From Mucilaginibacter sp. SG564 (lineage in GTDB: Bacteria; Bacteroidota; Bacteroidia; Sphingobacteriales; Sphingobacteriaceae): a DNA stretch of 64,000 nt. This document shows positions 1 to 64,000 of the stretch, in pieces. The first letter of the stretch is position 1, and each line of letters begins with the position of its first letter. The translations under genes and the position numbers were made by a program. Where the stretch lies: NCBI RefSeq assembly GCF_013149275.1, contig NZ_JABGNA010000001.1, forward strand, positions 558,001 to 622,000, written 5' to 3'. The notes below the pieces were generated by a model, which was given only the letters and a program-made list of their open reading frames with translations, was not told the origin of the DNA and searched no databases.

Positions 1-383
1 TTAAAATATTAACCGGTGTTGATCCCCTGGCTATGGAAAGCCTGGTGATGGGTGCAGACGGCTGGGTTGCTGGCCTGGTTGATGCTTTCCCTAAAGAAAC
101 TGTAGCCATATACCGCCTGGTTAAGGCTAAACGATACGATGAGGCACTGGCTATATACCGTTGGTTTTTACCGGTATTGGAGCTGGATATCCATCCCAAA
201 TTGGTACAATACATTAAACTGGCAGAAGTGGCAACCGGTATTGGTACCGAAAATGTACGTGCTCCGCGTTTGCCATTAGTTGGTGCTGAGCGTGAAAAAG
301 TTCAAAAGATCATTAACGATGCGCTTGCTGTTCGTCCGTTGTTACCTGTAGGAAGTTGGGGTAAATTAAACGTGGTTGTATAA
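1..383 (+). CDS. DapA-family lyase, C-terminal part (probable hydroxyproline-pathway deaminase)
   Basis: The reading frame is already open at base 3, so the gene begins before the window and only about the last 127 residues are visible. They match the C-terminal half of dihydrodipicolinate synthase/N-acetylneuraminate lyase barrels (GVDPLAMESLVMGADGWV near the start of the visible part); the catalytic lysine lies outside the window. Eleven bases separate it from a 4-hydroxyproline epimerase gene. In hydroxyproline catabolism a DapA-family enzyme deaminates pyrroline-4-hydroxy-2-carboxylate to 2-oxoglutarate semialdehyde, and the neighbours make that role likely. Family call is firm; the exact substrate is inferred from context. 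Confidence 0.85.
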   Translation, partial: KILTGVDPLAMESLVMGADGWVAGLVDAFPKETVAIYRLVKAKRYDEALAIYRWFLPVLELDIHPKLVQYIKLAEVATGIGTENVRAPRLPLVGAEREKVQKIINDALAVRPLLPVGSWGKLNVVV

Positions 384-394
384 CAATAAAACAC

Positions 395-1396
395 ATGGCC
401 AGTAAAACTTTTTTTTGCATAGATGCGCATACCTGCGGTAACCCTGTAAGGTTGGTGGCCGGTGGCGGCCCAACATTAAAGGGCGATAACATGAGTCAAA
501 AGCGCCAGCACTTTTTGAAGGAGTATGATTGGATCAGGACGGGACTAATGTTTGAGCCCCGGGGCCATGATATGATGTCGGGTAGTATCCTGTATCCGCC
601 TCATGACCCGGCAAATGATGTGGCTGTTTTGTTTATCGAAACCAGTGGTTGTTTACCCATGTGTGGTCATGGAACCATCGGAACTATTACCATTGCTGTG
701 GAAGAGGGACTGATACAACCTAAAGTGCCGGGTATCATCCGCATGGAAGCCCCCGCAGGCCTGGTATTGATCGAATATAAACAGGAAGGTAAAAAAGTTA
801 CTTCGGTAAAGCTTAAAAACGTAGCGGCTTATCTGGCAGCAACAGATCTGCAGGTGGAATGCCCGGACCTGGGCATGCTCACCATTGATGTATCCTACGG
901 TGGAAATTACTATGCCATAGTTGATCCACAGCCCAATTTTGGAGGGATTGAGCATTATACCGCCGGGCAACTGATTGCCTGGAGCCAGGTATTACGCAAA
1001 CGTATCAACGAAAAATATGAGTTCGTGCATCCACAGGACCCTACCATCAATACCTGTACACATATCCTCTGGGCCGGGGCTACATTATCCGCCGATGCCA
1101 CAGCCCGGAACGCGGTATTTTATGGCGATAAGGCTATAGATAGGTCGCCTTGCGGCACAGGTACTTCAGCCCGTATGGCGCAATGGCATGCCAAGGGAAA
1201 GCTGCAGGTTGGTGAGCCTTTTATCCATGAAAGTATTATTGGTAGTAAATTTACAGGCAGGGTAGAAGAAGTGGTAAAGATCAATGATATAGATGCCATT
1301 ATTCCAAGTGTGGAAGGCTGGGCAAAGGTGTATGGCTACAATACCATTAAAATAGACGATGACGATCCTTACGCTCATGGTTTCCAGGTGATATAA
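395..1396 (+). CDS. 4-hydroxyproline 2-epimerase
   Basis: A 333-residue member of the proline racemase family, the usual length. Both catalytic cysteines of the two-base mechanism are present: Cys90 in MCGHGTIG and Cys253 in DRSPCGTGTSA. The paralogous trans-3-hydroxyproline dehydratases carry Thr at the second position, so this is predicted to be an epimerase/racemase. It would convert trans-4-hydroxy-L-proline to cis-4-hydroxy-D-proline in the cytoplasm. It lies between the DapA-like lyase and an FAD-dependent D-amino-acid oxidoreductase, the expected next enzyme, so hydroxyproline rather than proline is the likelier substrate. No signal peptide. Confidence 0.88.
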   Translation: MASKTFFCIDAHTCGNPVRLVAGGGPTLKGDNMSQKRQHFLKEYDWIRTGLMFEPRGHDMMSGSILYPPHDPANDVAVLFIETSGCLPMCGHGTIGTITIAVEEGLIQPKVPGIIRMEAPAGLVLIEYKQEGKKVTSVKLKNVAAYLAATDLQVECPDLGMLTIDVSYGGNYYAIVDPQPNFGGIEHYTAGQLIAWSQVLRKRINEKYEFVHPQDPTINTCTHILWAGATLSADATARNAVFYGDKAIDRSPCGTGTSARMAQWHAKGKLQVGEPFIHESIIGSKFTGRVEEVVKINDIDAIIPSVEGWAKVYGYNTIKIDDDDPYAHGFQVI

Positions 1397-1435
1397 CTTG
1401 CTTTATTTTTAAAATCAAAATCTCAAAAATACATT

Positions 1436-2677
1436 ATGACTAAAGTGCTGATTATTGGTGGTGGGATTGTTGGTCTGAGTTCAGCTTATTATTTACATAA
1501 AGCCGGGCACCAGGTTACCGTGGTTGATAAAGGAAATATGACCGACAATTGCTCTTATGGGAATGCCGGCATGATCGTACCAAGTCATTTTATACCCCTG
1601 GCCACACCAGGTATGGTAAGTCAGGGTATCCGCTGGATGTTTAGCAGTAAAAGCCCGTTCTATGTAAAACCTTCGCTCAATCCGGAATTGATATCCTGGG
1701 GCCTTAAATTCCTGAAAAAGGCTAATGCTGAGCATGTGGAAAGATCGGCTATTCCTTTAACAGAACTTTCTTTATTGAGCAAACAACTTTACCAGGAGCT
1801 GAGCAAAGAGCCTGATTTTGAATTTGATTTGATTGAAAAGGGTATCTTGATGTTTTATAAAACCGAAAAGGCTGCCGAAGAAGAAGCTCATATGACTGAA
1901 AAGGGCAGGCAACTAGGCCTGGATATGAAAGTGCTCACACCAGCCGACTGCATAAAGCTGCAACCCAAATTGAATCTGGATGTATTGGGTGCAGTGCATT
2001 ACGGTTGTGATGCGCACCTTTCGCCCAATAAGCTCATGACTGTTTTATTAAAATATCTACGGGCTGTAGGTGTTAATTTGATCGCTAACAAGGAAGTTAC
2101 AAAAATTGAAACTTCAAACGGCAAAGTAAGCCGTGCATGGGCATCTGGAGAAGAATTTACAGCTGATGAATATGTGATAGCAGGTGGCTCATGGTCGCCA
2201 GCCATAGGCAAATTATTAGGATTGAAAATCCTGCTGATGCCGGGTAAGGGCTATTCCTTTAATGTTTCGGATAATGCCGATGTAATGCAGATCCCAGCCT
2301 TATTGGCCGAAGCCCGTGTTGCTATTACCCCCATGAACGGAGGTTTACGCTACGGCGGAACAATGGAGCTTGACCGGATCAATAGCCGGATAAATATGAA
2401 CAGAGTAAAGGGCATAGTAGAGTCGGTACCTCAATATTTTCCTGATCTTAAACCTGTTGTTCCACAGCAAAAAGATATCTGGTATGGCTTCCGGCCAGCA
2501 TCGGCAGATGGGTTGCCTTATATAGGCAGGAGTAATAAATACGCTAATCTGACCATAGCTACCGGGCACGGCATGATGGGTTTAAGTTTGGGGGCGGCAA
2601 CCGGTTTACTGGTAACTGAAGTTATTTCGGGTAAACCAACAACCATCAATATTAATGGCTTTGATCCTAACCGGTAG
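1436..2677 (+). CDS. FAD-dependent D-amino-acid (D-hydroxyproline) dehydrogenase
   Basis: A 413-residue DAO/DadA-family flavoprotein. The N-terminus starts with a dinucleotide-binding fold (IIGGGIVGLSSAYYL, residues 5-19), and the C-terminus carries the second FAD contact region (GFRPASADGLPYIG, then TGHGMMGLSLG). In this cluster it would oxidise cis-4-hydroxy-D-proline to pyrroline-4-hydroxy-2-carboxylate, feeding the DapA-like lyase. It starts 39 bases after the epimerase stop and is probably in the same operon. DadA-type oxidation of other D-amino acids cannot be excluded from sequence alone. Confidence 0.85.
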   Translation: MTKVLIIGGGIVGLSSAYYLHKAGHQVTVVDKGNMTDNCSYGNAGMIVPSHFIPLATPGMVSQGIRWMFSSKSPFYVKPSLNPELISWGLKFLKKANAEHVERSAIPLTELSLLSKQLYQELSKEPDFEFDLIEKGILMFYKTEKAAEEEAHMTEKGRQLGLDMKVLTPADCIKLQPKLNLDVLGAVHYGCDAHLSPNKLMTVLLKYLRAVGVNLIANKEVTKIETSNGKVSRAWASGEEFTADEYVIAGGSWSPAIGKLLGLKILLMPGKGYSFNVSDNADVMQIPALLAEARVAITPMNGGLRYGGTMELDRINSRINMNRVKGIVESVPQYFPDLKPVVPQQKDIWYGFRPASADGLPYIGRSNKYANLTIATGHGMMGLSLGAATGLLVTEVISGKPTTININGFDPNR

Positions 2678-2970
2678 GATAAATTCAAATTCTCATGATA
2701 GTTATCCTCTTATTAGTAGAATTATATTAATAATTTATTTATAATTGTTTTATTTACAATTATAAATATTCATATTTATATATAGTTATTCTATATTTTA
2801 AAATTGTTTAGTTAACAATAAAAGCAAACTATCCGTCAATTTTTAGGGCATTTTTATCCTGATGTTACAATAAATTATCCACTAATAGCCGGATATTATC
2901 TTTTTATGTTTGATTAATGGTTTTTTGAGTTAAATAAATGTAATTTCAGAATGAATTAATTCACAGCAAG
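2678..2970. other. AT-rich intergenic region upstream of AraC gene
   Basis: Very AT-rich 293-base gap with runs of TTTATAATTG-like sequence. It presumably holds the promoter of the downstream AraC gene. I see no clear TAnnTTTG promoter with a paired TTTG, no strong terminator hairpin and no ORF with coding character. Confidence 0.5.
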
Positions 2971-3873
2971 ATGAAAGTTTTACAATTTACCATCCCGTTG
3001 CCTCATGACAAAAGTGTAATAGTGGAAAAGGTTCATCTACCTCATCATTATCCTTATCTACACCGGCATAAAGAGATCCAGATCACCTGGATACGGCAAG
3101 GGGAGGGTACTTTGATAGCCGGAAATAATATGCATGATTATTCGGCCGGTGATATATTCTTTTTAGGAGCCAATTTGCCGCATGTATTTAAAAGCAATCC
3201 CGAATATTTTGCGCAAAACACCAATAAACAGGTAGAAGCATTAACCATCTTTTTTGACCCGGAGGAAGCGCTGGCTTCTTTGTTTAATTTACCGGAGATG
3301 ACCCCGGGCAGGATATTTATGCAACAGCATCAACAAGGGTTTAAGATTCCTGGTGAGAATACAGATGAGATATTGCGAATAATGACCACTTTGAAAAATG
3401 CATCGGGCCCTGATCAGCTTGTGCAGTTTTTATATCTTCTTAAGGGGCTTACTAATCTAAAAGATAAATTAGATCCATTATCCACCTATGGTAATCTCCC
3501 CGGTATCACCGAAAATGAAGGTATACGCATCGGTAAAATCTATAATTTTATCATGCAGCATTATAGCGATCCTATTACCCTGGAGGATGTAGCTAAAGTA
3601 GCCTATATGACACCAGAGTCGTTTTGCCGTTATTTTAAAAAACACACTGGGCATACCTTTGTTTCATTTCTGAATGAGATCAGGATCAACGAGGCCTGCA
3701 AAAAACTGATCGCTCACAAATTTGAAAGCATTAACTCAATTGCCTATAAATGCGGTTTTAACAGCATAACCAATTTTAACCGTGTGTTTAAGTATATTAT
3801 TGGTAATTCTCCGCGTGGTTACCTTGATGCTTATAACAATAACCTGGTAAGTCTTAACAGGGCTGCCAGTTAA
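2971..3873 (+). CDS. AraC-family transcriptional regulator with N-terminal cupin
   Basis: A 300-residue regulator. The N-terminal ~100 residues form a cupin-like ligand domain (LPHHYPYLHRHKEIQITWI, then GEGTLIAG and AGDIFFLGANLPH). The C-terminal ~100 residues are a two-helix-turn-helix HTH_18 domain (ITLEDVAKVAYMTPESFCRYF; INSIAYKCGFNSITNFNRVFK). It lies directly after the hydroxyproline genes in the same direction, so it is a candidate regulator of that cluster, although AraC proteins in this phylum also control distant genes. Ligand unknown. Confidence 0.88.
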   Translation: MKVLQFTIPLPHDKSVIVEKVHLPHHYPYLHRHKEIQITWIRQGEGTLIAGNNMHDYSAGDIFFLGANLPHVFKSNPEYFAQNTNKQVEALTIFFDPEEALASLFNLPEMTPGRIFMQQHQQGFKIPGENTDEILRIMTTLKNASGPDQLVQFLYLLKGLTNLKDKLDPLSTYGNLPGITENEGIRIGKIYNFIMQHYSDPITLEDVAKVAYMTPESFCRYFKKHTGHTFVSFLNEIRINEACKKLIAHKFESINSIAYKCGFNSITNFNRVFKYIIGNSPRGYLDAYNNNLVSLNRAAS

Positions 3874-4023
3874 ACCACGATAGAAAAACTTTTCCTTAAA
3901 AGACAGACAAGGATAGTGGATTATCTGGCTATGATTACATTAGCCTGAACCATTATAACGCTATGTGATGAAGTTTACCGGTATTTCTGTTCAGAAGATC
4001 GTAATAGAACAACTTCCCTCACA

Positions 4024-5751
4024 ATGCCACTTTATAATCTGTTAATGAAAAATATAATCAGTAAAATTTTTGGTGCTTCTTTTATAATAGGATTGCTGTG
4101 TATCGGTACGTTAAGCTCGTTTCGGAATCAAAATAAGCAGAAAGCAACATCCCCGGTAGATGAGCCAACACCCCGCATCGTTAATATTGTCAATTTCATT
4201 CGTTTACTGGAACCCCGTGATGCCGCGATTACCGAGGATGTATTGTACCAGACTGTGGTGAAGCAGGTAGAGATCATGAAGAAGTATAAACTCGGGGGGA
4301 CTTTTTTATTACAATATGACGCGCTGATTGACCCACGGTATCAAAAACTGCTGAAAGCTTTACCCCGCGATTCTTTTGAGATAGGAGCCTGGTGGGAAAT
4401 ACCCCAGCCACAGGTAGAAAAAGCGGGATTAAAATGGCGCGGAAGATATCCATGGGACTGGCGCGCCAATATTGGTTTTTCCACCGGCTATACACCAGAG
4501 GAACGGGAAAAGCTGATTGATGTGTACATGGCCGAATTTAAACGGATCTTTGGTTATTATCCTAAGTCTGTGGGTTCCTGGTTCATTGATAGTTACAGCC
4601 TGAATTATATGTATCAAAAATACCATATTGTGGCGTCCAGCAATTGCAAAGATCAATACGGTACGGATGGCTATACCCTTTGGGGTGGTTATTGGAACCA
4701 GGCTTATTATCCGAGCAAGATCAACTCCTATATGCCTGCTCAAAACGAAAAGAACCAGATCCCCGTGCCGATCTTCCGGATGCTGGGATCTGATCCCATA
4801 CGCCAGTATGATACTGGTCTGGGGACAACCCGCCAGGGCGTGGTAACATTAGAGCCCGTTTACAAATTTGGCGGCGGCGACTCTGCCTGGGTAAATTGGT
4901 TTTTAAAATCATTTACAGAGGATAAGTGTCTTGGATTTAATTATACACAAGCGGGGCAGGAAAATTCGTTTACCTGGGATGCTATGGCTAAAGGTTTTGA
5001 AATACAGATGCCTTTATTGGCGCGATTACGAGATGAGCACAAGATCAGGGTGGAAACTATGGAAACTTCGGGCCGCTGGTTTAAAGAGAAATATAAAGTT
5101 ACACCAGCCACTTCATTCGCGGTGAGTAAAGATATGGAGGGAAGTGATCTGAAAACCGTATGGTTCAATAGTCGTTTTTACCGGATCAATATGTTGTGGG
5201 AAAATGGTACGCTCCGTATTCGTGATCTTCATCTTTTTGATGAAAGTTTTCCCTCTGTTTATACCAAACAAGTAGCAACCTCTAATGAATGCTCATTTTT
5301 TACCTTACCGGTTATTGATGGCTATATTTGGAGTAAACCTGATCAAATAGCTGGCCTAAGATTGAAAGTATTGATTGATGGGCAGGAAGTATTGGTAAAA
5401 GGGAAAGATCCGGTATATAGTCAAACTCAGGCCGGTCACTTACATGTAACCTGGCCCTTAACCTCTGTTAAGGGATCTTTTGAGATGGATATGGACGAAA
5501 AGCGATTGAAAATGAAGCTGGTTAGTGACCATGCTTATACGTGGTATTTTGATATGACTACCGCTGCTAACGCGAAATTGCCCTTTGAAGCAATCCTTGA
5601 TAATCAGATCGCATGTAGTTTTGAAGGTATGGACTATGTTTTTAAACCAATCAGGGGCAGCTTTTCAAAACCTGGCAATGGAGTTTTGTTCCGGTTAAAG
5701 CCCGAAATGAATACTGTTCTTTTTGATCTTTCCGATATAAAGAAGCCTTGA
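4024..5751 (+). CDS. Exported glycoside hydrolase/deacetylase-like protein of unknown function
   Basis: A 575-residue protein. A second ATG at 4045 (MKNIISKIFGASF) begins a typical hydrophobic signal sequence and may be the true start. I do not recognise a named family with certainty. The part from about residue 50 to 330 (VNFIRLLEPRD, GAWWEIPQPQVEKAG, GSWFIDSYSLNYMYQKYHI) reads like a (beta/alpha) barrel of the glycoside hydrolase/deacetylase superfamily; the C-terminal 200 residues look beta-rich. Its neighbour upstream is the AraC regulator; a convergent MFS gene follows. Likely periplasmic, possibly acting on carbohydrate. Confidence 0.55.
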   Translation: MPLYNLLMKNIISKIFGASFIIGLLCIGTLSSFRNQNKQKATSPVDEPTPRIVNIVNFIRLLEPRDAAITEDVLYQTVVKQVEIMKKYKLGGTFLLQYDALIDPRYQKLLKALPRDSFEIGAWWEIPQPQVEKAGLKWRGRYPWDWRANIGFSTGYTPEEREKLIDVYMAEFKRIFGYYPKSVGSWFIDSYSLNYMYQKYHIVASSNCKDQYGTDGYTLWGGYWNQAYYPSKINSYMPAQNEKNQIPVPIFRMLGSDPIRQYDTGLGTTRQGVVTLEPVYKFGGGDSAWVNWFLKSFTEDKCLGFNYTQAGQENSFTWDAMAKGFEIQMPLLARLRDEHKIRVETMETSGRWFKEKYKVTPATSFAVSKDMEGSDLKTVWFNSRFYRINMLWENGTLRIRDLHLFDESFPSVYTKQVATSNECSFFTLPVIDGYIWSKPDQIAGLRLKVLIDGQEVLVKGKDPVYSQTQAGHLHVTWPLTSVKGSFEMDMDEKRLKMKLVSDHAYTWYFDMTTAANAKLPFEAILDNQIACSFEGMDYVFKPIRGSFSKPGNGVLFRLKPEMNTVLFDLSDIKKP

Positions 5752-5774
5752 TTTGAACTATAAATAGTATTGCA

Positions 5775-6977
5775 TTAGTCCAGGTCATTGATGAGGCCTG
5801 GTTCTTCTTTCTTCAGGCGTAGGTTCATAACTATGGGTACGATGATCATATAAACAGCAATGTTGGATAGCCAAACAGCACCTGGCCATTGCTTTTGAAC
5901 CAGAAAATAGATGGAAGAGAAAACCAGTGGACCTATAATAGCAGATAGGCTGATAACAGAGGTAAGCACTCCCTGAAACTGCCCTTGCTTACCTTTTTCT
6001 ACTTGTTTTGTAGCCAGTGATTGCAGGGCTGGGGTGCCTATACCACCAAGGGCGAAGACCGGCATTATCGCAAAAATCATCCAGCTTTGTTTTGCCAAAG
6101 CCATGACCACCAGTGCAAGACATGCACAAGCAAGACCCACAAATATGGTTGGACGATCGCCCATAAGTTTAACCGCGGGCCCGGTGAGGAAAGCCTGCAC
6201 AAGCGCCTGGCAAACGCCAAATGCGCCCAATGATAAACCAATCCATAACCCATTCCATTTAAAGGTGTCGGCGCCCCATAGCGCCCAGCAGGTGCCATAT
6301 ACCTCACCAGAAAAACTGAAGATGAAAAATACTAAGATCAATGGCGCTAACACTTTCATGGAGAAAGCCCATTTCATTGGCTGTAGTGGGTTTAATGCGC
6401 TTAGATCGATCTTCTCTTGCTGAGCTTTGCGCGATTCGGCCAGTACAAATAATGCCAGCAGCATATTACAAGCATTAAGGCCCGCAGCAACGATGAAGGG
6501 GAGCCGTAGCCAGTAATCGCCCAGTAGACCACCGAGAACGGGGCCTATAATAAAGCCAACGCCAAACATGGCATTAAAAACACCGAACCGGCCAGCTCGT
6601 TTATCTTCTGGTGATATATCGGTGATATAAGCTGTTGCAACGGCCATATTGGCGCTGGTAAGTCCGGCGATGGCACGTCCGATCAGTAATAACCAAAGTG
6701 TTGATGCAGATGCCATCAGTACATAGCTGATAGCTGCTCCGCCTAGCGATATTAGTAATACAGGGCGCCGCCCCAGTCTGTCGCTGAGCGCGCCCAGCAC
6801 TGGTGCAAATACAAATTGCATTACTGCGTAAAGTGCGGTTGTTATGCCGATATAAGGAGCTACATTACTGGTGTGTGTCACTTCCCGGAGCAAGCCAGGT
6901 AATATAGGAAATATAAGACCGATGCCAACGGCATCAAGTGCTATGGCAGTGAAAATAACAAAAAGAGGATTCTTCAT
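5775..6977 (-). CDS. TCR/Tet-like MFS drug efflux transporter
   Basis: Major facilitator protein of about 400 residues when started at the ATG at 6977 (MKNPLFVIFTAIALDAVGIG); a longer frame to 7031 adds 18 non-conserved residues. It shows the TetA-type first helix (GIGLIFPILPGLL), the MFS loop 2-3 motif GALSDRLGRRPVLL, and the antiporter motif region GFIIGPVLGGLLGDYW typical of drug:H+ antiporters. It lies downstream of an FAD monooxygenase gene and AraC gene on the same strand, so it is probably co-transcribed with them. Export of a hydroxylated or unmodified aromatic antibiotic is plausible; the substrate is not readable from sequence. Confidence 0.85.
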   Translation of the reverse strand: MKNPLFVIFTAIALDAVGIGLIFPILPGLLREVTHTSNVAPYIGITTALYAVMQFVFAPVLGALSDRLGRRPVLLISLGGAAISYVLMASASTLWLLLIGRAIAGLTSANMAVATAYITDISPEDKRAGRFGVFNAMFGVGFIIGPVLGGLLGDYWLRLPFIVAAGLNACNMLLALFVLAESRKAQQEKIDLSALNPLQPMKWAFSMKVLAPLILVFFIFSFSGEVYGTCWALWGADTFKWNGLWIGLSLGAFGVCQALVQAFLTGPAVKLMGDRPTIFVGLACACLALVVMALAKQSWMIFAIMPVFALGGIGTPALQSLATKQVEKGKQGQFQGVLTSVISLSAIIGPLVFSSIYFLVQKQWPGAVWLSNIAVYMIIVPIVMNLRLKKEEPGLINDLD

Positions 6978-7040
6978 GATAGCATAATAGTTCGTTGACG
7001 ATGATGCCAACGAACTTATTAAAATGTGCAATGGGGTAGA

Positions 7041-8582
7041 TTAGGTAAGTTTATAGTGTGGAGCAGCAAACCAGGTTTCGGCAGCCCGTTGAATTTCTGC
7101 AAGGTCAGGATCCTGATCAGAAGTCCAGGCGATAAACCCATCCGGACGTATTAGTAAGGCGCTTAGGCCTAGTTGTTCTTTTGCCCGGCCCGAAACATAC
7201 CTGATCTGGTTACCGTATTCACCAGCGAGTGTTTTAAGTGAAGCATTCGAATCAAAGTCAAGCAATATTCCCTGACCCTGGTGCATGAATTCGCCAATTG
7301 TAACGCCGTTTTCCAACTCAAAGTTAGGAATGCTACGGCCGAGCAGCGGGTGATTATTACCGAGATTATAATGCGTGTTAATGCCCCATACGCGGCTTGC
7401 AAAGTAGGTGGCGCCATCGCGGGTGTTAATCAGGTCGCGAAAAATTGTGTTAAGTGCATTGGCTGTGGTACCCGGTTTCATGATTGCGATCTGGGCGCGT
7501 GACCAATCCAGCACCTGTGCCCCAAGAGGATAGCGTTCGGTATAATAACTATCCAGTAAGCTTTCCGGCGCTTGCCCGTGAATGGTGGCAGCAAGCTTCC
7601 AGCCAAGGTTCATGGCATCGCCCAGGCCAAGGTTAAGTCCCTGGCCGCCCAAGGGTGAGTGAATATGAGCGGCATCGCCTGCTAAAAATACCCGTCCGTT
7701 GCGGTAGGTTGTGGCTTGCCGTGCACGGTCGGTCCATGTGGTTGCGGTACGCAGGGCACTGATAGTTACATCGGTATTGGAGATGCGGCGCAGCACTTCC
7801 TGTACATGTTCAAGCGTAAGAGGTTTCTTTGAGTGATGGAATGCACCGCCATCAAAATCCTGTAATAGTACGTAACCCGGTTGCGATTGCATATACATGC
7901 CTTTATCTGTCACGTTTCGGCCCGGTTTGAGCTTTTCGGGATCCGTAATATCAAGCAGTGTAGAGTAACCGGTAAATTCCGGTTCGGTACCGGCAAATTC
8001 AAAGCCGCCGGTTTTACGAACCACGCTACGGCTACCATCGCAACCAACCAGGTATTTACCTTGAAAAGATTGCTCATCTGATTGAACGGTAACTCCATCC
8101 GGGGTTTGATGAAAGCCGGTAATGGCCAGCCCGCGTTTGATCTCTACGCCCAGGGATTCCGCGCGACGGATCAACACGGTCTCAAGCTCCTGCATTTCGG
8201 TGATCAAATTGGTATCGGTGGAACTTGGCAGGCGATACTTCCATTGTGAAGTGTCAATGTTGGCATCAAGAAATTGAATGCCGGCAAAGTGACCTCCGGG
8301 GCGTTGTGCGCCTTGTTTGGTATTTTGATGTGGGTTTTTAACGCGCTTATGTAGCTCAAGATCTTTTAGTAAATCACGGCGGTATAACGCTTCAACAGAA
8401 AGCGCGTTAAGCCCCCGGATACCGAAAGGAAGCTGTTTTAGAGGTGAATGAGGATTCTCGGCCTTTTCCAGTATAAGAACTGTGCATTTGGCCAGGGCAA
8501 GTTCACAACCCAGGAACAGACCCACGGGGCCTGCGCCTGCAATAATTACATCGTATATTGATTGATTTTGTGTAGTTTTCAT
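7041..8582 (-). CDS. FAD-dependent aromatic monooxygenase (PheA/TfdB, Rox/PgaE-like)
   Basis: A 513-residue group A flavoprotein hydroxylase. Three FAD/NADPH motifs are visible: GAGPVG (residues 16-21), the DG motif CDGSRSVVRKTGGF (from 181) and the GD motif FLAGDAAHIHSPLGGQGLN (from 299). The ~100 residues after 410 resemble the thioredoxin-like C-terminal domain of polyketide hydroxylases and rifampicin monooxygenases. It needs NAD(P)H and O2 and acts in the cytoplasm. Placement between an AraC regulator and a Tet-like exporter suggests xenobiotic or antibiotic modification, but aromatic-compound catabolism is an alternative. Confidence 0.85.
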   Translation of the reverse strand: MKTTQNQSIYDVIIAGAGPVGLFLGCELALAKCTVLILEKAENPHSPLKQLPFGIRGLNALSVEALYRRDLLKDLELHKRVKNPHQNTKQGAQRPGGHFAGIQFLDANIDTSQWKYRLPSSTDTNLITEMQELETVLIRRAESLGVEIKRGLAITGFHQTPDGVTVQSDEQSFQGKYLVGCDGSRSVVRKTGGFEFAGTEPEFTGYSTLLDITDPEKLKPGRNVTDKGMYMQSQPGYVLLQDFDGGAFHHSKKPLTLEHVQEVLRRISNTDVTISALRTATTWTDRARQATTYRNGRVFLAGDAAHIHSPLGGQGLNLGLGDAMNLGWKLAATIHGQAPESLLDSYYTERYPLGAQVLDWSRAQIAIMKPGTTANALNTIFRDLINTRDGATYFASRVWGINTHYNLGNNHPLLGRSIPNFELENGVTIGEFMHQGQGILLDFDSNASLKTLAGEYGNQIRYVSGRAKEQLGLSALLIRPDGFIAWTSDQDPDLAEIQRAAETWFAAPHYKLT

Positions 8583-8622
8583 ATTGAATTATTTATACAC
8601 AAAACTCCCGAATGTTCCTGTA

Positions 8623-9453
8623 TCAGGATTGTATAAACGCGACAAAATCATTGCTTATAGCCGGTCTTTCTTTTCTGGCTTTTCGCGCGAAGGCAGCTGG
8701 TGTTGTTCCACTGTAACGTTTAAATTCCCTGCTTAGGTGTGGTTGATCCGTATAGCCCAGTTCATGAGCTAAGCCGGTAATGTTGACGTTTGGATTAGTC
8801 CATAATTGGTTTCGTACCTGCTCAAAACGTATCAGGGCAGATACATCTTTAACCGTTTGTCCCGATGATTGCTTGAAGTTTCTTTCGAGGGTACGAACAG
8901 TTGCATGAGCAGCCTCCGCTACCTGACTTACCGGCATAGTGCCGTTTGCCTCTCTCATGGCAACTCCTGCTTTAAATAGCATGCTGCTGGTAGCTACGTT
9001 CGACCGTGCATTCATAAAGTATTGTTTTACCTCGGCTATCGCTTCGTTTATCTTACCTGTTTGAATATACTTGTTTAATGCAGGCTGAAGCTGGGCTATG
9101 GGATGCTCAAATGTACGCACCCCACCTTCACCAGAAGGCAGTCCAAGCAAATCGAAAACCGTCCAAGGAAAGCACCTGATGGCGATAATCTCTAAACGTT
9201 TTTTTGAGTAAAAGTGGGCAGGCTGATTGAGTAGCCCCATCATAAACGGTGATGGTAATGGCTGCAAATCGCCATTGTATGAAATGAAGATATCTCCGAA
9301 ATAAAAAATAATCTCCACATAGCCATCAGGCTGCACTTCAAAACTTGATGGTAATTCTCCTGATTCTCTTATGTTGTACCAAAAGCATTTTATGGTATCC
9401 CGTAGCTCTTCAGGAGGTTCAAATTCTTGGTGCTGCATTTTAGGAGGTGGCAT
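8623..9453 (-). CDS. AraC-family transcriptional regulator (DUF6597-type N-terminus)
   Basis: A 276-residue regulator. The N-terminal part (PPEELRDTIKCFWY, QPDGYVEIIFYFGD) resembles the DUF6597 ligand domain common in Bacteroidota AraC proteins. The C-terminal part is an HTH_18 domain (VSQVAEAAHATVRTLERNFK; ITGLAHELGYTDQPHLSREFK). It precedes the monooxygenase gene by 40 bases on the same strand and is likely its direct regulator. Residues 30-110 have no recognisable enzyme motif. Confidence 0.85.
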   Translation of the reverse strand: MPPPKMQHQEFEPPEELRDTIKCFWYNIRESGELPSSFEVQPDGYVEIIFYFGDIFISYNGDLQPLPSPFMMGLLNQPAHFYSKKRLEIIAIRCFPWTVFDLLGLPSGEGGVRTFEHPIAQLQPALNKYIQTGKINEAIAEVKQYFMNARSNVATSSMLFKAGVAMREANGTMPVSQVAEAAHATVRTLERNFKQSSGQTVKDVSALIRFEQVRNQLWTNPNVNITGLAHELGYTDQPHLSREFKRYSGTTPAAFARKARKERPAISNDFVAFIQS

Positions 9454-9555
9454 ATTTAGGATATATCTGATGCAATTATATCAAAATACGAAAGTTAAAT
9501 TATATAAAAAAGTTAACAAGACGGTCTAAGGGTAACATCGGCTTTTTTATGAAAG

Positions 9556-9595
9556 GAATTGTATCCATGAAAAAAAAGCTTCCTGGATACAATTC
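9556..9595. terminator. 12-bp inverted repeat between porin and AraC genes
   Basis: Arms GAATTGTATCCA (9556-9567) and TGGATACAATTC (9584-9595) pair perfectly across a 16-base A-rich loop. It lies after the porin stop on the minus strand and before the AraC start, so it may end porin transcription. The loop is large and there is no clean U-run, so an operator or processing site is also possible. Confidence 0.45.
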
Positions 9596-9635
9596 TTACC
9601 ATTACCCCGTAATTTTTAAATCGGTACCCGGTCAA

Positions 9636-10712
9636 TTAAAAGCTAAACGCCAGTGAAGTGGTTAAGGCGATGTTATGATCCAATGTTTTGTTGTTGTTAT
9701 TGACAAAAATATCGTCTTTGCTATTCAAACTCCTAATCTCTGTTCGCCATGTTAAATTGCTGAGGATGTTATAATCTACATTTGCCGAAAAGCCCCATGT
9801 TTTAAAACCATTGGGTGTATTTGTAGCTATAATGACGCCATTTTTATCATTATAATATTCAGCCCTTACACCAATGCTGGTTTTGGACGTAGCCGCGTAT
9901 TTTAAGATCAGGGCAGATGTATACCAGGTGTTAAAATCTGATGATCCTTTGGTTTTTTGCTCAGCTCCTATATCAAACCCAAGTGTGGCCGCCCATTTGT
10001 CGCTTAACTGAAAAATGCCATAAAAATCATGGAAGTAACGCATTTTTCGCACACTATCCGGTTTATCATTTCCAATAAAGGTGCTGCTATTCAGTGTTAT
10101 TTTGGATGATGGTTTAAAAGTAACCTGTGTGCCAAAGGCCGGAGTGGTATTACCATCAATTCTTTGTATGCGCTGCCATCCATTCAGCACTAAGGCGCTT
10201 AAATACCATTTTTCATTTTGGGAGGTATAGCTCAGCCTCGCTCCGGTTTCAAAATAGGGTGAGTTTTCGGCAGCCAAACTGCGGCTAAGTGTTGGGTTAT
10301 CCTTGCCTACAGCACTTTCCCAACCAATGTGTGATGGCAATACACCAGCATCTATCCATAAATTATTTTTAGATGATAACCTGACACCAATATTAGCTTC
10401 ATAGATATTTTTGAGCAGGCCAGGTTCTGCAGAATAATTAGCATTCATGTAGGTACCGGTGGCAAATGTGAAATTCCCCCGCACTTTGTCAGAACTGTAA
10501 GCGGCTTTAATGTATGCCAGATTTAAATTAACCTCATTATTCCTGCTGAAATTGTATAAGAATGGCGGCATAGTATTGTTGAGTGGCCTGTTAAAATCAT
10601 AGTTGTAATAAGCTTCCAGGTAAGCACTTATGGTAATGGGAGAAGTTTTTGTTTCCTGTGCCATTGCACCGGCAGTCATTAATAATATTATTCCTGTAAT
10701 AAGTTTTTTCAT
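9636..10712 (-). CDS. Outer-membrane beta-barrel porin
   Basis: A 358-residue protein with a signal peptide (MKKLITGIILLMTAGAMAQ, cleavage after Ala18) and a terminal Phe (SLAFSF), the mark of outer-membrane barrel insertion. The body alternates amphipathic strands with aromatic ends. It resembles the porins (OprP/BBP2-type) that in many Bacteroidota sit at the end of kdpFABC potassium-ATPase operons. Here no kdpA/B/C precede it, only very small membrane ORFs. Likely a general or ion-selective diffusion channel. Confidence 0.8.
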   Translation of the reverse strand: MKKLITGIILLMTAGAMAQETKTSPITISAYLEAYYNYDFNRPLNNTMPPFLYNFSRNNEVNLNLAYIKAAYSSDKVRGNFTFATGTYMNANYSAEPGLLKNIYEANIGVRLSSKNNLWIDAGVLPSHIGWESAVGKDNPTLSRSLAAENSPYFETGARLSYTSQNEKWYLSALVLNGWQRIQRIDGNTTPAFGTQVTFKPSSKITLNSSTFIGNDKPDSVRKMRYFHDFYGIFQLSDKWAATLGFDIGAEQKTKGSSDFNTWYTSALILKYAATSKTSIGVRAEYYNDKNGVIIATNTPNGFKTWGFSANVDYNILSNLTWRTEIRSLNSKDDIFVNNNNKTLDHNIALTTSLAFSF

Positions 10713-10764
10713 TTGTTTTTTTGTTTTAATTCTTTGTTCTCAACTGGTCTAATGGCGCGTTTAA

Positions 10765-10896
10765 TTATAATACATTTACTTTCGCTGAGTTAAACACCTG
10801 TAGCACAGGATTTATAGTTTTGGTAATTAGAAATTTGGAGTTTAGGAGCACATAAGCCATGCACGCAAACATGAATATGGCAAGGATGAAGATCAT
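10765..10896 (-). CDS. Candidate 43-residue membrane peptide, KdpF-like
   Basis: Short frame starting at the ATG at 10896 (MIFILAIFMFACMAYVLLNS) and ending with TAA at 10765. One transmembrane helix is followed by a short polar tail. The helix pattern with YVLL near its end is reminiscent of KdpF, the small subunit of the Kdp ATPase, and it sits just before a kdp-type porin. An overlapping frame from 10972 (MIYALLGLAFSRLFLNL) competes for the same DNA. Coding status is unproven; conservation across relatives would decide. Confidence 0.35.
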   Translation of the reverse strand: MIFILAIFMFACMAYVLLNSKFLITKTINPVLQVFNSAKVNVL

Positions 10897-10998
10897 AAGG
10901 TTTAGTTTCTGAAGGAGTGGACAGATTTAAAAATAGCCGCGAGAAAGCGAGGCCGAGCAGGGCATAGATCATAGTTGTTATTTGTTTTGAGTATTTAT

Positions 10999-11187
10999 TT
11001 AGTGATGCAGGAAAAAATGAAATTTTAAGTAGCAGATATAGAGCAGGGACAAGGTCATGAGCCAGGCGAAAACAATAATGACAACATCCTTAAATGTGTA
11101 TTTTTCCTTTTCTTCAGAGGACTTAGTGGCGGGGAGATGTATTCGTTTTTGCATGGCGAGCATTTCTTGTTTGCCTCGTAGTGCCAA
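10999..11187 (-). CDS. Small single-span membrane protein of unknown function
   Basis: A 62-residue frame; an internal ATG at 11154 (MQKRIHLPATKS) is an alternative start giving 51 residues. A charged N-terminal half (SSEEKEKYTFKD) is followed by one hydrophobic helix (VVIIVFAWLMTLSLLYICYL) and a short aromatic/His tail. It is the first frame of a minus-strand row that ends with the porin. No family recognised; possibly an accessory peptide of the former or missing transporter operon. Confidence 0.45.
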   Translation of the reverse strand: MALRGKQEMLAMQKRIHLPATKSSEEKEKYTFKDVVIIVFAWLMTLSLLYICYLKFHFFLHH

Positions 11188-11426
11188 AACAAGGGCCAGA
11201 CCAGGAGAAAATCGCAGTAAACTAAACTAATTGATTGTTGGTCAATTTATTAAATTGAAAAATAACAGAGTGCTATGTATACGCCACGCTTTGAAAGAAC
11301 TCTCATTTTGAGAGGGTATATCAATATTGAATGGTTGTGATATCTACGATGCAATTGAATTTTATATCCTGCAACAGAGTATAAACTTTTACCATAATTG
11401 TATAAAAACGGATCAAAGAATTGCCG

Positions 11427-11434
11427 TAATTTAG
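11427..11434 (+). promoter_or_regulatory. -7 promoter element of HYC_CC_PP-like gene
   Basis: TAATTTAG differs at one position from the Bacteroidota -7 consensus TAnnTTTG and ends four bases before the GTG start at 11439. This spacing leaves no room for a 5' leader. Confidence 0.45.
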
Positions 11435-11438
11435 CACT

Positions 11439-11819
11439 GTGAAAAGAGTCGCAGTCATATTACTTCTCCTGATCTACACGGCATCTGTTTGTGGAATTAC
11501 CATAACTAAGTTTTATTGCTGTGGTAAATTAGCCGGTGTTTCTCTGTCTGTTAGTCCCGCATTAAAAAGTGACCATAAGGCAGCAAGTGGTTCCGATTGC
11601 TGCAAAATTGTTAAGGCAAACTTCAAAGTAAAAGACAATCATGTTTCGGCCAAAACAGGTTTAAGCTTAAAAAAATCGTTTGCATTAGTTGATCTTGTAT
11701 TTTTCAATCCAGCTTCCCTGGAAAAGATCGCCTTAAAAGAATTACAGGGTTATAATAGTGAGGCACCACATGTTCAGCGTAATCCTCTTTACATCCTATA
11801 TTCCAGTTACAGAATTTAA
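11439..11819 (+). CDS. HYC_CC_PP-like small exported protein
   Basis: A 126-residue protein beginning at a GTG, with a signal sequence (RVAVILLLLIYTASVCG). It has the pattern of the Bacteroidota HYC_CC_PP family: an FYCCGKL motif after the signal, a second cysteine pair in SDCCK, and a proline-containing segment near the end. The family is often found near metal-handling genes; its biochemical function is not known. Cysteine pairs suggest metal binding or disulfides in the periplasm. The start lies four bases after a promoter-like element. Confidence 0.6.
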   Translation: MKRVAVILLLLIYTASVCGITITKFYCCGKLAGVSLSVSPALKSDHKAASGSDCCKIVKANFKVKDNHVSAKTGLSLKKSFALVDLVFFNPASLEKIALKELQGYNSEAPHVQRNPLYILYSSYRI

Positions 11820-11947
11820 TACCTCAGGTATTTCACCCCATAATCATTTAATCGCTATTCAGGCGAAATTAATTGTTCAACTTATTATTTAATATCTCCT
11901 ATTTATCAATTTGTTGCTGGAGAATTTCGGTACTTATATTTTTTACA

Positions 11948-12370
11948 ATGAAAACTTTCAAATTTTCGATCATTTTATTTGTTCTGCTTTTGGCAAAATC
12001 ATTAGTGCAGGCCAATAGCTTTAATATTCAACTTACTCCGTTAACACAGGATTCACTCGTGGCAATTAAAAATCTGAAGCTATCAGATTTTAAAATTCTG
12101 GAAAGAGGTGCAATTATCATTTACGAACGCCAGCGTCCGGGGGATAAGCTTAACCTTTTCAAACCAATCCTTACCCATTACTTCAGCATAAAGGGTTCAG
12201 ATAAAGTTTACCTGCTTACACTGGAAAATTTAAAGAAGATCTATAAAAACGGCCGGGCATTTGAGATTCTGGATACACGATTCAGAACAGATAACGATCT
12301 GTTGGACTACGATACTATTCATCAACAATACAGTATCAATTATTACTTGTCAAAAGTAGATCAAGTTTAA
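11948..12370 (+). CDS. Exported hypothetical protein
   Basis: About 140 residues from the ATG at 11948, which starts a good signal peptide (MKTFKFSIILFVLLLAKSLVQA). A longer frame to 11873 adds a hydrophobic stretch that does not look native. The mature part (LTPLTQDSLVAIKNLKLSDF, then LLTLENLKKIYKNG) is mixed alpha/beta with no recognised motif. It follows the HYC_CC_PP-like gene by 128 bases in the same direction and could be functionally linked. Confidence 0.6.
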   Translation: MKTFKFSIILFVLLLAKSLVQANSFNIQLTPLTQDSLVAIKNLKLSDFKILERGAIIIYERQRPGDKLNLFKPILTHYFSIKGSDKVYLLTLENLKKIYKNGRAFEILDTRFRTDNDLLDYDTIHQQYSINYYLSKVDQV

Positions 12371-12412
12371 TTATTAAACCTGCAATAATCATTCGGTTCC
12401 CTCGCTAAAATG

Positions 12413-12444
12413 AAAAAGCCCTCTTGAAAAATCAAGAGGGCTTT
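12413..12444. terminator. Bidirectional intrinsic terminator
   Basis: A 13-bp perfect stem (AAAGCCCTCTTGA / TCAAGAGGGCTTT) with a four-base A loop. A- and T-rich flanks let it work in both directions, ending the plus-strand exported-protein gene and the minus-strand tRNA gene. Confidence 0.85.
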
Positions 12445-12445
12445 G

Positions 12446-12525
12446 TACCCAGCGCCGGAGTCGAACCGGCACGGTTTCCCACAGGTGTTTGAGACCAGCG
12501 CGTCTACCAATTCCGCCAGCTGGGC
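12446..12525 (-). tRNA. tRNA-Leu (anticodon CAA)
   Basis: Read on the minus strand, the cloverleaf has a 7-bp acceptor stem GCCCAGC/GCTGGGT with discriminator A, the D-arm box GGTAGACGC, anticodon loop CTCAAAC giving CAA, a long class II variable arm as expected for leucine, and the T-arm GGTTCGACTCC. The 3' CCA is not encoded. A terminator hairpin follows immediately. Confidence 0.93.
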
Positions 12526-12550
12526 ATGCTCTTATTGTAAGTGGTATTTC

Positions 12551-13075
12551 TTACAAGCGGGCTGCAAATGTATCTAAACTCTCTTTAATTCGCAACAGAT
12601 ATTTTTGTCTAAAGTAAATTTCTGCTATTTCATTGCGTCGGCTTTCCTGCGCTGTGTGGTCCAAATGTTCGTAACCGGCAGTCAGTTTAGTAAGTTTGTC
12701 ATTAATATCGCCCTCAATAGCAAGCACTTCCGCGGTAACCTCAGCCAGCTGTCCGGCGTCGTCAACTTCCATCAGGCGTTCATTAATATCCATCATTTCC
12801 ATTAAAAAATCTGCCGGAAGTTGTGGTTTTGCCCCCTCAGATACCAGGTTATGCAGCTTTAAAATGTATTCCATACGGCGTGCCGGGTCCGAAAGTACCT
12901 GGTAAGCCTTGTTATTTAGTGTAGATAATTCCAGTATTTCCTGCTGTTTAGTTTCATCTTCGCCGGCATAAAAATCAGGATGATATTGTTTGCTTAGCGC
13001 GTAAAATTTCTTTTTCAGCAATGCCGCTTCTATATCAAATGATTCAGGTATGTCGTAAAATTCAAAATAATTCAT
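12551..13075 (-). CDS. hscB: Iron-sulfur cluster co-chaperone HscB
   Basis: A 174-residue J-domain protein of HscB length. The N-terminal J domain has the HPD signature at residues 32-34 (KQYHPDF) and the HscB-specific stretch LNNKAYQVLSDPARRMEYIL. The C-terminal half is the three-helix domain that binds the IscU scaffold (FLMEMMDINERL). It stimulates the HscA/DnaK-type ATPase during Fe-S cluster transfer in the cytoplasm. No other isc/suf genes are adjacent; a tRNA gene lies downstream. Confidence 0.85.
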   Translation of the reverse strand: MNYFEFYDIPESFDIEAALLKKKFYALSKQYHPDFYAGEDETKQQEILELSTLNNKAYQVLSDPARRMEYILKLHNLVSEGAKPQLPADFLMEMMDINERLMEVDDAGQLAEVTAEVLAIEGDINDKLTKLTAGYEHLDHTAQESRRNEIAEIYFRQKYLLRIKESLDTFAARL

Positions 13076-13080
13076 AGCAC

Positions 13081-13208
13081 GAATTTCACTAATAAAAACT
13101 AATTAGTACGAATGGATGTGCATTAATTACATCCATATTATTGAACTGTGTGCAATTTCTATTTGCGAGTATCCATTCGTGCTAATTAGTTTTTATCCGT
13201 GAAATTAG
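13081..13208. repeat. Large imperfect inverted repeat between hscB and kdsA
   Basis: Two arms of about 38 bp (13081-13118 and 13171-13208) pair with only a few mismatches; both contain TAAAAACTAATTAG. The loop has its own small hairpin (GGATGT/ACATCC). It resembles the ATTTCAC-GAATT type intergenic repeats common in Bacteroidota genomes. Likely non-coding mobile or structural repeat. Confidence 0.75.
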
Positions 13209-13228
13209 TGTCCGGTATTTCCTATTCG

Positions 13229-13256
13229 TTGTAATTGGTGCTTATCATTATCTTTG
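13229..13256 (+). promoter_or_regulatory. Promoter of kdsA
   Basis: TTG at 13229-13231 and, 17 bases on, TATCTTTG at 13249-13256, a full match to the Bacteroidota -7 consensus TAnnTTTG. The kdsA ATG follows 26 bases later. Confidence 0.65.
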
Positions 13257-13282
13257 CCTCTTACACCATAATACACCGCAAT

Positions 13283-14059
13283 ATGTTGTTTGAAAAAATA
13301 CGGCAGAAGCCGTTCTTTATATTAGGGCCATGCGTAATGGAAAACCAGGAGCTCTTATACCAGGTAGCCGAAAAAGTGGCCGAAGCAGGTGAACGTTATC
13401 AGGTTCCTGTAATATTTAAATCGTCATTTGATAAAGCTAACCGTACATCTATCCATTCGTATCGTGGCCCGGGTATCGAAAAAGGGATGGAAATGCTGCA
13501 AAATGTAAAAGACCGTTTTGGCTTGCCTGTAACTACCGATATTCATGAACCCGCACAAGCTGCTATAGCCGCCCAGGTAGTTGATATACTTCAAATTCCG
13601 GCTTTTTTATGCCGCCAAACCGATCTGTTGGTAGCTGCTGCAAAAACTGGTAAGATAGTCAATGTAAAAAAAGCGCAGTTTTTATCAGGTCAGGATATGT
13701 TTTACCCTGCACAAAAAGTTATTGAAGCCGGTAATGATCAGGTGATACTTACCGAGCGGGGTAATATGTATGGATACAATAACCTGGCTGTTGATTTCAG
13801 GAATATTTATGATATGAAAGCTTTCGGACATCCTGTTTGTATGGATTGTACCCACTCGGTACAGCGCCCCGGTGGTGCTGGTGGTAAAACTGGTGGCGAT
13901 CGTACTTTTGTACCCATGATGGCCCTGGCGGCAAAGGCATTTGGTGCCGATGGATACTTTATGGAGATACACCCTGATCCGGATAACGCGCTAAGTGATG
14001 GCCCAAACATGGTTAAATTGCATGATCTGGATAAGGTAATGGCTCCGCTGGTGTCTTGA
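13283..14059 (+). CDS. kdsA: 3-deoxy-8-phosphooctulonate (Kdo-8-P) synthase
   Basis: A 258-residue enzyme when started at the ATG at 13283; a frame open to 13235 runs through the promoter and is rejected. It condenses phosphoenolpyruvate with arabinose-5-phosphate to give Kdo-8-phosphate for the lipopolysaccharide core. Family motifs are clear: FILGPCVMEN near the start, FKSSFDKANRTS, DIHEP, NVKKAQF and the C-terminal MDCTHSVQRPGG. The next gene encodes arabinose-5-phosphate isomerase, the step that supplies its substrate. Confidence 0.95.
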   Translation: MLFEKIRQKPFFILGPCVMENQELLYQVAEKVAEAGERYQVPVIFKSSFDKANRTSIHSYRGPGIEKGMEMLQNVKDRFGLPVTTDIHEPAQAAIAAQVVDILQIPAFLCRQTDLLVAAAKTGKIVNVKKAQFLSGQDMFYPAQKVIEAGNDQVILTERGNMYGYNNLAVDFRNIYDMKAFGHPVCMDCTHSVQRPGGAGGKTGGDRTFVPMMALAAKAFGADGYFMEIHPDPDNALSDGPNMVKLHDLDKVMAPLVS

Positions 14060-14250
14060 TGAACTAATTTGTCTGAATCTGAATTTACTGAATTAAAGAA
14101 TTAACAGAATCCAGGTTGAATAATTAATAAGTAAAATTTCGATTATGGTAAACCTAATAAAGTACTGCTCATGAGTATGTATTCATACACAGAAGGAATA
14201 ATGTGTAAATCACTAATTCAGTAACTCAATAATTCAATAATTAATTGTGG

Positions 14251-15186
14251 ATGAAAGATATTGCTAAAAGGGTTTTTGATATTGAAATTGAGTCGTTACA
14301 ACATGTGGCCGGCTTAATTGATGATGAATTTTCCAAAGTAGTTAATGTTATACTAAAATCTACAGGTAAACTGGTCGTGATCGGGATAGGTAAATCTGGT
14401 TTGATAGGCAAGAAAATAGCAGCCACGCTAGCCAGTACCGGAACACCCAGTTTTTTTCTGCATCCGGGCGAAGCTTTTCATGGAGATCTGGGTATGGTAA
14501 GCTCCAATGATATGGTGATGCTGATATCTTACTCGGGAGAGACGGATGAGGTGCTCAGGATCATCCCATTTTTAACCTGGAATAAGAACGTTGTTATTGG
14601 TGTTACGGGTAACCCGAACTCAACAGTGGCAAAAAACAGCCATCATCATTTAAATATAAAAATTTCAAGAGAAGCTTGTCCACTTGAACTGGCGCCTACT
14701 TCATCAACTACGGCAGCATTGGTTATGGGCGATGCCCTTGCTATAGCCTTAATGGAATCACGAGACTTTCAGCAACATGATTTTGCCCGGTTTCATCCCG
14801 GCGGAAGCCTGGGACGTAAGTTATTAGTTAAGGTAAAGGATCTGATGCGTACAGATAAGCTGCCTTTTATAAATGAAAGCGCCACCTTTATGGAGTTATT
14901 GCTCAGCATGTCTGCCGGGAGATTAGGGATGGTAATGGTAGGGGACGCCACTTATATCAAAGGAATAGTTACCGACGGTGATTTGCGCAGGGCATTATTA
15001 CAACATCCGGATACTTCAACTTTAACGGTTGCCGAAATTATGACCCCGAACCCTATTATTATTGATGAAGAGGAATTCGTGAGCCGGGCCGAACAATTAA
15101 TGATCGAAAAAAAGATCACAACACTGTTAGTGGGTTCTGCATTGGAAAGAACTATCAAGGGAGTTTACCAGATCTATAATCAATAG
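14251..15186 (+). CDS. kdsD: Arabinose-5-phosphate isomerase (KdsD/KpsF)
   Basis: About 311 residues. An N-terminal SIS sugar-phosphate isomerase domain (VVIGIGKSGLIGKKIAATL, then SYSGETDEVLRIIP) is followed by two CBS domains (VKDLMRTDKLP; VAEIMTPNPIIIDEEEF). It interconverts ribulose-5-phosphate and arabinose-5-phosphate for Kdo synthesis. The ATG at 14251 is preferred to the TTG two codons upstream. It is separated from kdsA by about 190 bases of repeat-like AT-rich DNA, so the two genes may have separate promoters. Confidence 0.93.
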   Translation: MKDIAKRVFDIEIESLQHVAGLIDDEFSKVVNVILKSTGKLVVIGIGKSGLIGKKIAATLASTGTPSFFLHPGEAFHGDLGMVSSNDMVMLISYSGETDEVLRIIPFLTWNKNVVIGVTGNPNSTVAKNSHHHLNIKISREACPLELAPTSSTTAALVMGDALAIALMESRDFQQHDFARFHPGGSLGRKLLVKVKDLMRTDKLPFINESATFMELLLSMSAGRLGMVMVGDATYIKGIVTDGDLRRALLQHPDTSTLTVAEIMTPNPIIIDEEEFVSRAEQLMIEKKITTLLVGSALERTIKGVYQIYNQ

Positions 15187-15241
15187 GGTAGGCTAAGCGA
15201 CAAAAAAATAAATCTATATTTACGATCTACAGCTATATAAA

Positions 15242-16579
15242 ATGATTGATCAAGAGTCAAATCAATTCCAAAAAAAATTTACACCATCAGCCAATACTCA
15301 TATTGCTATTATTGGATTAGGATATGTTGGGTTGCCCTTAGCCGTAGAGTTTGCCAAAAAATACCCGGTAAAAGGGTTTGATATCAAACAAAGCCGTGTT
15401 GAAGAATTGAACAGTGCCTTTGATCGTACCCTCGAAACGGATTCGGCTGTATTATCTTCGGTATTAACAACTAATGTAGCAGCAGATAAAGGGCTTTTAT
15501 TTACATCTTCTATCCAGGATATCGCTTCCTGTACTATTTATATCATCGCTGTTCCTACCCCTACAGATCAATATAATCGTCCTGATCTGGGTTTGCTGAT
15601 TAAAGCCAGTGAAAGTGTAGGCAGCGTGCTTAAAGCAGGGGATGTGGTGATCTATGAATCTACAGTATATCCGGGTGCTACAGAAGATGTTTGTATCCCG
15701 GTGTTGGAGCAAAGCTCCGGACTTAAATTTAATGCTGACTTTTTTGCTGGATATTCACCAGAACGTATCAATCCGGGCGACAAGGTGCATACACTTACCA
15801 ATATTTTAAAGGTAACCTCGGGATCAACAACCGAGGCCGCTGATTTTATTGATGGGCTTTACCGGTCTATTATAACCGCGGGAACGCACAAGGCGCCCAA
15901 TATAAAAGTGGCCGAAGCATGCAAGGTTATCGAAAATTCGCAACGGGATATCAATATTGCTTTTGTAAACGAGTTGGCCAAAATATTTAACATCATGGAT
16001 ATTGATACCCATGCTGTTTTAGAAGCCGCGGGCACCAAATGGAATTTCCTGAATTTTAAACCTGGACTGGTTGGCGGGCATTGTACAGGGGTTGATCCGT
16101 ATTATCTTGCTCAAAAGGCACAAGAGGTGGGTTATCATCCTGAGATCATACTAGCAGGGCGCAGACTGAATGATGGTATGGGTACTTACGTAGCCTTGGA
16201 GGTTATAAAACTGATGATAAAAAACGATATATCAGTTAAATACTCCAATATACTAATATTAGGTTTTACCTTTAAAGAAAATTGCCCGGATGTGCGTAAC
16301 ACCCGGGTCATTGATATTGTAAAAGTTTTAAGCGGCTTCGAAGCCCGTTGTGAAATATATGACCCCTGGGCTGATCCGGCTGAAGTTAAACAAGAGTATG
16401 GCGTAGATACGGTAAAGGACATTCATAAATTGCGCGGAAATTATGACGCGATAGTTATTGCCGTAGGACACCGGGAATTTCTTAATCTAAATTACAATGA
16501 GCTCAAGAAAAACGATTTATCGGTTATATATGATATCAAAGGAATTTTAGAAAAAGATCTTGTAAGCGGGCGTTTATAA
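15242..16579 (+). CDS. UDP-N-acetyl-hexosamine 6-dehydrogenase (TviB/WbpO-type)
   Basis: A 445-residue nucleotide-sugar dehydrogenase. The N-terminal Rossmann domain has [20 protein letters not shown]. The catalytic cysteine is in [15 protein letters not shown], and the C-terminal UDP-binding domain begins at [20 protein letters not shown]. The short N-terminal extension and this motif set match the Vi-antigen TviB / WbpO group that oxidises UDP-GalNAc or UDP-GlcNAc to uronic acids, rather than UDP-glucose dehydrogenase. It makes a precursor for capsule or O-antigen and sits upstream of an initiating sugar transferase. Confidence 0.88.
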
Positions 16580-16653
16580 TTCCTGTCGGCTATATAAAAA
16601 ACTGTTTATATATTGCGGGGTCTTTTGTTTTAGTTAATTGTTTTATATTTGGT

Positions 16654-16684
16654 TTTGTATGGATTCTCTTAATTTATAATTTTG
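16654..16684 (+). promoter_or_regulatory. Consensus Bacteroidota promoter of the sugar-transferase gene
   Basis: TTTG at 16654-16657, a 19-base spacer and TAATTTTG at 16677-16684 match the TTTG-N19-TAnnTTTG consensus exactly. The ATG of the downstream gene is 113 bases on, leaving a long 5' leader. Confidence 0.75.
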
Positions 16685-16797
16685 CGGGCAGCAACTTTAC
16701 AGCTTTACAACCCGTTTAACATTCAGCCTTCAGGTTGCTTTATAAATAAATTATGCTAATTTTAGCGTGTGTTTTCTACTATAATAAGCTCTAATAA

Positions 16798-18201
16798 ATG
16801 ATTCACAGATACGCTACTTTTATTAAAGCAGTGAACCTTACCATTGACTATATTATACTTAATATAAGCATGGTAATTTCTTACTTCATCGAAGACAGAT
16901 CGTATATTTTTTGGATAAATAACAGGAGATATTTACCCATTGTGCTGGTGTTTAATTTGATCTGGCTGTTATCCGCAAATATCACCGGTTTATATGAACA
17001 TGTTTTAAACAAAGACTCCATAAAAACTTATCGGGGTGTAATTAAAACCTATCTTTTATTTGTAAGCTTTATTTGTTTCACCATTATCATACTGATAGGC
17101 ACAAAGGCGTATTTTATAACGCGTGAATATTTGTTTTATTCTTTGGCATTATTTGGCTTTTTGCTGGGGTTATGGAAGCTGGTATTCCTCACCATACGTA
17201 AAAGCGATCGTGCTTCATTGATTGATACCAGGGCCGTAATTATTATTGGAGGCGGCAGAATAGGTGCCGACCTTTACAGCTTTTTTAAATTAAATCCCGA
17301 ACGCGGATATAGCATGATCGGATTCTTTGATGATAACACCGATCATATTATGGATAAGCGTCTTTATCTGGGCGGAACGGAAGATTGTATTAGCTGGGTG
17401 CTTAATAATAAAGTTGATGAAATATTTTGTACCCTGCCTAATTCAGAGGCGCAAACTATTGAAAAGCTGATGCTCGATGCTGATAAAAACCTCATCAGGT
17501 TTAAATTCATTCCCGAATATTATGATTACGCCAAAAAACCAACTTTTATACAAAGCTTTGGGCATATTCCGGTAATATCAGTAAGGCCCGAGCCTTTAGA
17601 GAACATGCTTAACCGGTCAATTAAGCGATTATTTGACGTTGCATTTTCCCTGTTTATCATTTTATTCGTGTTTAGCTGGTTATTTCCTATACTCGCTATT
17701 TTGATAAAACTGGAATCAAGGGGGCCTATATTTTTTGTGCAGGAACGCTCAGGTCGCGACAATAAGCCTTTCAAATGCTATAAGTTCCGAAGCATGCGGG
17801 TAAATAAAGATTCTGATAAGAAGCAAGCGACCCGCGGCGACTCGCGTATTACCAAAACAGGGGCGTTTATCCGTAAAACAAGTATTGATGAATTACCACA
17901 GTTTTTCAACGTACTTTTAGGTAATATGTCTGTAGTAGGGCCAAGGCCACACATGATTAGCCATACCCAGCAATACTCTCAATTGATTGATACTTTCATG
18001 GTACGCCACTTTCTTAAACCGGGCATTACCGGCTGGGCGCAGATACAGGGCCTTAGAGGCGAAACACAAACAACCCAGGCTATGCTTGAACGGGTAGAAG
18101 CTGATGTTTGGTACCTGGAAAATTGGTCGTTCCTGCTGGATATGAAGATCATCTTCCTTACCGTATGGAATGTGGTGAAAGGCGAGAAAAACGCGTTTTA
18201 A
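16798..18201 (+). CDS. Undecaprenyl-phosphate sugar phosphotransferase (WcaJ-like)
   Basis: A 467-residue polyisoprenyl-phosphate hexose-1-phosphate transferase. The N-terminus has four to five membrane helices, followed by a CoA/nucleotide-binding-like domain (AVIIIGGGRIGADLYSFF). The C-terminal catalytic domain carries the family signatures FFVQERSGRDNKPFKCYKFR, RKTSIDELPQFFNVLLG, NMSVVGPRPHM and KPGITGWAQIQGLRG. It starts exopolysaccharide or capsule repeat-unit assembly on undecaprenyl phosphate at the inner membrane. No other glycosyltransferases follow, so the rest of the locus must be elsewhere. Confidence 0.92.
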   Translation: MIHRYATFIKAVNLTIDYIILNISMVISYFIEDRSYIFWINNRRYLPIVLVFNLIWLLSANITGLYEHVLNKDSIKTYRGVIKTYLLFVSFICFTIIILIGTKAYFITREYLFYSLALFGFLLGLWKLVFLTIRKSDRASLIDTRAVIIIGGGRIGADLYSFFKLNPERGYSMIGFFDDNTDHIMDKRLYLGGTEDCISWVLNNKVDEIFCTLPNSEAQTIEKLMLDADKNLIRFKFIPEYYDYAKKPTFIQSFGHIPVISVRPEPLENMLNRSIKRLFDVAFSLFIILFVFSWLFPILAILIKLESRGPIFFVQERSGRDNKPFKCYKFRSMRVNKDSDKKQATRGDSRITKTGAFIRKTSIDELPQFFNVLLGNMSVVGPRPHMISHTQQYSQLIDTFMVRHFLKPGITGWAQIQGLRGETQTTQAMLERVEADVWYLENWSFLLDMKIIFLTVWNVVKGEKNAF

Positions 18202-18202
18202 C

Positions 18203-18991
18203 ATGGCTATTTTTCACGATCAGCTCAATCGTGTAATCAGCTTGCCGGCAATCCCCAAAAGGATCATATCTATAGTACCATCGCAAACTGAATTGTTGTT
18301 CTATTTAGGGCTCGATACGGAGGTCATTGGCATCACTAAGTTTTGCATCCATCCGAAGGATAAATTTCAAACGGTAACTAAAGTAGGGGGTACCAAACAA
18401 TTAAATATCGAACTGATAAAAGCTTTAAAGCCCGATCTGATCATCGCCAATAAAGAAGAAAATGAACGCAGCCAGGTAGAGGAACTCATGAATATTTGCC
18501 CGGTTTGGGTAAGCGACATCCATGACCTGAATAGCGCGCTTGATATGATCCGTACTGTAGGGTTGCTGGTCAATCGCGAAACAGAAGCCAATAGGCTGTG
18601 TGTTGATATTACTAACCGCTTTAACAATCTTGCATTACCAAACACAAATTTAAGCGTAGCTTATTTTATCTGGCGCAAGCCTTATATGGTTGCCGGAACT
18701 GGGACTTTTATTGATAATATGCTTCAAAAATGCGGACTTACGAACATTATTGATATTGATCGTTATCCGGAGATAAACTCGCTGGAAATTATAAAAATTA
18801 ACCCCGATCTGATCCTTTTATCATCAGAACCATATCCGTTTAAGCAAAAACATATCGACGAATTTCAGCTTATGCTGCCTAAGGCAAAAATCATGCTGGT
18901 TGATGGTGAAATATTTTCGTGGTATGGCAGCCGATTATTGTATGCCCCTGGCTATTTTAAAAGCATAATAAATGAATTAACGTTAAATTAA
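18203..18991 (+). CDS. BtuF-like helical-backbone metal receptor without signal peptide
   Basis: A 262-residue class III periplasmic-binding-protein fold (PKRIISIVPSQTELLFYLGL, VGGTKQLNIELIKALKPDLI, then NPDLILLSSEPYPF). This is the BtuF/cobalamin- and siderophore-binding family. No signal peptide or lipobox is visible: the ATG at 18203 lies one base after the upstream stop and the mature-type sequence begins at once. It may be a cytoplasmic homologue or have an unrecognised export route. It appears translationally linked to the sugar transferase, which is functionally unexpected. Confidence 0.75.
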   Translation: MAIFHDQLNRVISLPAIPKRIISIVPSQTELLFYLGLDTEVIGITKFCIHPKDKFQTVTKVGGTKQLNIELIKALKPDLIIANKEENERSQVEELMNICPVWVSDIHDLNSALDMIRTVGLLVNRETEANRLCVDITNRFNNLALPNTNLSVAYFIWRKPYMVAGTGTFIDNMLQKCGLTNIIDIDRYPEINSLEIIKINPDLILLSSEPYPFKQKHIDEFQLMLPKAKIMLVDGEIFSWYGSRLLYAPGYFKSIINELTLN

Positions 18992-19029
18992 TAGCAAAGA
19001 AATGAGAGAGATAGCTAAAAAACTAAATT

Positions 19030-19064
19030 TTTGTTTTAAAATTTAGCATTAAACACTATCTTTG
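19030..19064 (+). promoter_or_regulatory. Promoter of tRNA-Leu(UAG)
   Basis: TATCTTTG at 19057-19064 matches the -7 consensus, and a TTTG lies upstream at 19030-19033 with a slightly long spacer (23). The tRNA begins 22 bases after the -7 element. Confidence 0.65.
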
Positions 19065-19085
19065 CGACCTGTTAAAAATCCTAAT

Positions 19086-19167
19086 GCGGAAGTGGCGTAA
19101 TTGGTAGCCGCACCAGACTTAGGATCTGGCGCTTCACGGCGTGGGGGTTCGAGTCCCTTCTTCCGCA
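19086..19167 (+). tRNA. tRNA-Leu (anticodon UAG)
   Basis: The acceptor stem GCGGAAG/CTTCCGC has discriminator A. The anticodon stem CCAGA/TCTGG holds loop CTTAGGA (anticodon TAG). A class II variable arm (GCTTCACGGCGT) and T-arm GGGGGTTCGAGTCCC follow. CCA is not encoded. Confidence 0.94.
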
Positions 19168-19177
19168 CAACAGTTAA

Positions 19178-19206
19178 AAACCCGGTCATATTTGACTGGG
19201 TTTTTT
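19178..19206 (+). terminator. Intrinsic terminator after tRNA-Leu(UAG)
   Basis: An 11-bp stem AAACCCGGTCA / TGACTGGGTTT (one G-U pair) with loop TATT, followed by a T run. It ends the tRNA transcript before the downstream hydrolase gene. Confidence 0.8.
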
Positions 19207-19262
19207 GTTTTCATTCCCAGCAAAAATCAATATATTTAGCTTCAAAGCTCCTATTCTTCTAT

Positions 19263-21110
19263 ATGAAAAACATTTACTTATCGGTATTACTTTTCTTTTC
19301 AATTACAGCCAATGCCCAAAACGTAGATTCAACGTGGTTTGTAAATAATTATATTAAAAAAGAAGTAACTATACCGATGCGGGATGGGGTTAAGCTTTTC
19401 ACATCTATCTACATACCAAAAGATCAATCAGAAAAACATCCCATATTATTAACCCGAACCCCATATTCGGTTGGGCCTTATGGTGCAGCTTACAGGCCGT
19501 ATTGGCGGGGTTATATGATGCGCTACTGCCGCGAGGGCTATATTATGGTTAACCAGGATATCCGTGGCAAGTACATGAGCGAGGGGATATTTGAAGTTGT
19601 AAGGCCATTTAACCCCCAAAAAAAAACAAATAAGGATGTTGATGAAGCAAGCGATAGTTATGATACGATTGACTGGCTGGTTAAAAATATTGATAACAAC
19701 AATGGTAATGTTGGCGGAATAGGTATATCGTTCCCTGGCTTTTTTGCTACCATGATAGCGCTAAGCGGGCATCCGGCGCTAAAGGCAGTTAGTCCGCAGG
19801 CACCGGTTACCGATCGTTTTTTTGGTGATGATGACCACCATAATGGTGTTTTGATGCTGATGGACGCCTTTGATTTTCATGTAGGCTATGGTTTTAGCGC
19901 GCCAAGCCGTAAACCATCCATAAAAGGGGCCAAAGGCGTTGACATCAATTATAAAGACAATTACGATTATTATTTAAAAATGGGGGCAATGCCCAATTTG
20001 ACCAAATTGAGTGGTGATACCATGAAATTTTGGAGCGACATGATGAACCACCCCAACCTGGATGCCTGGTGGAAAGCGCGTGATGCCCGTGCCGGAATAA
20101 AAAATGTTAAACCGGCTATGCTGATAACCGGAGGATTGTTTGATGCAGAGGATGGATACGGCGCCTGGCATACTTATGAAGCTTTGATTAAGCAAAGCCC
20201 TGCAACAAACAGTAAGCTTGTCATGGGGCCCTGGTACCATGGCCAATGGGCGAGCAGAGACGGTACTCATTTAGGCAATGTGCGGTTTGATAGTAATACG
20301 GCAGCTTATTACCAGGATATGGAAGTTCCGTTCTTTAATTATTACCTAAAGGGAAAAGGAACCGACTCGTTAAGTAAAGTGACAATTTTCTTCTCGGGCG
20401 AAAACAAATGGCGTAAATTTTCGCAATGGCCGCTAGCCGACATCAAAGAAACACCAATTTACCTGTTGCCACATGGTAAGATATCATTTACAGCCACAAA
20501 AAGTACAAAGCCTACTTTTGACAGCTATGTAAGCGACCCTGCTAAGCCGGTACCTTATGCGGAAAAAATACATGCCGACCGTACCCGTGAATATATGGTT
20601 GATGACCAGCGTTTTGCCGCACGCCGTACGGATGTGCTGGTTTATGATACAGGAATACTAACGGATGATATAACATTAGCAGGTCCGGTAGTTGCCGACC
20701 TATTGGTAAGCCTATCGAACACAGACGCTGATTTTATAGTAAAGCTAATTGATGTTTTTCCGGAAGATACACAGGCTAACCCAATCACCAGATATCCGAT
20801 GAGTGGGTATCAGATGCTGGTACGCGCAGAAACCATGCGGGGCAAATTTCGCAACAGTTTTGAAAAGCCTGAGCCATTTGTACCTGGTAAACCAACACGG
20901 GTAAAGTACACGCTGCCCGATGTTGCACATACCTTTAAAAAAGGCCATAAAATAATGGTACAGATACAGAGCTCGTGGTTCCCGTTAACAGACAGAAATC
21001 CGCAGCAATTTTTGGATATTAACCAGGCAAAGGATACGGATTTTGTAAAAGAAACTATCAATGTTTATCACAACAGTTCAAAGATCATATTACCTGTTAT
21101 TAAATCTTAG
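19263..21110 (+). CDS. CocE/NonD-family (S15) hydrolase, exported
   Basis: 615 residues from the ATG at 19263, where a signal peptide (MKNIYLSVLLFFSITANAQ) begins; an ORF open to 19101 runs back into the tRNA and is rejected. The alpha/beta-hydrolase domain of the X-Pro dipeptidyl-peptidase / cocaine esterase family is clear: EVTIPMRDGVKLFTSIYIP, the nucleophile motif GIGISFPGFFATM, and YHGQWASRDG around the His region. The C-terminal 200 residues form the jelly-roll domain. It probably hydrolyses acyl or peptide bonds in the periplasm; substrate unknown. Confidence 0.88.
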   Translation: MKNIYLSVLLFFSITANAQNVDSTWFVNNYIKKEVTIPMRDGVKLFTSIYIPKDQSEKHPILLTRTPYSVGPYGAAYRPYWRGYMMRYCREGYIMVNQDIRGKYMSEGIFEVVRPFNPQKKTNKDVDEASDSYDTIDWLVKNIDNNNGNVGGIGISFPGFFATMIALSGHPALKAVSPQAPVTDRFFGDDDHHNGVLMLMDAFDFHVGYGFSAPSRKPSIKGAKGVDINYKDNYDYYLKMGAMPNLTKLSGDTMKFWSDMMNHPNLDAWWKARDARAGIKNVKPAMLITGGLFDAEDGYGAWHTYEALIKQSPATNSKLVMGPWYHGQWASRDGTHLGNVRFDSNTAAYYQDMEVPFFNYYLKGKGTDSLSKVTIFFSGENKWRKFSQWPLADIKETPIYLLPHGKISFTATKSTKPTFDSYVSDPAKPVPYAEKIHADRTREYMVDDQRFAARRTDVLVYDTGILTDDITLAGPVVADLLVSLSNTDADFIVKLIDVFPEDTQANPITRYPMSGYQMLVRAETMRGKFRNSFEKPEPFVPGKPTRVKYTLPDVAHTFKKGHKIMVQIQSSWFPLTDRNPQQFLDINQAKDTDFVKETINVYHNSSKIILPVIKS

Positions 21111-21277
21111 CCTCAGCGCTATTTTTGATGGACTTAAAAAGAACAGCAAACAAAAAATGAATTTGCTTTCTTTGGGTATGGGTGTTAAATTGTAGTTACG
21201 TATACTGATTGAAAGGATCAAAACTACTTAAGTTTTGACGGCCGAACTTTAATTTTAGGTGATTAGCAAAGTTAATC

Positions 21278-21285
21278 TATCTTTG
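21278..21285 (+). promoter_or_regulatory. -7 promoter element of efp
   Basis: TATCTTTG matches TAnnTTTG and lies 27 bases before the efp ATG. No convincing TTTG partner at the right distance was seen. Confidence 0.5.
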
Positions 21286-21312
21286 GGGCTTAAATCTTAT
21301 AATTATATTTTC

Positions 21313-21873
21313 ATGGCAAAGGCATCCGAAATTAAAGTAGGTAATATATTGCGCTTCAACGGCGAACTGGTAACCGTAACAGAAGTACTGCACCGTACAC
21401 CAGGCAAAGGCGGAGCATTCTACCTGGATAAGTTTCGTAACATAAAAACAGGAAAAATTGTTGAGGCCCGCTTGGGCACCGACGAGCAGGTTGAAATTTG
21501 CCGTGTAGAAACCAACGATTTTCAATACTTGTATGAAGATGGCGACGCCATGGTGATCATGGATAATACCACCTTTGAGCAGCATAATATCCCTAAGGCG
21601 CTTTTTGGGCCCGCGGTGAAATTCCTGAAAGAAGGTATGAGCGTAATCGTTTCGTTTGAAAGCGAAGAACCGATCATGGCTGTAGCACCCAACTTTGTGG
21701 AGCTGGAAATTACCTACGCCGAACCTGCCGTTAAAGGTGATACCTCATCAGGCGCGCTGAAAACAGCGACTACCGAAAATGGTATAGAAATTAAAGTGCC
21801 TCTATTTGTTAATCAGGGCGATAGAATAAAGGTAGATACCCGTACCGGCGAATACGTTGAGCGTGCTAAATAG
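21313..21873 (+). CDS. efp: Translation elongation factor P
   Basis: 186 residues from the ATG at 21313 (MAKASEIKVGNILRFNGELV); the frame is open to 21259 but the shorter start fits the family. Three OB-like domains are present. The tip-loop lysine that enters the ribosomal P site is Lys32 in RTPGKGGAF. EF-P relieves stalling at polyproline stretches. No epmA/earP-type modification genes are nearby. A strong terminator follows. Confidence 0.96.
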   Translation: MAKASEIKVGNILRFNGELVTVTEVLHRTPGKGGAFYLDKFRNIKTGKIVEARLGTDEQVEICRVETNDFQYLYEDGDAMVIMDNTTFEQHNIPKALFGPAVKFLKEGMSVIVSFESEEPIMAVAPNFVELEITYAEPAVKGDTSSGALKTATTENGIEIKVPLFVNQGDRIKVDTRTGEYVERAK

Positions 21874-21879
21874 GTAGAC

Positions 21880-21912
21880 AAAAAAGCCGGTCGTTAAGGC
21901 CGGCTTTTTTTT
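21880..21912 (+). terminator. Intrinsic terminator after efp
   Basis: A-rich lead, stem AAAGCCGG/CCGGCTTT with a short loop, then a run of Ts. It can also serve the convergent minus-strand gene. Confidence 0.85.
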
Positions 21913-21916
21913 GCAT

Positions 21917-22408
21917 TCAGCTTTCCATGGTTATGTGATCAAGGGTTTTGTTATCATTCATTTTTACAACCAGAATATATTGTGATATATCTTTATCAAG
22001 AATAAAGTCTAAAATGGCGAACTCTTCTTCTTCGTCTGGATAAAAGCCAATTCTTCTTAATTTTAATATGGAAAGTAATTGAAGATCAATAGACAAGTTC
22101 TTGTCTGTATTTTTCAGAAGTTTATCCAAGTCACTCTGATCGAGTTCTTCGGTATGAAAAGTTAAATATTCCTTAACCGCGTCGCCCTGGTCAAAGTCAT
22201 TGAAGATCTCTTTTTTTGCAGTATCAATAATTTTAGGAAGATCATCCAAATAGCTTTTTAAAACAGCAAGTCTACCAGGTTCAATGTTTGTTTCGTCGAA
22301 ATTTATATCTAATTGAATTTGGTTCTGCTCTAAATCAATATCAATTTCATAATAATCTGTTAAAGAATCAGAATCTAACTCGTTAAAGAATGGAAGATTT
22401 ATAATCAT
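21917..22408 (-). CDS. Hypothetical acidic protein, possibly DUF2004-like
   Basis: A 163-residue, strongly acidic cytoplasmic protein (DLEQNQIQLDINFDETN; FYPDEEEEFAILDFIL). The alternation of short beta strands and helices and its length recall DUF2004-type proteins, which often occur near toxins as immunity proteins, but I cannot confirm the family. No toxin gene is adjacent; the neighbours are efp and a SNF2 helicase. Confidence 0.5.
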   Translation of the reverse strand: MIINLPFFNELDSDSLTDYYEIDIDLEQNQIQLDINFDETNIEPGRLAVLKSYLDDLPKIIDTAKKEIFNDFDQGDAVKEYLTFHTEELDQSDLDKLLKNTDKNLSIDLQLLSILKLRRIGFYPDEEEEFAILDFILDKDISQYILVVKMNDNKTLDHITMES

Positions 22409-22544
22409 TTGTTGTCAAGGTTTAATGACTTAAACATATTGATTTTTAATAATAATTGAATGACATTTTGATAATAGATATGTTAAATTTTATCTGATAA
22501 AACATATTCTGAGTGGAAGAAAAAACACACCACCATATCTCCAC

Positions 22545-25500
22545 CTAAACCGATAAAACATTCATAGGCGTGAGCAGATCCAACAGATCCTGCCGGGATA
22601 GGGATTTGAGGATGTTGGTATCCGTTTTAACCAGGTCATGCACAAGGCCTTTTTTGTTTTCCTGTATCTGCATGATCTTTTCTTCTACAGTACCAGGGCA
22701 GATCAGCCTGATGGCTACAACTCTTTTGTTTTGCCCTATGCGGTGAGCACGGTCAATCGCCTGATTTTCAACTGCCGGGTTCCACCAGGGGTCGATGAGG
22801 TAGATATAATCAGCTTCGGTAAGGTTGAGTCCTGTGCCACCGGCTTTTAGGCTGATGAGGAATACCCGGCAGTGATGATCCTGTTGAAATGATTGTACTA
22901 CGGCTTCGCGGTTGCGGGTTTTGCCGGTGAGCTGCACAAAGGAGATCTTCCGCTTGAGCAGTTCTTCGCTAATCAGGTCGAGCATACCGGTGAATTGCGA
23001 AAACACCAGTATTTTATGCTCCGGCGATTTGCTTTCTATTTGCTCGATCAGCGTATCGATCTTGGCCGACTCTTTGCCCGGCAGCCGGTCGCCACTCATT
23101 AAAACCGGCGAATCGCAGATCTGGCGGAGCTTGGTAAGCCCTTTTAATACGTTCATCGGGGTTTTCTTCAGCTCCTCATTATCAATGGCCGAAATATATT
23201 CCCTGAATTCCTTTTCGTAAGCATCATAGATCCGTTTTTGTTCGGCACCCATTTCGCAATGTAGTACCATTTCTGTTTTCTCGGGCAGATCGCCGGCTAC
23301 CTGCTCCTTGGTTCTTCTCAGGATAAAAGGCTTTATCTTTTTCTGTAATTCGGCAGCACGGATCGCGCTCTTGAACTGATCAATAGGTGTAGAATAGATA
23401 TCCTTAAAGTATTGCTTACCGCCCAGTAAACCGGGGCAGGCAAAGGAAAGCTGGCCGTACAGGTCAAAGGTGTTATTTTCTATAGGTGTGCCGGTTACCA
23501 CCAGTTTATTGCGCGATTTTAGCAGACGGGCTGCCTTATATCGTTGCGATGACGGATTCTTGATGTTCTGTGATTCGTCCAGAATAACATAGTTAAAATG
23601 GTAATCTTTCAGAAAACGAACATCAGAGAGCATATTGCCGTAGCTCGTGAGGATAATTTCGTATTGATCAAAATCATGTATCTCCTTTACCCGGTCGGCC
23701 CCATAAAGGGTATGCAAGCGAATGGAAGGGGCGAATTTTTGTATTTCCTGCTGCCAGTTAAAAATGAGTGATGTCGGCACGACAATCAGGTTGGTGTTTT
23801 GACTAATCTTTTTACGTTGCGACAGGATAAAAGCTATCACCTGGATTGATTTTCCCAGGCCCATATCGTCTGCCAGGCAGCCGCCAAAATTAAAATCGTC
23901 CAGGAAGTTGAGCCAGTTTAATCCCTGTTGTTGATAGGGGCGAAGGGTTCCTAATAAATCAGCGGGCACATCAACGGGGTTGATCGTTTCGAAGTTTGCA
24001 AATTTCTCGCGGTAAATCCTCAGGTCCTGTTTAACTTCTTCTGCCAGCACTTGTGCCTCATAGATCGTCTCTATAGATGAAAAATTGATTTTAGGCGTGT
24101 GTAGCATATCATCGTCCGCAACTTCGCCCGCGTTAAAATAGCTTTCAAATTTGGCAATCCATTCATCAGGGAGGATGCCGAGTGTACCATCATCCAACTG
24201 TACAAATTTACTTTTGTTGCGGATAGCTTTATGCAAAGCTTTTAAGCTCGCTTTCTTTTGTCCAAACTTGGCTTCTATAATGGTATTAAACCAATTCATG
24301 CCACTCAGTACCTTAATATCAATACTGATCTTGTAAGGGCTAAGCCGGTTACCTTCTATCTCATTAAAACCCAGTATAATGATCTGCTGATTACGCCATT
24401 GTTCAAAAACATCCGGAAACCAATCTTCATTCAGGAAGTGTTTTTTATGCAGGTAAAAATAGTGCAGGTCGTCATCAGCTTGTTCCTCAAAATAAGGATG
24501 CTGCCTTATCAAACTGGCTATAAAGGCTTTTTCAGCGGGCTCATTGCGCTGTACCAGGAATTCTTTTCCGTTAGCATCAATGGCATAAATATTTTTTGGG
24601 GTACGGATTTGTATTTCAGCTTCACCATACCGCATAACCGGGATAAGCATAATATGGCTCCCAAAATCCGACAGGTAGATGATCTTTTCCGGATCCTGGT
24701 TAAAGCCCATTTGCTCCAGCTGCTTTGGCGTGGCGGTTTGAATATGCTGGTATTTTACATCGATGGTATCCTCCAGTTTGCCTAACCATTGACTTTTGAT
24801 CAAAGGGTATTTAGATTGGTGCACAAGCATATTGCCGGGTCTTTGTTTCAGAAAACTCATCACATTCAGAGCCTGCAGGTTATCGGCCAGGTACAGTGTA
24901 TCGCCATTAAGCAAAAAATAGCTGAACATGATGCGCTGGTCTTTCAGAGTGTGGCGTTCGCCATCAATAGTGATATCAAGCGACAGTTCAAAAAAAGAGC
25001 CGTCGGGTTTTACGCGGAGCTGCACACCCTGCGGAAGCGGTGCTACTTTTACAGGTATCAATGATGAGGCACTGATCTTTTCTCCTTTTTCTGCGTCCTG
25101 ATAATAAAAAGGATAACCCATTGGGTTTTTAGCGATGGCTCTTAAAGCTGCCAGGTCTGTTTCGCTTTTTTTACCGGTAAGGTTATTCTGGAATTTGCTG
25201 ATACCGGTGTAGAATTTCAGCTCCTCATGATCGGTAGTTTTCCAGACCAGGTCCATGGGTTCCAGGCGGTTCAGCGGGTTTTTTAATTTTCCCTCTTTGG
25301 TAAGTGCCGAAGCAAAAAGCTCTACATGCAGATACTTATAATATTTATGCTCCCGGATCACCACAAATGCGCTTTGTTCCTGATCATCAAGGGATGACGC
25401 TGGCGGCTGATCAGGGTTCGAAGGTAGCATGGTGCGCAGCGTGTTCAGGCTTTCTTTAGTCACTGGGAAAAGATCGGGAGAATGTGAAGTGATCACCAGC

Positions 25501-25943
25501 TTATTATAAATCAGCTCGATCCGGAAAAACTGATCGGGATCAGGCTCGTTTTCCAAGCCATAAGGTATGGCCGCGTTTTTTAATTTTTGATGGCGAATCC
25601 GTGTATTAAAAAACACAACAAATTCATCCTTTCGCAGGATGGTTTGCAATACCACTGCCTCATGCTCACATAATTTCCCCAACTCGTTGGTACAGGTGCA
25701 GGTGACCAGCAATTGCTCGGGTTCCTGTGATACTGTAACAGTAGGGAAAGTGATGTTTTTAAGATTATTAAATGCTCCTTCGTTAACTGTCAGACTTAGC
25801 GGATTAAGATATTGCCCGGCATCTTCATCAGTATAGAAACCTGCAGAATTATATTGAGCGATATCCCTGCTGGTCATCGATTCCAGGTTGGTGCCCCTGA
25901 AAATAAAATGGTGATTGCTGTCCTGTGTTTCTGTATTGCTCAA
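22545..25943 (-). CDS. SWIM-zinc-finger SNF2-family DNA-dependent ATPase
   Basis: An 1132-residue Swi2/Snf2 ATPase of the bacterial HepA-like class. The N-terminal part has a SWIM zinc motif (CTC...CEH, near residue 80). The helicase core lies in the C-terminal half: Walker A DDMGLGKSIQVIAF, motif II DESQN, motif III VVTGTPIEN, helicase C-terminal motifs LISLKAGGTGLNL and AIDRAHRIGQ. It probably remodels protein-DNA or transcription complexes. The start is a TTG at 25943; the ATG at residue 22 is an alternative. It stands alone, with a repeat element upstream. Confidence 0.9.
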   Translation of the reverse strand: MSNTETQDSNHHFIFRGTNLESMTSRDIAQYNSAGFYTDEDAGQYLNPLSLTVNEGAFNNLKNITFPTVTVSQEPEQLLVTCTCTNELGKLCEHEAVVLQTILRKDEFVVFFNTRIRHQKLKNAAIPYGLENEPDPDQFFRIELIYNKLVITSHSPDLFPVTKESLNTLRTMLPSNPDQPPASSLDDQEQSAFVVIREHKYYKYLHVELFASALTKEGKLKNPLNRLEPMDLVWKTTDHEELKFYTGISKFQNNLTGKKSETDLAALRAIAKNPMGYPFYYQDAEKGEKISASSLIPVKVAPLPQGVQLRVKPDGSFFELSLDITIDGERHTLKDQRIMFSYFLLNGDTLYLADNLQALNVMSFLKQRPGNMLVHQSKYPLIKSQWLGKLEDTIDVKYQHIQTATPKQLEQMGFNQDPEKIIYLSDFGSHIMLIPVMRYGEAEIQIRTPKNIYAIDANGKEFLVQRNEPAEKAFIASLIRQHPYFEEQADDDLHYFYLHKKHFLNEDWFPDVFEQWRNQQIIILGFNEIEGNRLSPYKISIDIKVLSGMNWFNTIIEAKFGQKKASLKALHKAIRNKSKFVQLDDGTLGILPDEWIAKFESYFNAGEVADDDMLHTPKINFSSIETIYEAQVLAEEVKQDLRIYREKFANFETINPVDVPADLLGTLRPYQQQGLNWLNFLDDFNFGGCLADDMGLGKSIQVIAFILSQRKKISQNTNLIVVPTSLIFNWQQEIQKFAPSIRLHTLYGADRVKEIHDFDQYEIILTSYGNMLSDVRFLKDYHFNYVILDESQNIKNPSSQRYKAARLLKSRNKLVVTGTPIENNTFDLYGQLSFACPGLLGGKQYFKDIYSTPIDQFKSAIRAAELQKKIKPFILRRTKEQVAGDLPEKTEMVLHCEMGAEQKRIYDAYEKEFREYISAIDNEELKKTPMNVLKGLTKLRQICDSPVLMSGDRLPGKESAKIDTLIEQIESKSPEHKILVFSQFTGMLDLISEELLKRKISFVQLTGKTRNREAVVQSFQQDHHCRVFLISLKAGGTGLNLTEADYIYLIDPWWNPAVENQAIDRAHRIGQNKRVVAIRLICPGTVEEKIMQIQENKKGLVHDLVKTDTNILKSLSRQDLLDLLTPMNVLSV

Positions 25944-25989
25944 TGCTTTGCTCCGGTATAAATAACAAGAGCGAATTTAGGATAAAAAA

Positions 25990-26125
25990 TAGATGTGCAG
26001 ATGTGATCAGATGTGCAAATGTGCCGATATGCAAATGTGCAGATGAAAATAATTATACCTGATGATCTGATTTTGAGCATGTCTGTAAAATTACACATTC
26101 GTACATGATGGCATTCGCACATCAA
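25990..26125. repeat. GATGTGCAAAT-type dispersed repeat
   Basis: The gap between the helicase start and the thiF stop holds several degenerate copies of AGATGTGCAAATGTGC and its reverse complement. The same motif recurs at 32450-32527, 34243-34370 and 57920-57957. Non-coding. Confidence 0.7.
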
Positions 26126-27171
26126 AACTTAATCCCATTTTTTAAACTGTATTTTTCATTTTTTAAATACGGATCTGTCCATTGCAGGGCTATTTTGCTT
26201 CTTTGCCCCGTTTGGCAAATGAATATCAGTTTTTTGTCAAGAGGTATCATATCCGCAGATTCCTGTAGCTCGTACAGGGGGATATTTATCCCGCCAATAT
26301 TATAATCATCGAATTCATAGGTCTCGCGTACATCAATAAGACAGATGTCGTCAGGTGATTCTGCCAGCCAGTTGTTTAAAGTTTCTATGCTGATATCATG
26401 ATCTTTGGCTACTGTTTTATCAACAAGCGGAGGTGTTGAAACAACCTGCTTTTGTTTGGTTATTTGATAAACACTCATGCTGTTATCCAGTGCGTTCATG
26501 CTGAATAGTTTGCCGGATAAGGTTTCACCGAAACCGCAAATGATCTTGATGGCTTCATTGGCCATATAGGTACCGATGATACCCGGCAGTACACCGATAA
26601 CGCCTGCATCGTCACAATTCGGTACTTCGTCGTTAGGAGGGGGCTCTGGAAACAGATCCCGGTAATTTGGCCCGCCTTTATAGTTGAATACCGATACCTG
26701 TCCTTCAAACTTAAAAATGGAACCAAATACCAGGGGTTTGTTTAGGGCTACACAGATATCATTAACAAGGTAGCGTGTGGTAAAGTTGTCCGAACCATCG
26801 ATGATGATGTGGTATTCCTTAATAAGTTTTTCTGCGTTATCAGCATTTAATCTTTCCTGATAAGCAATCAATTCTACGAAAGGGTTAAGCCATTCCAGCT
26901 TTTGTTTAGCCGTTTCGGCTTTGGGTTTTCCCACATCGGTAATAGTATATAAGATCTGCCGGTGCAAGTTGCTCATATCTATCACATCATCATCAACTAT
27001 ACCAATATGGCCAACACCGGCAGTCACCAGGTATTGTAAAACAGGGCAACCCAAGCCACCTGCGCCGATCATCAGCACGCTGGCAGCTTTTAATTTTTCC
27101 TGACCGATTAAACCCAATTCTGGCAGTATGATCTGGCGGTTATATAGTTTCAGTTCATCACGTTCCAACAT
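26122..27171 (-). CDS. thiF: ThiF-family ThiS adenylyltransferase with rhodanese domain
   Basis: 349 residues from the ATG at 27171 (MLERDELKLYNRQIILPELG); the frame continues to 27246 but this start fits the family. The N-terminal adenylating domain has the ATP-binding motif GAGGLGCPVLQYL, then DDDVIDMSNLHRQILY. The C-terminal ~90 residues are a rhodanese-like domain with the active cysteine in FICQTGQRS. It adenylates the C-terminal Gly-Gly of ThiS and probably helps form the thiocarboxylate. Most zinc-binding cysteines of MoeB/ThiF are absent. It is the last gene of the thiamin operon. Confidence 0.88.
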   Translation of the reverse strand: MLERDELKLYNRQIILPELGLIGQEKLKAASVLMIGAGGLGCPVLQYLVTAGVGHIGIVDDDVIDMSNLHRQILYTITDVGKPKAETAKQKLEWLNPFVELIAYQERLNADNAEKLIKEYHIIIDGSDNFTTRYLVNDICVALNKPLVFGSIFKFEGQVSVFNYKGGPNYRDLFPEPPPNDEVPNCDDAGVIGVLPGIIGTYMANEAIKIICGFGETLSGKLFSMNALDNSMSVYQITKQKQVVSTPPLVDKTVAKDHDISIETLNNWLAESPDDICLIDVRETYEFDDYNIGGINIPLYELQESADMIPLDKKLIFICQTGQRSKIALQWTDPYLKNEKYSLKNGIKF

Positions 27172-27233
27172 CTTTTTATATTTTGAACCCTCTCTCTCGA
27201 TAGCTATCGGGATGTAAAGGGCAGGGTAAGGCA

Positions 27234-28346
27234 CTATGTTAAACAATTATCCCAATCCTTCCATACCGGTTCATAGCCCTGCTGGCTGATCACCCGGGCA
27301 ATCTCTGCGGGGCTCCGTTCATCCGATATTTCAAACTGCTCCAATGATTCTGGCTCAACGGCATAGCCTCCCGGATTGGTTTTTGAACCCGCACTGATGG
27401 AGGTGATACCTAGTTTGATGATATTGTTCCGAAAACGCGGCGATTCGCGTGTAGAAATTGATAGTTCTACCTCCTCGTTAAACAAGCGATAGGCACAGAT
27501 CAGTTGAACCAATTCGCGATCATTCATTTCTACCTTAGGTTCTAATCCACCGCTAAATGGGCGTAATCTGGGGAACGATAAACTGTATTTGCTTTGCCAG
27601 TATCGTTTTTCCAGGTAATTCAGGTGCAGGGCGGTAAAAAAACAATCGGTACGCCAGTCTTCCAGACCTATCAATACGCCCAGGCCCATTTTATGGATAC
27701 CAGCCTGACCGAGCCTGTCAGGTGTTTCGAGGCGGTACTTGAAATTGGATTTTTTGCCTTTGGGATGATGTTTTTTGTAATCTTCCCGGTGATAGGTTTC
27801 CTGATAAACCAGTACGGTGTTTAAGCCGTATGGCGTAAGTTGTTCATAATCTTCCAGATCCATGGGCTGTACCTCCATAGAGATATGCGCAAAGTGTGGA
27901 CGGATAAGTTCCAGCGCCTTCTTAAAATAATCTACATGCACCGTAACATTGTCCTCGCCGGTCACCAAAAGCACATGTTCATATCCCATATCCTTGATCA
28001 CTGCCACTTCCTGCATAATTTCCATGGGCGACAGCGTTTTTCGCCTTACTTTATTATCATAACTAAAGCCACAATAGGTGCAAATATTGCTGCATTCGTT
28101 GGATAGATAAAGCGGTACATACATCTGGATCACCTTGCCAAAACGTTTAAGGGTTAATTGCTGGCTAAGTTGTGCCATTTGTTCCAGATAAGGAGCAGCC
28201 GCGGGTGAAACCAAAGCTTTGAAATCTTCCAGCGTACGTTTGGTAGCTGATAAAGCTTTTTCCACATCCGCGCCGGTTTTGGCGTAGATGCTGCCTTTGA
28301 CCTCGTCCCAGTTATAGGTTTCAAAAATATCGTTAAAGCTATGCAT
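27234..28346 (-). CDS. thiH: 2-iminoacetate synthase (tyrosine lyase)
   Basis: A 370-residue radical SAM enzyme. The [4Fe-4S] cluster motif Cx3Cx2C is in [10 protein letters not shown], around residue 90, followed by [12 protein letters not shown]. The family's C-terminal BATS-like region is present. ThiH cleaves tyrosine to p-cresol and dehydroglycine, the glycine-derived donor for the thiazole ring; this marks an anaerobe-type thiazole route rather than the glycine-oxidase (ThiO) route. It overlaps thiG by 8 bases, so the two are translationally coupled. Confidence 0.95.
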
Positions 28347-29106
28347 CTAAAAAAGAGGTTAGTGGACTACTGGCGACAGCATGTGAAACAGGTGAGGCCA
28401 ACTTAGCCTCAAAGGCCATCCGACCAGCCTCCACAGCAATTTTAAAGGCCGCGGCCATACGCACAGGATCACCCGAAACAGCTATGGCGGTGTTTACCAA
28501 GACCGCGTCGGCGCCAATCTCAAGTGCCCGGGCAGCATCAGATGGCGAACCAATCCCGGCATCAACAATTACGGGCACGTTGCTTTGTGCGATGATGATC
28601 TCTAAAAAATCAATGGTTTTTAATCCCTTGTTGCTGCCAATCGGCGAACCCAGAGGCATTACCGCTGCGGTACCCGCATCCTCCAGTCGTTTACATAAAA
28701 CCGGGTCGGCATGGATATAGGGGAGTACTACAAAGCCCATTTTGGCCAGTTCTTCCGTGGCTTTAAGTGTTTCAATAGGATCGGGCATCAGGTATTTGGG
28801 ATCAGGATGGATCTCCAGTTTTATCCAGTTGGTTTCCAGGGCCTCCCGTGCCAGTTGTGCCGCAAAAACGGCTTCTTTAGCATTGCGCACGCCAGATGTA
28901 TTGGGCAGCAGGTTAATATGCGGGTATTTTAAGCGGATCAGCAGATCGTCCTGGTCATTGTTCTTCACATCAACCCGTTTCAGAGCTACGGTAACCAATT
29001 CTGATCCCGAAGCTACCAAAGCTTCCTCCATCAAGGCGGATGAACTGAATTTGCCCGTACCCGTGAACAGGCGGGAACTGAAAGTTTTATCGGCTATTTT
29101 TAACAT
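28339..29106 (-). CDS. thiG: Thiazole synthase
   Basis: A 255-residue (beta/alpha)8 enzyme beginning [19 protein letters not shown]. The Schiff-base lysine region is in [11 protein letters not shown]; other motifs are [21 protein letters not shown] and [31 protein letters not shown]. It joins deoxyxylulose-5-phosphate, dehydroglycine and ThiS-thiocarboxylate into the thiazole. It sits between thiE and thiH with almost no spacing. Confidence 0.95.
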
Positions 29107-29107
29107 C

Positions 29108-29752
29108 TTATACTTCTTTTAAAACGTTCATATGTAACTGTTGGTAGATGTATTGCGTGGTTTGTGCAGCATCGGCAGCGTGGGTGATCGCTCCGGAAAT
29201 AGCCACGCCATGTACCCCGGTTTGTATGATCGCGGCAATATCATTAGGTTCAATCCCACCAATGGCGATGATGGGGATGTTCATCGCTGCCGATCTTACT
29301 TGAGCCAAAATATCCTGATAGCCCTCTAATCCCAAAATCGGACTCAGCTTTTCTTTTGTTTTGGTAAACCGGTAGGGGCCCAAACCAATATAGTCGGCGC
29401 CTTCGGCAACTCTTTGTTGAATATGCTCAAAAGTATTGGCTGTGCCACCGATGATCATCTCCTGGCCTACTATACGCCGTGCCTCTGCAATGGGCATATC
29501 CTGTAAACCCAGGTGCAGACCATAAGCGCCGGCTTTCAGTGCAACCTCCGGATGGTCATTCACAATCAGCTTTGCACTAAATTGTTCGCATAATGCCTGA
29601 GCTTCTTGTGCATATTCCAGGATGGTAGATTCGGGCTCATCCTTTACCCGCAGTTGGATCCATTTGCAGCCCGCGTTAAGGGCTTCTTTGATGGCCGAGA
29701 GATGCGTACGGATTGGTGTTTGTTGCGATATATAATGAAGCTTATCAATCAT
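29108..29752 (-). CDS. thiE: Thiamin-phosphate synthase
   Basis: A 214-residue TIM barrel with the ThiE motifs [46 protein letters not shown] and [15 protein letters not shown] (the pyrophosphate loop). It couples hydroxymethylpyrimidine pyrophosphate with thiazole phosphate. It overlaps the upstream thiE/tenI-like gene by four bases, so of the two copies this one carries the full set of catalytic residues. Confidence 0.93.
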
Positions 29753-30354
29753 GTTTGTTTAATTAAAAGGTGTTCCTGTAATTTGTTGAAGTTGGTGATC
29801 GCATGCGCCGGATTGTTCCATATTGTACCCAAAACCGCCGCGCCGTCAAAACCCATATGTTTTACTTTATGCAGGTTTGCGTACCCTACACCGCCTAAGG
29901 CAATAACCTGTGTTGCAGTGTTTGGTGGCAGTTGAAAATTATCGGGCAGTTGGCTTTGATAATCCGGTTTGGATATACTATTAAATACAGGCCCGAAAAA
30001 AGTATAGTCAAATGGTGGTAATGAGCTCAACTCATTTATATTATGAATTGATGTGCTCAATACGTAACCTTCTTCTTTTTTAAGGATCAGTTTACCCGGT
30101 TCTGTATCTAACCTGTGTTTTTCGGTATAATGCAATTTCTTGATATCAAAATCCGAGGCGATGTGATGTTGCTGATGTAATGTTATCTGCGGATAAAAAG
30201 CATGATCTATCTGCTGTAACAGGTCAACCAGCTGTGTTTCGTCCCAAGCCGGTTTCCGCAAATGATAGCGCTTTAAACCAGCCTCAAAAAGTTGATTTAT
30301 TATCGCAGCCTCGTTGATTACCTGCTGGGGATATGAAATAACTATCAATTGCAT
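29749..30354 (-). CDS. TenI/ThiE-like protein
   Basis: A 201-residue second ThiE-superfamily protein. The fold markers are visible (GLKRYHLRKPAWDE, FFGPVFNSISKPDY, VIALGGVGYANLHKV), but the ThiE signatures for pyrimidine pyrophosphate binding are degenerate. TenI proteins aromatise the thiazole tautomer made by ThiG, which is the likely job here. It is the second gene after thiC and overlaps thiE by four bases. A palindromic repeat separates it from thiC. Confidence 0.8.
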   Translation of the reverse strand: MQLIVISYPQQVINEAAIINQLFEAGLKRYHLRKPAWDETQLVDLLQQIDHAFYPQITLHQQHHIASDFDIKKLHYTEKHRLDTEPGKLILKKEEGYVLSTSIHNINELSSLPPFDYTFFGPVFNSISKPDYQSQLPDNFQLPPNTATQVIALGGVGYANLHKVKHMGFDGAAVLGTIWNNPAHAITNFNKLQEHLLIKQT

Positions 30355-30376
30355 ATATCTTTATTCATTAAGAGCC

Positions 30377-30448
30377 TGTCAGTCTGAGCTTGTCGAAGAC
30401 TCGCGTATAGGGGCCTACTCACCATGCTTCGACAGGCTCAGCATGACA
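30377..30448. repeat. Palindromic REP-like element inside the thi operon
   Basis: Arms of 22 bp (30377-30398 and 30427-30448), containing GAGCTTGTCGAAG and CTTCGACAGGCTC, pair with a few mismatches. The same type of TGTCA...CTTCGACAGGCTCAG palindrome is widespread in Bacteroidota. It lies between thiC and the tenI-like gene and could affect operon mRNA stability. Confidence 0.8.
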
Positions 30449-30472
30449 ACCTGGCTCTTGTACCAGATTTTA

Positions 30473-32374
<1,902 letters not shown>

Positions 32375-32449
32375 TTATTGATTTAGTGAATTAGTGATTG
32401 GAGCTAATTATTGATTTATTGATTTTTTGAAGGGGGGATTCATTTGCAC

Positions 32450-32527
32450 ATCATAATTATTGAATTAGTGCGTTAGTGCGTTCTATGAAGGGAAACTCAT
32501 TTGCACATCCGCATATTTGCACATCTA
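32450..32527. repeat. Degenerate repeats between thiC and thiS
   Basis: Two repeat types lie in this 175-base gap: ATTGAATTAGTG-like units (32360-32480) and the TTTGCACATC family (32451 and 32500-32525). No ORF. Confidence 0.55.
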
Positions 32528-32530
32528 ACA

Positions 32531-32734
32531 TCACCCTCCCTGGGTTGCTTTGATGATGACGATTTGATCTTGGTGGCTGACCTGTTGATCTGCCCAGTTG
32601 GATCGCGGAATAATGACCTGATTAATGGCTACGGCAATGCCTTTTGGCTGGGCATCAAATACAATAGCCAGCATTTGCTGTACATTGCACACATCGGTAA
32701 CCTGGTAAGTTTGTTGATTTACGGTGATTTCCAT
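32531..32734 (-). CDS. thiS: Sulfur carrier protein ThiS
   Basis: A 67-residue ubiquitin-like protein (MEITVNQQTYQVTDVCNVQQ) ending in Gly-Gly, the site of adenylation and thiocarboxylation. NQVIIPRSNWADQQV is the typical central strand region. First gene of the minus-strand thiamin operon, just after the TPP riboswitch. Confidence 0.93.
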   Translation of the reverse strand: MEITVNQQTYQVTDVCNVQQMLAIVFDAQPKGIAVAINQVIIPRSNWADQQVSHQDQIVIIKATQGG

Positions 32735-32791
32735 TCTGCATCTAAAATTTCGACTTTAGGAATGGCCCCGTTTACATGGAGGAAAGAAAAA

Positions 32792-32897
32792 ATAACCACA
32801 TAGGGTTATCGTCACTTTTCCCTTCGGCAGTACTAACTGCATCAGGTTCAAAGGGTATTATCTCAGTCCATTAAAGGACACCCCTAAAGTTGCGGTA
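32792..32897 (-). ncRNA. TPP riboswitch (THI element)
   Basis: On the minus strand the conserved TPP aptamer core is clear: GGGGUGUCC, then CUGAGA, ACCCUUUGAACCUGAU, the AUGCAGUUAGUACUGC block and a closing GAAGGGA. It lies about 60 bases before thiS and should repress the thiS-thiC-tenI-thiE-thiG-thiH-thiF operon when thiamin pyrophosphate is high. Confidence 0.95.
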
Positions 32898-33021
32898 AAC
32901 TTATAAAAAAATAGATAATTCAAAGAATTTTCAACTTTTTTAAATTCTTTGAATCCTACTGACATAAGGCTGTCACTAACCATAGGTTTCTTTGTAATAC
33001 AAAATCAAAACAAAAGAAACC

Positions 33022-33543
33022 ATGGAAACAAATGCAATCCCACAAGTAGAAAATTCAACTGCCCAGTTCATTTCACCTGAAACTTTTTTAAATAATTGGC
33101 AAGGACACCGCGGCCTAACCAGAAAAGTCATTGAGGCTTTTCCGGAAGATAAATTATTTGGTTATTCGATAGGAGGGATGCGTTCATTTGGTGTAATGGC
33201 TGTTGAAATTATGGATCTGTCACAATATGGTGTTGAAGGTGTAGTGACTGGTACATGGAGATCGGCCGAAACGCTTGATCATGCCACAGAAAAAGTAGCG
33301 GTTGAAAGTAAAGCGTCCATCTTGCAACGCTGGGATCAGATCACCCAGGAATTGAACGAATACTGGCCACAAATTTCACCCGAGCGTTTTCAGGAAGTGG
33401 AAGTAGCTTTTGGTGCTTATGAAAATAAAAATATCAATACGATACAGTATGTTGTAGACAACGAGATCCATCACAGGGCTCAGGGATACGTTTTTTTGCG
33501 TAGTTTGGGTATCGAGCCACCTGCATTTTGGGACAGGTTTTAA
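33022..33543 (+). CDS. DinB/YfiT-family protein
   Basis: A 173-residue four-helix-bundle protein of the DinB superfamily. His residues that could bind metal lie in the N-terminal helix (NWQGHRGLTRKVIEAFPEDKL), in LDHATE and at DNEIHHRAQGYVFLRSLG, the usual three-His layout. DinB proteins are thiol or metal-dependent transferases of mostly unknown role. A terminator follows; the gene stands alone between the TPP riboswitch and a DUF4268 gene. Confidence 0.85.
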   Translation: METNAIPQVENSTAQFISPETFLNNWQGHRGLTRKVIEAFPEDKLFGYSIGGMRSFGVMAVEIMDLSQYGVEGVVTGTWRSAETLDHATEKVAVESKASILQRWDQITQELNEYWPQISPERFQEVEVAFGAYENKNINTIQYVVDNEIHHRAQGYVFLRSLGIEPPAFWDRF

Positions 33544-33555
33544 GCCAGTCCTTCT

Positions 33556-33590
33556 AATCACAAGCAGCCTGGTTGAGGCTGCTTGTGATT
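33556..33590 (+). terminator. Intrinsic terminator after DinB gene
   Basis: A 14-bp perfect stem AATCACAAGCAGCC / GGCTGCTTGTGATT with a 7-base loop, followed by a T-rich stretch. Confidence 0.85.
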
Positions 33591-33742
33591 ATTTTAAAGT
33601 AAAACCTATTTCGTATTCACAGTTGAATTTTGGTTATGAGCATGAACCAGTACCCAGAGATTATCAAAATGATGATCCATATTCTTATACGGCTATATCT
33701 CTATATCCTGCCTATCCTTTAACGCGTCAGTCAATTTTTTGT

Positions 33743-33750
33743 TAATTTTG
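33743..33750 (+). promoter_or_regulatory. -7 promoter element of DUF4268 gene
   Basis: TAATTTTG is a full match to TAnnTTTG and ends five bases before the TTG start at 33756, leaving no room for a leader. Confidence 0.5.
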
Positions 33751-33755
33751 ACGCT

Positions 33756-34238
33756 TTGGTAAAAATCAATAAAAAATTGTATTCAAAAGACGAGGCATCA
33801 CAGATCAGACAGGCTTTTTGGACCGCATTTGGGCAATACATAGCGCCGCAACTTTCGGCCGATGGTTTAAGAATTAACTGGATCAACTACAAAACAGGCA
33901 TCAAATACCTTAACTTTAAAATGCAAACCGGTAATCGTCAGGCCTACATTGCTATCGAAATTTCTCATCCCGACGCCGGGATGCAGGAACTGATGTTTGA
34001 GCAATTCAAAGAGCTAAAAACAGTATTTGATGCTAATGTTAATGAAGAGTGGGACTGGGAGCTGCATACGCGCGACGAAAACAATAAACTGGTAAGCCGC
34101 ATCATCAAAACGTTACCATCAGCAAGCATCTTTAACCGTAACGACTGGCCAAATTTGATATCCTTTTTTAAACCCCGCATCATAGCGCTTGACGAATTCT
34201 GGAGCGTAGCCCAATATAGTTTTGAACTATTTAAGTAA
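33756..34238 (+). CDS. DUF4268 domain protein
   Basis: A 160-residue protein (KEDEAS-like N-terminus SKDEASQIRQAFWTAFGQYI; then KTGIKYLNFKMQTGNRQAYI). It matches the Bacteroidota DUF4268 family by length and order of motifs; the family has a restriction-endonuclease-like look, but the function is not known. The only available start is a TTG at 33756, since the frame closes with TAA at 33720 and holds no ATG or GTG before the conserved part. Confidence 0.7.
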   Translation: MVKINKKLYSKDEASQIRQAFWTAFGQYIAPQLSADGLRINWINYKTGIKYLNFKMQTGNRQAYIAIEISHPDAGMQELMFEQFKELKTVFDANVNEEWDWELHTRDENNKLVSRIIKTLPSASIFNRNDWPNLISFFKPRIIALDEFWSVAQYSFELFK

Positions 34239-34242
34239 TACA

Positions 34243-34370
34243 AGATGTGCAAATATGCAAATAAGGCCGGATGTGCAAATGAAGGTAATGATTAATGATT
34301 TGATTTCTTGATCTGGTGCATTTACATATTCAATCTCATCTGGACATTCGCACATCTGCACATCTTCTAC
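34243..34370. repeat. GATGTGCAAAT-type dispersed repeat
   Basis: Degenerate units AGATGTGCAAATATGCAAAT (34243 on) and, inverted, ATTCGCACATCTGCACATCT (34343 on) flank about 80 bases of plain AT-rich DNA. Same family as at 25.99, 32.5 and 57.92 kb. Confidence 0.7.
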
Positions 34371-34489
34371 ATATCGTCTCAATTAATCGTCAATTTAACG
34401 CTTTTTGTAGTGGTATATCTGTTTTAAGCCGGAAAATGCAAATATTTACGGCTCTATAAATCCATATTGTATAAACCATTTATAAAAAC

Positions 34490-36952
34490 ATGAAAAGGTT
34501 CCCATTAGTTGCTTGCCTTATGTTAGCAGGCTTTTTGGCCAGGGCACAGGCTACCAAAGCGCCTGCTTATCCGCTCATTACACACAATCCTTATTTCAGT
34601 ATTTGGTCGTTCACCGATAACCTGAATGAATCTACCACCCATCACTGGACCGGTAAAGATCAATCGCTGCTGGGCCTGATCAAGGTTGACGGTGCTGTTT
34701 ACCGTTTTATGGGTAAGGAACCCGTGGAGTACAAAACTGTACTGGCTGCGGCCGACGAAAAGCCCTATACCTGTAAGTATACGGAGGCAGAACCTTCCAA
34801 AGACTGGGCGTCTGCCAAATTTGAGGATAGCGGTTGGAAAACAGGCACGGCACCTTTCAGTAATGATAAACAGGCTGCCAAAACTTTATGGACAGGCCGG
34901 GAAATCTGGGTACGCCGTACTTTTACCCTGAATGATCTTAACTTTAATAAGCTTTGGTTAAGACTGCACCATGATGATGAAGCAGAGGTTTATATCAATG
35001 GAAAAAAAGTAAGCGAACAAGGTGGTGCCAACGGCGATCTGCAATATTTTGCATTGAACGATGCCGCCATAAGTTCCTTGAAAAAAGGTGAAAATGTGCT
35101 GGCATTACATTGTACCAACACAGGCGGTGGCGCCTGGCTTGATGCCGGTTTGGCCGATGAGTTAAAACCAACGGGTCATGCCGCTCTTGAACTGGCCAAA
35201 CAAACCAGCGTAACCTTAAATGCCACCCAAACCATTTATAATTTTAAATGCGGTAAGGCCGATCTGCAGGTTACATTTACTTCACCTTTATTGATGAGTG
35301 ACCTGAACCTGTTGTCGCGCCCGGTATCTTATATCAGCTATAAAGTAAAATCAAATGATGGTGCCGCACATGATATAAAAGTTTATTTCGGTGCATCGGC
35401 AGATATCGCGCGTAACACACCACAGCAACCGGTAACTACGCAACAGTACATATCGGGCACGTTATCTGTTTTAAAAGCGGGTACTGTAGAACAACCGGTA
35501 TTGCAAAAGAAAGGTGATGACCTGCGTATCGACTGGGGGTATATGTATGTAGCTGCACCAAAATCTGCCAACGTACAGCAATACGTAAGCACCGGTAAGC
35601 AAGCTGTCGATTCATTTTTTAGTGGAGGCAGTAAATCAACGGTAAAGGAGGGAACCAACCTGGTTTTAAATACCGTGATCCCTTTTGGTAAGGTGGGCAA
35701 AGCAGCGGTAGCTAAATTTGTAGAATTGGGCTATGATGATATCACTCCCGTACAATATTTTCATGCCAATTTAAAGCCATGGTGGCAAAACGCGCAAACC
35801 AAAACCATAGAGCAGGTATTAGCCAAAGCTGCCGCGGAGTATCCGGCAGTGCTGCAAAAATGTACCGCGTTTAATACTTCTATGTATAAAGATGCCCAAA
35901 ATGCGGGTGGCACACCTTATGCTAAATTATGTGTGTTGGCTTACAGGCAAAGTATTGCTGCTCACATCCTGGTGAAAAGTCCGCAGGGTGAGATCTTATT
36001 CCTGTCGAAAGAGAATTTTAGTAATGGCTCTATCAATACGGTCGACGTAACATACCCATCGGCACCTTTATTCCTGCTTTACAATCCTAAGTTGATGGAA
36101 GGTATGCTGAATGGTATCTTCTACTTTAGTGAGACGGGTAAATTCGCGCATGATTTCGCTGCGCATGACCTGGGTACTTATCCATTAGCCAATGGACAAA
36201 CCTATGGTGAGGGCATGCCGGTTGAAGAATCGGGTAATATGCTGGCTTTAACTGCGGCTATAGTACGTGCCAACGGCAACAACCCGGCCTATGCCAAAAA
36301 ACACTGGAAAACTTTAACCACCTGGACAAATTACTTAGCTAAAGAAGGCCTGGATCCTGCCAACCAGCTTTGTACCGATGATTTTGCGGGTCACCTGGCG
36401 CGTAATGCCAATCTATCGGCTAAGGCTATTGTGGGTGTGGGCTGTTATGCTCACCTGGCTGGCCTGCTTGGTCAAAAAGATGTGGCTGCAAAATACAATG
36501 CCATGGCTAAGGATATGGTTTCCAAATGGATGAAAATGGCCGATGCCGGAGATCATTATTCCCTGGTGTTTGATAAAAAAGATACCTGGAGCCAGAAGTA
36601 TAATATCATTTGGGATAAGATACTGGGCTTAAACCTGTTCCCGCAATCGGTTTATGACCGCGAAATAAAGTTTTATCTGACCAAACAAAACCAATATGGT
36701 ATACCGCTGGATAGCCGTAAAACCTATACCAAAAGTGATTGGATCATCTGGACAGCTACTTTAGCCAAAAACAGGGCCGATTTTGAGGCATTGGTTAACC
36801 CGGTTTATAAATACGCTATGGAAACCCCAACTCGTGTGCCACTAAGCGACTGGCACGAAACTATCAACGGGAAACAGGTAGGTTTCCAGGCTCGTAGTGT
36901 GGTGGGTGGATATTATATCAAGCTTTTACAACAAAAGTGGAACGGTAAATAG
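34490..36952 (+). CDS. Exported glutaminase-family protein (DUF5127/DUF4965/DUF1793)
   Basis: An 820-residue protein with a signal peptide (RFPLVACLMLAGFLARAQA). After an N-terminal DUF4964-like stretch (YPLITHNPYFSIWS) a galactose-binding-like jelly roll is inserted (about residues 80-225: WASAKFEDSGW, LHHDDEAEVYINGKKV, ENVLALHC). Then come DUF5127, DUF4965 (GEILFLSKENFSNGSINTVD) and the DUF1793 alpha/alpha-toroid (TYGEGMPVEESGNMLAL). This architecture is related to fungal GtaA glutaminase; in Bacteroidota the substrate is undetermined and may be a glycan. Single gene. Confidence 0.85.
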   Translation: MKRFPLVACLMLAGFLARAQATKAPAYPLITHNPYFSIWSFTDNLNESTTHHWTGKDQSLLGLIKVDGAVYRFMGKEPVEYKTVLAAADEKPYTCKYTEAEPSKDWASAKFEDSGWKTGTAPFSNDKQAAKTLWTGREIWVRRTFTLNDLNFNKLWLRLHHDDEAEVYINGKKVSEQGGANGDLQYFALNDAAISSLKKGENVLALHCTNTGGGAWLDAGLADELKPTGHAALELAKQTSVTLNATQTIYNFKCGKADLQVTFTSPLLMSDLNLLSRPVSYISYKVKSNDGAAHDIKVYFGASADIARNTPQQPVTTQQYISGTLSVLKAGTVEQPVLQKKGDDLRIDWGYMYVAAPKSANVQQYVSTGKQAVDSFFSGGSKSTVKEGTNLVLNTVIPFGKVGKAAVAKFVELGYDDITPVQYFHANLKPWWQNAQTKTIEQVLAKAAAEYPAVLQKCTAFNTSMYKDAQNAGGTPYAKLCVLAYRQSIAAHILVKSPQGEILFLSKENFSNGSINTVDVTYPSAPLFLLYNPKLMEGMLNGIFYFSETGKFAHDFAAHDLGTYPLANGQTYGEGMPVEESGNMLALTAAIVRANGNNPAYAKKHWKTLTTWTNYLAKEGLDPANQLCTDDFAGHLARNANLSAKAIVGVGCYAHLAGLLGQKDVAAKYNAMAKDMVSKWMKMADAGDHYSLVFDKKDTWSQKYNIIWDKILGLNLFPQSVYDREIKFYLTKQNQYGIPLDSRKTYTKSDWIIWTATLAKNRADFEALVNPVYKYAMETPTRVPLSDWHETINGKQVGFQARSVVGGYYIKLLQQKWNGK

Positions 36953-36973
36953 TTCCAATTATAAAATAAAAAA

Positions 36974-37057
36974 CATCTCATTGCGAGCGCAGCGTGGCAA
37001 TCTCTTCGCGTTTATTCATACCTGCGAGGAGATTGCTTCGTGCCTCGCAATGACATG
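36974..37057. repeat. TCATTGCGAG inverted repeat
   Basis: Arms of about 34 bp (36974-37009 and 37024-37057), both built on CATTGCGAG...AGCAATCTC, form a near-perfect hairpin. Related single arms or pairs occur at 40110-40140 and 53625-53773. It also separates the convergent glutaminase and LolA-like genes. Confidence 0.8.
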
Positions 37058-37073
37058 TTTTTTTTATGCCTCC

Positions 37074-37739
37074 CTACATTCCCGCCAGTGCAGCCCACGT
37101 ATCAGCATTAAACACTGGGTTAATCTCAAAACTATCATATTGTATAACCAATTTCTTTATACCCGAGGTTACTACTTCATGAAAGGGTATCATAATTCCC
37201 TGTACCGGGCGCAGATCTGATAATGCGGATACCGATGTCCGACCGAATGTTTTATTGGCCTCGGCTACCAGTTGGTTTTGGTTGTTGATGGCAAAAATAT
37301 AATCGTTACCGTCCAGTTTGCACTGAACCGAATAAGTATTGTTTTTGAGTTTTTGCATATGCAGCACCTGCATCTGGTTGATGGCTGGTTTGCGCAGCCC
37401 AAGTAAACCCGAGTAAAATGTGCTTTTCATTTCGGCTATCCGGGCAGGGGGCATATCTGCTTTTTTGCCGTTGAGCCATTGCCAGCCAATGCCATTTTCT
37501 TCCTGTTCGGTCGAAATAACCTTTTCGTTTTCCCAAAGCTCTATCCGTATTTTATTATCCTGAATATCAACATAAGATACTGCTTTTACACCCATAATAG
37601 TAGCTGTATAGCGCAGTGTTTTGATCGTGTCAAGTTTCCTGCCGCCATGCGCGTTGTTGGCATCTAAAAGCAGCGCTTTGGCGTCATGATGATGAATTAG
37701 GTCTTGAGTTGTTGTTTCTGTTTTGCCGGTTTGCTTCAT
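37074..37739 (-). CDS. LolA-like/outer-membrane-lipoprotein-sorting type protein lacking a signal peptide
   Basis: A 221-residue protein resembling Bacteroidota proteins of the LolA/LolB-like half-barrel type (DAIGG-like HGGRKLDTIKTLRYTA, VSYVDIQDNKIRIELWENEKV, VAEANKTFGRTSVSALSDLR). Such proteins normally begin with a signal peptide; here the frame starts directly with MKQTGKTETTTQDL and no signal is found in the upstream frame. Either export has been lost, the start is a 5' truncation, or this is a cytoplasmic variant. Function unknown. Confidence 0.6.
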   Translation of the reverse strand: MKQTGKTETTTQDLIHHHDAKALLLDANNAHGGRKLDTIKTLRYTATIMGVKAVSYVDIQDNKIRIELWENEKVISTEQEENGIGWQWLNGKKADMPPARIAEMKSTFYSGLLGLRKPAINQMQVLHMQKLKNNTYSVQCKLDGNDYIFAINNQNQLVAEANKTFGRTSVSALSDLRPVQGIMIPFHEVVTSGIKKLVIQYDSFEINPVFNADTWAALAGM

Positions 37740-38003
37740 GTGATGATTAGTTTTGACAAATCCTCCATTAAAATATTATCCTTCCCGAGTCGCCGCTATA
37801 ATTGTTTTATATAACCTGGCTTGTAAAAGATGCATTTTATATTTTTATTGGCTACATCCCTTACTTAAATTATCAAAATTTCTTACTCTCTCAAAAATTA
37901 AACCAGTATTGCCAGATGCACGCATAATTTTAAGCATCTTAATTGAGCTATATATCCAGCAGTGGTTTTGCAAATACCAAAATTTGTATACTTTTATTGT
38001 TCA

Positions 38004-39326
38004 ATGGAAACCAAAAACAATAAAAAAACCATCAGGGCCTGGGCCTTTTTTGATTGGGCCAACTCCGCATACAACCTGGTTATCACCTCTACCATTTTTC
38101 CGGCTTATTATGTAGCTATTACCACTACTAAAACCAATGGGGGTAAGGTGCAGTTTTTCGGCAAAACCTTTATAAATACAGCCTTGTCTGATTATGCCTT
38201 GTCGGTCGCTTATCTTATCATTGTTTTCCTGTTGCCCATACTATCCTCCATTGCCGATTATAAGGGCAATAAAAAAATATTCATGCAGTTTTTTACGGCC
38301 ATTGGAGCAATAGCGTGCTGTGTGCTTTATTTTTTCGACGCGAATCATATTGAGCCGGGGATCATCGCCTTCGCGCTGGCTGCTATTGGTTACAGCGGTG
38401 GTTTTGTATTTTATAACTCTTACCTGCCCGAAATTGCTACTGTAGATATGCAGGACAAGGTGAGCGCTAAAGGTTTTACTTATGGCTATATCGGCAGCGT
38501 GCTGCTGCAGCTTATTTGTTTTGTGTTTGTGCTGAAGCCCGAGCTGTTTGGTATTGTTGATGAAACATTCCCTGCCCGTTTATCATTTTTACTGGTTGGT
38601 TTATGGTGGATGGGTTTCGCTCTTATACCATTCATCGTACTACCCAAGGGGAGCCCCAACGCGGTTAGTCATGATCATAATATCATTAAAGGAGGCTTTA
38701 TAGAACTTGGAAAAGTTTGGAAAAAAGTGAAGACCATGCCTTTGCTTAAAAGATACCTCCCGGCGTTTTTCTTTTACTCCATGGGGGTACAAACCATTAT
38801 GCTGGTAGCCACAGGTTTTGCCGCCAAGGAACTGCACATGCCTACATCGGCCCTCATTACAACCATTTTAATTATCCAATTGGTGGCTATTGGTGGGGCA
38901 ACACTTATGTCGCGCTTATCGGGCAAATATGGCAACGTACGAGTGCTCATTGCCGTAGTGATCATCTGGATAGGGGTGTGTGCTGCCGCTTATTTAACTA
39001 AAACGGCCACAGAGTTTTATGTAGTAGCCGCAGTAGTAGGCCTGGTGATGGGCGGCATCCAGTCCATGTCGCGCTCAACCTATTCTAAATATTTACCCGA
39101 AAACATTACGGACACTGCATCGTTCTTCAGTTTTTATGACGTTACCGAAAAGCTGGCGATAGTGGGCGGAGTATTCAGCTTTGGTTTTTTTGAAGAGCTT
39201 ACCGGCAGTCCGCGCAATTCGGTACTGGTATTGGCCATCTTTTTTATAATAGGTTTAATATTATTGTTTTCTTTGCTGGCAGCAGAAAATAAGCTAAAGA
39301 AAAATACGGAGCTAAGCGCCGTGTAA
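38004..39326 (+). CDS. UMF1-family (Atg22-like) MFS transporter
   Basis: 440 residues from the ATG at 38004 (METKNNKKTIRAWAFFDWAN); the frame open to 37962 is not used. The N-terminal signature WAFFDWANSAYNLVITSTIFPAYY marks the UMF1/Atg22 branch of the major facilitators. About 12 transmembrane helices are visible. The branch includes amino-acid exporters in yeast; the bacterial substrates are unknown. It is followed after 11 bases by a LutA-like Fe-S protein. Confidence 0.85.
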   Translation: METKNNKKTIRAWAFFDWANSAYNLVITSTIFPAYYVAITTTKTNGGKVQFFGKTFINTALSDYALSVAYLIIVFLLPILSSIADYKGNKKIFMQFFTAIGAIACCVLYFFDANHIEPGIIAFALAAIGYSGGFVFYNSYLPEIATVDMQDKVSAKGFTYGYIGSVLLQLICFVFVLKPELFGIVDETFPARLSFLLVGLWWMGFALIPFIVLPKGSPNAVSHDHNIIKGGFIELGKVWKKVKTMPLLKRYLPAFFFYSMGVQTIMLVATGFAAKELHMPTSALITTILIIQLVAIGGATLMSRLSGKYGNVRVLIAVVIIWIGVCAAAYLTKTATEFYVVAAVVGLVMGGIQSMSRSTYSKYLPENITDTASFFSFYDVTEKLAIVGGVFSFGFFEELTGSPRNSVLVLAIFFIIGLILLFSLLAAENKLKKNTELSAV

Positions 39327-39337
39327 TTGTGTAAGAG

Positions 39338-40066
39338 ATGAAGATTGAGTTATTTGTACCCTGTTTTATTGATCAGTTGTTTCCCGATACCGCTTTTAAT
39401 ACCGTAAAAGTATTGGAAAAGGCTGGCTGTAAAGTGAGCTTTAATCCAAACCAAACCTGCTGCGGACAACCTGCTTTTAACGCCGGTTTCTGGGACGAGG
39501 CCAAAGCCGTGGGTAGCAAATTCCTGAGTGATTTCTCCGACGATAGCGTCATCGTAACGCCGTCCGCTTCCTGCACCGGCATGGTGAAAAATTACTATAA
39601 TGATCTGTTCACCAATACCGCTGTACACAATAAATGCAGGGCCGTGCAGGGCAATATCTATGAATTGTCTGACTTCCTGGTGAACATCCTGCAGTTTGAT
39701 TATTTTGGCGCCGAGCTCGACGGTAAAGCCGTTTACCACGACAGCTGTGCAGGCCTGCGTGAATGCAAGATCAAGGACGAGCCCCGCCAGCTACTCTCCA
39801 AAGTATTGGGCCTGGAACTGCTCGACCTGAAAGATAACGAAACCTGTTGTGGTTTCGGCGGAACCTTCGCCGTAAAATTTGATGGCATCTCTACTGCTAT
39901 GGCCCAACAAAAGGTGGATAACGCGCTGGCCGCAGGAGCGGAGTATATTATCTCCACTGATGCCTCCTGTTTGCTACATCTGCAAAGCTATATCGACAAA
40001 AACAGTATCCCGATACAAACCATGCACCTGGCCGATGTGCTGACACTGGGTTGGGGGAATGTGTAG
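39338..40066 (+). CDS. LutA/LldE-like (Fe-S)-binding protein, CCG-domain
   Basis: A 242-residue protein with two CCG cysteine-rich motifs, NQTCCGQPAFNAG and NETCCGFGGTFAVKF, plus CAGLREC and DASCLLHLQ. Such domains bind [4Fe-4S] or serve heterodisulfide reductase-type chemistry; LutA is one subunit of the LutABC lactate oxidase. No lutB or lutC follows, so the partner is elsewhere or this is a stand-alone member. It starts 11 bases after the MFS stop and probably shares its transcript. Confidence 0.85.
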   Translation: MKIELFVPCFIDQLFPDTAFNTVKVLEKAGCKVSFNPNQTCCGQPAFNAGFWDEAKAVGSKFLSDFSDDSVIVTPSASCTGMVKNYYNDLFTNTAVHNKCRAVQGNIYELSDFLVNILQFDYFGAELDGKAVYHDSCAGLRECKIKDEPRQLLSKVLGLELLDLKDNETCCGFGGTFAVKFDGISTAMAQQKVDNALAAGAEYIISTDASCLLHLQSYIDKNSIPIQTMHLADVLTLGWGNV

Positions 40067-40109
40067 GGTTTGATTTGGGAATTGGGATGTGAGTGAAGTT
40101 ATATAAAAA

Positions 40110-40140
40110 CCACGTCATTGCGAGGTACGAAGCAATCTCT
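40110..40140. repeat. Single arm of the TCATTGCGAG repeat
   Basis: CGTCATTGCGAGGTACGAAG followed by CAATCTC is one arm of the inverted repeat found complete at 36.98 kb. No second arm within reach. Confidence 0.65.
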
Positions 40141-40219
40141 ATACTTGGACCAAATGATATAGACCCATTGCCAACATTGTAACACAGATCAAGTTTCTTT
40201 AACAATACGCCTCAATATC

Positions 40220-40560
40220 ATGACAAAAAGAGAACAATACGGACTGGAGTTTTATAAAAGTAAAGATCCAATTGATGGGAGTATTATTCATGTTTGCAAT
40301 AGACGGGGTGTTATTAACGAGTATAATGTACTACAAATCATCCAACAACTTAATCAAACTGAAACACAAAGTTTAATTGATGAATAAATAATGTTCTTAA
40401 TGGTCAATATCATGAACAATACTTTGTAACAGACGGGACCGAACATGAGAGTATAGAATTGAATTTTCCCAATATAGTTTTCGGTGAAAATGACTTAGTT
40501 ATATCTATGCAGGATTTAAAGGCCTTGCTACAAGAATGGCTTACATTCATTAGGTCATAG
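40220..40560 (+). pseudogene. Frameshifted small protein gene
   Basis: An ATG at 40220 opens a 55-codon frame (TKREQYGLEFYKSKDPIDGS) that stops at 40385. Coding-like sequence continues at once in another frame (NNVLNGQYHEQYFVTDG, then VISMQDLKALLQEWLTFIRS) to a TAG at 40558. Adding one A at about 40384 restores one protein of about 113 residues without any odd residues at the joint (LIDE-INNVLNG). So this is a recent single-base frameshift, or a sequencing error. The family is not recognised; its size and acidity recall small immunity-type proteins. Confidence 0.7.
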
Positions 40561-40597
40561 TTTTTTGTCATCTCTTGGTCTCTTGAAAGTCAACGAC

Positions 40598-41080
40598 CTA
40601 CTTCCTATCGATATCTATAATTTCGAAATTACTGTTTTGAAGAAGTTGTGATACCGGGAATTCCTTGATAACAGATTCATCAAACTCCTTGTCTTTCAGG
40701 TCGCTGATTCCGGTTTCCATATTTGTTTGGTATTTATTGATAGCTATATAAACCATGTTACCATCAACATGATCAACCTTGAACAGGGTTTAGTGGTCAT
40801 CTTTCATTTTAACTTCCAGGATATCATCTTTTTTTAAGGAAGTCATCATATGACTAACCTTGGCCGCTTTTTGCTTATCAGCGATGGAAAAGCCAACAAT
40901 GGCAAGGGCTATAAGTAAAAGTCCGGAGAAAGTCCATACCGGCATTTTAGCATGGGTTTTAAGGTTCTCGTATCCCAGTTTTACAGAGGCCGGCATTTCC
41001 TTTAATTTCAATATCTGCCGGCAGTTATCGGCAATAAGTTCTGTTTTGCGCAGGGAGGCCCGCATACCATAAATGATCAT
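40598..41080 (-). pseudogene. Membrane protein gene broken by an in-frame stop
   Basis: From the ATG at 41080 (MIIYGMRASLRKTELIADN) the frame encodes about 96 residues with one transmembrane helix (MPVWTFSGLLLIALAIVGFS) and stops with TAA at 40790. In the same frame it continues for 64 sensible residues (TLFKVDHVDGNMVYIAINKY; KEFPVSQLLQNSNFEIIDID) to a TAG at 40598. In related Bacteroidota proteins that begin MIIYG, a zinc-ribbon of about 40 residues lies after the N-terminus; here it seems shortened to NCRQILKLKEMP. The gene therefore appears to carry both a deletion and a nonsense codon. Confidence 0.65.
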
Positions 41081-41220
41081 GCTTTTGTGTGATTTAAGGT
41101 TAGTATCCGGGTTTGAAAATAATAAAAAGATCAATAGCAGCCTTAGGAAAAAACAAAAAGGGTTTATGGTTAACTGCAAGTTACATTGAAACAAAAATGA
41201 TATTGCCACGTCATAACAGT

Positions 41221-41658
41221 ATGAAAAACTTAGCCGTTTTATTACTTTGTTTGGCAGTGGCCGGTATGGCAAGTGCTAAAGGTTTACCACATCCTGATAA
41301 ATTCAACCTGCCGGATAGTATCATCCGAAAAAAGATATTGCTGGCTCAATTCCCAACGCGTAATGTTTCCAGTGTTGATGTTCGTGAGATTAATTTTGGC
41401 CCAAAACAAAAAACGGGCAGGCATCAGCACCCTATACCGGTAATGGGCTACATTGTTTCGGGAACGGTATTGTTTGAGGTAGAAGGACAATCCGCTAAAG
41501 TATTACACGCAGGCGATGCCTTTTATGAACCTGCAAATACTACCATCGCGCATTTTGATAACCAATCGGATACCGAACCGCTTAAATTTGTGGCCTATTA
41601 CCTGCTTAACGGCGAAACCGAATTAATAAAAATGCTGCCCGAAAAAACAGATAAGTAA
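41221..41658 (+). CDS. Exported cupin-domain protein
   Basis: 145 residues from the ATG at 41221, which starts a signal peptide (MKNLAVLLLCLAVAGMASA); the frame open to 41113 is not used. A single cupin follows: metal-ligand residues in KTGRHQHPIPVMGYIVSG and a second motif HAGDAFYEPANTTIAHF. Probably a small periplasmic metal-dependent enzyme or binding protein; substrate unknown. A DinB-type gene follows after 9 bases. Confidence 0.82.
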   Translation: MKNLAVLLLCLAVAGMASAKGLPHPDKFNLPDSIIRKKILLAQFPTRNVSSVDVREINFGPKQKTGRHQHPIPVMGYIVSGTVLFEVEGQSAKVLHAGDAFYEPANTTIAHFDNQSDTEPLKFVAYYLLNGETELIKMLPEKTDK

Positions 41659-41667
41659 AAACCATTG

Positions 41668-42198
41668 ATGAGAATAATACCACCACCCCAACCCGGAGAA
41701 TACCCGTCGTACGCTATCATGTACATGAAATTACTACCTACCGATGGACTGATATTAAAGCACCTGCAGGATAATTTTGATATGGTGAAGCAGTTGGTCT
41801 ATTCCTTACCCGAAGATGTCTTATACTATCGCTATGCCCCTGGTAAATGGAGTATAAAAGAAACACTGGTACATATTATTGATGACGAACGCATTTTTGC
41901 CTATCGTGCCCTGCGCTTTGCCCGTAACGAAAAAAACAACCTCATCGGTTTTGACCAGGATAGCTATGCGCTTTATTCGGAAGCCGACAGCCGTTCGCTC
42001 GATAATATTTTTGAAGAGTATGAGGCCGTGAGGCGGGCAACCATAACTTTATTTAATGGCCTTCCCGATAATGCTTTCGGCAGGATGGGACATGGCACCG
42101 GCACCGCCAATGACGCTACGGTAAGGGCCCTTGCCTATCATATTGCCGGGCACGAGCTGCATCATATTAATATTATTAAAGAAAAATACCTGAGCTAA
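41668..42198 (+). CDS. DinB-family protein
   Basis: About 176 residues; the ATG at 41668 is preferred to the TTG just before. The DinB fold shows in FDMVKQLVYSLPEDVLYYRY, PGKWSIKETLVHIIDDERIF and the C-terminal IAGHELHHINIIKEKYL; the three putative metal His residues are in the last two motifs. It is close behind the cupin gene and probably co-transcribed. A perfect terminator follows. Confidence 0.87.
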   Translation: MRIIPPPQPGEYPSYAIMYMKLLPTDGLILKHLQDNFDMVKQLVYSLPEDVLYYRYAPGKWSIKETLVHIIDDERIFAYRALRFARNEKNNLIGFDQDSYALYSEADSRSLDNIFEEYEAVRRATITLFNGLPDNAFGRMGHGTGTANDATVRALAYHIAGHELHHINIIKEKYLS

Positions 42199-42268
42199 AA
42201 TCAACATGTGTTATGCCCTGGGGGGGCCGGATTTGCCGGTCTGCTCCGGATTTCGTATCTTTATATTA

Positions 42269-42311
42269 TAACAGCCCGCTGCTCTTTTTCTAAGAGCAGC
42301 GGGCTGTTTAG
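42269..42311 (+). terminator. Strong intrinsic terminator
   Basis: A 16-bp perfect stem ACAGCCCGCTGCTCTT / AAGAGCAGCGGGCTGT with a 5-base loop. Ends the cupin-DinB transcript. Confidence 0.88.
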
Positions 42312-42376
42312 TTAAGACCAAGACATGATCAAAAATTGTCTGTTTTGCATATAGTTATTTGAAAATTAAATATTTA

Positions 42377-42524
42377 ATACTTTTTAAAGTTTTAAAAGCA
42401 TAACAAAACAGTGTTCAGATTTGTTAAAAAGTGTTAAAATTGATGGTTTTGAATCAATTTTCAGCCGTTTTTACTCCGTTTTCGATCAGAAAATTGTTAA
42501 AATTTAAGGTTTAAAAAGTTTTTG
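42377..42524 (+). promoter_or_regulatory. AT-rich module shared with the CrtA-like gene leader, copy 1 (thrS)
   Basis: Contains CTTTTTAAAGTTTTAAAA, repeated TTGTTAAAA/TGTTAAAA units and a 40-base core starting GATCAGAAAATTGTTAAAAT. The same order and core (one mismatch) occur inverted at 53427-53575, where it likewise points toward the next gene. Position here is 127 bases upstream of thrS. Function unknown; likely a protein-binding site or leader-encoded element. Confidence 0.6.
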
Positions 42525-42568
42525 GAAAGGGTATAGGGATTTAGAAAATCTAAATCAAAATAAAATCC

Positions 42569-42611
42569 TAAATTAGCGCCACAAAAATAAAGATCACTTT
42601 GTAGGTGATCA
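42569..42611 (+). promoter_or_regulatory. Probable thrS promoter and leader hairpin
   Basis: TAAATTAG at 42569-42576 is one mismatch from the -7 consensus. A small hairpin GATCAC/GTGATC follows at 42592-42610, before the ATG at 42651. No T-box is visible, as expected outside Firmicutes. Confidence 0.4.
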
Positions 42612-42650
42612 GCAAACGTAATTTTATAAAAATTTAAATCATAGTTGTAG

Positions 42651-44576
42651 ATGATTAGTATTACACTTCCTGATGGATCCGTTCGTCAGTATGACAAGGG
42701 GATTACTTCCGCACAGATCGCCCAGTCGATCTCCGAGGGATTAGCACGTAACGTATTAGCCGCCGAAGTTGATGGTCAGGTTTGGGATGCCAGCCGCCCC
42801 ATTGAACAGGACGCGCACGTTAAATTATTAACCTGGAATGATGCTTCGGGTAAATCAACTTTCTGGCATTCATCAGCCCACTTAATGGCCGAAGCCCTGG
42901 AAGCCCTGTATCCGGGTACCAAATTTGGTATCGGTCCGGCTATTGAAACCGGTTTCTATTATGATGTTGACTTTGGTGATCGTGAATTCTCGTCTGATGA
43001 GTTTAAACAGATTGAAGATAAGATCATTGAGCTGGCCAAAACCAAAGAAGAGTACATCCGCAAACCGGTGAGCAAAGCCGATGCGATTGAATATTTTACC
43101 GAAAAAGGCGATGAATACAAGCTTGATCTGATCAAGGATCTGGCCGATGGTTCGATCACTTTTTATACACAAGGTAATTTTACCGATTTATGCCGTGGGC
43201 CGCACATCCCTAATACAGGCTTTATTAAGGCTGTTAAACTGATGAGCGTGGCCGGTGCTTACTGGCGCGGTGACGAAACCCGTAAACAGCTTACACGCAT
43301 TTACGCGGTTACATTTCCCAAAGCCAGCGAGTTAACTGATTACCTGCACATGATCGAAGAAGCTAAAAAGCGCGATCACCGCAAGCTGGGTAAAGAACTG
43401 GAATTGTTCACTTTCTCTGAAAAAGTGGGTATGGGTTTGCCATTGTGGTTACCCAAAGGCACTGCATTACGTGAACGACTGACCAGCTTTTTACAAAAAG
43501 CGCAGGTTAGGGCAGGGTATGAGCAGGTAATTACACCACACATTGGGCATAAAAACCTGTATGTAACATCAGGTCACTACGAAAAATATGGCGCCGATTC
43601 ATTTCAGCCGATAAAAACACCGCAGGAGGGAGAGGAGTTCTTTTTAAAACCAATGAACTGCCCGCACCACTGTGAAATATACAAAAGCAAGCCGCGCTCT
43701 TACAAAGATTTGCCGGTACGTTTGGCGGAATTTGGTACTGTTTACCGGTACGAGCAAAGCGGCGAGCTGCATGGTTTAACCCGTGTACGTGGCTTTACTC
43801 AGGACGATGCGCACTTGTTTTGCCGCCCAGATCAGGTAAAGGATGAGTTTAAAAAAGTGATTGATCTGGTGTTGTATGTATTCAAAGCCCTTGGTTTTGA
43901 GAACTATACTGCGCAGGTATCGCTTCGCGATCCTGAAAATAAGGGTAAATACATCGGTACTGACGAAAACTGGGCTTTGGCTGAGTCGGCAATTATTGAA
44001 GCTGCCGAAGAAAAAGGTTTAATCACCGTTCAGGAATTGGGCGAAGCCGCTTTTTATGGCCCTAAGCTTGATTTTATGGTGAAGGATGCCCTGGGTCGTA
44101 AATGGCAATTGGGTACTATACAGGTTGATTATAATCTTCCTGAACGTTTTGAACTGGAATATACTGGCAGTGACAATCAAAAACATCGTCCGGTAATGAT
44201 CCATAGGGCGCCGTTTGGTTCCCTGGAGCGTTTTATAGCGGTGTTGATTGAGCATTGCGCAGGTAATTTCCCGCTTTGGCTGTCGCCGGAGCAGTTTATT
44301 ATTTTGCCCATATCAGAAAAATTTGAGGAATATGCAAAAAAACTTTCTGATGTGTTAAAAGATTCCGATATTTGCGGGCTGATTGATTTTAGAGACGAGA
44401 AAATAGGGCGTAAGATACGTGATGCTGAAGTCAAAAAGATCCCTTATATGTTGATTGTAGGTGAAAAAGAAGCGGCTGAAGGCTTGGTTTCTGTAAGGAA
44501 ACATGGTCAGGGCGATTTGGGAAGTATGAGCATAGAAGATTTTAAAGAACAAATAACTAAAGAAATAAAAGTATAA
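42651..44576 (+). CDS. thrS: Threonyl-tRNA synthetase
   Basis: A 641-residue class II synthetase of full length. Domain order: TGS (residues 1-62, [16 protein letters not shown]), the editing/SAD domain with [11 protein letters not shown], the catalytic core ([62 protein letters not shown]-like [38 protein letters not shown]) and the anticodon-binding domain at the end. It heads the thrS-infC-rpmI-rplT translation operon. Confidence 0.97.
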
Positions 44577-44577
44577 C

Positions 44578-45144
44578 TTGGCATTAAACAAACCTTTCAA
44601 TAGAGGACCAAGGCTTCCTTTTAAGAAAAAAGAAGCTGAACACAACATTAATCAATTCATCAGGGCTCAGGAAGTTCGTCTGGTAGGCGATAACGTTGAG
44701 CAGGGAGTTTACTCTTTAAGAGACGCGCTGGCAATTGCACAGGAGCAAGAGCTCGACCTGGTTGAAATATCTCCAAACGCTGTCCCACCGGTTTGTAAGG
44801 TAACGGACTATAATAAGTTCATTTATGAACAAAAGAAGAAGCTAAAAGAGATAAAAAACAATGCCAAGCAAACGGTTATTAAAGAGATCCGTTTCGGACC
44901 AAATACCGATGACCATGACTTTGAATTTAAATTGAAGCATGCCATGAAGTTTTTGGAAGCCGGTGAAAAGGTGAGAGCCTACGTACACTTTAAAGGCCGT
45001 GCCATTGTGTACAAAGAACAGGGCGAAATCCTGTTACTTCGTTTTGCACAGGCGTTGGAAGATAACGGTAAAGTAGAGCAGTTACCAAAGCTTGAAGGAA
45101 AAAGGATGTTTTTAACTCTAGCTCCTAAAGCAGTAAAAAAATAA
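44578..45144 (+). CDS. infC: Translation initiation factor IF-3
   Basis: A 188-residue IF-3 with N-terminal ([16 protein letters not shown]) and C-terminal ([26 protein letters not shown]) domains joined by a lysine-rich linker. The start is a TTG one base after the thrS stop; a weak, non-ATG start is typical of infC and underlies its self-control of translation in other bacteria. It is part of thrS-infC-rpmI-rplT. Confidence 0.96.
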
Positions 45145-45154
45145 TAATTTTTAA

Positions 45155-45205
45155 GTACGACGTTGACGTTGTACCATTAAATAAAGGAAAACGTTGAGAA
45201 ACGTT
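45155..45205 (+). promoter_or_regulatory. Tandem hairpins in the rpmI leader (candidate L20 site)
   Basis: Hairpin 1: GTACGACG / CGTTGTAC around loop TTGA (45155-45174), with compensating G-U pairs. Hairpin 2: AACGTT / AACGTT around loop GAGA (45190-45205). Both lie between infC and rpmI, where L20 binds its own mRNA in other bacteria. Confidence 0.5.
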
Positions 45206-45232
45206 AATATCTAAAAACAAATAAATAGAGTT

Positions 45233-45433
45233 ATGCCAAAAATGAAAACCAATTCCAGTGCAAAAAAGCGTTTTAAGCTTACTGGAACCGGTAAAATCGC
45301 AAGAAAAAACGCATACAAAAGCCACATCTTAACCAAGATGTCGACAAAACGTAAGCGCGCCCTTGGTCACACCAGCTTAGTTTCTGATGCTGACATGGGT
45401 AACGTTAAACGTATGCTTTGTATCGGAAAGTAA
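45233..45433 (+). CDS. rpmI: 50S ribosomal protein L35
   Basis: 66 residues with the L35 signature [20 protein letters not shown] and [16 protein letters not shown]. Very basic. Located between infC and rplT. Confidence 0.96.
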
Positions 45434-45511
45434 TTCACAAATTTTTTAACCAGGTATTAGAGTTTTAAGTTCTGTTATAAAAACAGGCACTCACTACCAA
45501 AATCAAACAAG

Positions 45512-45856
45512 ATGCCACGTTCAGTTAACGCAGTAGCGTCGAGAAGACGCAGGAAAAGGATCATGAACCTCGCCAAAGGTTATTGGGGTTCACGTAGCAA
45601 GGTTTACACCATTGCAAAAAACACAGTTGAAAAAGGTTTACAGTACGCTTATCGTGACCGCAAAACCAAAAAAAGAGAGTTCAGAGCTTTGTGGATACAG
45701 CGTATTAACGCAGGTGCCCGTCAGCACGGAATTTCTTACTCTCAGTTAATAGGTAAATTAGCAGCAAAAGAAATCGGTTTAAACCGTAAAGTATTGGCTG
45801 ATTTAGCGATGAATCATCCAGATGCTTTCAAAGCCGTGATTGATGCAGTAAAATAA
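45512..45856 (+). CDS. rplT: 50S ribosomal protein L20
   Basis: 114 residues starting [26 protein letters not shown]; the conserved [20 protein letters not shown] block is present. A strong terminator follows. L20 usually represses its own operon by binding the leader mRNA. Confidence 0.97.
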
Positions 45857-45873
45857 TTAGCGCAAGCTTAATA

Positions 45874-45909
45874 AAAAAGGCCTTCTGTTTATTCAGAAGG
45901 CCTTTTTGT
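45874..45909 (+). terminator. Intrinsic terminator after rplT
   Basis: A 14-bp stem AAAAAGGCCTTCTG / CAGAAGGCCTTTTT with a 6-base loop, followed by Ts. It can also serve the convergent serine-hydrolase gene. Confidence 0.9.
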
Positions 45910-45921
45910 TTTAGTATGAAG

Positions 45922-47178
45922 TTATTTTGTCTGTGAGTAATTAAATTGGAATTGAGTTAAATTGGGCAGATGTTTTTTAGGCCTTTTCAATTCATTTTGA
46001 TAAATAACATGCCCCAGATTTTTTAGGAATGGAAGGCAAATCGTGGCGTATTCATATTTATTATCGTTATAAACCCCATCCTCATTTGATTGCACTACCG
46101 CAGTTAGTAAGAACTCAACATGATTTTTAAAATCGACAATGTAGGCGTTGTCAATATCATATCCATAACTGTCGCCTACTTTGTTAAATATCCTGATATT
46201 GGGTTCAATTACCGCCGAACTATCTCCACCGTAATATAAAAATTTGCAGTATGCCGGGAAATAGTCTGGTCGGTTATAGGTTGGTTTTATGTTTTCTGTA
46301 GGAAATGTACTCATATATCGGTATATGAAAGCATAATCGGCAGATGTGAGGTTGTAGCGCTGATTCGTCGGAAATGATTGCGGAAAAAGGAGTCTCTTTA
46401 ATACCAGCTGCTGATCGGCAATAGAATACACATTTTTTTCACTCAAATTAAAGGGTTTATTCACGAGGCGGTCGCTGCTGTCCAGATAGGCTTTCCCCAT
46501 AATCATATTATCCAGGCGCATCGGATAGTTTAAGCTATCATATAATGCCTTTTTGCGGTATACCACTTGGTTTCCATCGTAAAAAGTAATGGGGTTGGTA
46601 TGTCTTGTGTTTTCTCCGGCATCGCCTACTGCCAGCCGACCCACAATACGGGTATGATATAACTGGTATTTTTTTAGTTTGCGATTGATCTCTTCACGGC
46701 CAACAAATTCATACAAGCGATTGAAAGCGTCGTTATCACTTACCAATAAGATTTTTTTAATATAATTCTCTATACTGGGTAGCCCATTTGCCGATGAGGT
46801 ATCTGTTTTTACCCTGGTTTGTTTGGCAAAGGCGCTGTCGGTGATCATAGTTGATCTTGTGGTTAAGCCTTTAACATGTAATTCGTGAAGTTTTTCCAGC
46901 GCGAAAATGGCTGTTGGTAGTTTAACTGTACTGGCAGGATAGAAATAATGTTTAGCGTTAAGTCGATAACTGTATGACTTAAAATGCGGTGTGTTGTTTT
47001 TATCTCGGTCGATTTGCGTATACAATATTTGTACCTCATTTTGGGTAGGATGGCTCAATATCTTACTAAATAGCTCCGGATGACTTTGTAAAAGCTCTTT
47101 CAGGAAAACAGTATCAGGTTGCTGAGCAAAGCTGGATATGGCGATTACCAGCAACAGAAATGTAATGTACGGTTTCAT
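45922..47178 (-). CDS. Beta-lactamase-like serine hydrolase (class A fold)
   Basis: 418 residues from the ATG at 47178 (MKPYITFLLLVIAISSFAQQ), where a signal peptide begins; the frame open to 47217 is rejected. Penicillin-binding/beta-lactamase motifs are visible: Ser83-x-x-Lys86 in PASTVKLPTA, SDN in LLVSDNDAFNRLYEF, and a KTG-equivalent NKVGDSYGY. The protein is longer than class A beta-lactamases (about 290 residues) and the Glu166 loop is not obvious, so a periplasmic peptidase or esterase role is as likely as antibiotic resistance. Confidence 0.8.
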   Translation of the reverse strand: MKPYITFLLLVIAISSFAQQPDTVFLKELLQSHPELFSKILSHPTQNEVQILYTQIDRDKNNTPHFKSYSYRLNAKHYFYPASTVKLPTAIFALEKLHELHVKGLTTRSTMITDSAFAKQTRVKTDTSSANGLPSIENYIKKILLVSDNDAFNRLYEFVGREEINRKLKKYQLYHTRIVGRLAVGDAGENTRHTNPITFYDGNQVVYRKKALYDSLNYPMRLDNMIMGKAYLDSSDRLVNKPFNLSEKNVYSIADQQLVLKRLLFPQSFPTNQRYNLTSADYAFIYRYMSTFPTENIKPTYNRPDYFPAYCKFLYYGGDSSAVIEPNIRIFNKVGDSYGYDIDNAYIVDFKNHVEFLLTAVVQSNEDGVYNDNKYEYATICLPFLKNLGHVIYQNELKRPKKHLPNLTQFQFNYSQTK

Positions 47179-47234
47179 TATCATAAATATACAGATTGTT
47201 ACTTTGCGATTGCTCATAGTTAGCTTACTTTTGT

Positions 47235-47425
47235 TGCGCTTTAGGTTTCATACGGTTTATTACTGTAAATGAATTAAAAGGGAATACGGTGAATAATCCG
47301 TAACTGTCCCGCAGCTGTAAGCTCTTTAACCATTGCCCACTCTTATGGCCACTGTTCTGAAAAGAATGGGAAGGCAGGGCAATTTGGGGAGCAAGTCAGA
47401 ACACCTGCCCAGGCACTTATAGTAT
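47235..47425 (+). ncRNA. Cobalamin riboswitch
   Basis: The conserved B12-box region is visible: TACTGTAAATGAATTAAAAGGGAATACGG-type start, then GTAACTGTCCCGCAGCTGTAAGC, GCCACTG, GGGAAGGCAGGGCAA and GTCAGAACACCTGCC. It precedes the btuB-like receptor and should turn it off when B12 is sufficient. Confidence 0.93.
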
Positions 47426-47551
47426 TCATAGCTTTCGGGGATTGAAGCTTGAATGTGAATGCCCTTCATTGAGTGTATTTTCATTTGCCCTGATCATATA
47501 TTGGATATAGTATAAGTTGATAACAAGCATTATTTAATTATAACAGGTTAT

Positions 47552-49504
47552 ATGGACAAACTTTACTTTAAAGGTATTTTAGGAATTGGATTATTGCAGG
47601 CTACATTGCTGGTAACCACAGCACAAGCGCAGGATACTACGCGATTGCTTAATGATGTAGTGGTTACCGCTACCCGCTCACCAAAAAAACTATCTGATAT
47701 AGGCAGGGTAGTTACCGTGATCCCGGCCGAGCAGATTAATCGCTCACAGGGGAAAACCTTACCCCAATTACTAAATACCGTTCCGGGACTTACATTTTCG
47801 GGCGCCCAGAATGCGCCGGGTATCGCTACATCCATTTATCTGTATGGAGCATCTACAGGAAACACGTTGATATTGATTGATGGTTTCCCAGTGAACAATG
47901 CAGCAGCCATAGACGGCAGTTATGACCTGAACGCTTTTTCATTGGATCTGATAGATCATATCGAGATTTTAAAAGGAAGCGGATCAACTTTGTATGGTTC
48001 AGACGCTGTGGCCGGTGTTATCAATATCATTACCAAAAAAGGAAAGGGGCAAGGACTTAAAAGTAGCCTGCAGCTAATGGGTGGTAGTTATAAAACCTTC
48101 AAAGAGTCGGCTTCATTAAATGGAACGGTAAACAAAACGGGAGTTGCTGTAAATATTTCCAATTCCGATTCAAGAGGTTTTGCGGCAGCAACAGATACAA
48201 CGGGTAAAGGCAATTTTAAAAAAGATGGCTTTCATCAGCGTTCGGCGAGTGTAAATATCAATCAGGCAGTTTCCAGGAATTTCAGCCTGAATGGAAACCT
48301 GCAAACAAGCTATACATCAGGTAATTTACCCTACGGAGCATTTACCGACGATCAAAATTATACTTACAACAATACGTTTTTGTTTGGAGGTTTAGGGGCT
48401 AAATTAATATTGCCAAAAGGGTCGCTGCGTTTCAATATATCGCAAAATACAGTTTGGAATAATTTTAAAAACTTTCCTACCGACAACGATTCTACCCACC
48501 AGATAACTAAAAATATTGGGCGTATTACCAATGCCGAAGTTGTGTTGAATCAAGAATTAGGTAAATATTTTGACATAACCAGTGGGGTAAGTTTTAAATA
48601 TAGCAACACTACCCAATATAGCTTATATGAATCAACAGGTTATCATCCCGGAGCCAGTACTATCGCCGATAATTTGGCTCATAATAATATATTCAGCGCT
48701 TATACTTCTTTGTTTTTTAAAGCTGATATTTTTCACATGGAACTGGGTGGGCGATACAATCACCATAGCACGTATGGCGATAATTTTACCTATACCATTA
48801 ACCCGTCTTTGTTCCTGGCCGATCAATTTAAAATTTTCGGATCAATAGCATCAGCCTATAAATCGCCATCATTGTATCAGTTATATTCCCAATATGGTAA
48901 TGTAAAACTAAAGCCCGAAACTACTACCTCCTATGAAGCTGGTTTTGATTGGGAGATTGTTAAAAACGCACTGACATTCAATACCCATTTCTATAAACGG
49001 AATGCTAAGGATGTGATCTATTTCTTTACTCAGTCTGTTTCGCCCTTTGCATCTTTTTATCAAAACGGTCAGTTTCAAAAGGATAAAGGTTTTGAGAGCG
49101 AGTTGAATTATCACGCTGATAAATTAACGGCTGCAGCCTATTATACTTATGTAAACGGTAAATTGACCGATGAAAAGGGCGTACAAACGGCCAATCTTTA
49201 CCGCAGACCAAAAAGCACATTAGGCATTAATTTTAACTACCAGGTTATTGAAGATTTTTCATTTGGCGTGAATTATAAATATACCGGCAACCGTACCGAT
49301 CAAAACTTTGCAACCTATCCGTCTACAGTAGTTACTCTAAAACATTATCACCTGGCCGATCTGCACCTGGAGCTGAAGGCAACCAAAAACCTGCGCGTAT
49401 TTGGCGATCTGAATAATCTATTGGATCAAAAATATACCGACTGGTTGGGTTACAATACCATGGGTATCAACTTCATGCTTGGGGCCAAATACCAGTTTAA
49501 TTAG
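47552..49504 (+). CDS. btuB: TonB-dependent vitamin B12 receptor, BtuB-like
   Basis: A 650-residue outer-membrane receptor with signal peptide (GLLQATLLVTTAQA), plug domain (LNDVVVTATRSPKKLSDIGR; LKGSGSTLYGSDAVAGVINI) and a 22-strand-type barrel ending in YQFN. Control by the cobalamin riboswitch just upstream points to cobalamin or cobinamide uptake. It has no SusD or carbohydrate domain. The next gene is a DUF6580 membrane protein in the same direction. Confidence 0.92.
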   Translation: MDKLYFKGILGIGLLQATLLVTTAQAQDTTRLLNDVVVTATRSPKKLSDIGRVVTVIPAEQINRSQGKTLPQLLNTVPGLTFSGAQNAPGIATSIYLYGASTGNTLILIDGFPVNNAAAIDGSYDLNAFSLDLIDHIEILKGSGSTLYGSDAVAGVINIITKKGKGQGLKSSLQLMGGSYKTFKESASLNGTVNKTGVAVNISNSDSRGFAAATDTTGKGNFKKDGFHQRSASVNINQAVSRNFSLNGNLQTSYTSGNLPYGAFTDDQNYTYNNTFLFGGLGAKLILPKGSLRFNISQNTVWNNFKNFPTDNDSTHQITKNIGRITNAEVVLNQELGKYFDITSGVSFKYSNTTQYSLYESTGYHPGASTIADNLAHNNIFSAYTSLFFKADIFHMELGGRYNHHSTYGDNFTYTINPSLFLADQFKIFGSIASAYKSPSLYQLYSQYGNVKLKPETTTSYEAGFDWEIVKNALTFNTHFYKRNAKDVIYFFTQSVSPFASFYQNGQFQKDKGFESELNYHADKLTAAAYYTYVNGKLTDEKGVQTANLYRRPKSTLGINFNYQVIEDFSFGVNYKYTGNRTDQNFATYPSTVVTLKHYHLADLHLELKATKNLRVFGDLNNLLDQKYTDWLGYNTMGINFMLGAKYQFN

Positions 49505-49544
49505 CAGCTTTTTATTTAGTACATTTATAAGTAATTTTACCTCA

Positions 49545-49552
49545 TAAATTTG
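49545..49552 (+). promoter_or_regulatory. -7 promoter element of DUF6580 gene
   Basis: TAAATTTG matches TAnnTTTG and ends four bases before the ATG at 49557. It suggests that this gene has its own promoter besides the riboswitch-led transcript. Confidence 0.45.
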
Positions 49553-49556
49553 AATC

Positions 49557-50120
49557 ATGAACTCAAAAGATAATACAACCCGCAATATCGTATTGATACT
49601 GATGATCGTGGTAGCGGCCGCGTTCAGGTTGCTGGCATTTAAGTATAAGGAGCTGAGTAATTTTAATCCGGTAGGAGCCATAGCTATATTTGGCGGTGTG
49701 TATTTTGCCGATAAATGGAAAAGCTACGTTACGGTAATGCTGGCCCTTTTCGGAACGGATATTATCCTGAATTACTTGTACTTCCATAAATTAACTTTAT
49801 GGTATAGCGGTGCCGAATGGACGTATCTGGCCTTTATTTTAATGATCCTGGTGGGTAGCCTGATTAAAAAAGTAACTGTACTGAATGTAGTTTTAGCTTC
49901 CGTTGCTTCCGTATTGATCCATTGGTTGCTCACCGATCTACCGGGAACTTTATATCCCCACACCTTAGCCGGTTATGGCACATCGTTGGTTAACGCCATC
50001 CCATTCGAAAAGAATATGGTATTTGGCAATTTAGTATTTGGCTTTATTTTATTTGGCGGTTTTGAACTGGCTAAAACCAAATACACTTTTTTACGCACTA
50101 AAAAGCAACTGGCACTTTAA
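49557..50120 (+). CDS. DUF6580-type integral membrane protein, putative cobalamin-linked transporter subunit
   Basis: A 187-residue inner-membrane protein with five to six helices (IVLILMIVVAAAFRLLAF; VGAIAIFGGVYFADKW; AFILMILVGSLIKKV; LVFGFILFGGFELAK). The shape is like an ECF-type substrate-binding S component. Position straight after btuB suggests a role in B12 or cobinamide handling. No ATPase subunit is adjacent. The function is inferred from context only. Confidence 0.7.
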   Translation: MNSKDNTTRNIVLILMIVVAAAFRLLAFKYKELSNFNPVGAIAIFGGVYFADKWKSYVTVMLALFGTDIILNYLYFHKLTLWYSGAEWTYLAFILMILVGSLIKKVTVLNVVLASVASVLIHWLLTDLPGTLYPHTLAGYGTSLVNAIPFEKNMVFGNLVFGFILFGGFELAKTKYTFLRTKKQLAL

Positions 50121-50136
50121 GCTAACTCAATAATAT

Positions 50137-50176
50137 AGAAAAGCGATTTGCCACCAGGGCAGGTCGCTTTTTTTAT
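50137..50176 (+). terminator. Intrinsic terminator after DUF6580 gene
   Basis: AAAAGCGA...TCGCTTTT stem of about 8 bp plus inner pairs, followed by a T run. Confidence 0.75.
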
Positions 50177-50199
50177 GGATATATAATTTTTAGATACCT

Positions 50200-50889
50200 A
50201 TGAAAAAACTGGTAGTGCTAACAGGCGCAGGTATAAGCGCCGAGAGCGGTTTAAAGACTTTCAGAGACAGCGACGGCCTGTGGGAAGGTTACGATATAGA
50301 AGACGTGGCAACACCGCAGGCATGGCAGCGAAACCCGGCTCTGGTACAGCAATTTTATAACGAGCGCCGCAAATCGGTATTAGAAGCGCAACCCAATGCT
50401 GCTCATTATGCTCTCGCCCAACTGGAAGAAAAATATCGGGTAACTATCATTACCCAAAACATCGATGACCTGCACGAAAGGGCTGGTTCCACCAATGTAA
50501 TGCACCTGCATGGTATTATAACCCGATCGCAATCAAGTATCGATCCTGAGCTTACTTATCCCATTAATGGCTGGGAGATTGGGGTGGATGAAGTGTGTGA
50601 ATTAGGCTCGCCCCTGAGGGCCCATGTCGTTTGGTTTGGCGAGGACGTACCCATGATAGGCCCCGCCGCGCGTATTTGTGCCGATGCGGATGTTTTTATG
50701 CTTGTAGGTTCATCCCTGGCGGTATATCCGGCTGCGGGACTCATCAGCTATGTGCGACCGGAGATCCCAAGATATATTATCGACCCAAAGATACCGGATG
50801 TAAGTGTGAGGGGCCAATTGATAAAAATACAGGAGAGGGCTACTGTTGGCGTACCTGCATTGGTAGATCAGCTTCTGAAAGATCAATAA
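50200..50889 (+). CDS. Sir2-family NAD-dependent protein deacylase, zinc-cysteine-poor
   Basis: A 229-residue sirtuin. NAD motif GAGISAESGLKTFRDSDGLW (residues 8-27), catalytic His in TQNIDDLHERAGS and HLHG, and WFGEDVP. The Tyr-x-x-Arg in FYNERRKSV is the class III signature for succinyl-type acyl groups. The zinc-binding cysteine pairs seen in E. coli CobB are replaced (HLHGIITRSQSSIDPEL; VDEVCELGSPLR); one Cys remains. Such loss occurs in other Bacteroidota sirtuins. Predicted desuccinylase/deacetylase in the cytoplasm. Confidence 0.9.
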   Translation: MKKLVVLTGAGISAESGLKTFRDSDGLWEGYDIEDVATPQAWQRNPALVQQFYNERRKSVLEAQPNAAHYALAQLEEKYRVTIITQNIDDLHERAGSTNVMHLHGIITRSQSSIDPELTYPINGWEIGVDEVCELGSPLRAHVVWFGEDVPMIGPAARICADADVFMLVGSSLAVYPAAGLISYVRPEIPRYIIDPKIPDVSVRGQLIKIQERATVGVPALVDQLLKDQ

Positions 50890-50992
50890 TTTAAGGGGTT
50901 AAGTAGTCATCTAAAAAGTGGGTTTACATGGTTTACACTTTTTATGGTTTGAATTACTATAATTATCTGAAAATCAAATATTTAAATATAAT

Positions 50993-51040
50993 TTACCCTC
51001 AAAAAGTGGGTTTACATGTAAACCCACTTTTTGAGGGTAA
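50993..51040. repeat. Perfect 48-bp palindrome
   Basis: 24-base half-sites (TTTACCCTCAAAAAGTGGG, then TTTACA) meet without a loop and pair perfectly, centred between 51016 and 51017. A shorter imperfect copy of the inner part, AAAAAGTGGGTTTACATG, lies at 50913-50930. It lies after the sirtuin stop. Confidence 0.9.
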
Positions 51041-51088
51041 GAGACCTCAAGATCAAGGGGTGATGTTATTAAATTAAAGAATTTTGCA

Positions 51089-51225
51089 AACCCCATGGGG
51101 TTAAAGCTTTGTAGTAAAAAAGTCGATTTTCATTCAGTGCCGTGGGTACTGCACTCAGGTTGCATACCTATGGTATGCTAAAATATTATTCTTTGTTTGC
51201 TACAAAGCTTTTACTCCTACGGAGT
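51089..51225. repeat. Composite element of nested small palindromes
   Basis: A 12-bp inverted repeat (AAAGCTTTGTAG at 51103, CTACAAAGCTTT at 51200) encloses palindromes at 51136-51155 (AGTGC/GCACT) and 51162-51178 (GCATACC/GGTATGC), and is flanked by AACCCCATGGGGTT (51089-51102) and ACTCC/GGAGT (51213-51225). Looks like a Bacteroidota intergenic repeat. Confidence 0.75.
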
Positions 51226-51339
51226 AGTAAACCTTTAATGACATTGCTCGTGTGAACTGCAAAACTTCAGAAATAATAATTTAAATCTGCCTGGCATTTT
51301 TAAAAATCACTAATTCGCTAAATCACTAATTAAAAAATA

Positions 51340-52056
51340 ATGAAAAAGTGCATATTCAATTGGAGCGGGGGTAAGGACAGCGCCATAGCCTTATATTATT
51401 GTCTTCAGAACCCTGATCTGGAGATCAAATACCTGGTTACCACTATTAATGACGCGGCCGACAGGATATCCATGCATGGTGTGCGTACGGAACTGCTGAT
51501 TAAACAGGCTGAGAGTATCGGCATCCCGCTATACCAGATCCGCCTGCCCGAGATGCCCGGTATGCAGGAATATGACGAGGTGATGCACCGCCACCTCATG
51601 TATTTTAAGAGCGAGGGTATTACCCATGCCATTTTTGGTGACATATTTTTAGAAGACCTGAAAGCTTACCGCGATGCCCGCCTGAGCGAGGTAGGTTTGC
51701 GAGGCATATATCCCTTGTGGAAACGTGATACCGGCGAATTGATTAGTGAGTTTTTAAGCCTTGGCTTTGGTACCGTGATAGCCTGTACCCAGGAACGTTT
51801 GGAGCGCATAGTAGGGAAGGAGATCAGCCCGGAACTGATTGATGCCCTGCCCGATGATGTAGATGTTTGCGGCGAGAATGGTGAGTTCCACACCTTCACT
51901 TTTAAGGGCCCGATTTTTAAAAATACGATACCTTACAAAACAGGAGTGAAGATTTTTAAAGAATATAAAGCGCCCCAAAATGCCGATGACTCCTGCGTTT
52001 CGGTAACTGATCAAAAACGCTCAGGATTTTGGTATTGCGACCTTGTTTTGGCATAA
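51340..52056 (+). CDS. Dph6-like ATP pyrophosphatase (diphthine-ammonia ligase family)
   Basis: A 238-residue N-type ATP-pyrophosphatase. The PP-loop SGGKDSAIALYY (residues 9-20) is followed by GVRTELLIKQAESIG and the COG2102 motif GEFHTFTFKGPIF. The name comes from eukaryotic and archaeal Dph6, but bacteria have no diphthamide, so the bacterial job is different and unknown. In this genome it sits in the B12-uptake region. In Bacteroidota such genes often occur with btu genes (my recollection), so a role in cobalamin or cobinamide amidation is conceivable. Confidence 0.82.
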   Translation: MKKCIFNWSGGKDSAIALYYCLQNPDLEIKYLVTTINDAADRISMHGVRTELLIKQAESIGIPLYQIRLPEMPGMQEYDEVMHRHLMYFKSEGITHAIFGDIFLEDLKAYRDARLSEVGLRGIYPLWKRDTGELISEFLSLGFGTVIACTQERLERIVGKEISPELIDALPDDVDVCGENGEFHTFTFKGPIFKNTIPYKTGVKIFKEYKAPQNADDSCVSVTDQKRSGFWYCDLVLA

Positions 52057-52272
52057 CTTCCCATTTATTTGGCAAAAATAGCCGCAGAATTAAATTTTCT
52101 ATATATGTATAACTATTTATATTACAATTAATTAAATAATAAATACAAAGTAATGGTGTAAATTAATAGCAATAAGGAATTATTTTTGGCTTTAAATTAG
52201 CCTTTATTGCAGAATAAAATTCTGTTTGTAATGCTATTTAAAATTAAATAACTGTATTATAGATAGTTATGG
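52057..52272. other. AT-rich convergent intergenic region
   Basis: 216 bases of AT-rich DNA between the convergent Dph6-like and 82-residue protein genes. It holds only weak stem-loop potential; no ORF or clear promoter with a gene behind it. Confidence 0.5.
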
Positions 52273-52521
52273 TTAATAATTGTACCGATAATATGACTCT
52301 TTGAAGTCTTTTCGCATTTCGGTAAAGCGAGCGCCTACCGTTTTCAAAAACTCTTCATCCAGTAATTCAAAAACACTGTTTACGCCATCCGTCAAATCCA
52401 TCTCGGGTATCTTGTAACTTTGTTCCAGGGCGCCCTGTTCTATCTTCACAATAAACTTTTGGTTCATGTTCAGGATGGATATTTTAAAATCCGGGTGCGG
52501 TAGTTCGGCTATAATTCTCAT
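52273..52521 (-). CDS. Small conserved-looking hypothetical protein
   Basis: An 82-residue protein (MRIIAELPHPDFKISILNMN; EQGALEQSYKIPEMDLTDGV). The Bacteroidota-type N-terminus and length suggest a conserved family of unknown function; no motif is recognised. It lies downstream of ATTAGTGAATTA-type repeats and is convergent with the Dph6-like gene. Confidence 0.65.
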   Translation of the reverse strand: MRIIAELPHPDFKISILNMNQKFIVKIEQGALEQSYKIPEMDLTDGVNSVFELLDEEFLKTVGARFTEMRKDFKESYYRYNY

Positions 52522-52643
52522 AGATTAATTATTGAATTAGTGATTTATTGAATTAGTGAGTTGTTTATGGAGTAAAGATTTTTGGAGTAAGGCGTAAGGA
52601 TTTTTGAATAATAACTTTTGTCTTTAATCTTTAAATTCTCGTT

Positions 52644-53387
52644 CTAAAAATCCTTGCTCTCAAAATTCCTGTTCTTTGCTCCAATGATCCTTGCTCCAGT
52701 ATCTTCCAGAGGATCTTTTCCGTGGAGTGATCCAAAGCTTTCCAGTATTTCAAACCGGGCGAAAAGTTCTTCGCTGTACCAGTTTTCGCTGCGGGTGAGT
52801 TTGATTACCTCTGCGTGCTCGCGGCTTTTGTAGGCGAAATTTTTCACAGCATCCAGGCTTTGCCAAACCGAAAAGGTGGCTTGGCGGTAAACCGGCGCTT
52901 CGCCAATGCCAAAAGAGGTAATGTAACCCGGTGCTTTGGCCATCAGGTTGGCTACCTCGTCTACATGCGACCAAAAGTTCTTCAACCGGCTTATTCTGAT
53001 CGTAGCACGGGTAAGTACTGCGATAGGGCCGGTATACTCTTTTATTTCCGGGTTGCCAAAGGGTGTTTTGCCATCCCATTTGCCATGGCTTTGCAGAGGT
53101 TCACATAGTACCGTCCAGCCTTCATGGCCAAATATTTTCCACCAGCCCGAAACAACAGAGCTGGCCTGAAATCGATCGAAATCTTCCCGGCTGTCCCAGC
53201 AGGCCAGCAGGCCCCATTGCTGCCAGTCGGGCTGCAAATCAAATGTGCCATTATGACCCGAGCCCAGCAGTTTATAAAAACTACAGCCTTTTTGCAGCCA
53301 CATGGGCAGGCGATGTATGGCCATGGCCAGCAATGCAAAAGGGATAAAAAGTTTCCGGTATCGGACAATGGTAAGGCTAACGATCAT
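52644..53387 (-). CDS. Spheroidene monooxygenase (CrtA)-like protein
   Basis: A 247-residue member of the CrtA-like family (MIVSLTIVRYRKLFIPFALL; MWLQKGCSFYKLLGSGHNGTF; WGLLACWDSREDFDRFQAS; RATIRISRLKNFWSHVDEVA). In purple bacteria CrtA is a carotenoid oxygenase; here no crt genes surround it, and such stand-alone members are frequent in Bacteroidota with no assigned substrate. The fold is a dimeric alpha/beta-barrel type. Its upstream region contains the second copy of the thrS-type AT module. Confidence 0.8.
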   Translation of the reverse strand: MIVSLTIVRYRKLFIPFALLAMAIHRLPMWLQKGCSFYKLLGSGHNGTFDLQPDWQQWGLLACWDSREDFDRFQASSVVSGWWKIFGHEGWTVLCEPLQSHGKWDGKTPFGNPEIKEYTGPIAVLTRATIRISRLKNFWSHVDEVANLMAKAPGYITSFGIGEAPVYRQATFSVWQSLDAVKNFAYKSREHAEVIKLTRSENWYSEELFARFEILESFGSLHGKDPLEDTGARIIGAKNRNFESKDF

Positions 53388-53426
53388 GTTTTGCTAAATA
53401 AAACATTAATTGTAAAACCCCCGCCA

Positions 53427-53575
53427 AAAAACTTTTTAAACCTCAAATTTTAACAATTTTCTGATCAAAAACAGGGTGAAAAGAACAAGTGATCATCATT
53501 TTTATTAACGCTTTAAAGTTATTTTGACGTTTTTTAACAAATTTTTGATGGTTTTAAAAACTTTAAAAAGATTTA
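53427..53575 (-). promoter_or_regulatory. AT-rich module shared with thrS leader, copy 2 (CrtA-like gene)
   Basis: Read on the minus strand it has the same order as copy 1: CTTTTTAAAGTTTTTAAAA, TTGTTAAAAAA, and the 40-base core with GATCAGAAAATTGTTAAAAT, ending 40 bases before the CrtA-like start. Confidence 0.6.
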
Positions 53576-53624
53576 TTGGATTGGTATTCAAGTTCGCCTT
53601 CCGTGCAAAGACGGGGTAAAAAAA

Positions 53625-53773
53625 CATGTCATTGCTGAGAGAAGCGTGGACAACCGACCAGCGGGAGCTCATTAATGCCGTAAAAAACAGTTAACAACAT
53701 TAATAATCTCGTAGCTATTCTCGTCGATGAGAACGCAAGGAGATTGCTTCGTCGTTCCTCCTTTCAATGACAT
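53625..53773. repeat. Degenerate TCATTGCGAG-type inverted repeat
   Basis: CATGTCATTGCTGAGAGAAG (53625 on) and GGAGATTGCTTCGTCGTTCC to TCAATGACAT (53739-53773) are eroded arms of the repeat seen at 36.98 kb, with about 90 bases between. Confidence 0.6.
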
Positions 53774-53885
53774 ATAGGAAATATGCAGCAATGTCAAGGC
53801 GGGTCAATATCACGCGGCAAATACCTTTATCCCGTCAACAGCCTAAATATGATATGCTGTTGATGTACTTTCTGCGGTACATTGT

Positions 53886-53893
53886 TATTTTTG
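53886..53893 (+). promoter_or_regulatory. -7 promoter element of fRMsr gene
   Basis: TATTTTTG matches TAnnTTTG and ends four bases before the ATG at 53898. Confidence 0.5.
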
Positions 53894-53897
53894 TACT

Positions 53898-54377
53898 ATG
53901 GCAGAGGATTTAAACATAACCACATCAACCGATAAAACTGAGCAATATACTACGCTTATTCCGCAGATTGAGGCACTGCTTTATGGCGAGCCTGATTTGG
54001 TGGCTAACCTGGCCAATGTGGCCGCGGCTTTAAAGGAGCAGTTTAAATGGTTTTGGGTAGGGTTTTACCTGGTAAAAAATGGCGAACTGGTGTTAGGTCC
54101 GTTCCAGGGCCCCGTAGCCTGTACCCGTATTGGTTTAGGTAAAGGTGTTTGTGGCGCGGCATGGCAGCAGGCCAAAACGCTGGTAGTGCCCGATGTGGAA
54201 GCCTTCCCTGGTCACATCGCCTGTAGTTCGCTTTCGCGATCAGAAATTGTAGTGCCTGTATTTCATAATGGAGAAGTGATTGCCGTTTTGGATGTGGACA
54301 GCGAATTGCTGGATCAGTTTGATGAAACCGATGCGCTGTACCTGGAGCAAATTGTAAAGCTGCTGAACTTTGCATGA
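53898..54377 (+). CDS. Free methionine-(R)-sulfoxide reductase (GAF domain)
   Basis: A 159-residue GAF-fold enzyme of the fRMsr (MsrC) family. The three family cysteines are present: in VACTRIGLGKGVCG (two) and in FPGHIACSSLSRSEIVVPV. It reduces free methionine-R-sulfoxide, a product of oxidative damage. A promoter element lies four bases before the ATG. The stop overlaps the next gene's ATG (ATGA), so it is translationally coupled to the hydrolase and AAG glycosylase genes. Confidence 0.93.
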   Translation: MAEDLNITTSTDKTEQYTTLIPQIEALLYGEPDLVANLANVAAALKEQFKWFWVGFYLVKNGELVLGPFQGPVACTRIGLGKGVCGAAWQQAKTLVVPDVEAFPGHIACSSLSRSEIVVPVFHNGEVIAVLDVDSELLDQFDETDALYLEQIVKLLNFA

Positions 54378-55021
54378 GCAGGATCTATCTGATAGCTGGC
54401 TTGGGTGCCGATACCCGGGTTTATAACAATATCGACCTTCATGATCATGAAGTGATCCCTGTTGACTGGATTGAACCCCATCAATCAGATACTTTAAATA
54501 CTTATGCGCAAAAACTTATCCATCAATATCATATATTGCCTAATTCGATCCTTATAGGTAACTCCTTAGGCGGAATGATAGCTGTGGAAATGGCAAAACA
54601 GATCCCGGTGAAAAAGGTGATCCTGGTATCGAGCATCAAAACAAATAGCGAAGCGCCCGGGTATTTTAGTGTCTTTCGCGCGTTGCCCATTTATAAGCTT
54701 ATTCCCGGGAAATTGTTCACCGCAATGGGCTTTATGATCAAGCCTTTATTTGGGCATATGAGTGCAGAAGATGCCTGGTTGTTTAACGATATGCTGAAAA
54801 ATTCATCACCGACTTTTGTGAAGTGGGCCATGGGGGTAGTTCTACACTGGAAAAACGATATTATCCCGCCAAATCTCTTTCATATCACCGGTGATAAGGA
54901 TCTGGTGTTCTCTTTTAAGCGTATCATTGGTGCCACCATTGTTAAAGGTGGTACTCATATTATGATATTTGATAAGGCAAAAGAGATCAATAAATTATTA
55001 AAAAACATCCTCAAAAAATGA
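54374..55021 (+). CDS. Alpha/beta-hydrolase
   Basis: A 215-residue hydrolase. The nucleophile elbow is in ILIGNSLGGMIAVEMAKQIP (GNSLGG), and the C-terminal FHITGDKDLVFSFKRIIGA and KGGTHIMIFDKA hold the likely Asp and His. Cytoplasmic, substrate unknown. It overlaps the fRMsr gene and the following AAG gene by four bases each. Confidence 0.88.
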   Translation: MSRIYLIAGLGADTRVYNNIDLHDHEVIPVDWIEPHQSDTLNTYAQKLIHQYHILPNSILIGNSLGGMIAVEMAKQIPVKKVILVSSIKTNSEAPGYFSVFRALPIYKLIPGKLFTAMGFMIKPLFGHMSAEDAWLFNDMLKNSSPTFVKWAMGVVLHWKNDIIPPNLFHITGDKDLVFSFKRIIGATIVKGGTHIMIFDKAKEINKLLKNILKK

Positions 55022-55620
55022 AGTTGCCCCAAGAGTTTTACCTGGGCACCGATGTGGTGGCTATAAGTAAAAGTTTATTAGGTAAGTATTTATTTACCTG
55101 TATTGATGGTGTAACTACGGGTGGTTATATTGTTGAAACAGAAGCCTATAATGGCATCGTAGATAAAGCCGCGCACTCCTATGGCGGCCGACTTACGCCA
55201 CGTACCCAAACCATGTTTATGCAGGGTGGTATAGCCTACGTTTATCTGTGCTACGGCATTCACGAAATGTTTAATATCGTAACTTCTACAGAAGGGCATC
55301 CCCAGGCTATCCTGATCAGGGCCATGCACCCAACCGATGGTATCGAGGCCATGCAGGCGCGGCGTAATATGCCGGTACTTAAATCAACCATCACTGCCGG
55401 ACCGGGTTCTGTCGCTAAAGCTTTAGGTATTTCCCGGAATATTAATGCTATTAGTTTGCAGAGCGACACGCTCTGGTTGGAAGATCGTGGGTTGAATTTT
55501 ACCGATGACCAGATAACGGTAGGACCGCGGATAGGGGTTGCCTATGCAGCCGAAGATGCGCTGTTGCCGTATCGCTTTTACGTGAAAGGTGATGTTTATG
55601 TAAGTAAACCGAATAAGTGA
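55018..55620 (+). CDS. 3-methyladenine DNA glycosylase (AAG/MPG family)
   Basis: A 200-residue alkyladenine glycosylase: GKYLFTCIDGVTTGGYIVET, ETEAYNGIVDKAAHSYGGRLTPRT, VYLCYGIHEMFNIVT, AGPGSVAKALGI and the catalytic Glu in IVETEAY. It removes alkylated and deaminated purines in base-excision repair. Third gene of the fRMsr-hydrolase-AAG operon. Confidence 0.94.
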   Translation: MKLPQEFYLGTDVVAISKSLLGKYLFTCIDGVTTGGYIVETEAYNGIVDKAAHSYGGRLTPRTQTMFMQGGIAYVYLCYGIHEMFNIVTSTEGHPQAILIRAMHPTDGIEAMQARRNMPVLKSTITAGPGSVAKALGISRNINAISLQSDTLWLEDRGLNFTDDQITVGPRIGVAYAAEDALLPYRFYVKGDVYVSKPNK

Positions 55621-55712
55621 GTTGTGAGTAGGTAGTAGTAATAGGGGACTTAGTAAGGTTTTTTATTTGAAGTGAAAACTCACCATTCGCTGCTCCCCAC
55701 TCACTAATTAAT

Positions 55713-55720
55713 TATCTTTG
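55713..55720 (+). promoter_or_regulatory. -7 promoter element of kynU
   Basis: TATCTTTG matches TAnnTTTG and ends five bases before the kynU ATG at 55726. The mRNA would start at or near the start codon. Confidence 0.6.
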
Positions 55721-55725
55721 GCTCG

Positions 55726-57006
55726 ATGAATTATCAAAATAGTTTAGCGTTTGCTTTGGAGCAGGACGCGCTTGATCCGTTAAGAAATTTCAGGAGTCGT
55801 TTTCTGATTCCCCAACATCGGGGTGCCGACGCGGTTTATTTATGCGGCAATTCTTTAGGTCTGCAACCGGCCTCGGCAGGGAAATATATAGCCGATCAGC
55901 TCAGTACCTGGCAGAACCTCGCGGTAGAGGGTTGGTTCCAGGGCGATGATCCCTGGCTTGCTTATCATCAACAGCTTACGCCATCGATAGCCCGCATTGT
56001 AGGTGCACAGGAAAATGAAGTTACGGTGATGAATTCACTTACAGTGAATCTTCACTTATTAATGGTAAGTTTCTATAAGCCAAATAGTAATCGATTTAAA
56101 ATTATCATGGAAGGGGGGGCTTTTCCGTCAGATCAGTACGCTATGGAAAGCCAGGTTCGGTTCCATGGCTTTGATCCAAAGGATGCTATCGTGGAGGTCT
56201 TTCCGCGTGAAGGCGAGCTTACTTTACGCACTGAAGATATCCTCCAAACTATCTATGAACATGCCGATGAGCTGGCCCTCGTGATGTTTGCCGGCATCAA
56301 TTATTATACCGGTCAACTGTTCGATATGAAAGCCATTGCCGCTGCGGCTCACAAAGCCGGCGCCTACGCGGGTTTCGACCTGGCTCATGCTGCTGGTAAC
56401 GTTTCGCTGAGATTGCACGATTGGGGTGCTGATTTTGCCTGCTGGTGCTCGTATAAGTACATGAACTCAGGTCCGGGTGGAATCAGTGGTGTTTTTGTGC
56501 ATGAAAAGCATTTCGACAATCCAGAATTAGACCGCTTTGCGGGCTGGTGGGGTTACCGGTCAGATAAGCGCTTTTTGATGGCGCCCGGCTTTGATGCGGC
56601 TAAAGGCGCCGATGGCTGGCAGGTGAGCACCAGTCCGATATTGCTCCTGGCTTTATTTAAGGCTTCTATGGCTATTTTTGATGAAGCGGGTGGTATTGGT
56701 GTCCTGCACGAGAAAAGCGTGGCTTTAACGGGTTATATGGAGTTTTTGATCAATGAGTTGAATACGGCGCAGGGCGAGGAGGTGTTTAAGATCATTACAC
56801 CAGCAGATCCGCAGAAGCGGGGTTGTCAGTTATCGGTAGTTTGTAAGCGGAATGCCAAAGCTATTTTCCAATCCCTGGCCGATAACGGCGTAATAGGCGA
56901 TTGGCGCGAACCCGATGTGATCAGGCTGAGCCCGGTACCGCTTTACAATACATTCCAGGATGTGTATAAAACCGTGCAACAAATGGCTGCGGCGATAAAG
57001 CAGTAA
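55726..57006 (+). CDS. kynU: Kynureninase
   Basis: A 426-residue PLP enzyme. N-terminal YLCGNSLGLQP; GVYDLAHAAGN-like AGFDLAHAAGNVSLRLHDW; PLP lysine in CWCSYKYMNSGPGGISG; then RFAGWWGYRSDKRFLM. It cleaves kynurenine or 3-hydroxykynurenine to anthranilate derivatives plus alanine, for tryptophan degradation or de novo NAD synthesis. No other kyn genes are adjacent. The start is only five bases after a -7 element. Confidence 0.95.
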   Translation: MNYQNSLAFALEQDALDPLRNFRSRFLIPQHRGADAVYLCGNSLGLQPASAGKYIADQLSTWQNLAVEGWFQGDDPWLAYHQQLTPSIARIVGAQENEVTVMNSLTVNLHLLMVSFYKPNSNRFKIIMEGGAFPSDQYAMESQVRFHGFDPKDAIVEVFPREGELTLRTEDILQTIYEHADELALVMFAGINYYTGQLFDMKAIAAAAHKAGAYAGFDLAHAAGNVSLRLHDWGADFACWCSYKYMNSGPGGISGVFVHEKHFDNPELDRFAGWWGYRSDKRFLMAPGFDAAKGADGWQVSTSPILLLALFKASMAIFDEAGGIGVLHEKSVALTGYMEFLINELNTAQGEEVFKIITPADPQKRGCQLSVVCKRNAKAIFQSLADNGVIGDWREPDVIRLSPVPLYNTFQDVYKTVQQMAAAIKQ

Positions 57007-57061
57007 TACCGAAGCAGGAAAGCTTTTGAATTTTGAATTTTTACTTTTGACTTAACAAAAC

Positions 57062-57916
57062 ATGGTTTACTATAATCCTAAAGAGTGGTTTTCTTTTATT
57101 TTCAAGATTAATAAGGCCGATACGATGCGGGAGCTGTTTCCGCTGATGATTGCGGTTGGTGCGTACGCTGGTGTGGTGACTTATTTTTTGATCGATTTTT
57201 GGCAATTGCCCGATAGTAGCTTGCTCCGCAAGGTAGGTTACATTCATCAAACCATTGGTTTTGTATTTTCATTATTGCTGGCATTCCGTATCAATTCGGC
57301 ATATGACCGTTGGTGGGAAGGACGTAAGATTTGGGGGAGTTTGACCAATAACAGCCGTAACCTGGCCATCAAGCTAAGGCACCTGGTTGGTGACAATGAC
57401 GCTGCGTTTTTCAACTACACGATATCGCTTTATGCACGCTCGCTCCGGGATCATTTGCGCGACAAATATGTACCAGAAGAATCTGAATTCATTACCATCG
57501 ATCCGCAGAAACATGTGCCCAATCAGGTGGCCTCGGCTATTATCGAAAACGTGTACAAGCTCAATAAAAGTGGCGTAATTAATCCGGAGCAATTGTTTAG
57601 TATTACGGCAGAAATAACTTCATTTACAGATATTTGTGGTGGGTGCGAGCGGATCAAAAAAACACCTATTCCTTTTTCTTATAATGTGTTTATCAAGAAG
57701 TTTATTTTTACTTACATCATGACACTGCCCTTTACCTGGGCCTTTGATCTGAAGTATTTTATTATCCCGATCATTGCGTTTGTATTGTTTGTTTTTGCCA
57801 GTATCGAGCTGTTGGCCGAGGAGATAGAAGACCCCTTTGGTTACGATGCGAACGACCTGCCGCTGGATAATATCTGCGAGAATATTCAGAAACATGTGGG
57901 GGAGATATTGGGTTAG
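57062..57916 (+). CDS. Bestrophin-like channel (UPF0187 family)
   Basis: A 284-residue membrane protein with four helices and the family motifs: LLAFRINSAYDRWWEGRKIWG, TNNSRNLAIKLRHLVG and IELLAEEIEDPFGYDANDLPLD, the last being the conserved calcium-clasp-like bestrophin sequence. Bacterial homologues form pentameric cation channels. It begins 55 bases after kynU and may be co-transcribed; the functional tie is unclear. Confidence 0.93.
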   Translation: MVYYNPKEWFSFIFKINKADTMRELFPLMIAVGAYAGVVTYFLIDFWQLPDSSLLRKVGYIHQTIGFVFSLLLAFRINSAYDRWWEGRKIWGSLTNNSRNLAIKLRHLVGDNDAAFFNYTISLYARSLRDHLRDKYVPEESEFITIDPQKHVPNQVASAIIENVYKLNKSGVINPEQLFSITAEITSFTDICGGCERIKKTPIPFSYNVFIKKFIFTYIMTLPFTWAFDLKYFIIPIIAFVLFVFASIELLAEEIEDPFGYDANDLPLDNICENIQKHVGEILG

Positions 57917-57917
57917 G

Positions 57918-58002
57918 TTTTTAGATGTGCAGATGTGCGAATTTCAGATGTGCAGATGAAAAACAGCCCCACGTCATTGTCACGCTGTGCAGCAATGACG
58001 TG
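57918..58002. repeat. Two small repeats between bestrophin and HDAC genes
   Basis: AGATGTGCAGATGTGCGAAT units (57921-57957, the dispersed GATGTGC family) and a perfect 10-bp hairpin CACGTCATTG / CAATGACGTG (57970-58002). Confidence 0.65.
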
Positions 58003-58022
58003 ATGGGTAGAAAAGAAATTAT

Positions 58023-58925
58023 ATGTTCAAGATAGCCTACGATCCCATATACGCGCACCCGCTGCCCGAAGGACATCGCTTCCCGATGCTGAAATATGAG
58101 CTGATCCCTGCTCAATTGCTGCATGAAGGTGTGATCAGCCGCGATAACTTGTTTTCGCCGGATGTGTTATCGGAGGATATTATCCTGCAAACACACGATG
58201 AAAATTACTGGCACCAACTGCGCGACTTGACCTTGCCCGAAAAGGAGCAGCGCCGCATTGGTTTTTCTCTATCAGCTCGGCTGGTGGAGCGCGAGATCAG
58301 GATAGCTAAGGGAGCTATCGATGGCTGCAGGTTTGCTTTTGATGATCGTATCGCTTTTAATGTAGCCGGGGGTACGCACCATGCGGGTAGTAACTGGGGC
58401 GAAGGTTTTTGCTTGTTAAACGATCAGGCTATAGCGGCTAACTGGTTATTAAATAATAATTTATCTCAATCTATCTTAATTATTGATTTAGATGTTCACC
58501 AGGGTAATGGTACCGCCCAGATATTTGAAAACGAGCCCCGGGTATTCACTTTCTCGATGCACGGTGCAAATAATTTTCCTTATCGTAAGGAGACATCCGA
58601 CTTAGATATTCCACTGGCTGATGGAGTTGAAGACAATGAATATTTAAGTATACTGTATGGTGCCCTTCCTGGTCTGATCCAACAACAAAAGCCCGATTTT
58701 ATATTTTACCTTTCGGGTGTTGACATCCTGGCGACCGACAAATTGGGTAAACTGGCCCTGAGTAAAGAAGCCTGCAAAGCCCGCGATCAGTTTGTGTTTG
58801 AACAGTGTATCGCCCATAATCTGCCGGTACAGGTTAGTATGGGTGGCGGTTATTCACCCCAGATCAAAGATATTGTGGAGGCGCATTGCAATACTTTTAA
58901 GGTAGCGGCTGATCTGTATTTTTGA
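58023..58925 (+). CDS. Histone-deacetylase-family amidohydrolase
   Basis: A 300-residue arginase/HDAC-superfamily enzyme. Motifs: GGTHHAGSNWGEGFCLLNDQ (active-site His pair), IDLDVHQGNGTAQIFE (zinc-binding Asp-x-His), FYLSGVDILATDKLGKLALS. In bacteria such proteins remove acetyl groups from small amines or proteins (acetoin-utilization AcuC, acetylpolyamine amidohydrolases). Cytoplasmic. Single gene; substrate not inferable. Confidence 0.92.
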   Translation: MFKIAYDPIYAHPLPEGHRFPMLKYELIPAQLLHEGVISRDNLFSPDVLSEDIILQTHDENYWHQLRDLTLPEKEQRRIGFSLSARLVEREIRIAKGAIDGCRFAFDDRIAFNVAGGTHHAGSNWGEGFCLLNDQAIAANWLLNNNLSQSILIIDLDVHQGNGTAQIFENEPRVFTFSMHGANNFPYRKETSDLDIPLADGVEDNEYLSILYGALPGLIQQQKPDFIFYLSGVDILATDKLGKLALSKEACKARDQFVFEQCIAHNLPVQVSMGGGYSPQIKDIVEAHCNTFKVAADLYF

Positions 58926-58950
58926 TAATGGTTAATTTTTAAAAAATGCT

Positions 58951-59029
58951 TGTCATGCTGAACGCAATGAAGCATCTATTATGAAACTTTTCAATCGCAG
59001 AGTAGATCCTTCTTTCCTCAGGATGACAA
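58951..59029. repeat. TGTCATGCTGA / AGATCC...TCAGGATGACA inverted repeat
   Basis: Imperfect 27-bp arms (58951-58977 and 59001-59029) around a 23-base loop, of the type frequent in Bacteroidota genomes. It lies between convergent HDAC and MATE genes. Confidence 0.7.
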
Positions 59030-59041
59030 TAAGGTTTTCTT

Positions 59042-60421
59042 TTAATCCTTCGCCAGTATCGGCACAGTGTCTTGTCGGTGCCTTTTACTTATAATATTAA
59101 ACCGGATAAATAACAACACCGAAGCTGTTGCCAGCCCTAAAGTTAAACCATACCAAACTCCGTTTACGCCCAGGTTAAGCTTGATCCCTAATAGATAACC
59201 CACGGGTAAGCCCACTACCCAGTACGCCAAAAAGGTAAAAATGGTGGGGATATTTACATCACCCATACCGCGCAGGATGCCAAGGCCAACCACCTGCGCG
59301 CCATCAAATAACTGGAAAAAGGCCGCTATGATAAGTAACTGTGCTGCAATGTCAATAACAGTTTGATCGGAAGTTATTATCCAGGGTAGTAAATGCCTGC
59401 CGAAAGTAAATATGAGCGCGGTGACCGACATAAATGCCAGCACAATATGATAATTGGAAATAGCCGACATTCGCAGATTTTGATGATGGCCCGCACCAAA
59501 ATAATTGCCCGATTTAATGGCCGCCCCGGCAGATATACCGCTGGCCATCATGTAGGTCATGGATGCCAGGCTGATGGCTACCTGGTGCGCGGCCTGCTGA
59601 TCGAGCCCGATAACACCTACTAAAATGGCGGCCCCACCAAATGCGCTTACCTCAAATGTGTACTGCAAAGCCACCGGCGCGCCTATCTTCATAATCTGTA
59701 TGCCCCGCAGGCGATCGATGTTCTTAATTGCAAAGCTTTTCAGATATTGCTTAAATATGGGCGATCTGAAAACGTATGTAGCCATTACTATGGCCATCAC
59801 ACAACGATCTATCAGGGTGCTGTAGCCAACACCTTTAATGCCCATAGGATGTACACCAAACAGGCCTTTTACAAAGATGATTCCCAAACAGATGTTCAGT
59901 ACGTTACCCCAGATGGAAATAAGCATGGCTTGTTTGGTAAATCCAAGTCCTTCGGCAAACTGTTTAAAAGTATTGAATATCAACAGCGGTATCAATGATA
60001 AACTAAGCAGCAGCAGGTAAGGCTTGGCTTCGGTTACCACCTCTGGCGATTGATCCAAATGACCAATGAGCAGCATAGTGCCAAAGTAAATGCCGGCAAA
60101 CAACAGGATGCCACTCAGGATGTTTAAAAACAAACTGTTGGATAGCAGTAAACCGCATTCTTTAACATTTCCCCGACCGTTATTTTGTGCGATGAGGGGA
60201 GTTAAGCCATAGGAGATACCCATGCCAATAACCAACGGCGTCATAAAAAGGCTGTTCACCAATGACACCGCGGCAAGTGATACTGTACCCGCAAAGTGGC
60301 CCACAATAATAGAATCGGACATTTGAACCAGCGTATGCCCTAGCTGTGATATCACCACGGGGATAGCCAGTTTAAGGCTTTCGCCATAATAAGGTTTGTA
60401 TTTCAGGAAAACGTTTTTCAT
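59042..60421 (-). CDS. MATE-family multidrug/Na+ exporter
   Basis: A 459-residue protein with 12 transmembrane helices in two related halves (LKLAIPVVISQLGHTLVQMS; IMKIGAPVALQYTFEVSAFG). NorM-type motifs such as MSDSIIVGHFAGTVSLAAVS and GMGISYGLTPLIAQNNGRG are present. It exports cationic drugs or metabolites against a Na+ or H+ gradient. Monocistronic; substrate unknown. Confidence 0.93.
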   Translation of the reverse strand: MKNVFLKYKPYYGESLKLAIPVVISQLGHTLVQMSDSIIVGHFAGTVSLAAVSLVNSLFMTPLVIGMGISYGLTPLIAQNNGRGNVKECGLLLSNSLFLNILSGILLFAGIYFGTMLLIGHLDQSPEVVTEAKPYLLLLSLSLIPLLIFNTFKQFAEGLGFTKQAMLISIWGNVLNICLGIIFVKGLFGVHPMGIKGVGYSTLIDRCVMAIVMATYVFRSPIFKQYLKSFAIKNIDRLRGIQIMKIGAPVALQYTFEVSAFGGAAILVGVIGLDQQAAHQVAISLASMTYMMASGISAGAAIKSGNYFGAGHHQNLRMSAISNYHIVLAFMSVTALIFTFGRHLLPWIITSDQTVIDIAAQLLIIAAFFQLFDGAQVVGLGILRGMGDVNIPTIFTFLAYWVVGLPVGYLLGIKLNLGVNGVWYGLTLGLATASVLLFIRFNIISKRHRQDTVPILAKD

Positions 60422-60548
60422 TTATTCAGGTACAGGAGAGCAGAAAGCTAAAGGCAGAGAGCCCAAAGCTGCATTGCTGGTTATTGGCAAAATTACTATA
60501 AATTTTTTGGCTACCGCGTCAGCACCGGGCAATAGTTTTGGTATTGAT

Positions 60549-60580
60549 ATAGCTTTTAGCCTTCGGCTTTAAGCTATAGG
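60549..60580. terminator. Probable terminator of AlbA_2 gene
   Basis: Stem TATAGCTTTTAGCC / GGCTTTAAGCTATA with two mismatches and loop TTC, just after the minus-strand stop at 60585. Confidence 0.55.
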
Positions 60581-60584
60581 TTTA

Positions 60585-61211
60585 TCAGCTTACCGTATAA
60601 AACTCTTCTTTTTCGGTGGTATTGATGCGGATAAGTCCCGATAATATCAGGTCAACCAGGATGCGTTGTGCCCGTCGCCGGCCTATCTTTAACAGCTCAG
60701 CGCACTCTTTAATGGTAATGCGGGTATGCAGCTCCAGGTATTGCAATAGTGATTTTTCATTTTCAGAGTATTCAATTAATACTCCCTCGTCACTTGATGA
60801 GCGTTTAAGCACCTCCAGAACAATTTTGCTGGCCAGTACGCTTTTGTCTTTTACCCTCACATAGGCCCACCATTTGCCGTCTTCGGCCAGGGCGTAGTGC
60901 GGTTTCAGGTCGCTTGCGGGTATATCTACCACCAGCACCAGTTTATCATCCACATAAACCTCATCAAATATGGGTTCCAAAGCCGGTCTGGCAAACATAT
61001 GCGCAGCTTTGGTGATCATATAGCGCTCCTCATCTTCAGATTTTACACCTTTAATGGTACCATCATCGGCAACACCAATCAATAGTTTGCCGCCCTTGTT
61101 ATTGGCAAAGGATACCATGGTGCGGGCAATCTTTTCGCAGCTTGTAATTGTTTTTTTAAAGTCGAGTGATACACCTTCGCCCTCAAATATCAATTTTTTG
61201 ATATGGTTCAT
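60585..61211 (-). CDS. AlbA_2 (Schlafen-type) domain protein with winged helix
   Basis: A 208-residue protein. The N-terminal AlbA_2 domain has EGEGVSLDFKKTI, KIARTMVSFANNKGGKLLIGV and DDGTIKGV, the divergent AAA_4/Schlafen signature. The C-terminal ~60 residues form a winged helix (TIKECAELLKIGRRRAQRIL). Such proteins act as transcriptional regulators or putative nucleic-acid-binding ATPases; the role here is unknown. GNAT and DUF4442 genes follow upstream on the same strand. Confidence 0.82.
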   Translation of the reverse strand: MNHIKKLIFEGEGVSLDFKKTITSCEKIARTMVSFANNKGGKLLIGVADDGTIKGVKSEDEERYMITKAAHMFARPALEPIFDEVYVDDKLVLVVDIPASDLKPHYALAEDGKWWAYVRVKDKSVLASKIVLEVLKRSSSDEGVLIEYSENEKSLLQYLELHTRITIKECAELLKIGRRRAQRILVDLILSGLIRINTTEKEEFYTVS

Positions 61212-61241
61212 GTTTGCGCTTTATCCTATCCGTTAAACTGG

Positions 61242-61700
61242 TTACTGAGGCTTAATATAAGGGGTATGTATTTCCATCCATCTTTCGGGGTGAACTATCT
61301 GGGTAAATCCAAACTGGTTATAAAGGCCCTGTGCATCTAAAGTAGCTAATGACCATCTTCTTAATCCCTGCAGATCGGGATGTTTAACGATAGTTTGTAC
61401 CAGCCATTTAGACAGGCCTTTCTGGCGGAAATCGGGCAAAACAAAAACATCACACAAATAGCCAAAGGTGGCATTATCGGTAACAACCCTTGCAAAACCG
61501 GCCTGAACACCTTGCTGATAAATGCCAAAGCACATGGAATTGGCAATGCCTTTTTCCAGCACTTCACGCCGGATGCCCTGTGCCCAGTAGGAGTCGTCGT
61601 TCAGGTAATTGTATATCAGATCAACGTTGAGTAAGCTTTTATCGGTAGATATCAGGAAGCCTTTTTTGATAAAGACTTCATCGTTCATATATGTAGCCAT
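61242..61700 (-). CDS. GNAT-family N-acetyltransferase
   Basis: A 152-residue GNAT protein. The acetyl-CoA pyrophosphate loop is in LPDFRQKGLSKWLVQTI, and ARVVTDNATFGYLCDVFVLP is the central beta strand. Its length is typical. Substrate unknown. The start at 61700 and one four codons in are both possible. It lies 10 bases after the DUF4442 gene stop. Confidence 0.88.
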   Translation of the reverse strand: MATYMNDEVFIKKGFLISTDKSLLNVDLIYNYLNDDSYWAQGIRREVLEKGIANSMCFGIYQQGVQAGFARVVTDNATFGYLCDVFVLPDFRQKGLSKWLVQTIVKHPDLQGLRRWSLATLDAQGLYNQFGFTQIVHPERWMEIHTPYIKPQ

Positions 61701-61710
61701 TAAGATAGAA

Positions 61711-62187
61711 TTATAAGTTAGTACTTGTAAAATTTAAATTGCGCAAATACACCTCAATGGTTACTGATACGCACATTTCACCATCTTTATTATAAATATC
61801 AATAGGATGGTGTACCATGTATTTGCCTTCGGTATTTAACAGCATTTCGGCATGTTCAATCTCCGCGTCGGTTAAAGTTATCGTAAAATACAAATTACCC
61901 GAGCCTGGTTTTAAGTAATGTATAGTTGATGATTTTGACCATACCTTTAATTTATAACCTTTTTGAATAAGTAACTGGTGAAACAATATCGGGTAAAACG
62001 GATCGGCAGCCGAAAAAATGGTACCACCAAAAATGGCATTGTTATAGTTTTTATTCAGGATGCTCTTAGCGATCTTTACCTTAACACCCTTAAACCCCTT
62101 ATCAAATTTTATCACCCAGATACGCTGAAAAAAAAGAGGGGGGTATAAACGCATCGCCCACTTTAACATTCGTTCAGATACCACCAT
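61711..62187 (-). CDS. DUF4442-type hot-dog thioesterase-like protein
   Basis: A 158-residue single hot-dog domain. NYNNAIFGGTIFSAADPFYP is the conserved helix with the Asn/Gly and Asp positions used in acyl-CoA thioesterases. Likely a cytoplasmic acyl-CoA or acyl-carrier thioesterase; substrate unknown. It is the first gene of a probable DUF4442-GNAT-AlbA_2 transcript. Confidence 0.8.
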   Translation of the reverse strand: MVVSERMLKWAMRLYPPLFFQRIWVIKFDKGFKGVKVKIAKSILNKNYNNAIFGGTIFSAADPFYPILFHQLLIQKGYKLKVWSKSSTIHYLKPGSGNLYFTITLTDAEIEHAEMLLNTEGKYMVHHPIDIYNKDGEMCVSVTIEVYLRNLNFTSTNL

Positions 62188-62360
62188 AGACCCTAAATAT
62201 CTGAAAATTATAAGAAATTAATAGCATTTATAATGTAAAATTAGGGTTGTTCCTGGTATATAAATAGGGTGATAGATTTTTTAACTTAAACAAAATTGTT
62301 GCTGTATGGTTAATAAGGTATTCTATATAAAATAGATAATTTATTCAAATACAGATAACT

Positions 62361-62561
62361 ATGAAAAAGCAAATTTTACGTTTGGCACTTGTCGCGACGA
62401 TGGTAGGTGCAATAGCAGCGGGTTGTAGTTCTTCAAAAACAGCCAGCGGATCAGATAGTACGAGCACCGACACTTCAAAAAAGATGGCCCCCGCAGCAAC
62501 CGATACCACGGCAAAGCCCGATACTACTAAAAAAGACACCACAACAAAGCCTGTTCATTAA
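62361..62561 (+). CDS. Small lipoprotein with Thr/Lys/Asp-rich tail
   Basis: A 66-residue lipoprotein. The signal ends in a lipobox IAAGC (Cys22), followed by a low-complexity tail of Ser, Thr, Asp and Lys (SDSTSTDTSKK; KPDTTKKDTTTKP). Many Bacteroidota have such small, abundant lipoproteins of unknown role, presumably in the cell envelope. A strong terminator follows. Confidence 0.8.
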   Translation: MKKQILRLALVATMVGAIAAGCSSSKTASGSDSTSTDTSKKMAPAATDTTAKPDTTKKDTTTKPVH

Positions 62562-62578
62562 CACAGGTTACGTAATAA

Positions 62579-62614
62579 ATAATTGCCGGATGAGAGCATC
62601 ATCCGGCAATTATT
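62579..62614. terminator. Terminator between lipoprotein and SDR genes
   Basis: A 13-bp perfect stem AATTGCCGGATGA / TCATCCGGCAATT around loop GAGCA, with T-rich ends on both strands. Confidence 0.88.
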
Positions 62615-63409
62615 TTAAAACGCGCTTTTGATCACGCCTCCATCGGTCCTCAGCAAAGCCCCGTTGGTTGCTGACGATAGCGGACTTGCTATATAAGCAA
62701 CCATGTTGGCAATCTCATCCGGATCAAGAAAACGCTGAATGACAGATGTGCCGCGCATGTTTTTAAAAAACTCCTTCTCCATTTCGCCGGCAGTTAGTTT
62801 TTTCTCCGCAGCAAGCTTGTCAATAAAACCACCAACGCCTTCTGAGCGGGTGGGGCCAGGTAAAATGGAATTTACCGTTACTCCTGTTCCTTTAGTTAGC
62901 TCGGCCAGGCCACGTGCTACGGCTACCTGCGCGGTTTTGGTCATGCCGTAATGGATCATTTCTTCGGGAATTTGTATAGCCGACTCGCTGGAGATGAAAA
63001 TAATGCGACCCCAGTTTTTTTGGAGCATCTTGTCAAAATATGCCCTGGAAAACCTGATACCGCTCAATACATTTACTTCATAAAATTTCAGCCAGTCCTC
63101 ATCAGGAATATCCTGGAATGCCTTGGGTTCAAAAGTCGCTACATTATTAACCAGTATGTCAACATCAGGCAGGCTGTTTATCATACGGTCAATGTCACTT
63201 TTACTGGCCACATCGCCGGTTAAGCCATAAACATCCTGGCTGCCGCTTTCTTTTTTGATCTGCTCTACCGCGGTTTTAACACGCTCATCGGTACGGCCAT
63301 TTACATATACTTTTACGCCTTCGGCAGCCAGTGATTTAGCTATGGCATAACCAATGCCGGCGGTTGAACCGGTTACCAGCGCCACTTTATTTTTCAATTG
63401 AAGATCCAT
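62615..63409 (-). CDS. Short-chain dehydrogenase/reductase (SDR)
   Basis: 264 residues from the ATG at 63409 (MDLQLKNKVALVTGSTAGIG); the frame continues to 63619 through an AT-rich region that lacks coding character. Cofactor loop TGSTAGIG, NNVATF, and the catalytic S-YxxxK (YGMTK) are present. NADP(H) or NAD(H)-dependent oxidoreductase of unknown substrate, cytoplasmic. It diverges from the alcohol-dehydrogenase-like gene across an operator-like palindrome. Confidence 0.93.
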   Translation of the reverse strand: MDLQLKNKVALVTGSTAGIGYAIAKSLAAEGVKVYVNGRTDERVKTAVEQIKKESGSQDVYGLTGDVASKSDIDRMINSLPDVDILVNNVATFEPKAFQDIPDEDWLKFYEVNVLSGIRFSRAYFDKMLQKNWGRIIFISSESAIQIPEEMIHYGMTKTAQVAVARGLAELTKGTGVTVNSILPGPTRSEGVGGFIDKLAAEKKLTAGEMEKEFFKNMRGTSVIQRFLDPDEIANMVAYIASPLSSATNGALLRTDGGVIKSAF

Positions 63410-63534
63410 ATTCTTTCTATAATTAAGTTGATGATTAAAAGTACCAATGTTTTGTCGGCATATATCATTACAAACAAAAGATGGAATGGTGCTGACAAAA
63501 TGGAAATTTAAAAGTGTGACAATCCAATTATAAT

Positions 63535-63560
63535 AAATTATACCAATCGGTATAATTTTG
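63535..63560. promoter_or_regulatory. Operator-like palindrome with promoter for the ADH gene
   Basis: AAATTATACC-AATC-GGTATAATTT is a perfect 10-bp inverted repeat of the TetR/MarR-operator kind (63535-63558). The -7 element TAATTTTG (63553-63560) overlaps its right half. Confidence 0.7.
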
Positions 63561-63604
63561 CTTCGATGAATGATCGGCTGATCATTTGAACAACGAAAAC
63601 TAAC

Positions 63605-64000
63605 ATGAAAGCAATTCAATTTAAAGAATACGGAGCATATGAAACCCTTAAAGTAGTCGACCTTGATATCCCGGAACTACAGGAGGGGCAATTATTGGTT
63701 AAAATAAATGTAGCCGCGGTGAACCCAGTAGATAATACTATCAGAAAAGGTTTAATACCGCAGGCAAAAAAGCCGCCTATGATTTTGGGCAACGAGGCCG
63801 CCGGGGTAGTGGTACATGGTAACAGCGAGTTTGCGGAGGGGACAAGGGTGATCATATCACCATTTGCACCCGATGGTTCGATAAGAGGCATCTCAAGCAA
63901 CGGAACCTGGCAAGAGTATCTGGCTTTATACCCGCAGGAACTGATTAAAACGCCCGATCATGTATCTGATGAAGAAGCCGCCACCTTTCCGGTTGCGTTT
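63605..64000 (+). CDS. Zinc-independent alcohol dehydrogenase / quinone-oxidoreductase-like, N-terminal part
   Basis: The gene runs off the window; 132 residues are visible. The GroES-like domain shows MKAIQFKEYGAYETLKVVDLDIP, LLVKINVAAVNPVDNTIRKG and GNEAAGVVV. These motifs fit the NADPH:quinone-reductase branch of the MDR family, which lacks catalytic zinc. It is divergent from an SDR gene, sharing the palindromic regulatory region. Confidence 0.87.
   Translation, partial: MKAIQFKEYGAYETLKVVDLDIPELQEGQLLVKINVAAVNPVDNTIRKGLIPQAKKPPMILGNEAAGVVVHGNSEFAEGTRVIISPFAPDGSIRGISSNGTWQEYLALYPQELIKTPDHVSDEEAATFPVAF

Follow-up and report, generated by a model that had tools for sequence, protein, structure and literature searches.

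The window analysed here, the whole 64-kb stretch of DNA, carries at positions 50993-51040 a palindrome composed of two 24-nt arms (50993-51016 and 51017-51040) that are 100% complementary with 0 nt between them, which bears out the perfect loop-less 48-bp palindrome claimed in a preliminary description of this DNA. It is the window's sole perfect spacer-free palindrome with arms of at least 9 nt, and the longest arms obtained in 60 dinucleotide shuffles of the window ranged from 7 to 12, with a maximum of 12+12 versus 24+24 in the real sequence. Upstream, the 18 nt of 51001-51018 recur exactly as AAAAAGTGGGTTTACATG at 50913-50930, with a gap of 62 bases before the palindrome; the partial copy that had been pointed out at 50913 is thus real. 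The palindrome had also been placed after a sirtuin gene in otherwise gene-free DNA. It is indeed intergenic, between a Sir2-family gene and a Diphthami_syn_2 gene, but this intergenic DNA carries repeats. One element within it has the 18-nt copy at one end and the palindrome at the other, and this palindrome is the right end of a non-coding intergenic repeat of about 120 bp, located at 50913-51032. The features of the locus are the following:

50200-50889, plus strand: Sir2-family gene, upstream neighbour of the palindrome
50913-51032, plus strand: complete element, assigned to the long class (99 bp from left GGG to right TAAACC); the dispersed family has at least 76 members in the genome
50913-50943, plus strand: left end AAAAAGTGGGTTTACATGGTTTACACTTTTT with AAAAAGTG/CACTTTTT arms, nearly invariant in 58 copies (partly a built-in result, most copies having been picked via the exact core)
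50920-50929, plus strand: box 1, within the left end
50930-50938, plus strand: box 2, within the left end
50946-50954, plus strand: box 3 by sequence, diverged here (GGTTTGAAT; family GGTTTACAT)
50972-50984, plus strand: IHF-like motif AATCAAATATTTA, at the family's commonest position for the motif
50993-51000, plus strand: TTACCCTC, element interior, putative template according to orthologues and flank test
51001-51032, no strand: element right end, 16+16 palindrome AAAAAGTGGGTTTACATGTAAACCCACTTTTT, from sequence comparison
51033-51040, plus strand: GAGGGTAA, flank outside the element mirroring 50993-51000, putative template-switch copy according to orthologues and flank test
51340-52056, plus strand: Diphthami_syn_2 (Pfam) gene, downstream neighbour of the palindrome

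Rfam searches gave no match at gathering score for window positions 50850-51345, where only far weaker hits, mostly to microRNA-type hairpins, were obtained, and no match for nine element loci. In the same way, a distant blastn search of a plasmid collection gave no match.

Two other inverted repeats were observed in the window. The first lies downstream in the same intergenic region, at 51097-51217 (GGGGTTAAAGCTTTGTAG...CTACAAAGCTTTTACTCC, 84% complementary, 71 nt apart). Repeats of this kind form arrays around the genome's only Y1_Tnp gene (locus L151), and this one may be a REPIN-like element of its own. The second, at 13078-13210, is a 40-nt inverted repeat (90% complementary, 53 nt apart) that is unlike the element by eye.

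A dispersed intergenic family with two end-to-end spacings

The core GTGGGTTTACATG occurs exactly 119 times in the 6.83-Mb genome (64 forward and 55 reverse), while its reversed control was found 0 times on either strand. With the left-end pattern, at least 76 distinct elements were counted in 88 overlapping loci taken from this genome, a sample that covers 112 of the 119 cores, the other 7 being outside; in L022, L050 and L264, the core is present without the left end of the pattern used. Uniqueness of the half-site had been proposed as a sign of accident, and the half-site is not unique.

Across 120 Mucilaginibacter genomes, this one included, the core was present at least once in 16. High counts were restricted to four of the 120, namely 119 in the own genome (G000), 121 in G080, 85 in G103 and 117 in G113. 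Of the single core matches inspected, those in G096 and G053 correspond to elements and those in G071, G009, G102 and G119 to other sequence, and few or diverged copies were found in G018, G048, G065 and G095. A paired-end pattern was present in 3 of 301 genomes of the taxonomic family, all Mucilaginibacter, and in none of the genomes from its 24 other genera among these 301; the pattern is strict, since G095, which has a diverged copy, scored 0, and G080 and G113 are outside the 301. Because high core counts are limited to four genomes and the paired-end pattern to 3 of 301, the high-copy family is narrow, and few or diverged copies extend to other Mucilaginibacter. No description of this element in Mucilaginibacter was found among the titles obtained from one literature collection.

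Some copies are accompanied by other repeats. L001, L003, L011, L020, L021, L040, L042, L047, L054 and L067 lie within a larger conserved block of about 250 bp that starts with a terminator-like AGAGGCTGTATCAT..ATGATCAGCCTCTTTTTT hairpin, and parts of the flanks of this block recur in G018, G048 and G065. A further repeat of roughly 80-100 bp adjoins the copies L021, L034, L035, L062 and L070 and recurs in all three relatives' stretches. Finally, two palindromes with the core GTAGAGACGTTGCATGCAACGTCTCTAC are located directly upstream of a sirtuin gene in another Mucilaginibacter assembly (L075, 1994-2211), and they start with GTAG, as known REPs do.

In the family plan, GGTTTACAT boxes occur three times in direct orientation, an IHF-like motif is present, and the right box is inverted or palindromic. 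Each of 58 sampled copies has the left end AAAAAGTGGGTTTACATGGTTTACACTTTTT or a near variant and a third box near +35, followed in these copies by an AT-rich middle with TTGATAATCAA and then the right box. The IHF consensus is WATCAANNNNTTR, which may not be what Bacteroidota proteins recognise. An IHF-like WATCAANNNNTTR motif was found in 33 of the 58 copies on one strand, 26 of them at one offset, and in 37 on either strand; it is absent from 25 on the first strand. When the middles were shuffled 100 times, the corresponding count averaged 1.8 and never exceeded 5, although this control does not take common descent into account. Inverted ends of 16 bp are present in copies of this clade. Of 13 copies from outgroup species, 7 have the right box in direct orientation only, 4 have it in inverted orientation only, 1 has both forms and 1 has neither, and several outgroup copies have lost the left-end pairing and kept the boxes.

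The copies are unevenly placed among genes. A crude ORF caller allowed 57 of the 58 sampled copies of this genome to be assigned by gene orientation, giving 26 convergent, 26 codirectional and 5 divergent positions. In a background of 477 gaps of at least 100 bp, from the relatives' stretches and the window, 17% of intergenic bases are convergent and 30% divergent, so that the copies show an excess of convergent positions (26/57, p 3e-7) and a lack of divergent ones (5/57, p 1e-4). The 65 element gaps of the relatives' stretches and the window gave 19 convergent, 36 codirectional and 10 divergent positions (p 0.008 and 0.005). The strand of the element relative to codirectional genes is not biased (13 vs 13).

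In the first sample of 58, copies measure either 106-108 bp (26) or 116-119 bp (32). The raw offset from left GGG to right TAAACC, uncorrected for an extra G in box 2, was then collected for 141 elements from four genomes. It is 88-90 in 59 and 98-101 in 73, whereas no element has an offset of 91-97; the remaining ones have offsets of 80 (1) and 74 (1, L277, probably a chance match of the loose pattern) or no right box by pattern (7). The end-to-end spacing hence has two classes, separated by about 10.5 bp. A single step may distinguish copies at orthologous sites, L017 being long where L252 is short, and L049 and L255 short where L234 is long.

In 30 orthologous pairs, identity in the element middle does not exceed that of the flank (0.738 vs 0.777), but the middle contains fewer gaps, with 1.9 vs 6.8 internal gap bases per 100 and 21 vs 48 gap openings. 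For a far-left stretch with 2532 aligned bases, the values were 3.2 internal gap bases per 100 and 21 openings. This comparison counts internal gaps only and uses 30 of 31 pairs, L061/L247 being left out for its low flank identity. The left boxes are 0.959 identical between orthologues, a figure raised by the core-based finding of copies. Moreover, the own copy L280, the decayed counterpart of the relatives' element L204, has undergone many base changes and yet its length is unchanged. Taken together, the fewer gaps in a middle of ordinary identity and the L280 copy point to a constraint that would act on the length of the middle and not on its sequence. Template switching could add or remove one box of about 10 bp and in this way generate length classes one helical turn apart. 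The two classes may also have arisen simply because a 10-bp box was gained or lost, helical phase not being under selection.

Origin of the perfect arms

The locus is occupied in G103, G080 and G113, and counting the own copy it has four different right ends. The conservation check at the same place that had been suggested thus finds the element at the orthologous locus of three relatives, with right ends that differ, and a recent insertion scar, an accident or an assembly origin, which had been considered for the palindrome, is unlikely. In G113 and G103 the right end is far from palindromic, while in G080 it is nearly palindromic with other letters. Since the own inner TTTACCCTC resembles the inner TTTATCGTC of G113 and TTTTCGTC of G103, the outer GAGGGTAA is probably the newer arm, and the near-palindromic end of G080 may leave the direction of copying at this locus either way. 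Another orthologous site (L069/L231/L257) resembles this one. There, G103 has an inner CTCATCATAAAGTG with a short outer arm, whereas in G113 the outer 16 bases CACTTTATGATGAGTT exactly complement the inner arm; this complementary outer arm is written into the flank and has two mismatches nearer the centre. In the own copy of this site, one new base is shared by both arms. These orthologues suggest that one arm was copied from the other.

Perfect 16-bp arms are found in 15 of the 73 long copies, the other 58 being imperfect. In six of the perfect copies (L070, L008, which is the window copy, L267, L276, L256 and L069), pairing runs 3-9 bases further without interruption. In the 20 copies where 15 or all 16 arm pairs are formed, contiguous pairing past the arms sums to 61 bases, compared with 12.2 +/- 5.0 in a flank-exchange control in which 0 of 5000 trials gave as large a value. 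The excess persisted when the window copy was excluded (53 vs 10.8 bases, 0/5000 as large). A mirrored flank is not needed by selection on the hairpin but is predicted by template switching. According to PMC8604942, this process makes the arms alike and inverts spacers, and PMC8794818 reports that perfect hairpins can arise from it. Spacer inversion also fits the direct and inverted states of the right box in the 13 copies from other species.

In the proposed mechanism, the right end of the element would start as a quasi-palindrome. During replication, the polymerase would switch template within the right-end hairpin and copy the inner arm outwards, and such copying would account for both the identical arms and the 8 bp of mirrored sequence in the flank, as judged from the orthologues and the flank test. 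The perfect symmetry of the arms is thus most likely secondary, arising from strand switching in the hairpin. The whole reading, in which template switching during replication perfected the hairpin of an old dispersed element, 8 bp of flank included, is given a probability of about 0.8, whereas the architectural role discussed below is by itself rated less likely than not.

Another possibility, considered rather unlikely, is a true MITE with inverted ends AAAAAGTGGGTTTACA, moved by the transposase of another element and having the palindrome as one transposase site. The copies are short (about 106-120 bp), dispersed over at least 76 intergenic places and essentially non-coding (2 of the 58 sampled own copies overlap an ORF, a short one by the crude caller), and they have 16-bp inverted ends in this clade. 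An origin by transposition is likely because the element is dispersed. When 64 elements of three relatives were compared with the sampled own copies, both flanks matched for 24, one for 5 and none for 35, although some of these 35 may have decayed own copies, as L204 does. On the contrary, target site duplications of 3-9 bp showed no excess over 300 shuffles, though old copies could have lost one; 3-bp inverted flank matches were slightly above expectation (19 vs 11.4, a value reached in 3 of 300 shuffles). A model search over overlapping loci, 1.75 Mb in total, gave 192 matches, of which 185 span 80 or more model positions; the 7 partial ones do not pair up around any gene, and no autonomous transposon sharing the ends of the element was found in these loci. 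The right box is not inverted in 7 of the 13 outgroup copies. A clean empty site was not found either in 36 comparison rows, some of them repeated: 35 were occupied and the only element-free one, L208 of G080, matches a messy tandem repeat at window positions 26020-26130. All 21 flank-matched pairs were occupied, a biased count given that the relatives' stretches were centred on exact cores. Since the searches yielded neither a target duplication nor an autonomous partner, an Rfam match or a clean empty site, no membership of MITE, Correia or REP elements is claimed.

Several comparisons concerned repetitive or possibly rearranged DNA. Near the position of the G080 element, the window harbours an 8-bp tandem repeat (AGATGTGC, 6.6 copies, 25991-26045). 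No own-genome counterpart of L214 was found beyond repeats. For L224 and L242 (element copies of G103 and G113, near 10000), the two flanks match different own contigs, and these loci are possible rearrangement breakpoints.

A terminator or RNA-stabilising hairpin, kept by RNA selection through compensatory changes, is distinctly improbable as an explanation for the arms. The preliminary description had proposed a strong terminator, and at the window copy part of this stands: the hairpin is strong on both strands (-34.5 kcal/mol), and three of four terminator-like matches are the palindrome hairpin on the minus strand, but on the plus strand its T-run sits within the stem. Copies are also biased to 3' gene ends, and pairing is kept through arm changes. 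Nevertheless, perfect 16-bp arms are missing from 58 of the 73 long copies, the symmetry enters the flank past the element, which hairpin selection does not require, codirectional copies have no strand bias, and several outgroup copies retain the boxes after losing the left-end pairing. A terminator role is possible for the window copy and poorly supported for the family.

It is very improbable that the element is a REP or REPIN copied by a RAYT (Y1) transposase. Its palindromic ends in inverted order, intergenic location and many copies would agree with this, but the single Y1_Tnp gene detected in this genome has another repeat, CTACAAAGCTTTAACCCC, on its flanks, and no GTAG/CGTC tag was seen at the ends by eye; the RAYT association was rejected on account of these other repeats around the gene. 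Finally, only the perfect symmetry would speak for chance, for faulty assembly or for a local operator serving a single gene, and this option has a virtually negligible probability in view of the 119 cores genome-wide, the orthologous element in three other assemblies and the shuffles that never exceed 12+12.

Putative architectural role and related systems

Repeated boxes, a constrained spacing, an IHF-like motif and a position at gene ends lead to the tentative proposal that the element acts at the DNA level as a site bent by an IHF/HU-like protein near 3' ends of genes. Such a protein would bend the element and bring the boxes of both ends on one face. The site for a dimeric protein suggested earlier survives in an altered form, as a predicted protein site with repeated boxes and conserved end-to-end spacing. 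The direct right box in 7 of 13 outgroup copies is a state that a strict two-ended complex would have to tolerate. A broader and rather doubtful proposal sees in the copies a set of predicted, helically phased IHF/HU-like sites spread over the chromosome at converging gene ends, which template switching would edit by whole turns, with one 10-bp box added, removed, flipped or mirrored and the phase kept.

The copies represent natural replicates of one quasi-palindrome at orthologous sites of four related genomes, so that it becomes possible to count in bacteria how often hairpins form, lengthen, flip and decay through template switching. They also caution against taking compensatory changes in the arms of such repeats as necessarily a sign of RNA selection. 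In addition, the two spacing classes and the smaller number of gaps than in the flank offer a direct test between protein-built chromosome sites and mobile debris.

Several known systems share part of this organization. One is the RIB/RIP elements (BIMEs with an IHF site) of E. coli, the subject of a 1993 paper by Boccard and Prentki. Their palindromic units on both sides of an IHF-type site resemble the architecture seen here, where the motif is IHF-like by sequence, and both kinds of element are found at 3' ends of transcription units, as judged here with the crude ORF caller from the 26 convergent, 26 codirectional and 5 divergent positions of 57. They differ in that REP units were not seen here and in the phylum.

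REP/REPIN sequences are likewise short extragenic palindromes in many copies. They carry GTAG or CGTC tags (PMC3733652), whereas here no tag was seen and no RAYT gene was found flanked by the ends of the element. Quasi-palindrome correction by template switching (PMC8604942, PMC8794818) has in common with the present case the patterns of arm homogenisation and spacer inversion; the difference is that many copies of one element are involved here and the changes extend into flanking DNA.

In parallel, the Correia/NEMIS elements of Neisseria exist in forms of about 107 and 155 bp with inverted ends, the 155-bp form containing an IHF site and being almost exclusively intergenic (PMC2229807). The present element resembles them in its two size forms, its inverted ends in this clade, its IHF-like motif in 33 of 58 copies and its intergenic location. 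In contrast, their TA termini with target duplication were not seen here by flank composition and the duplication test, and their sizes differ by a 50-bp block, instead of about 10.5 bp, when compared by description. In outline, a DNA-level architectural site, which is the best-supported guess for the element, would work like RIB/RIP or Correia elements.
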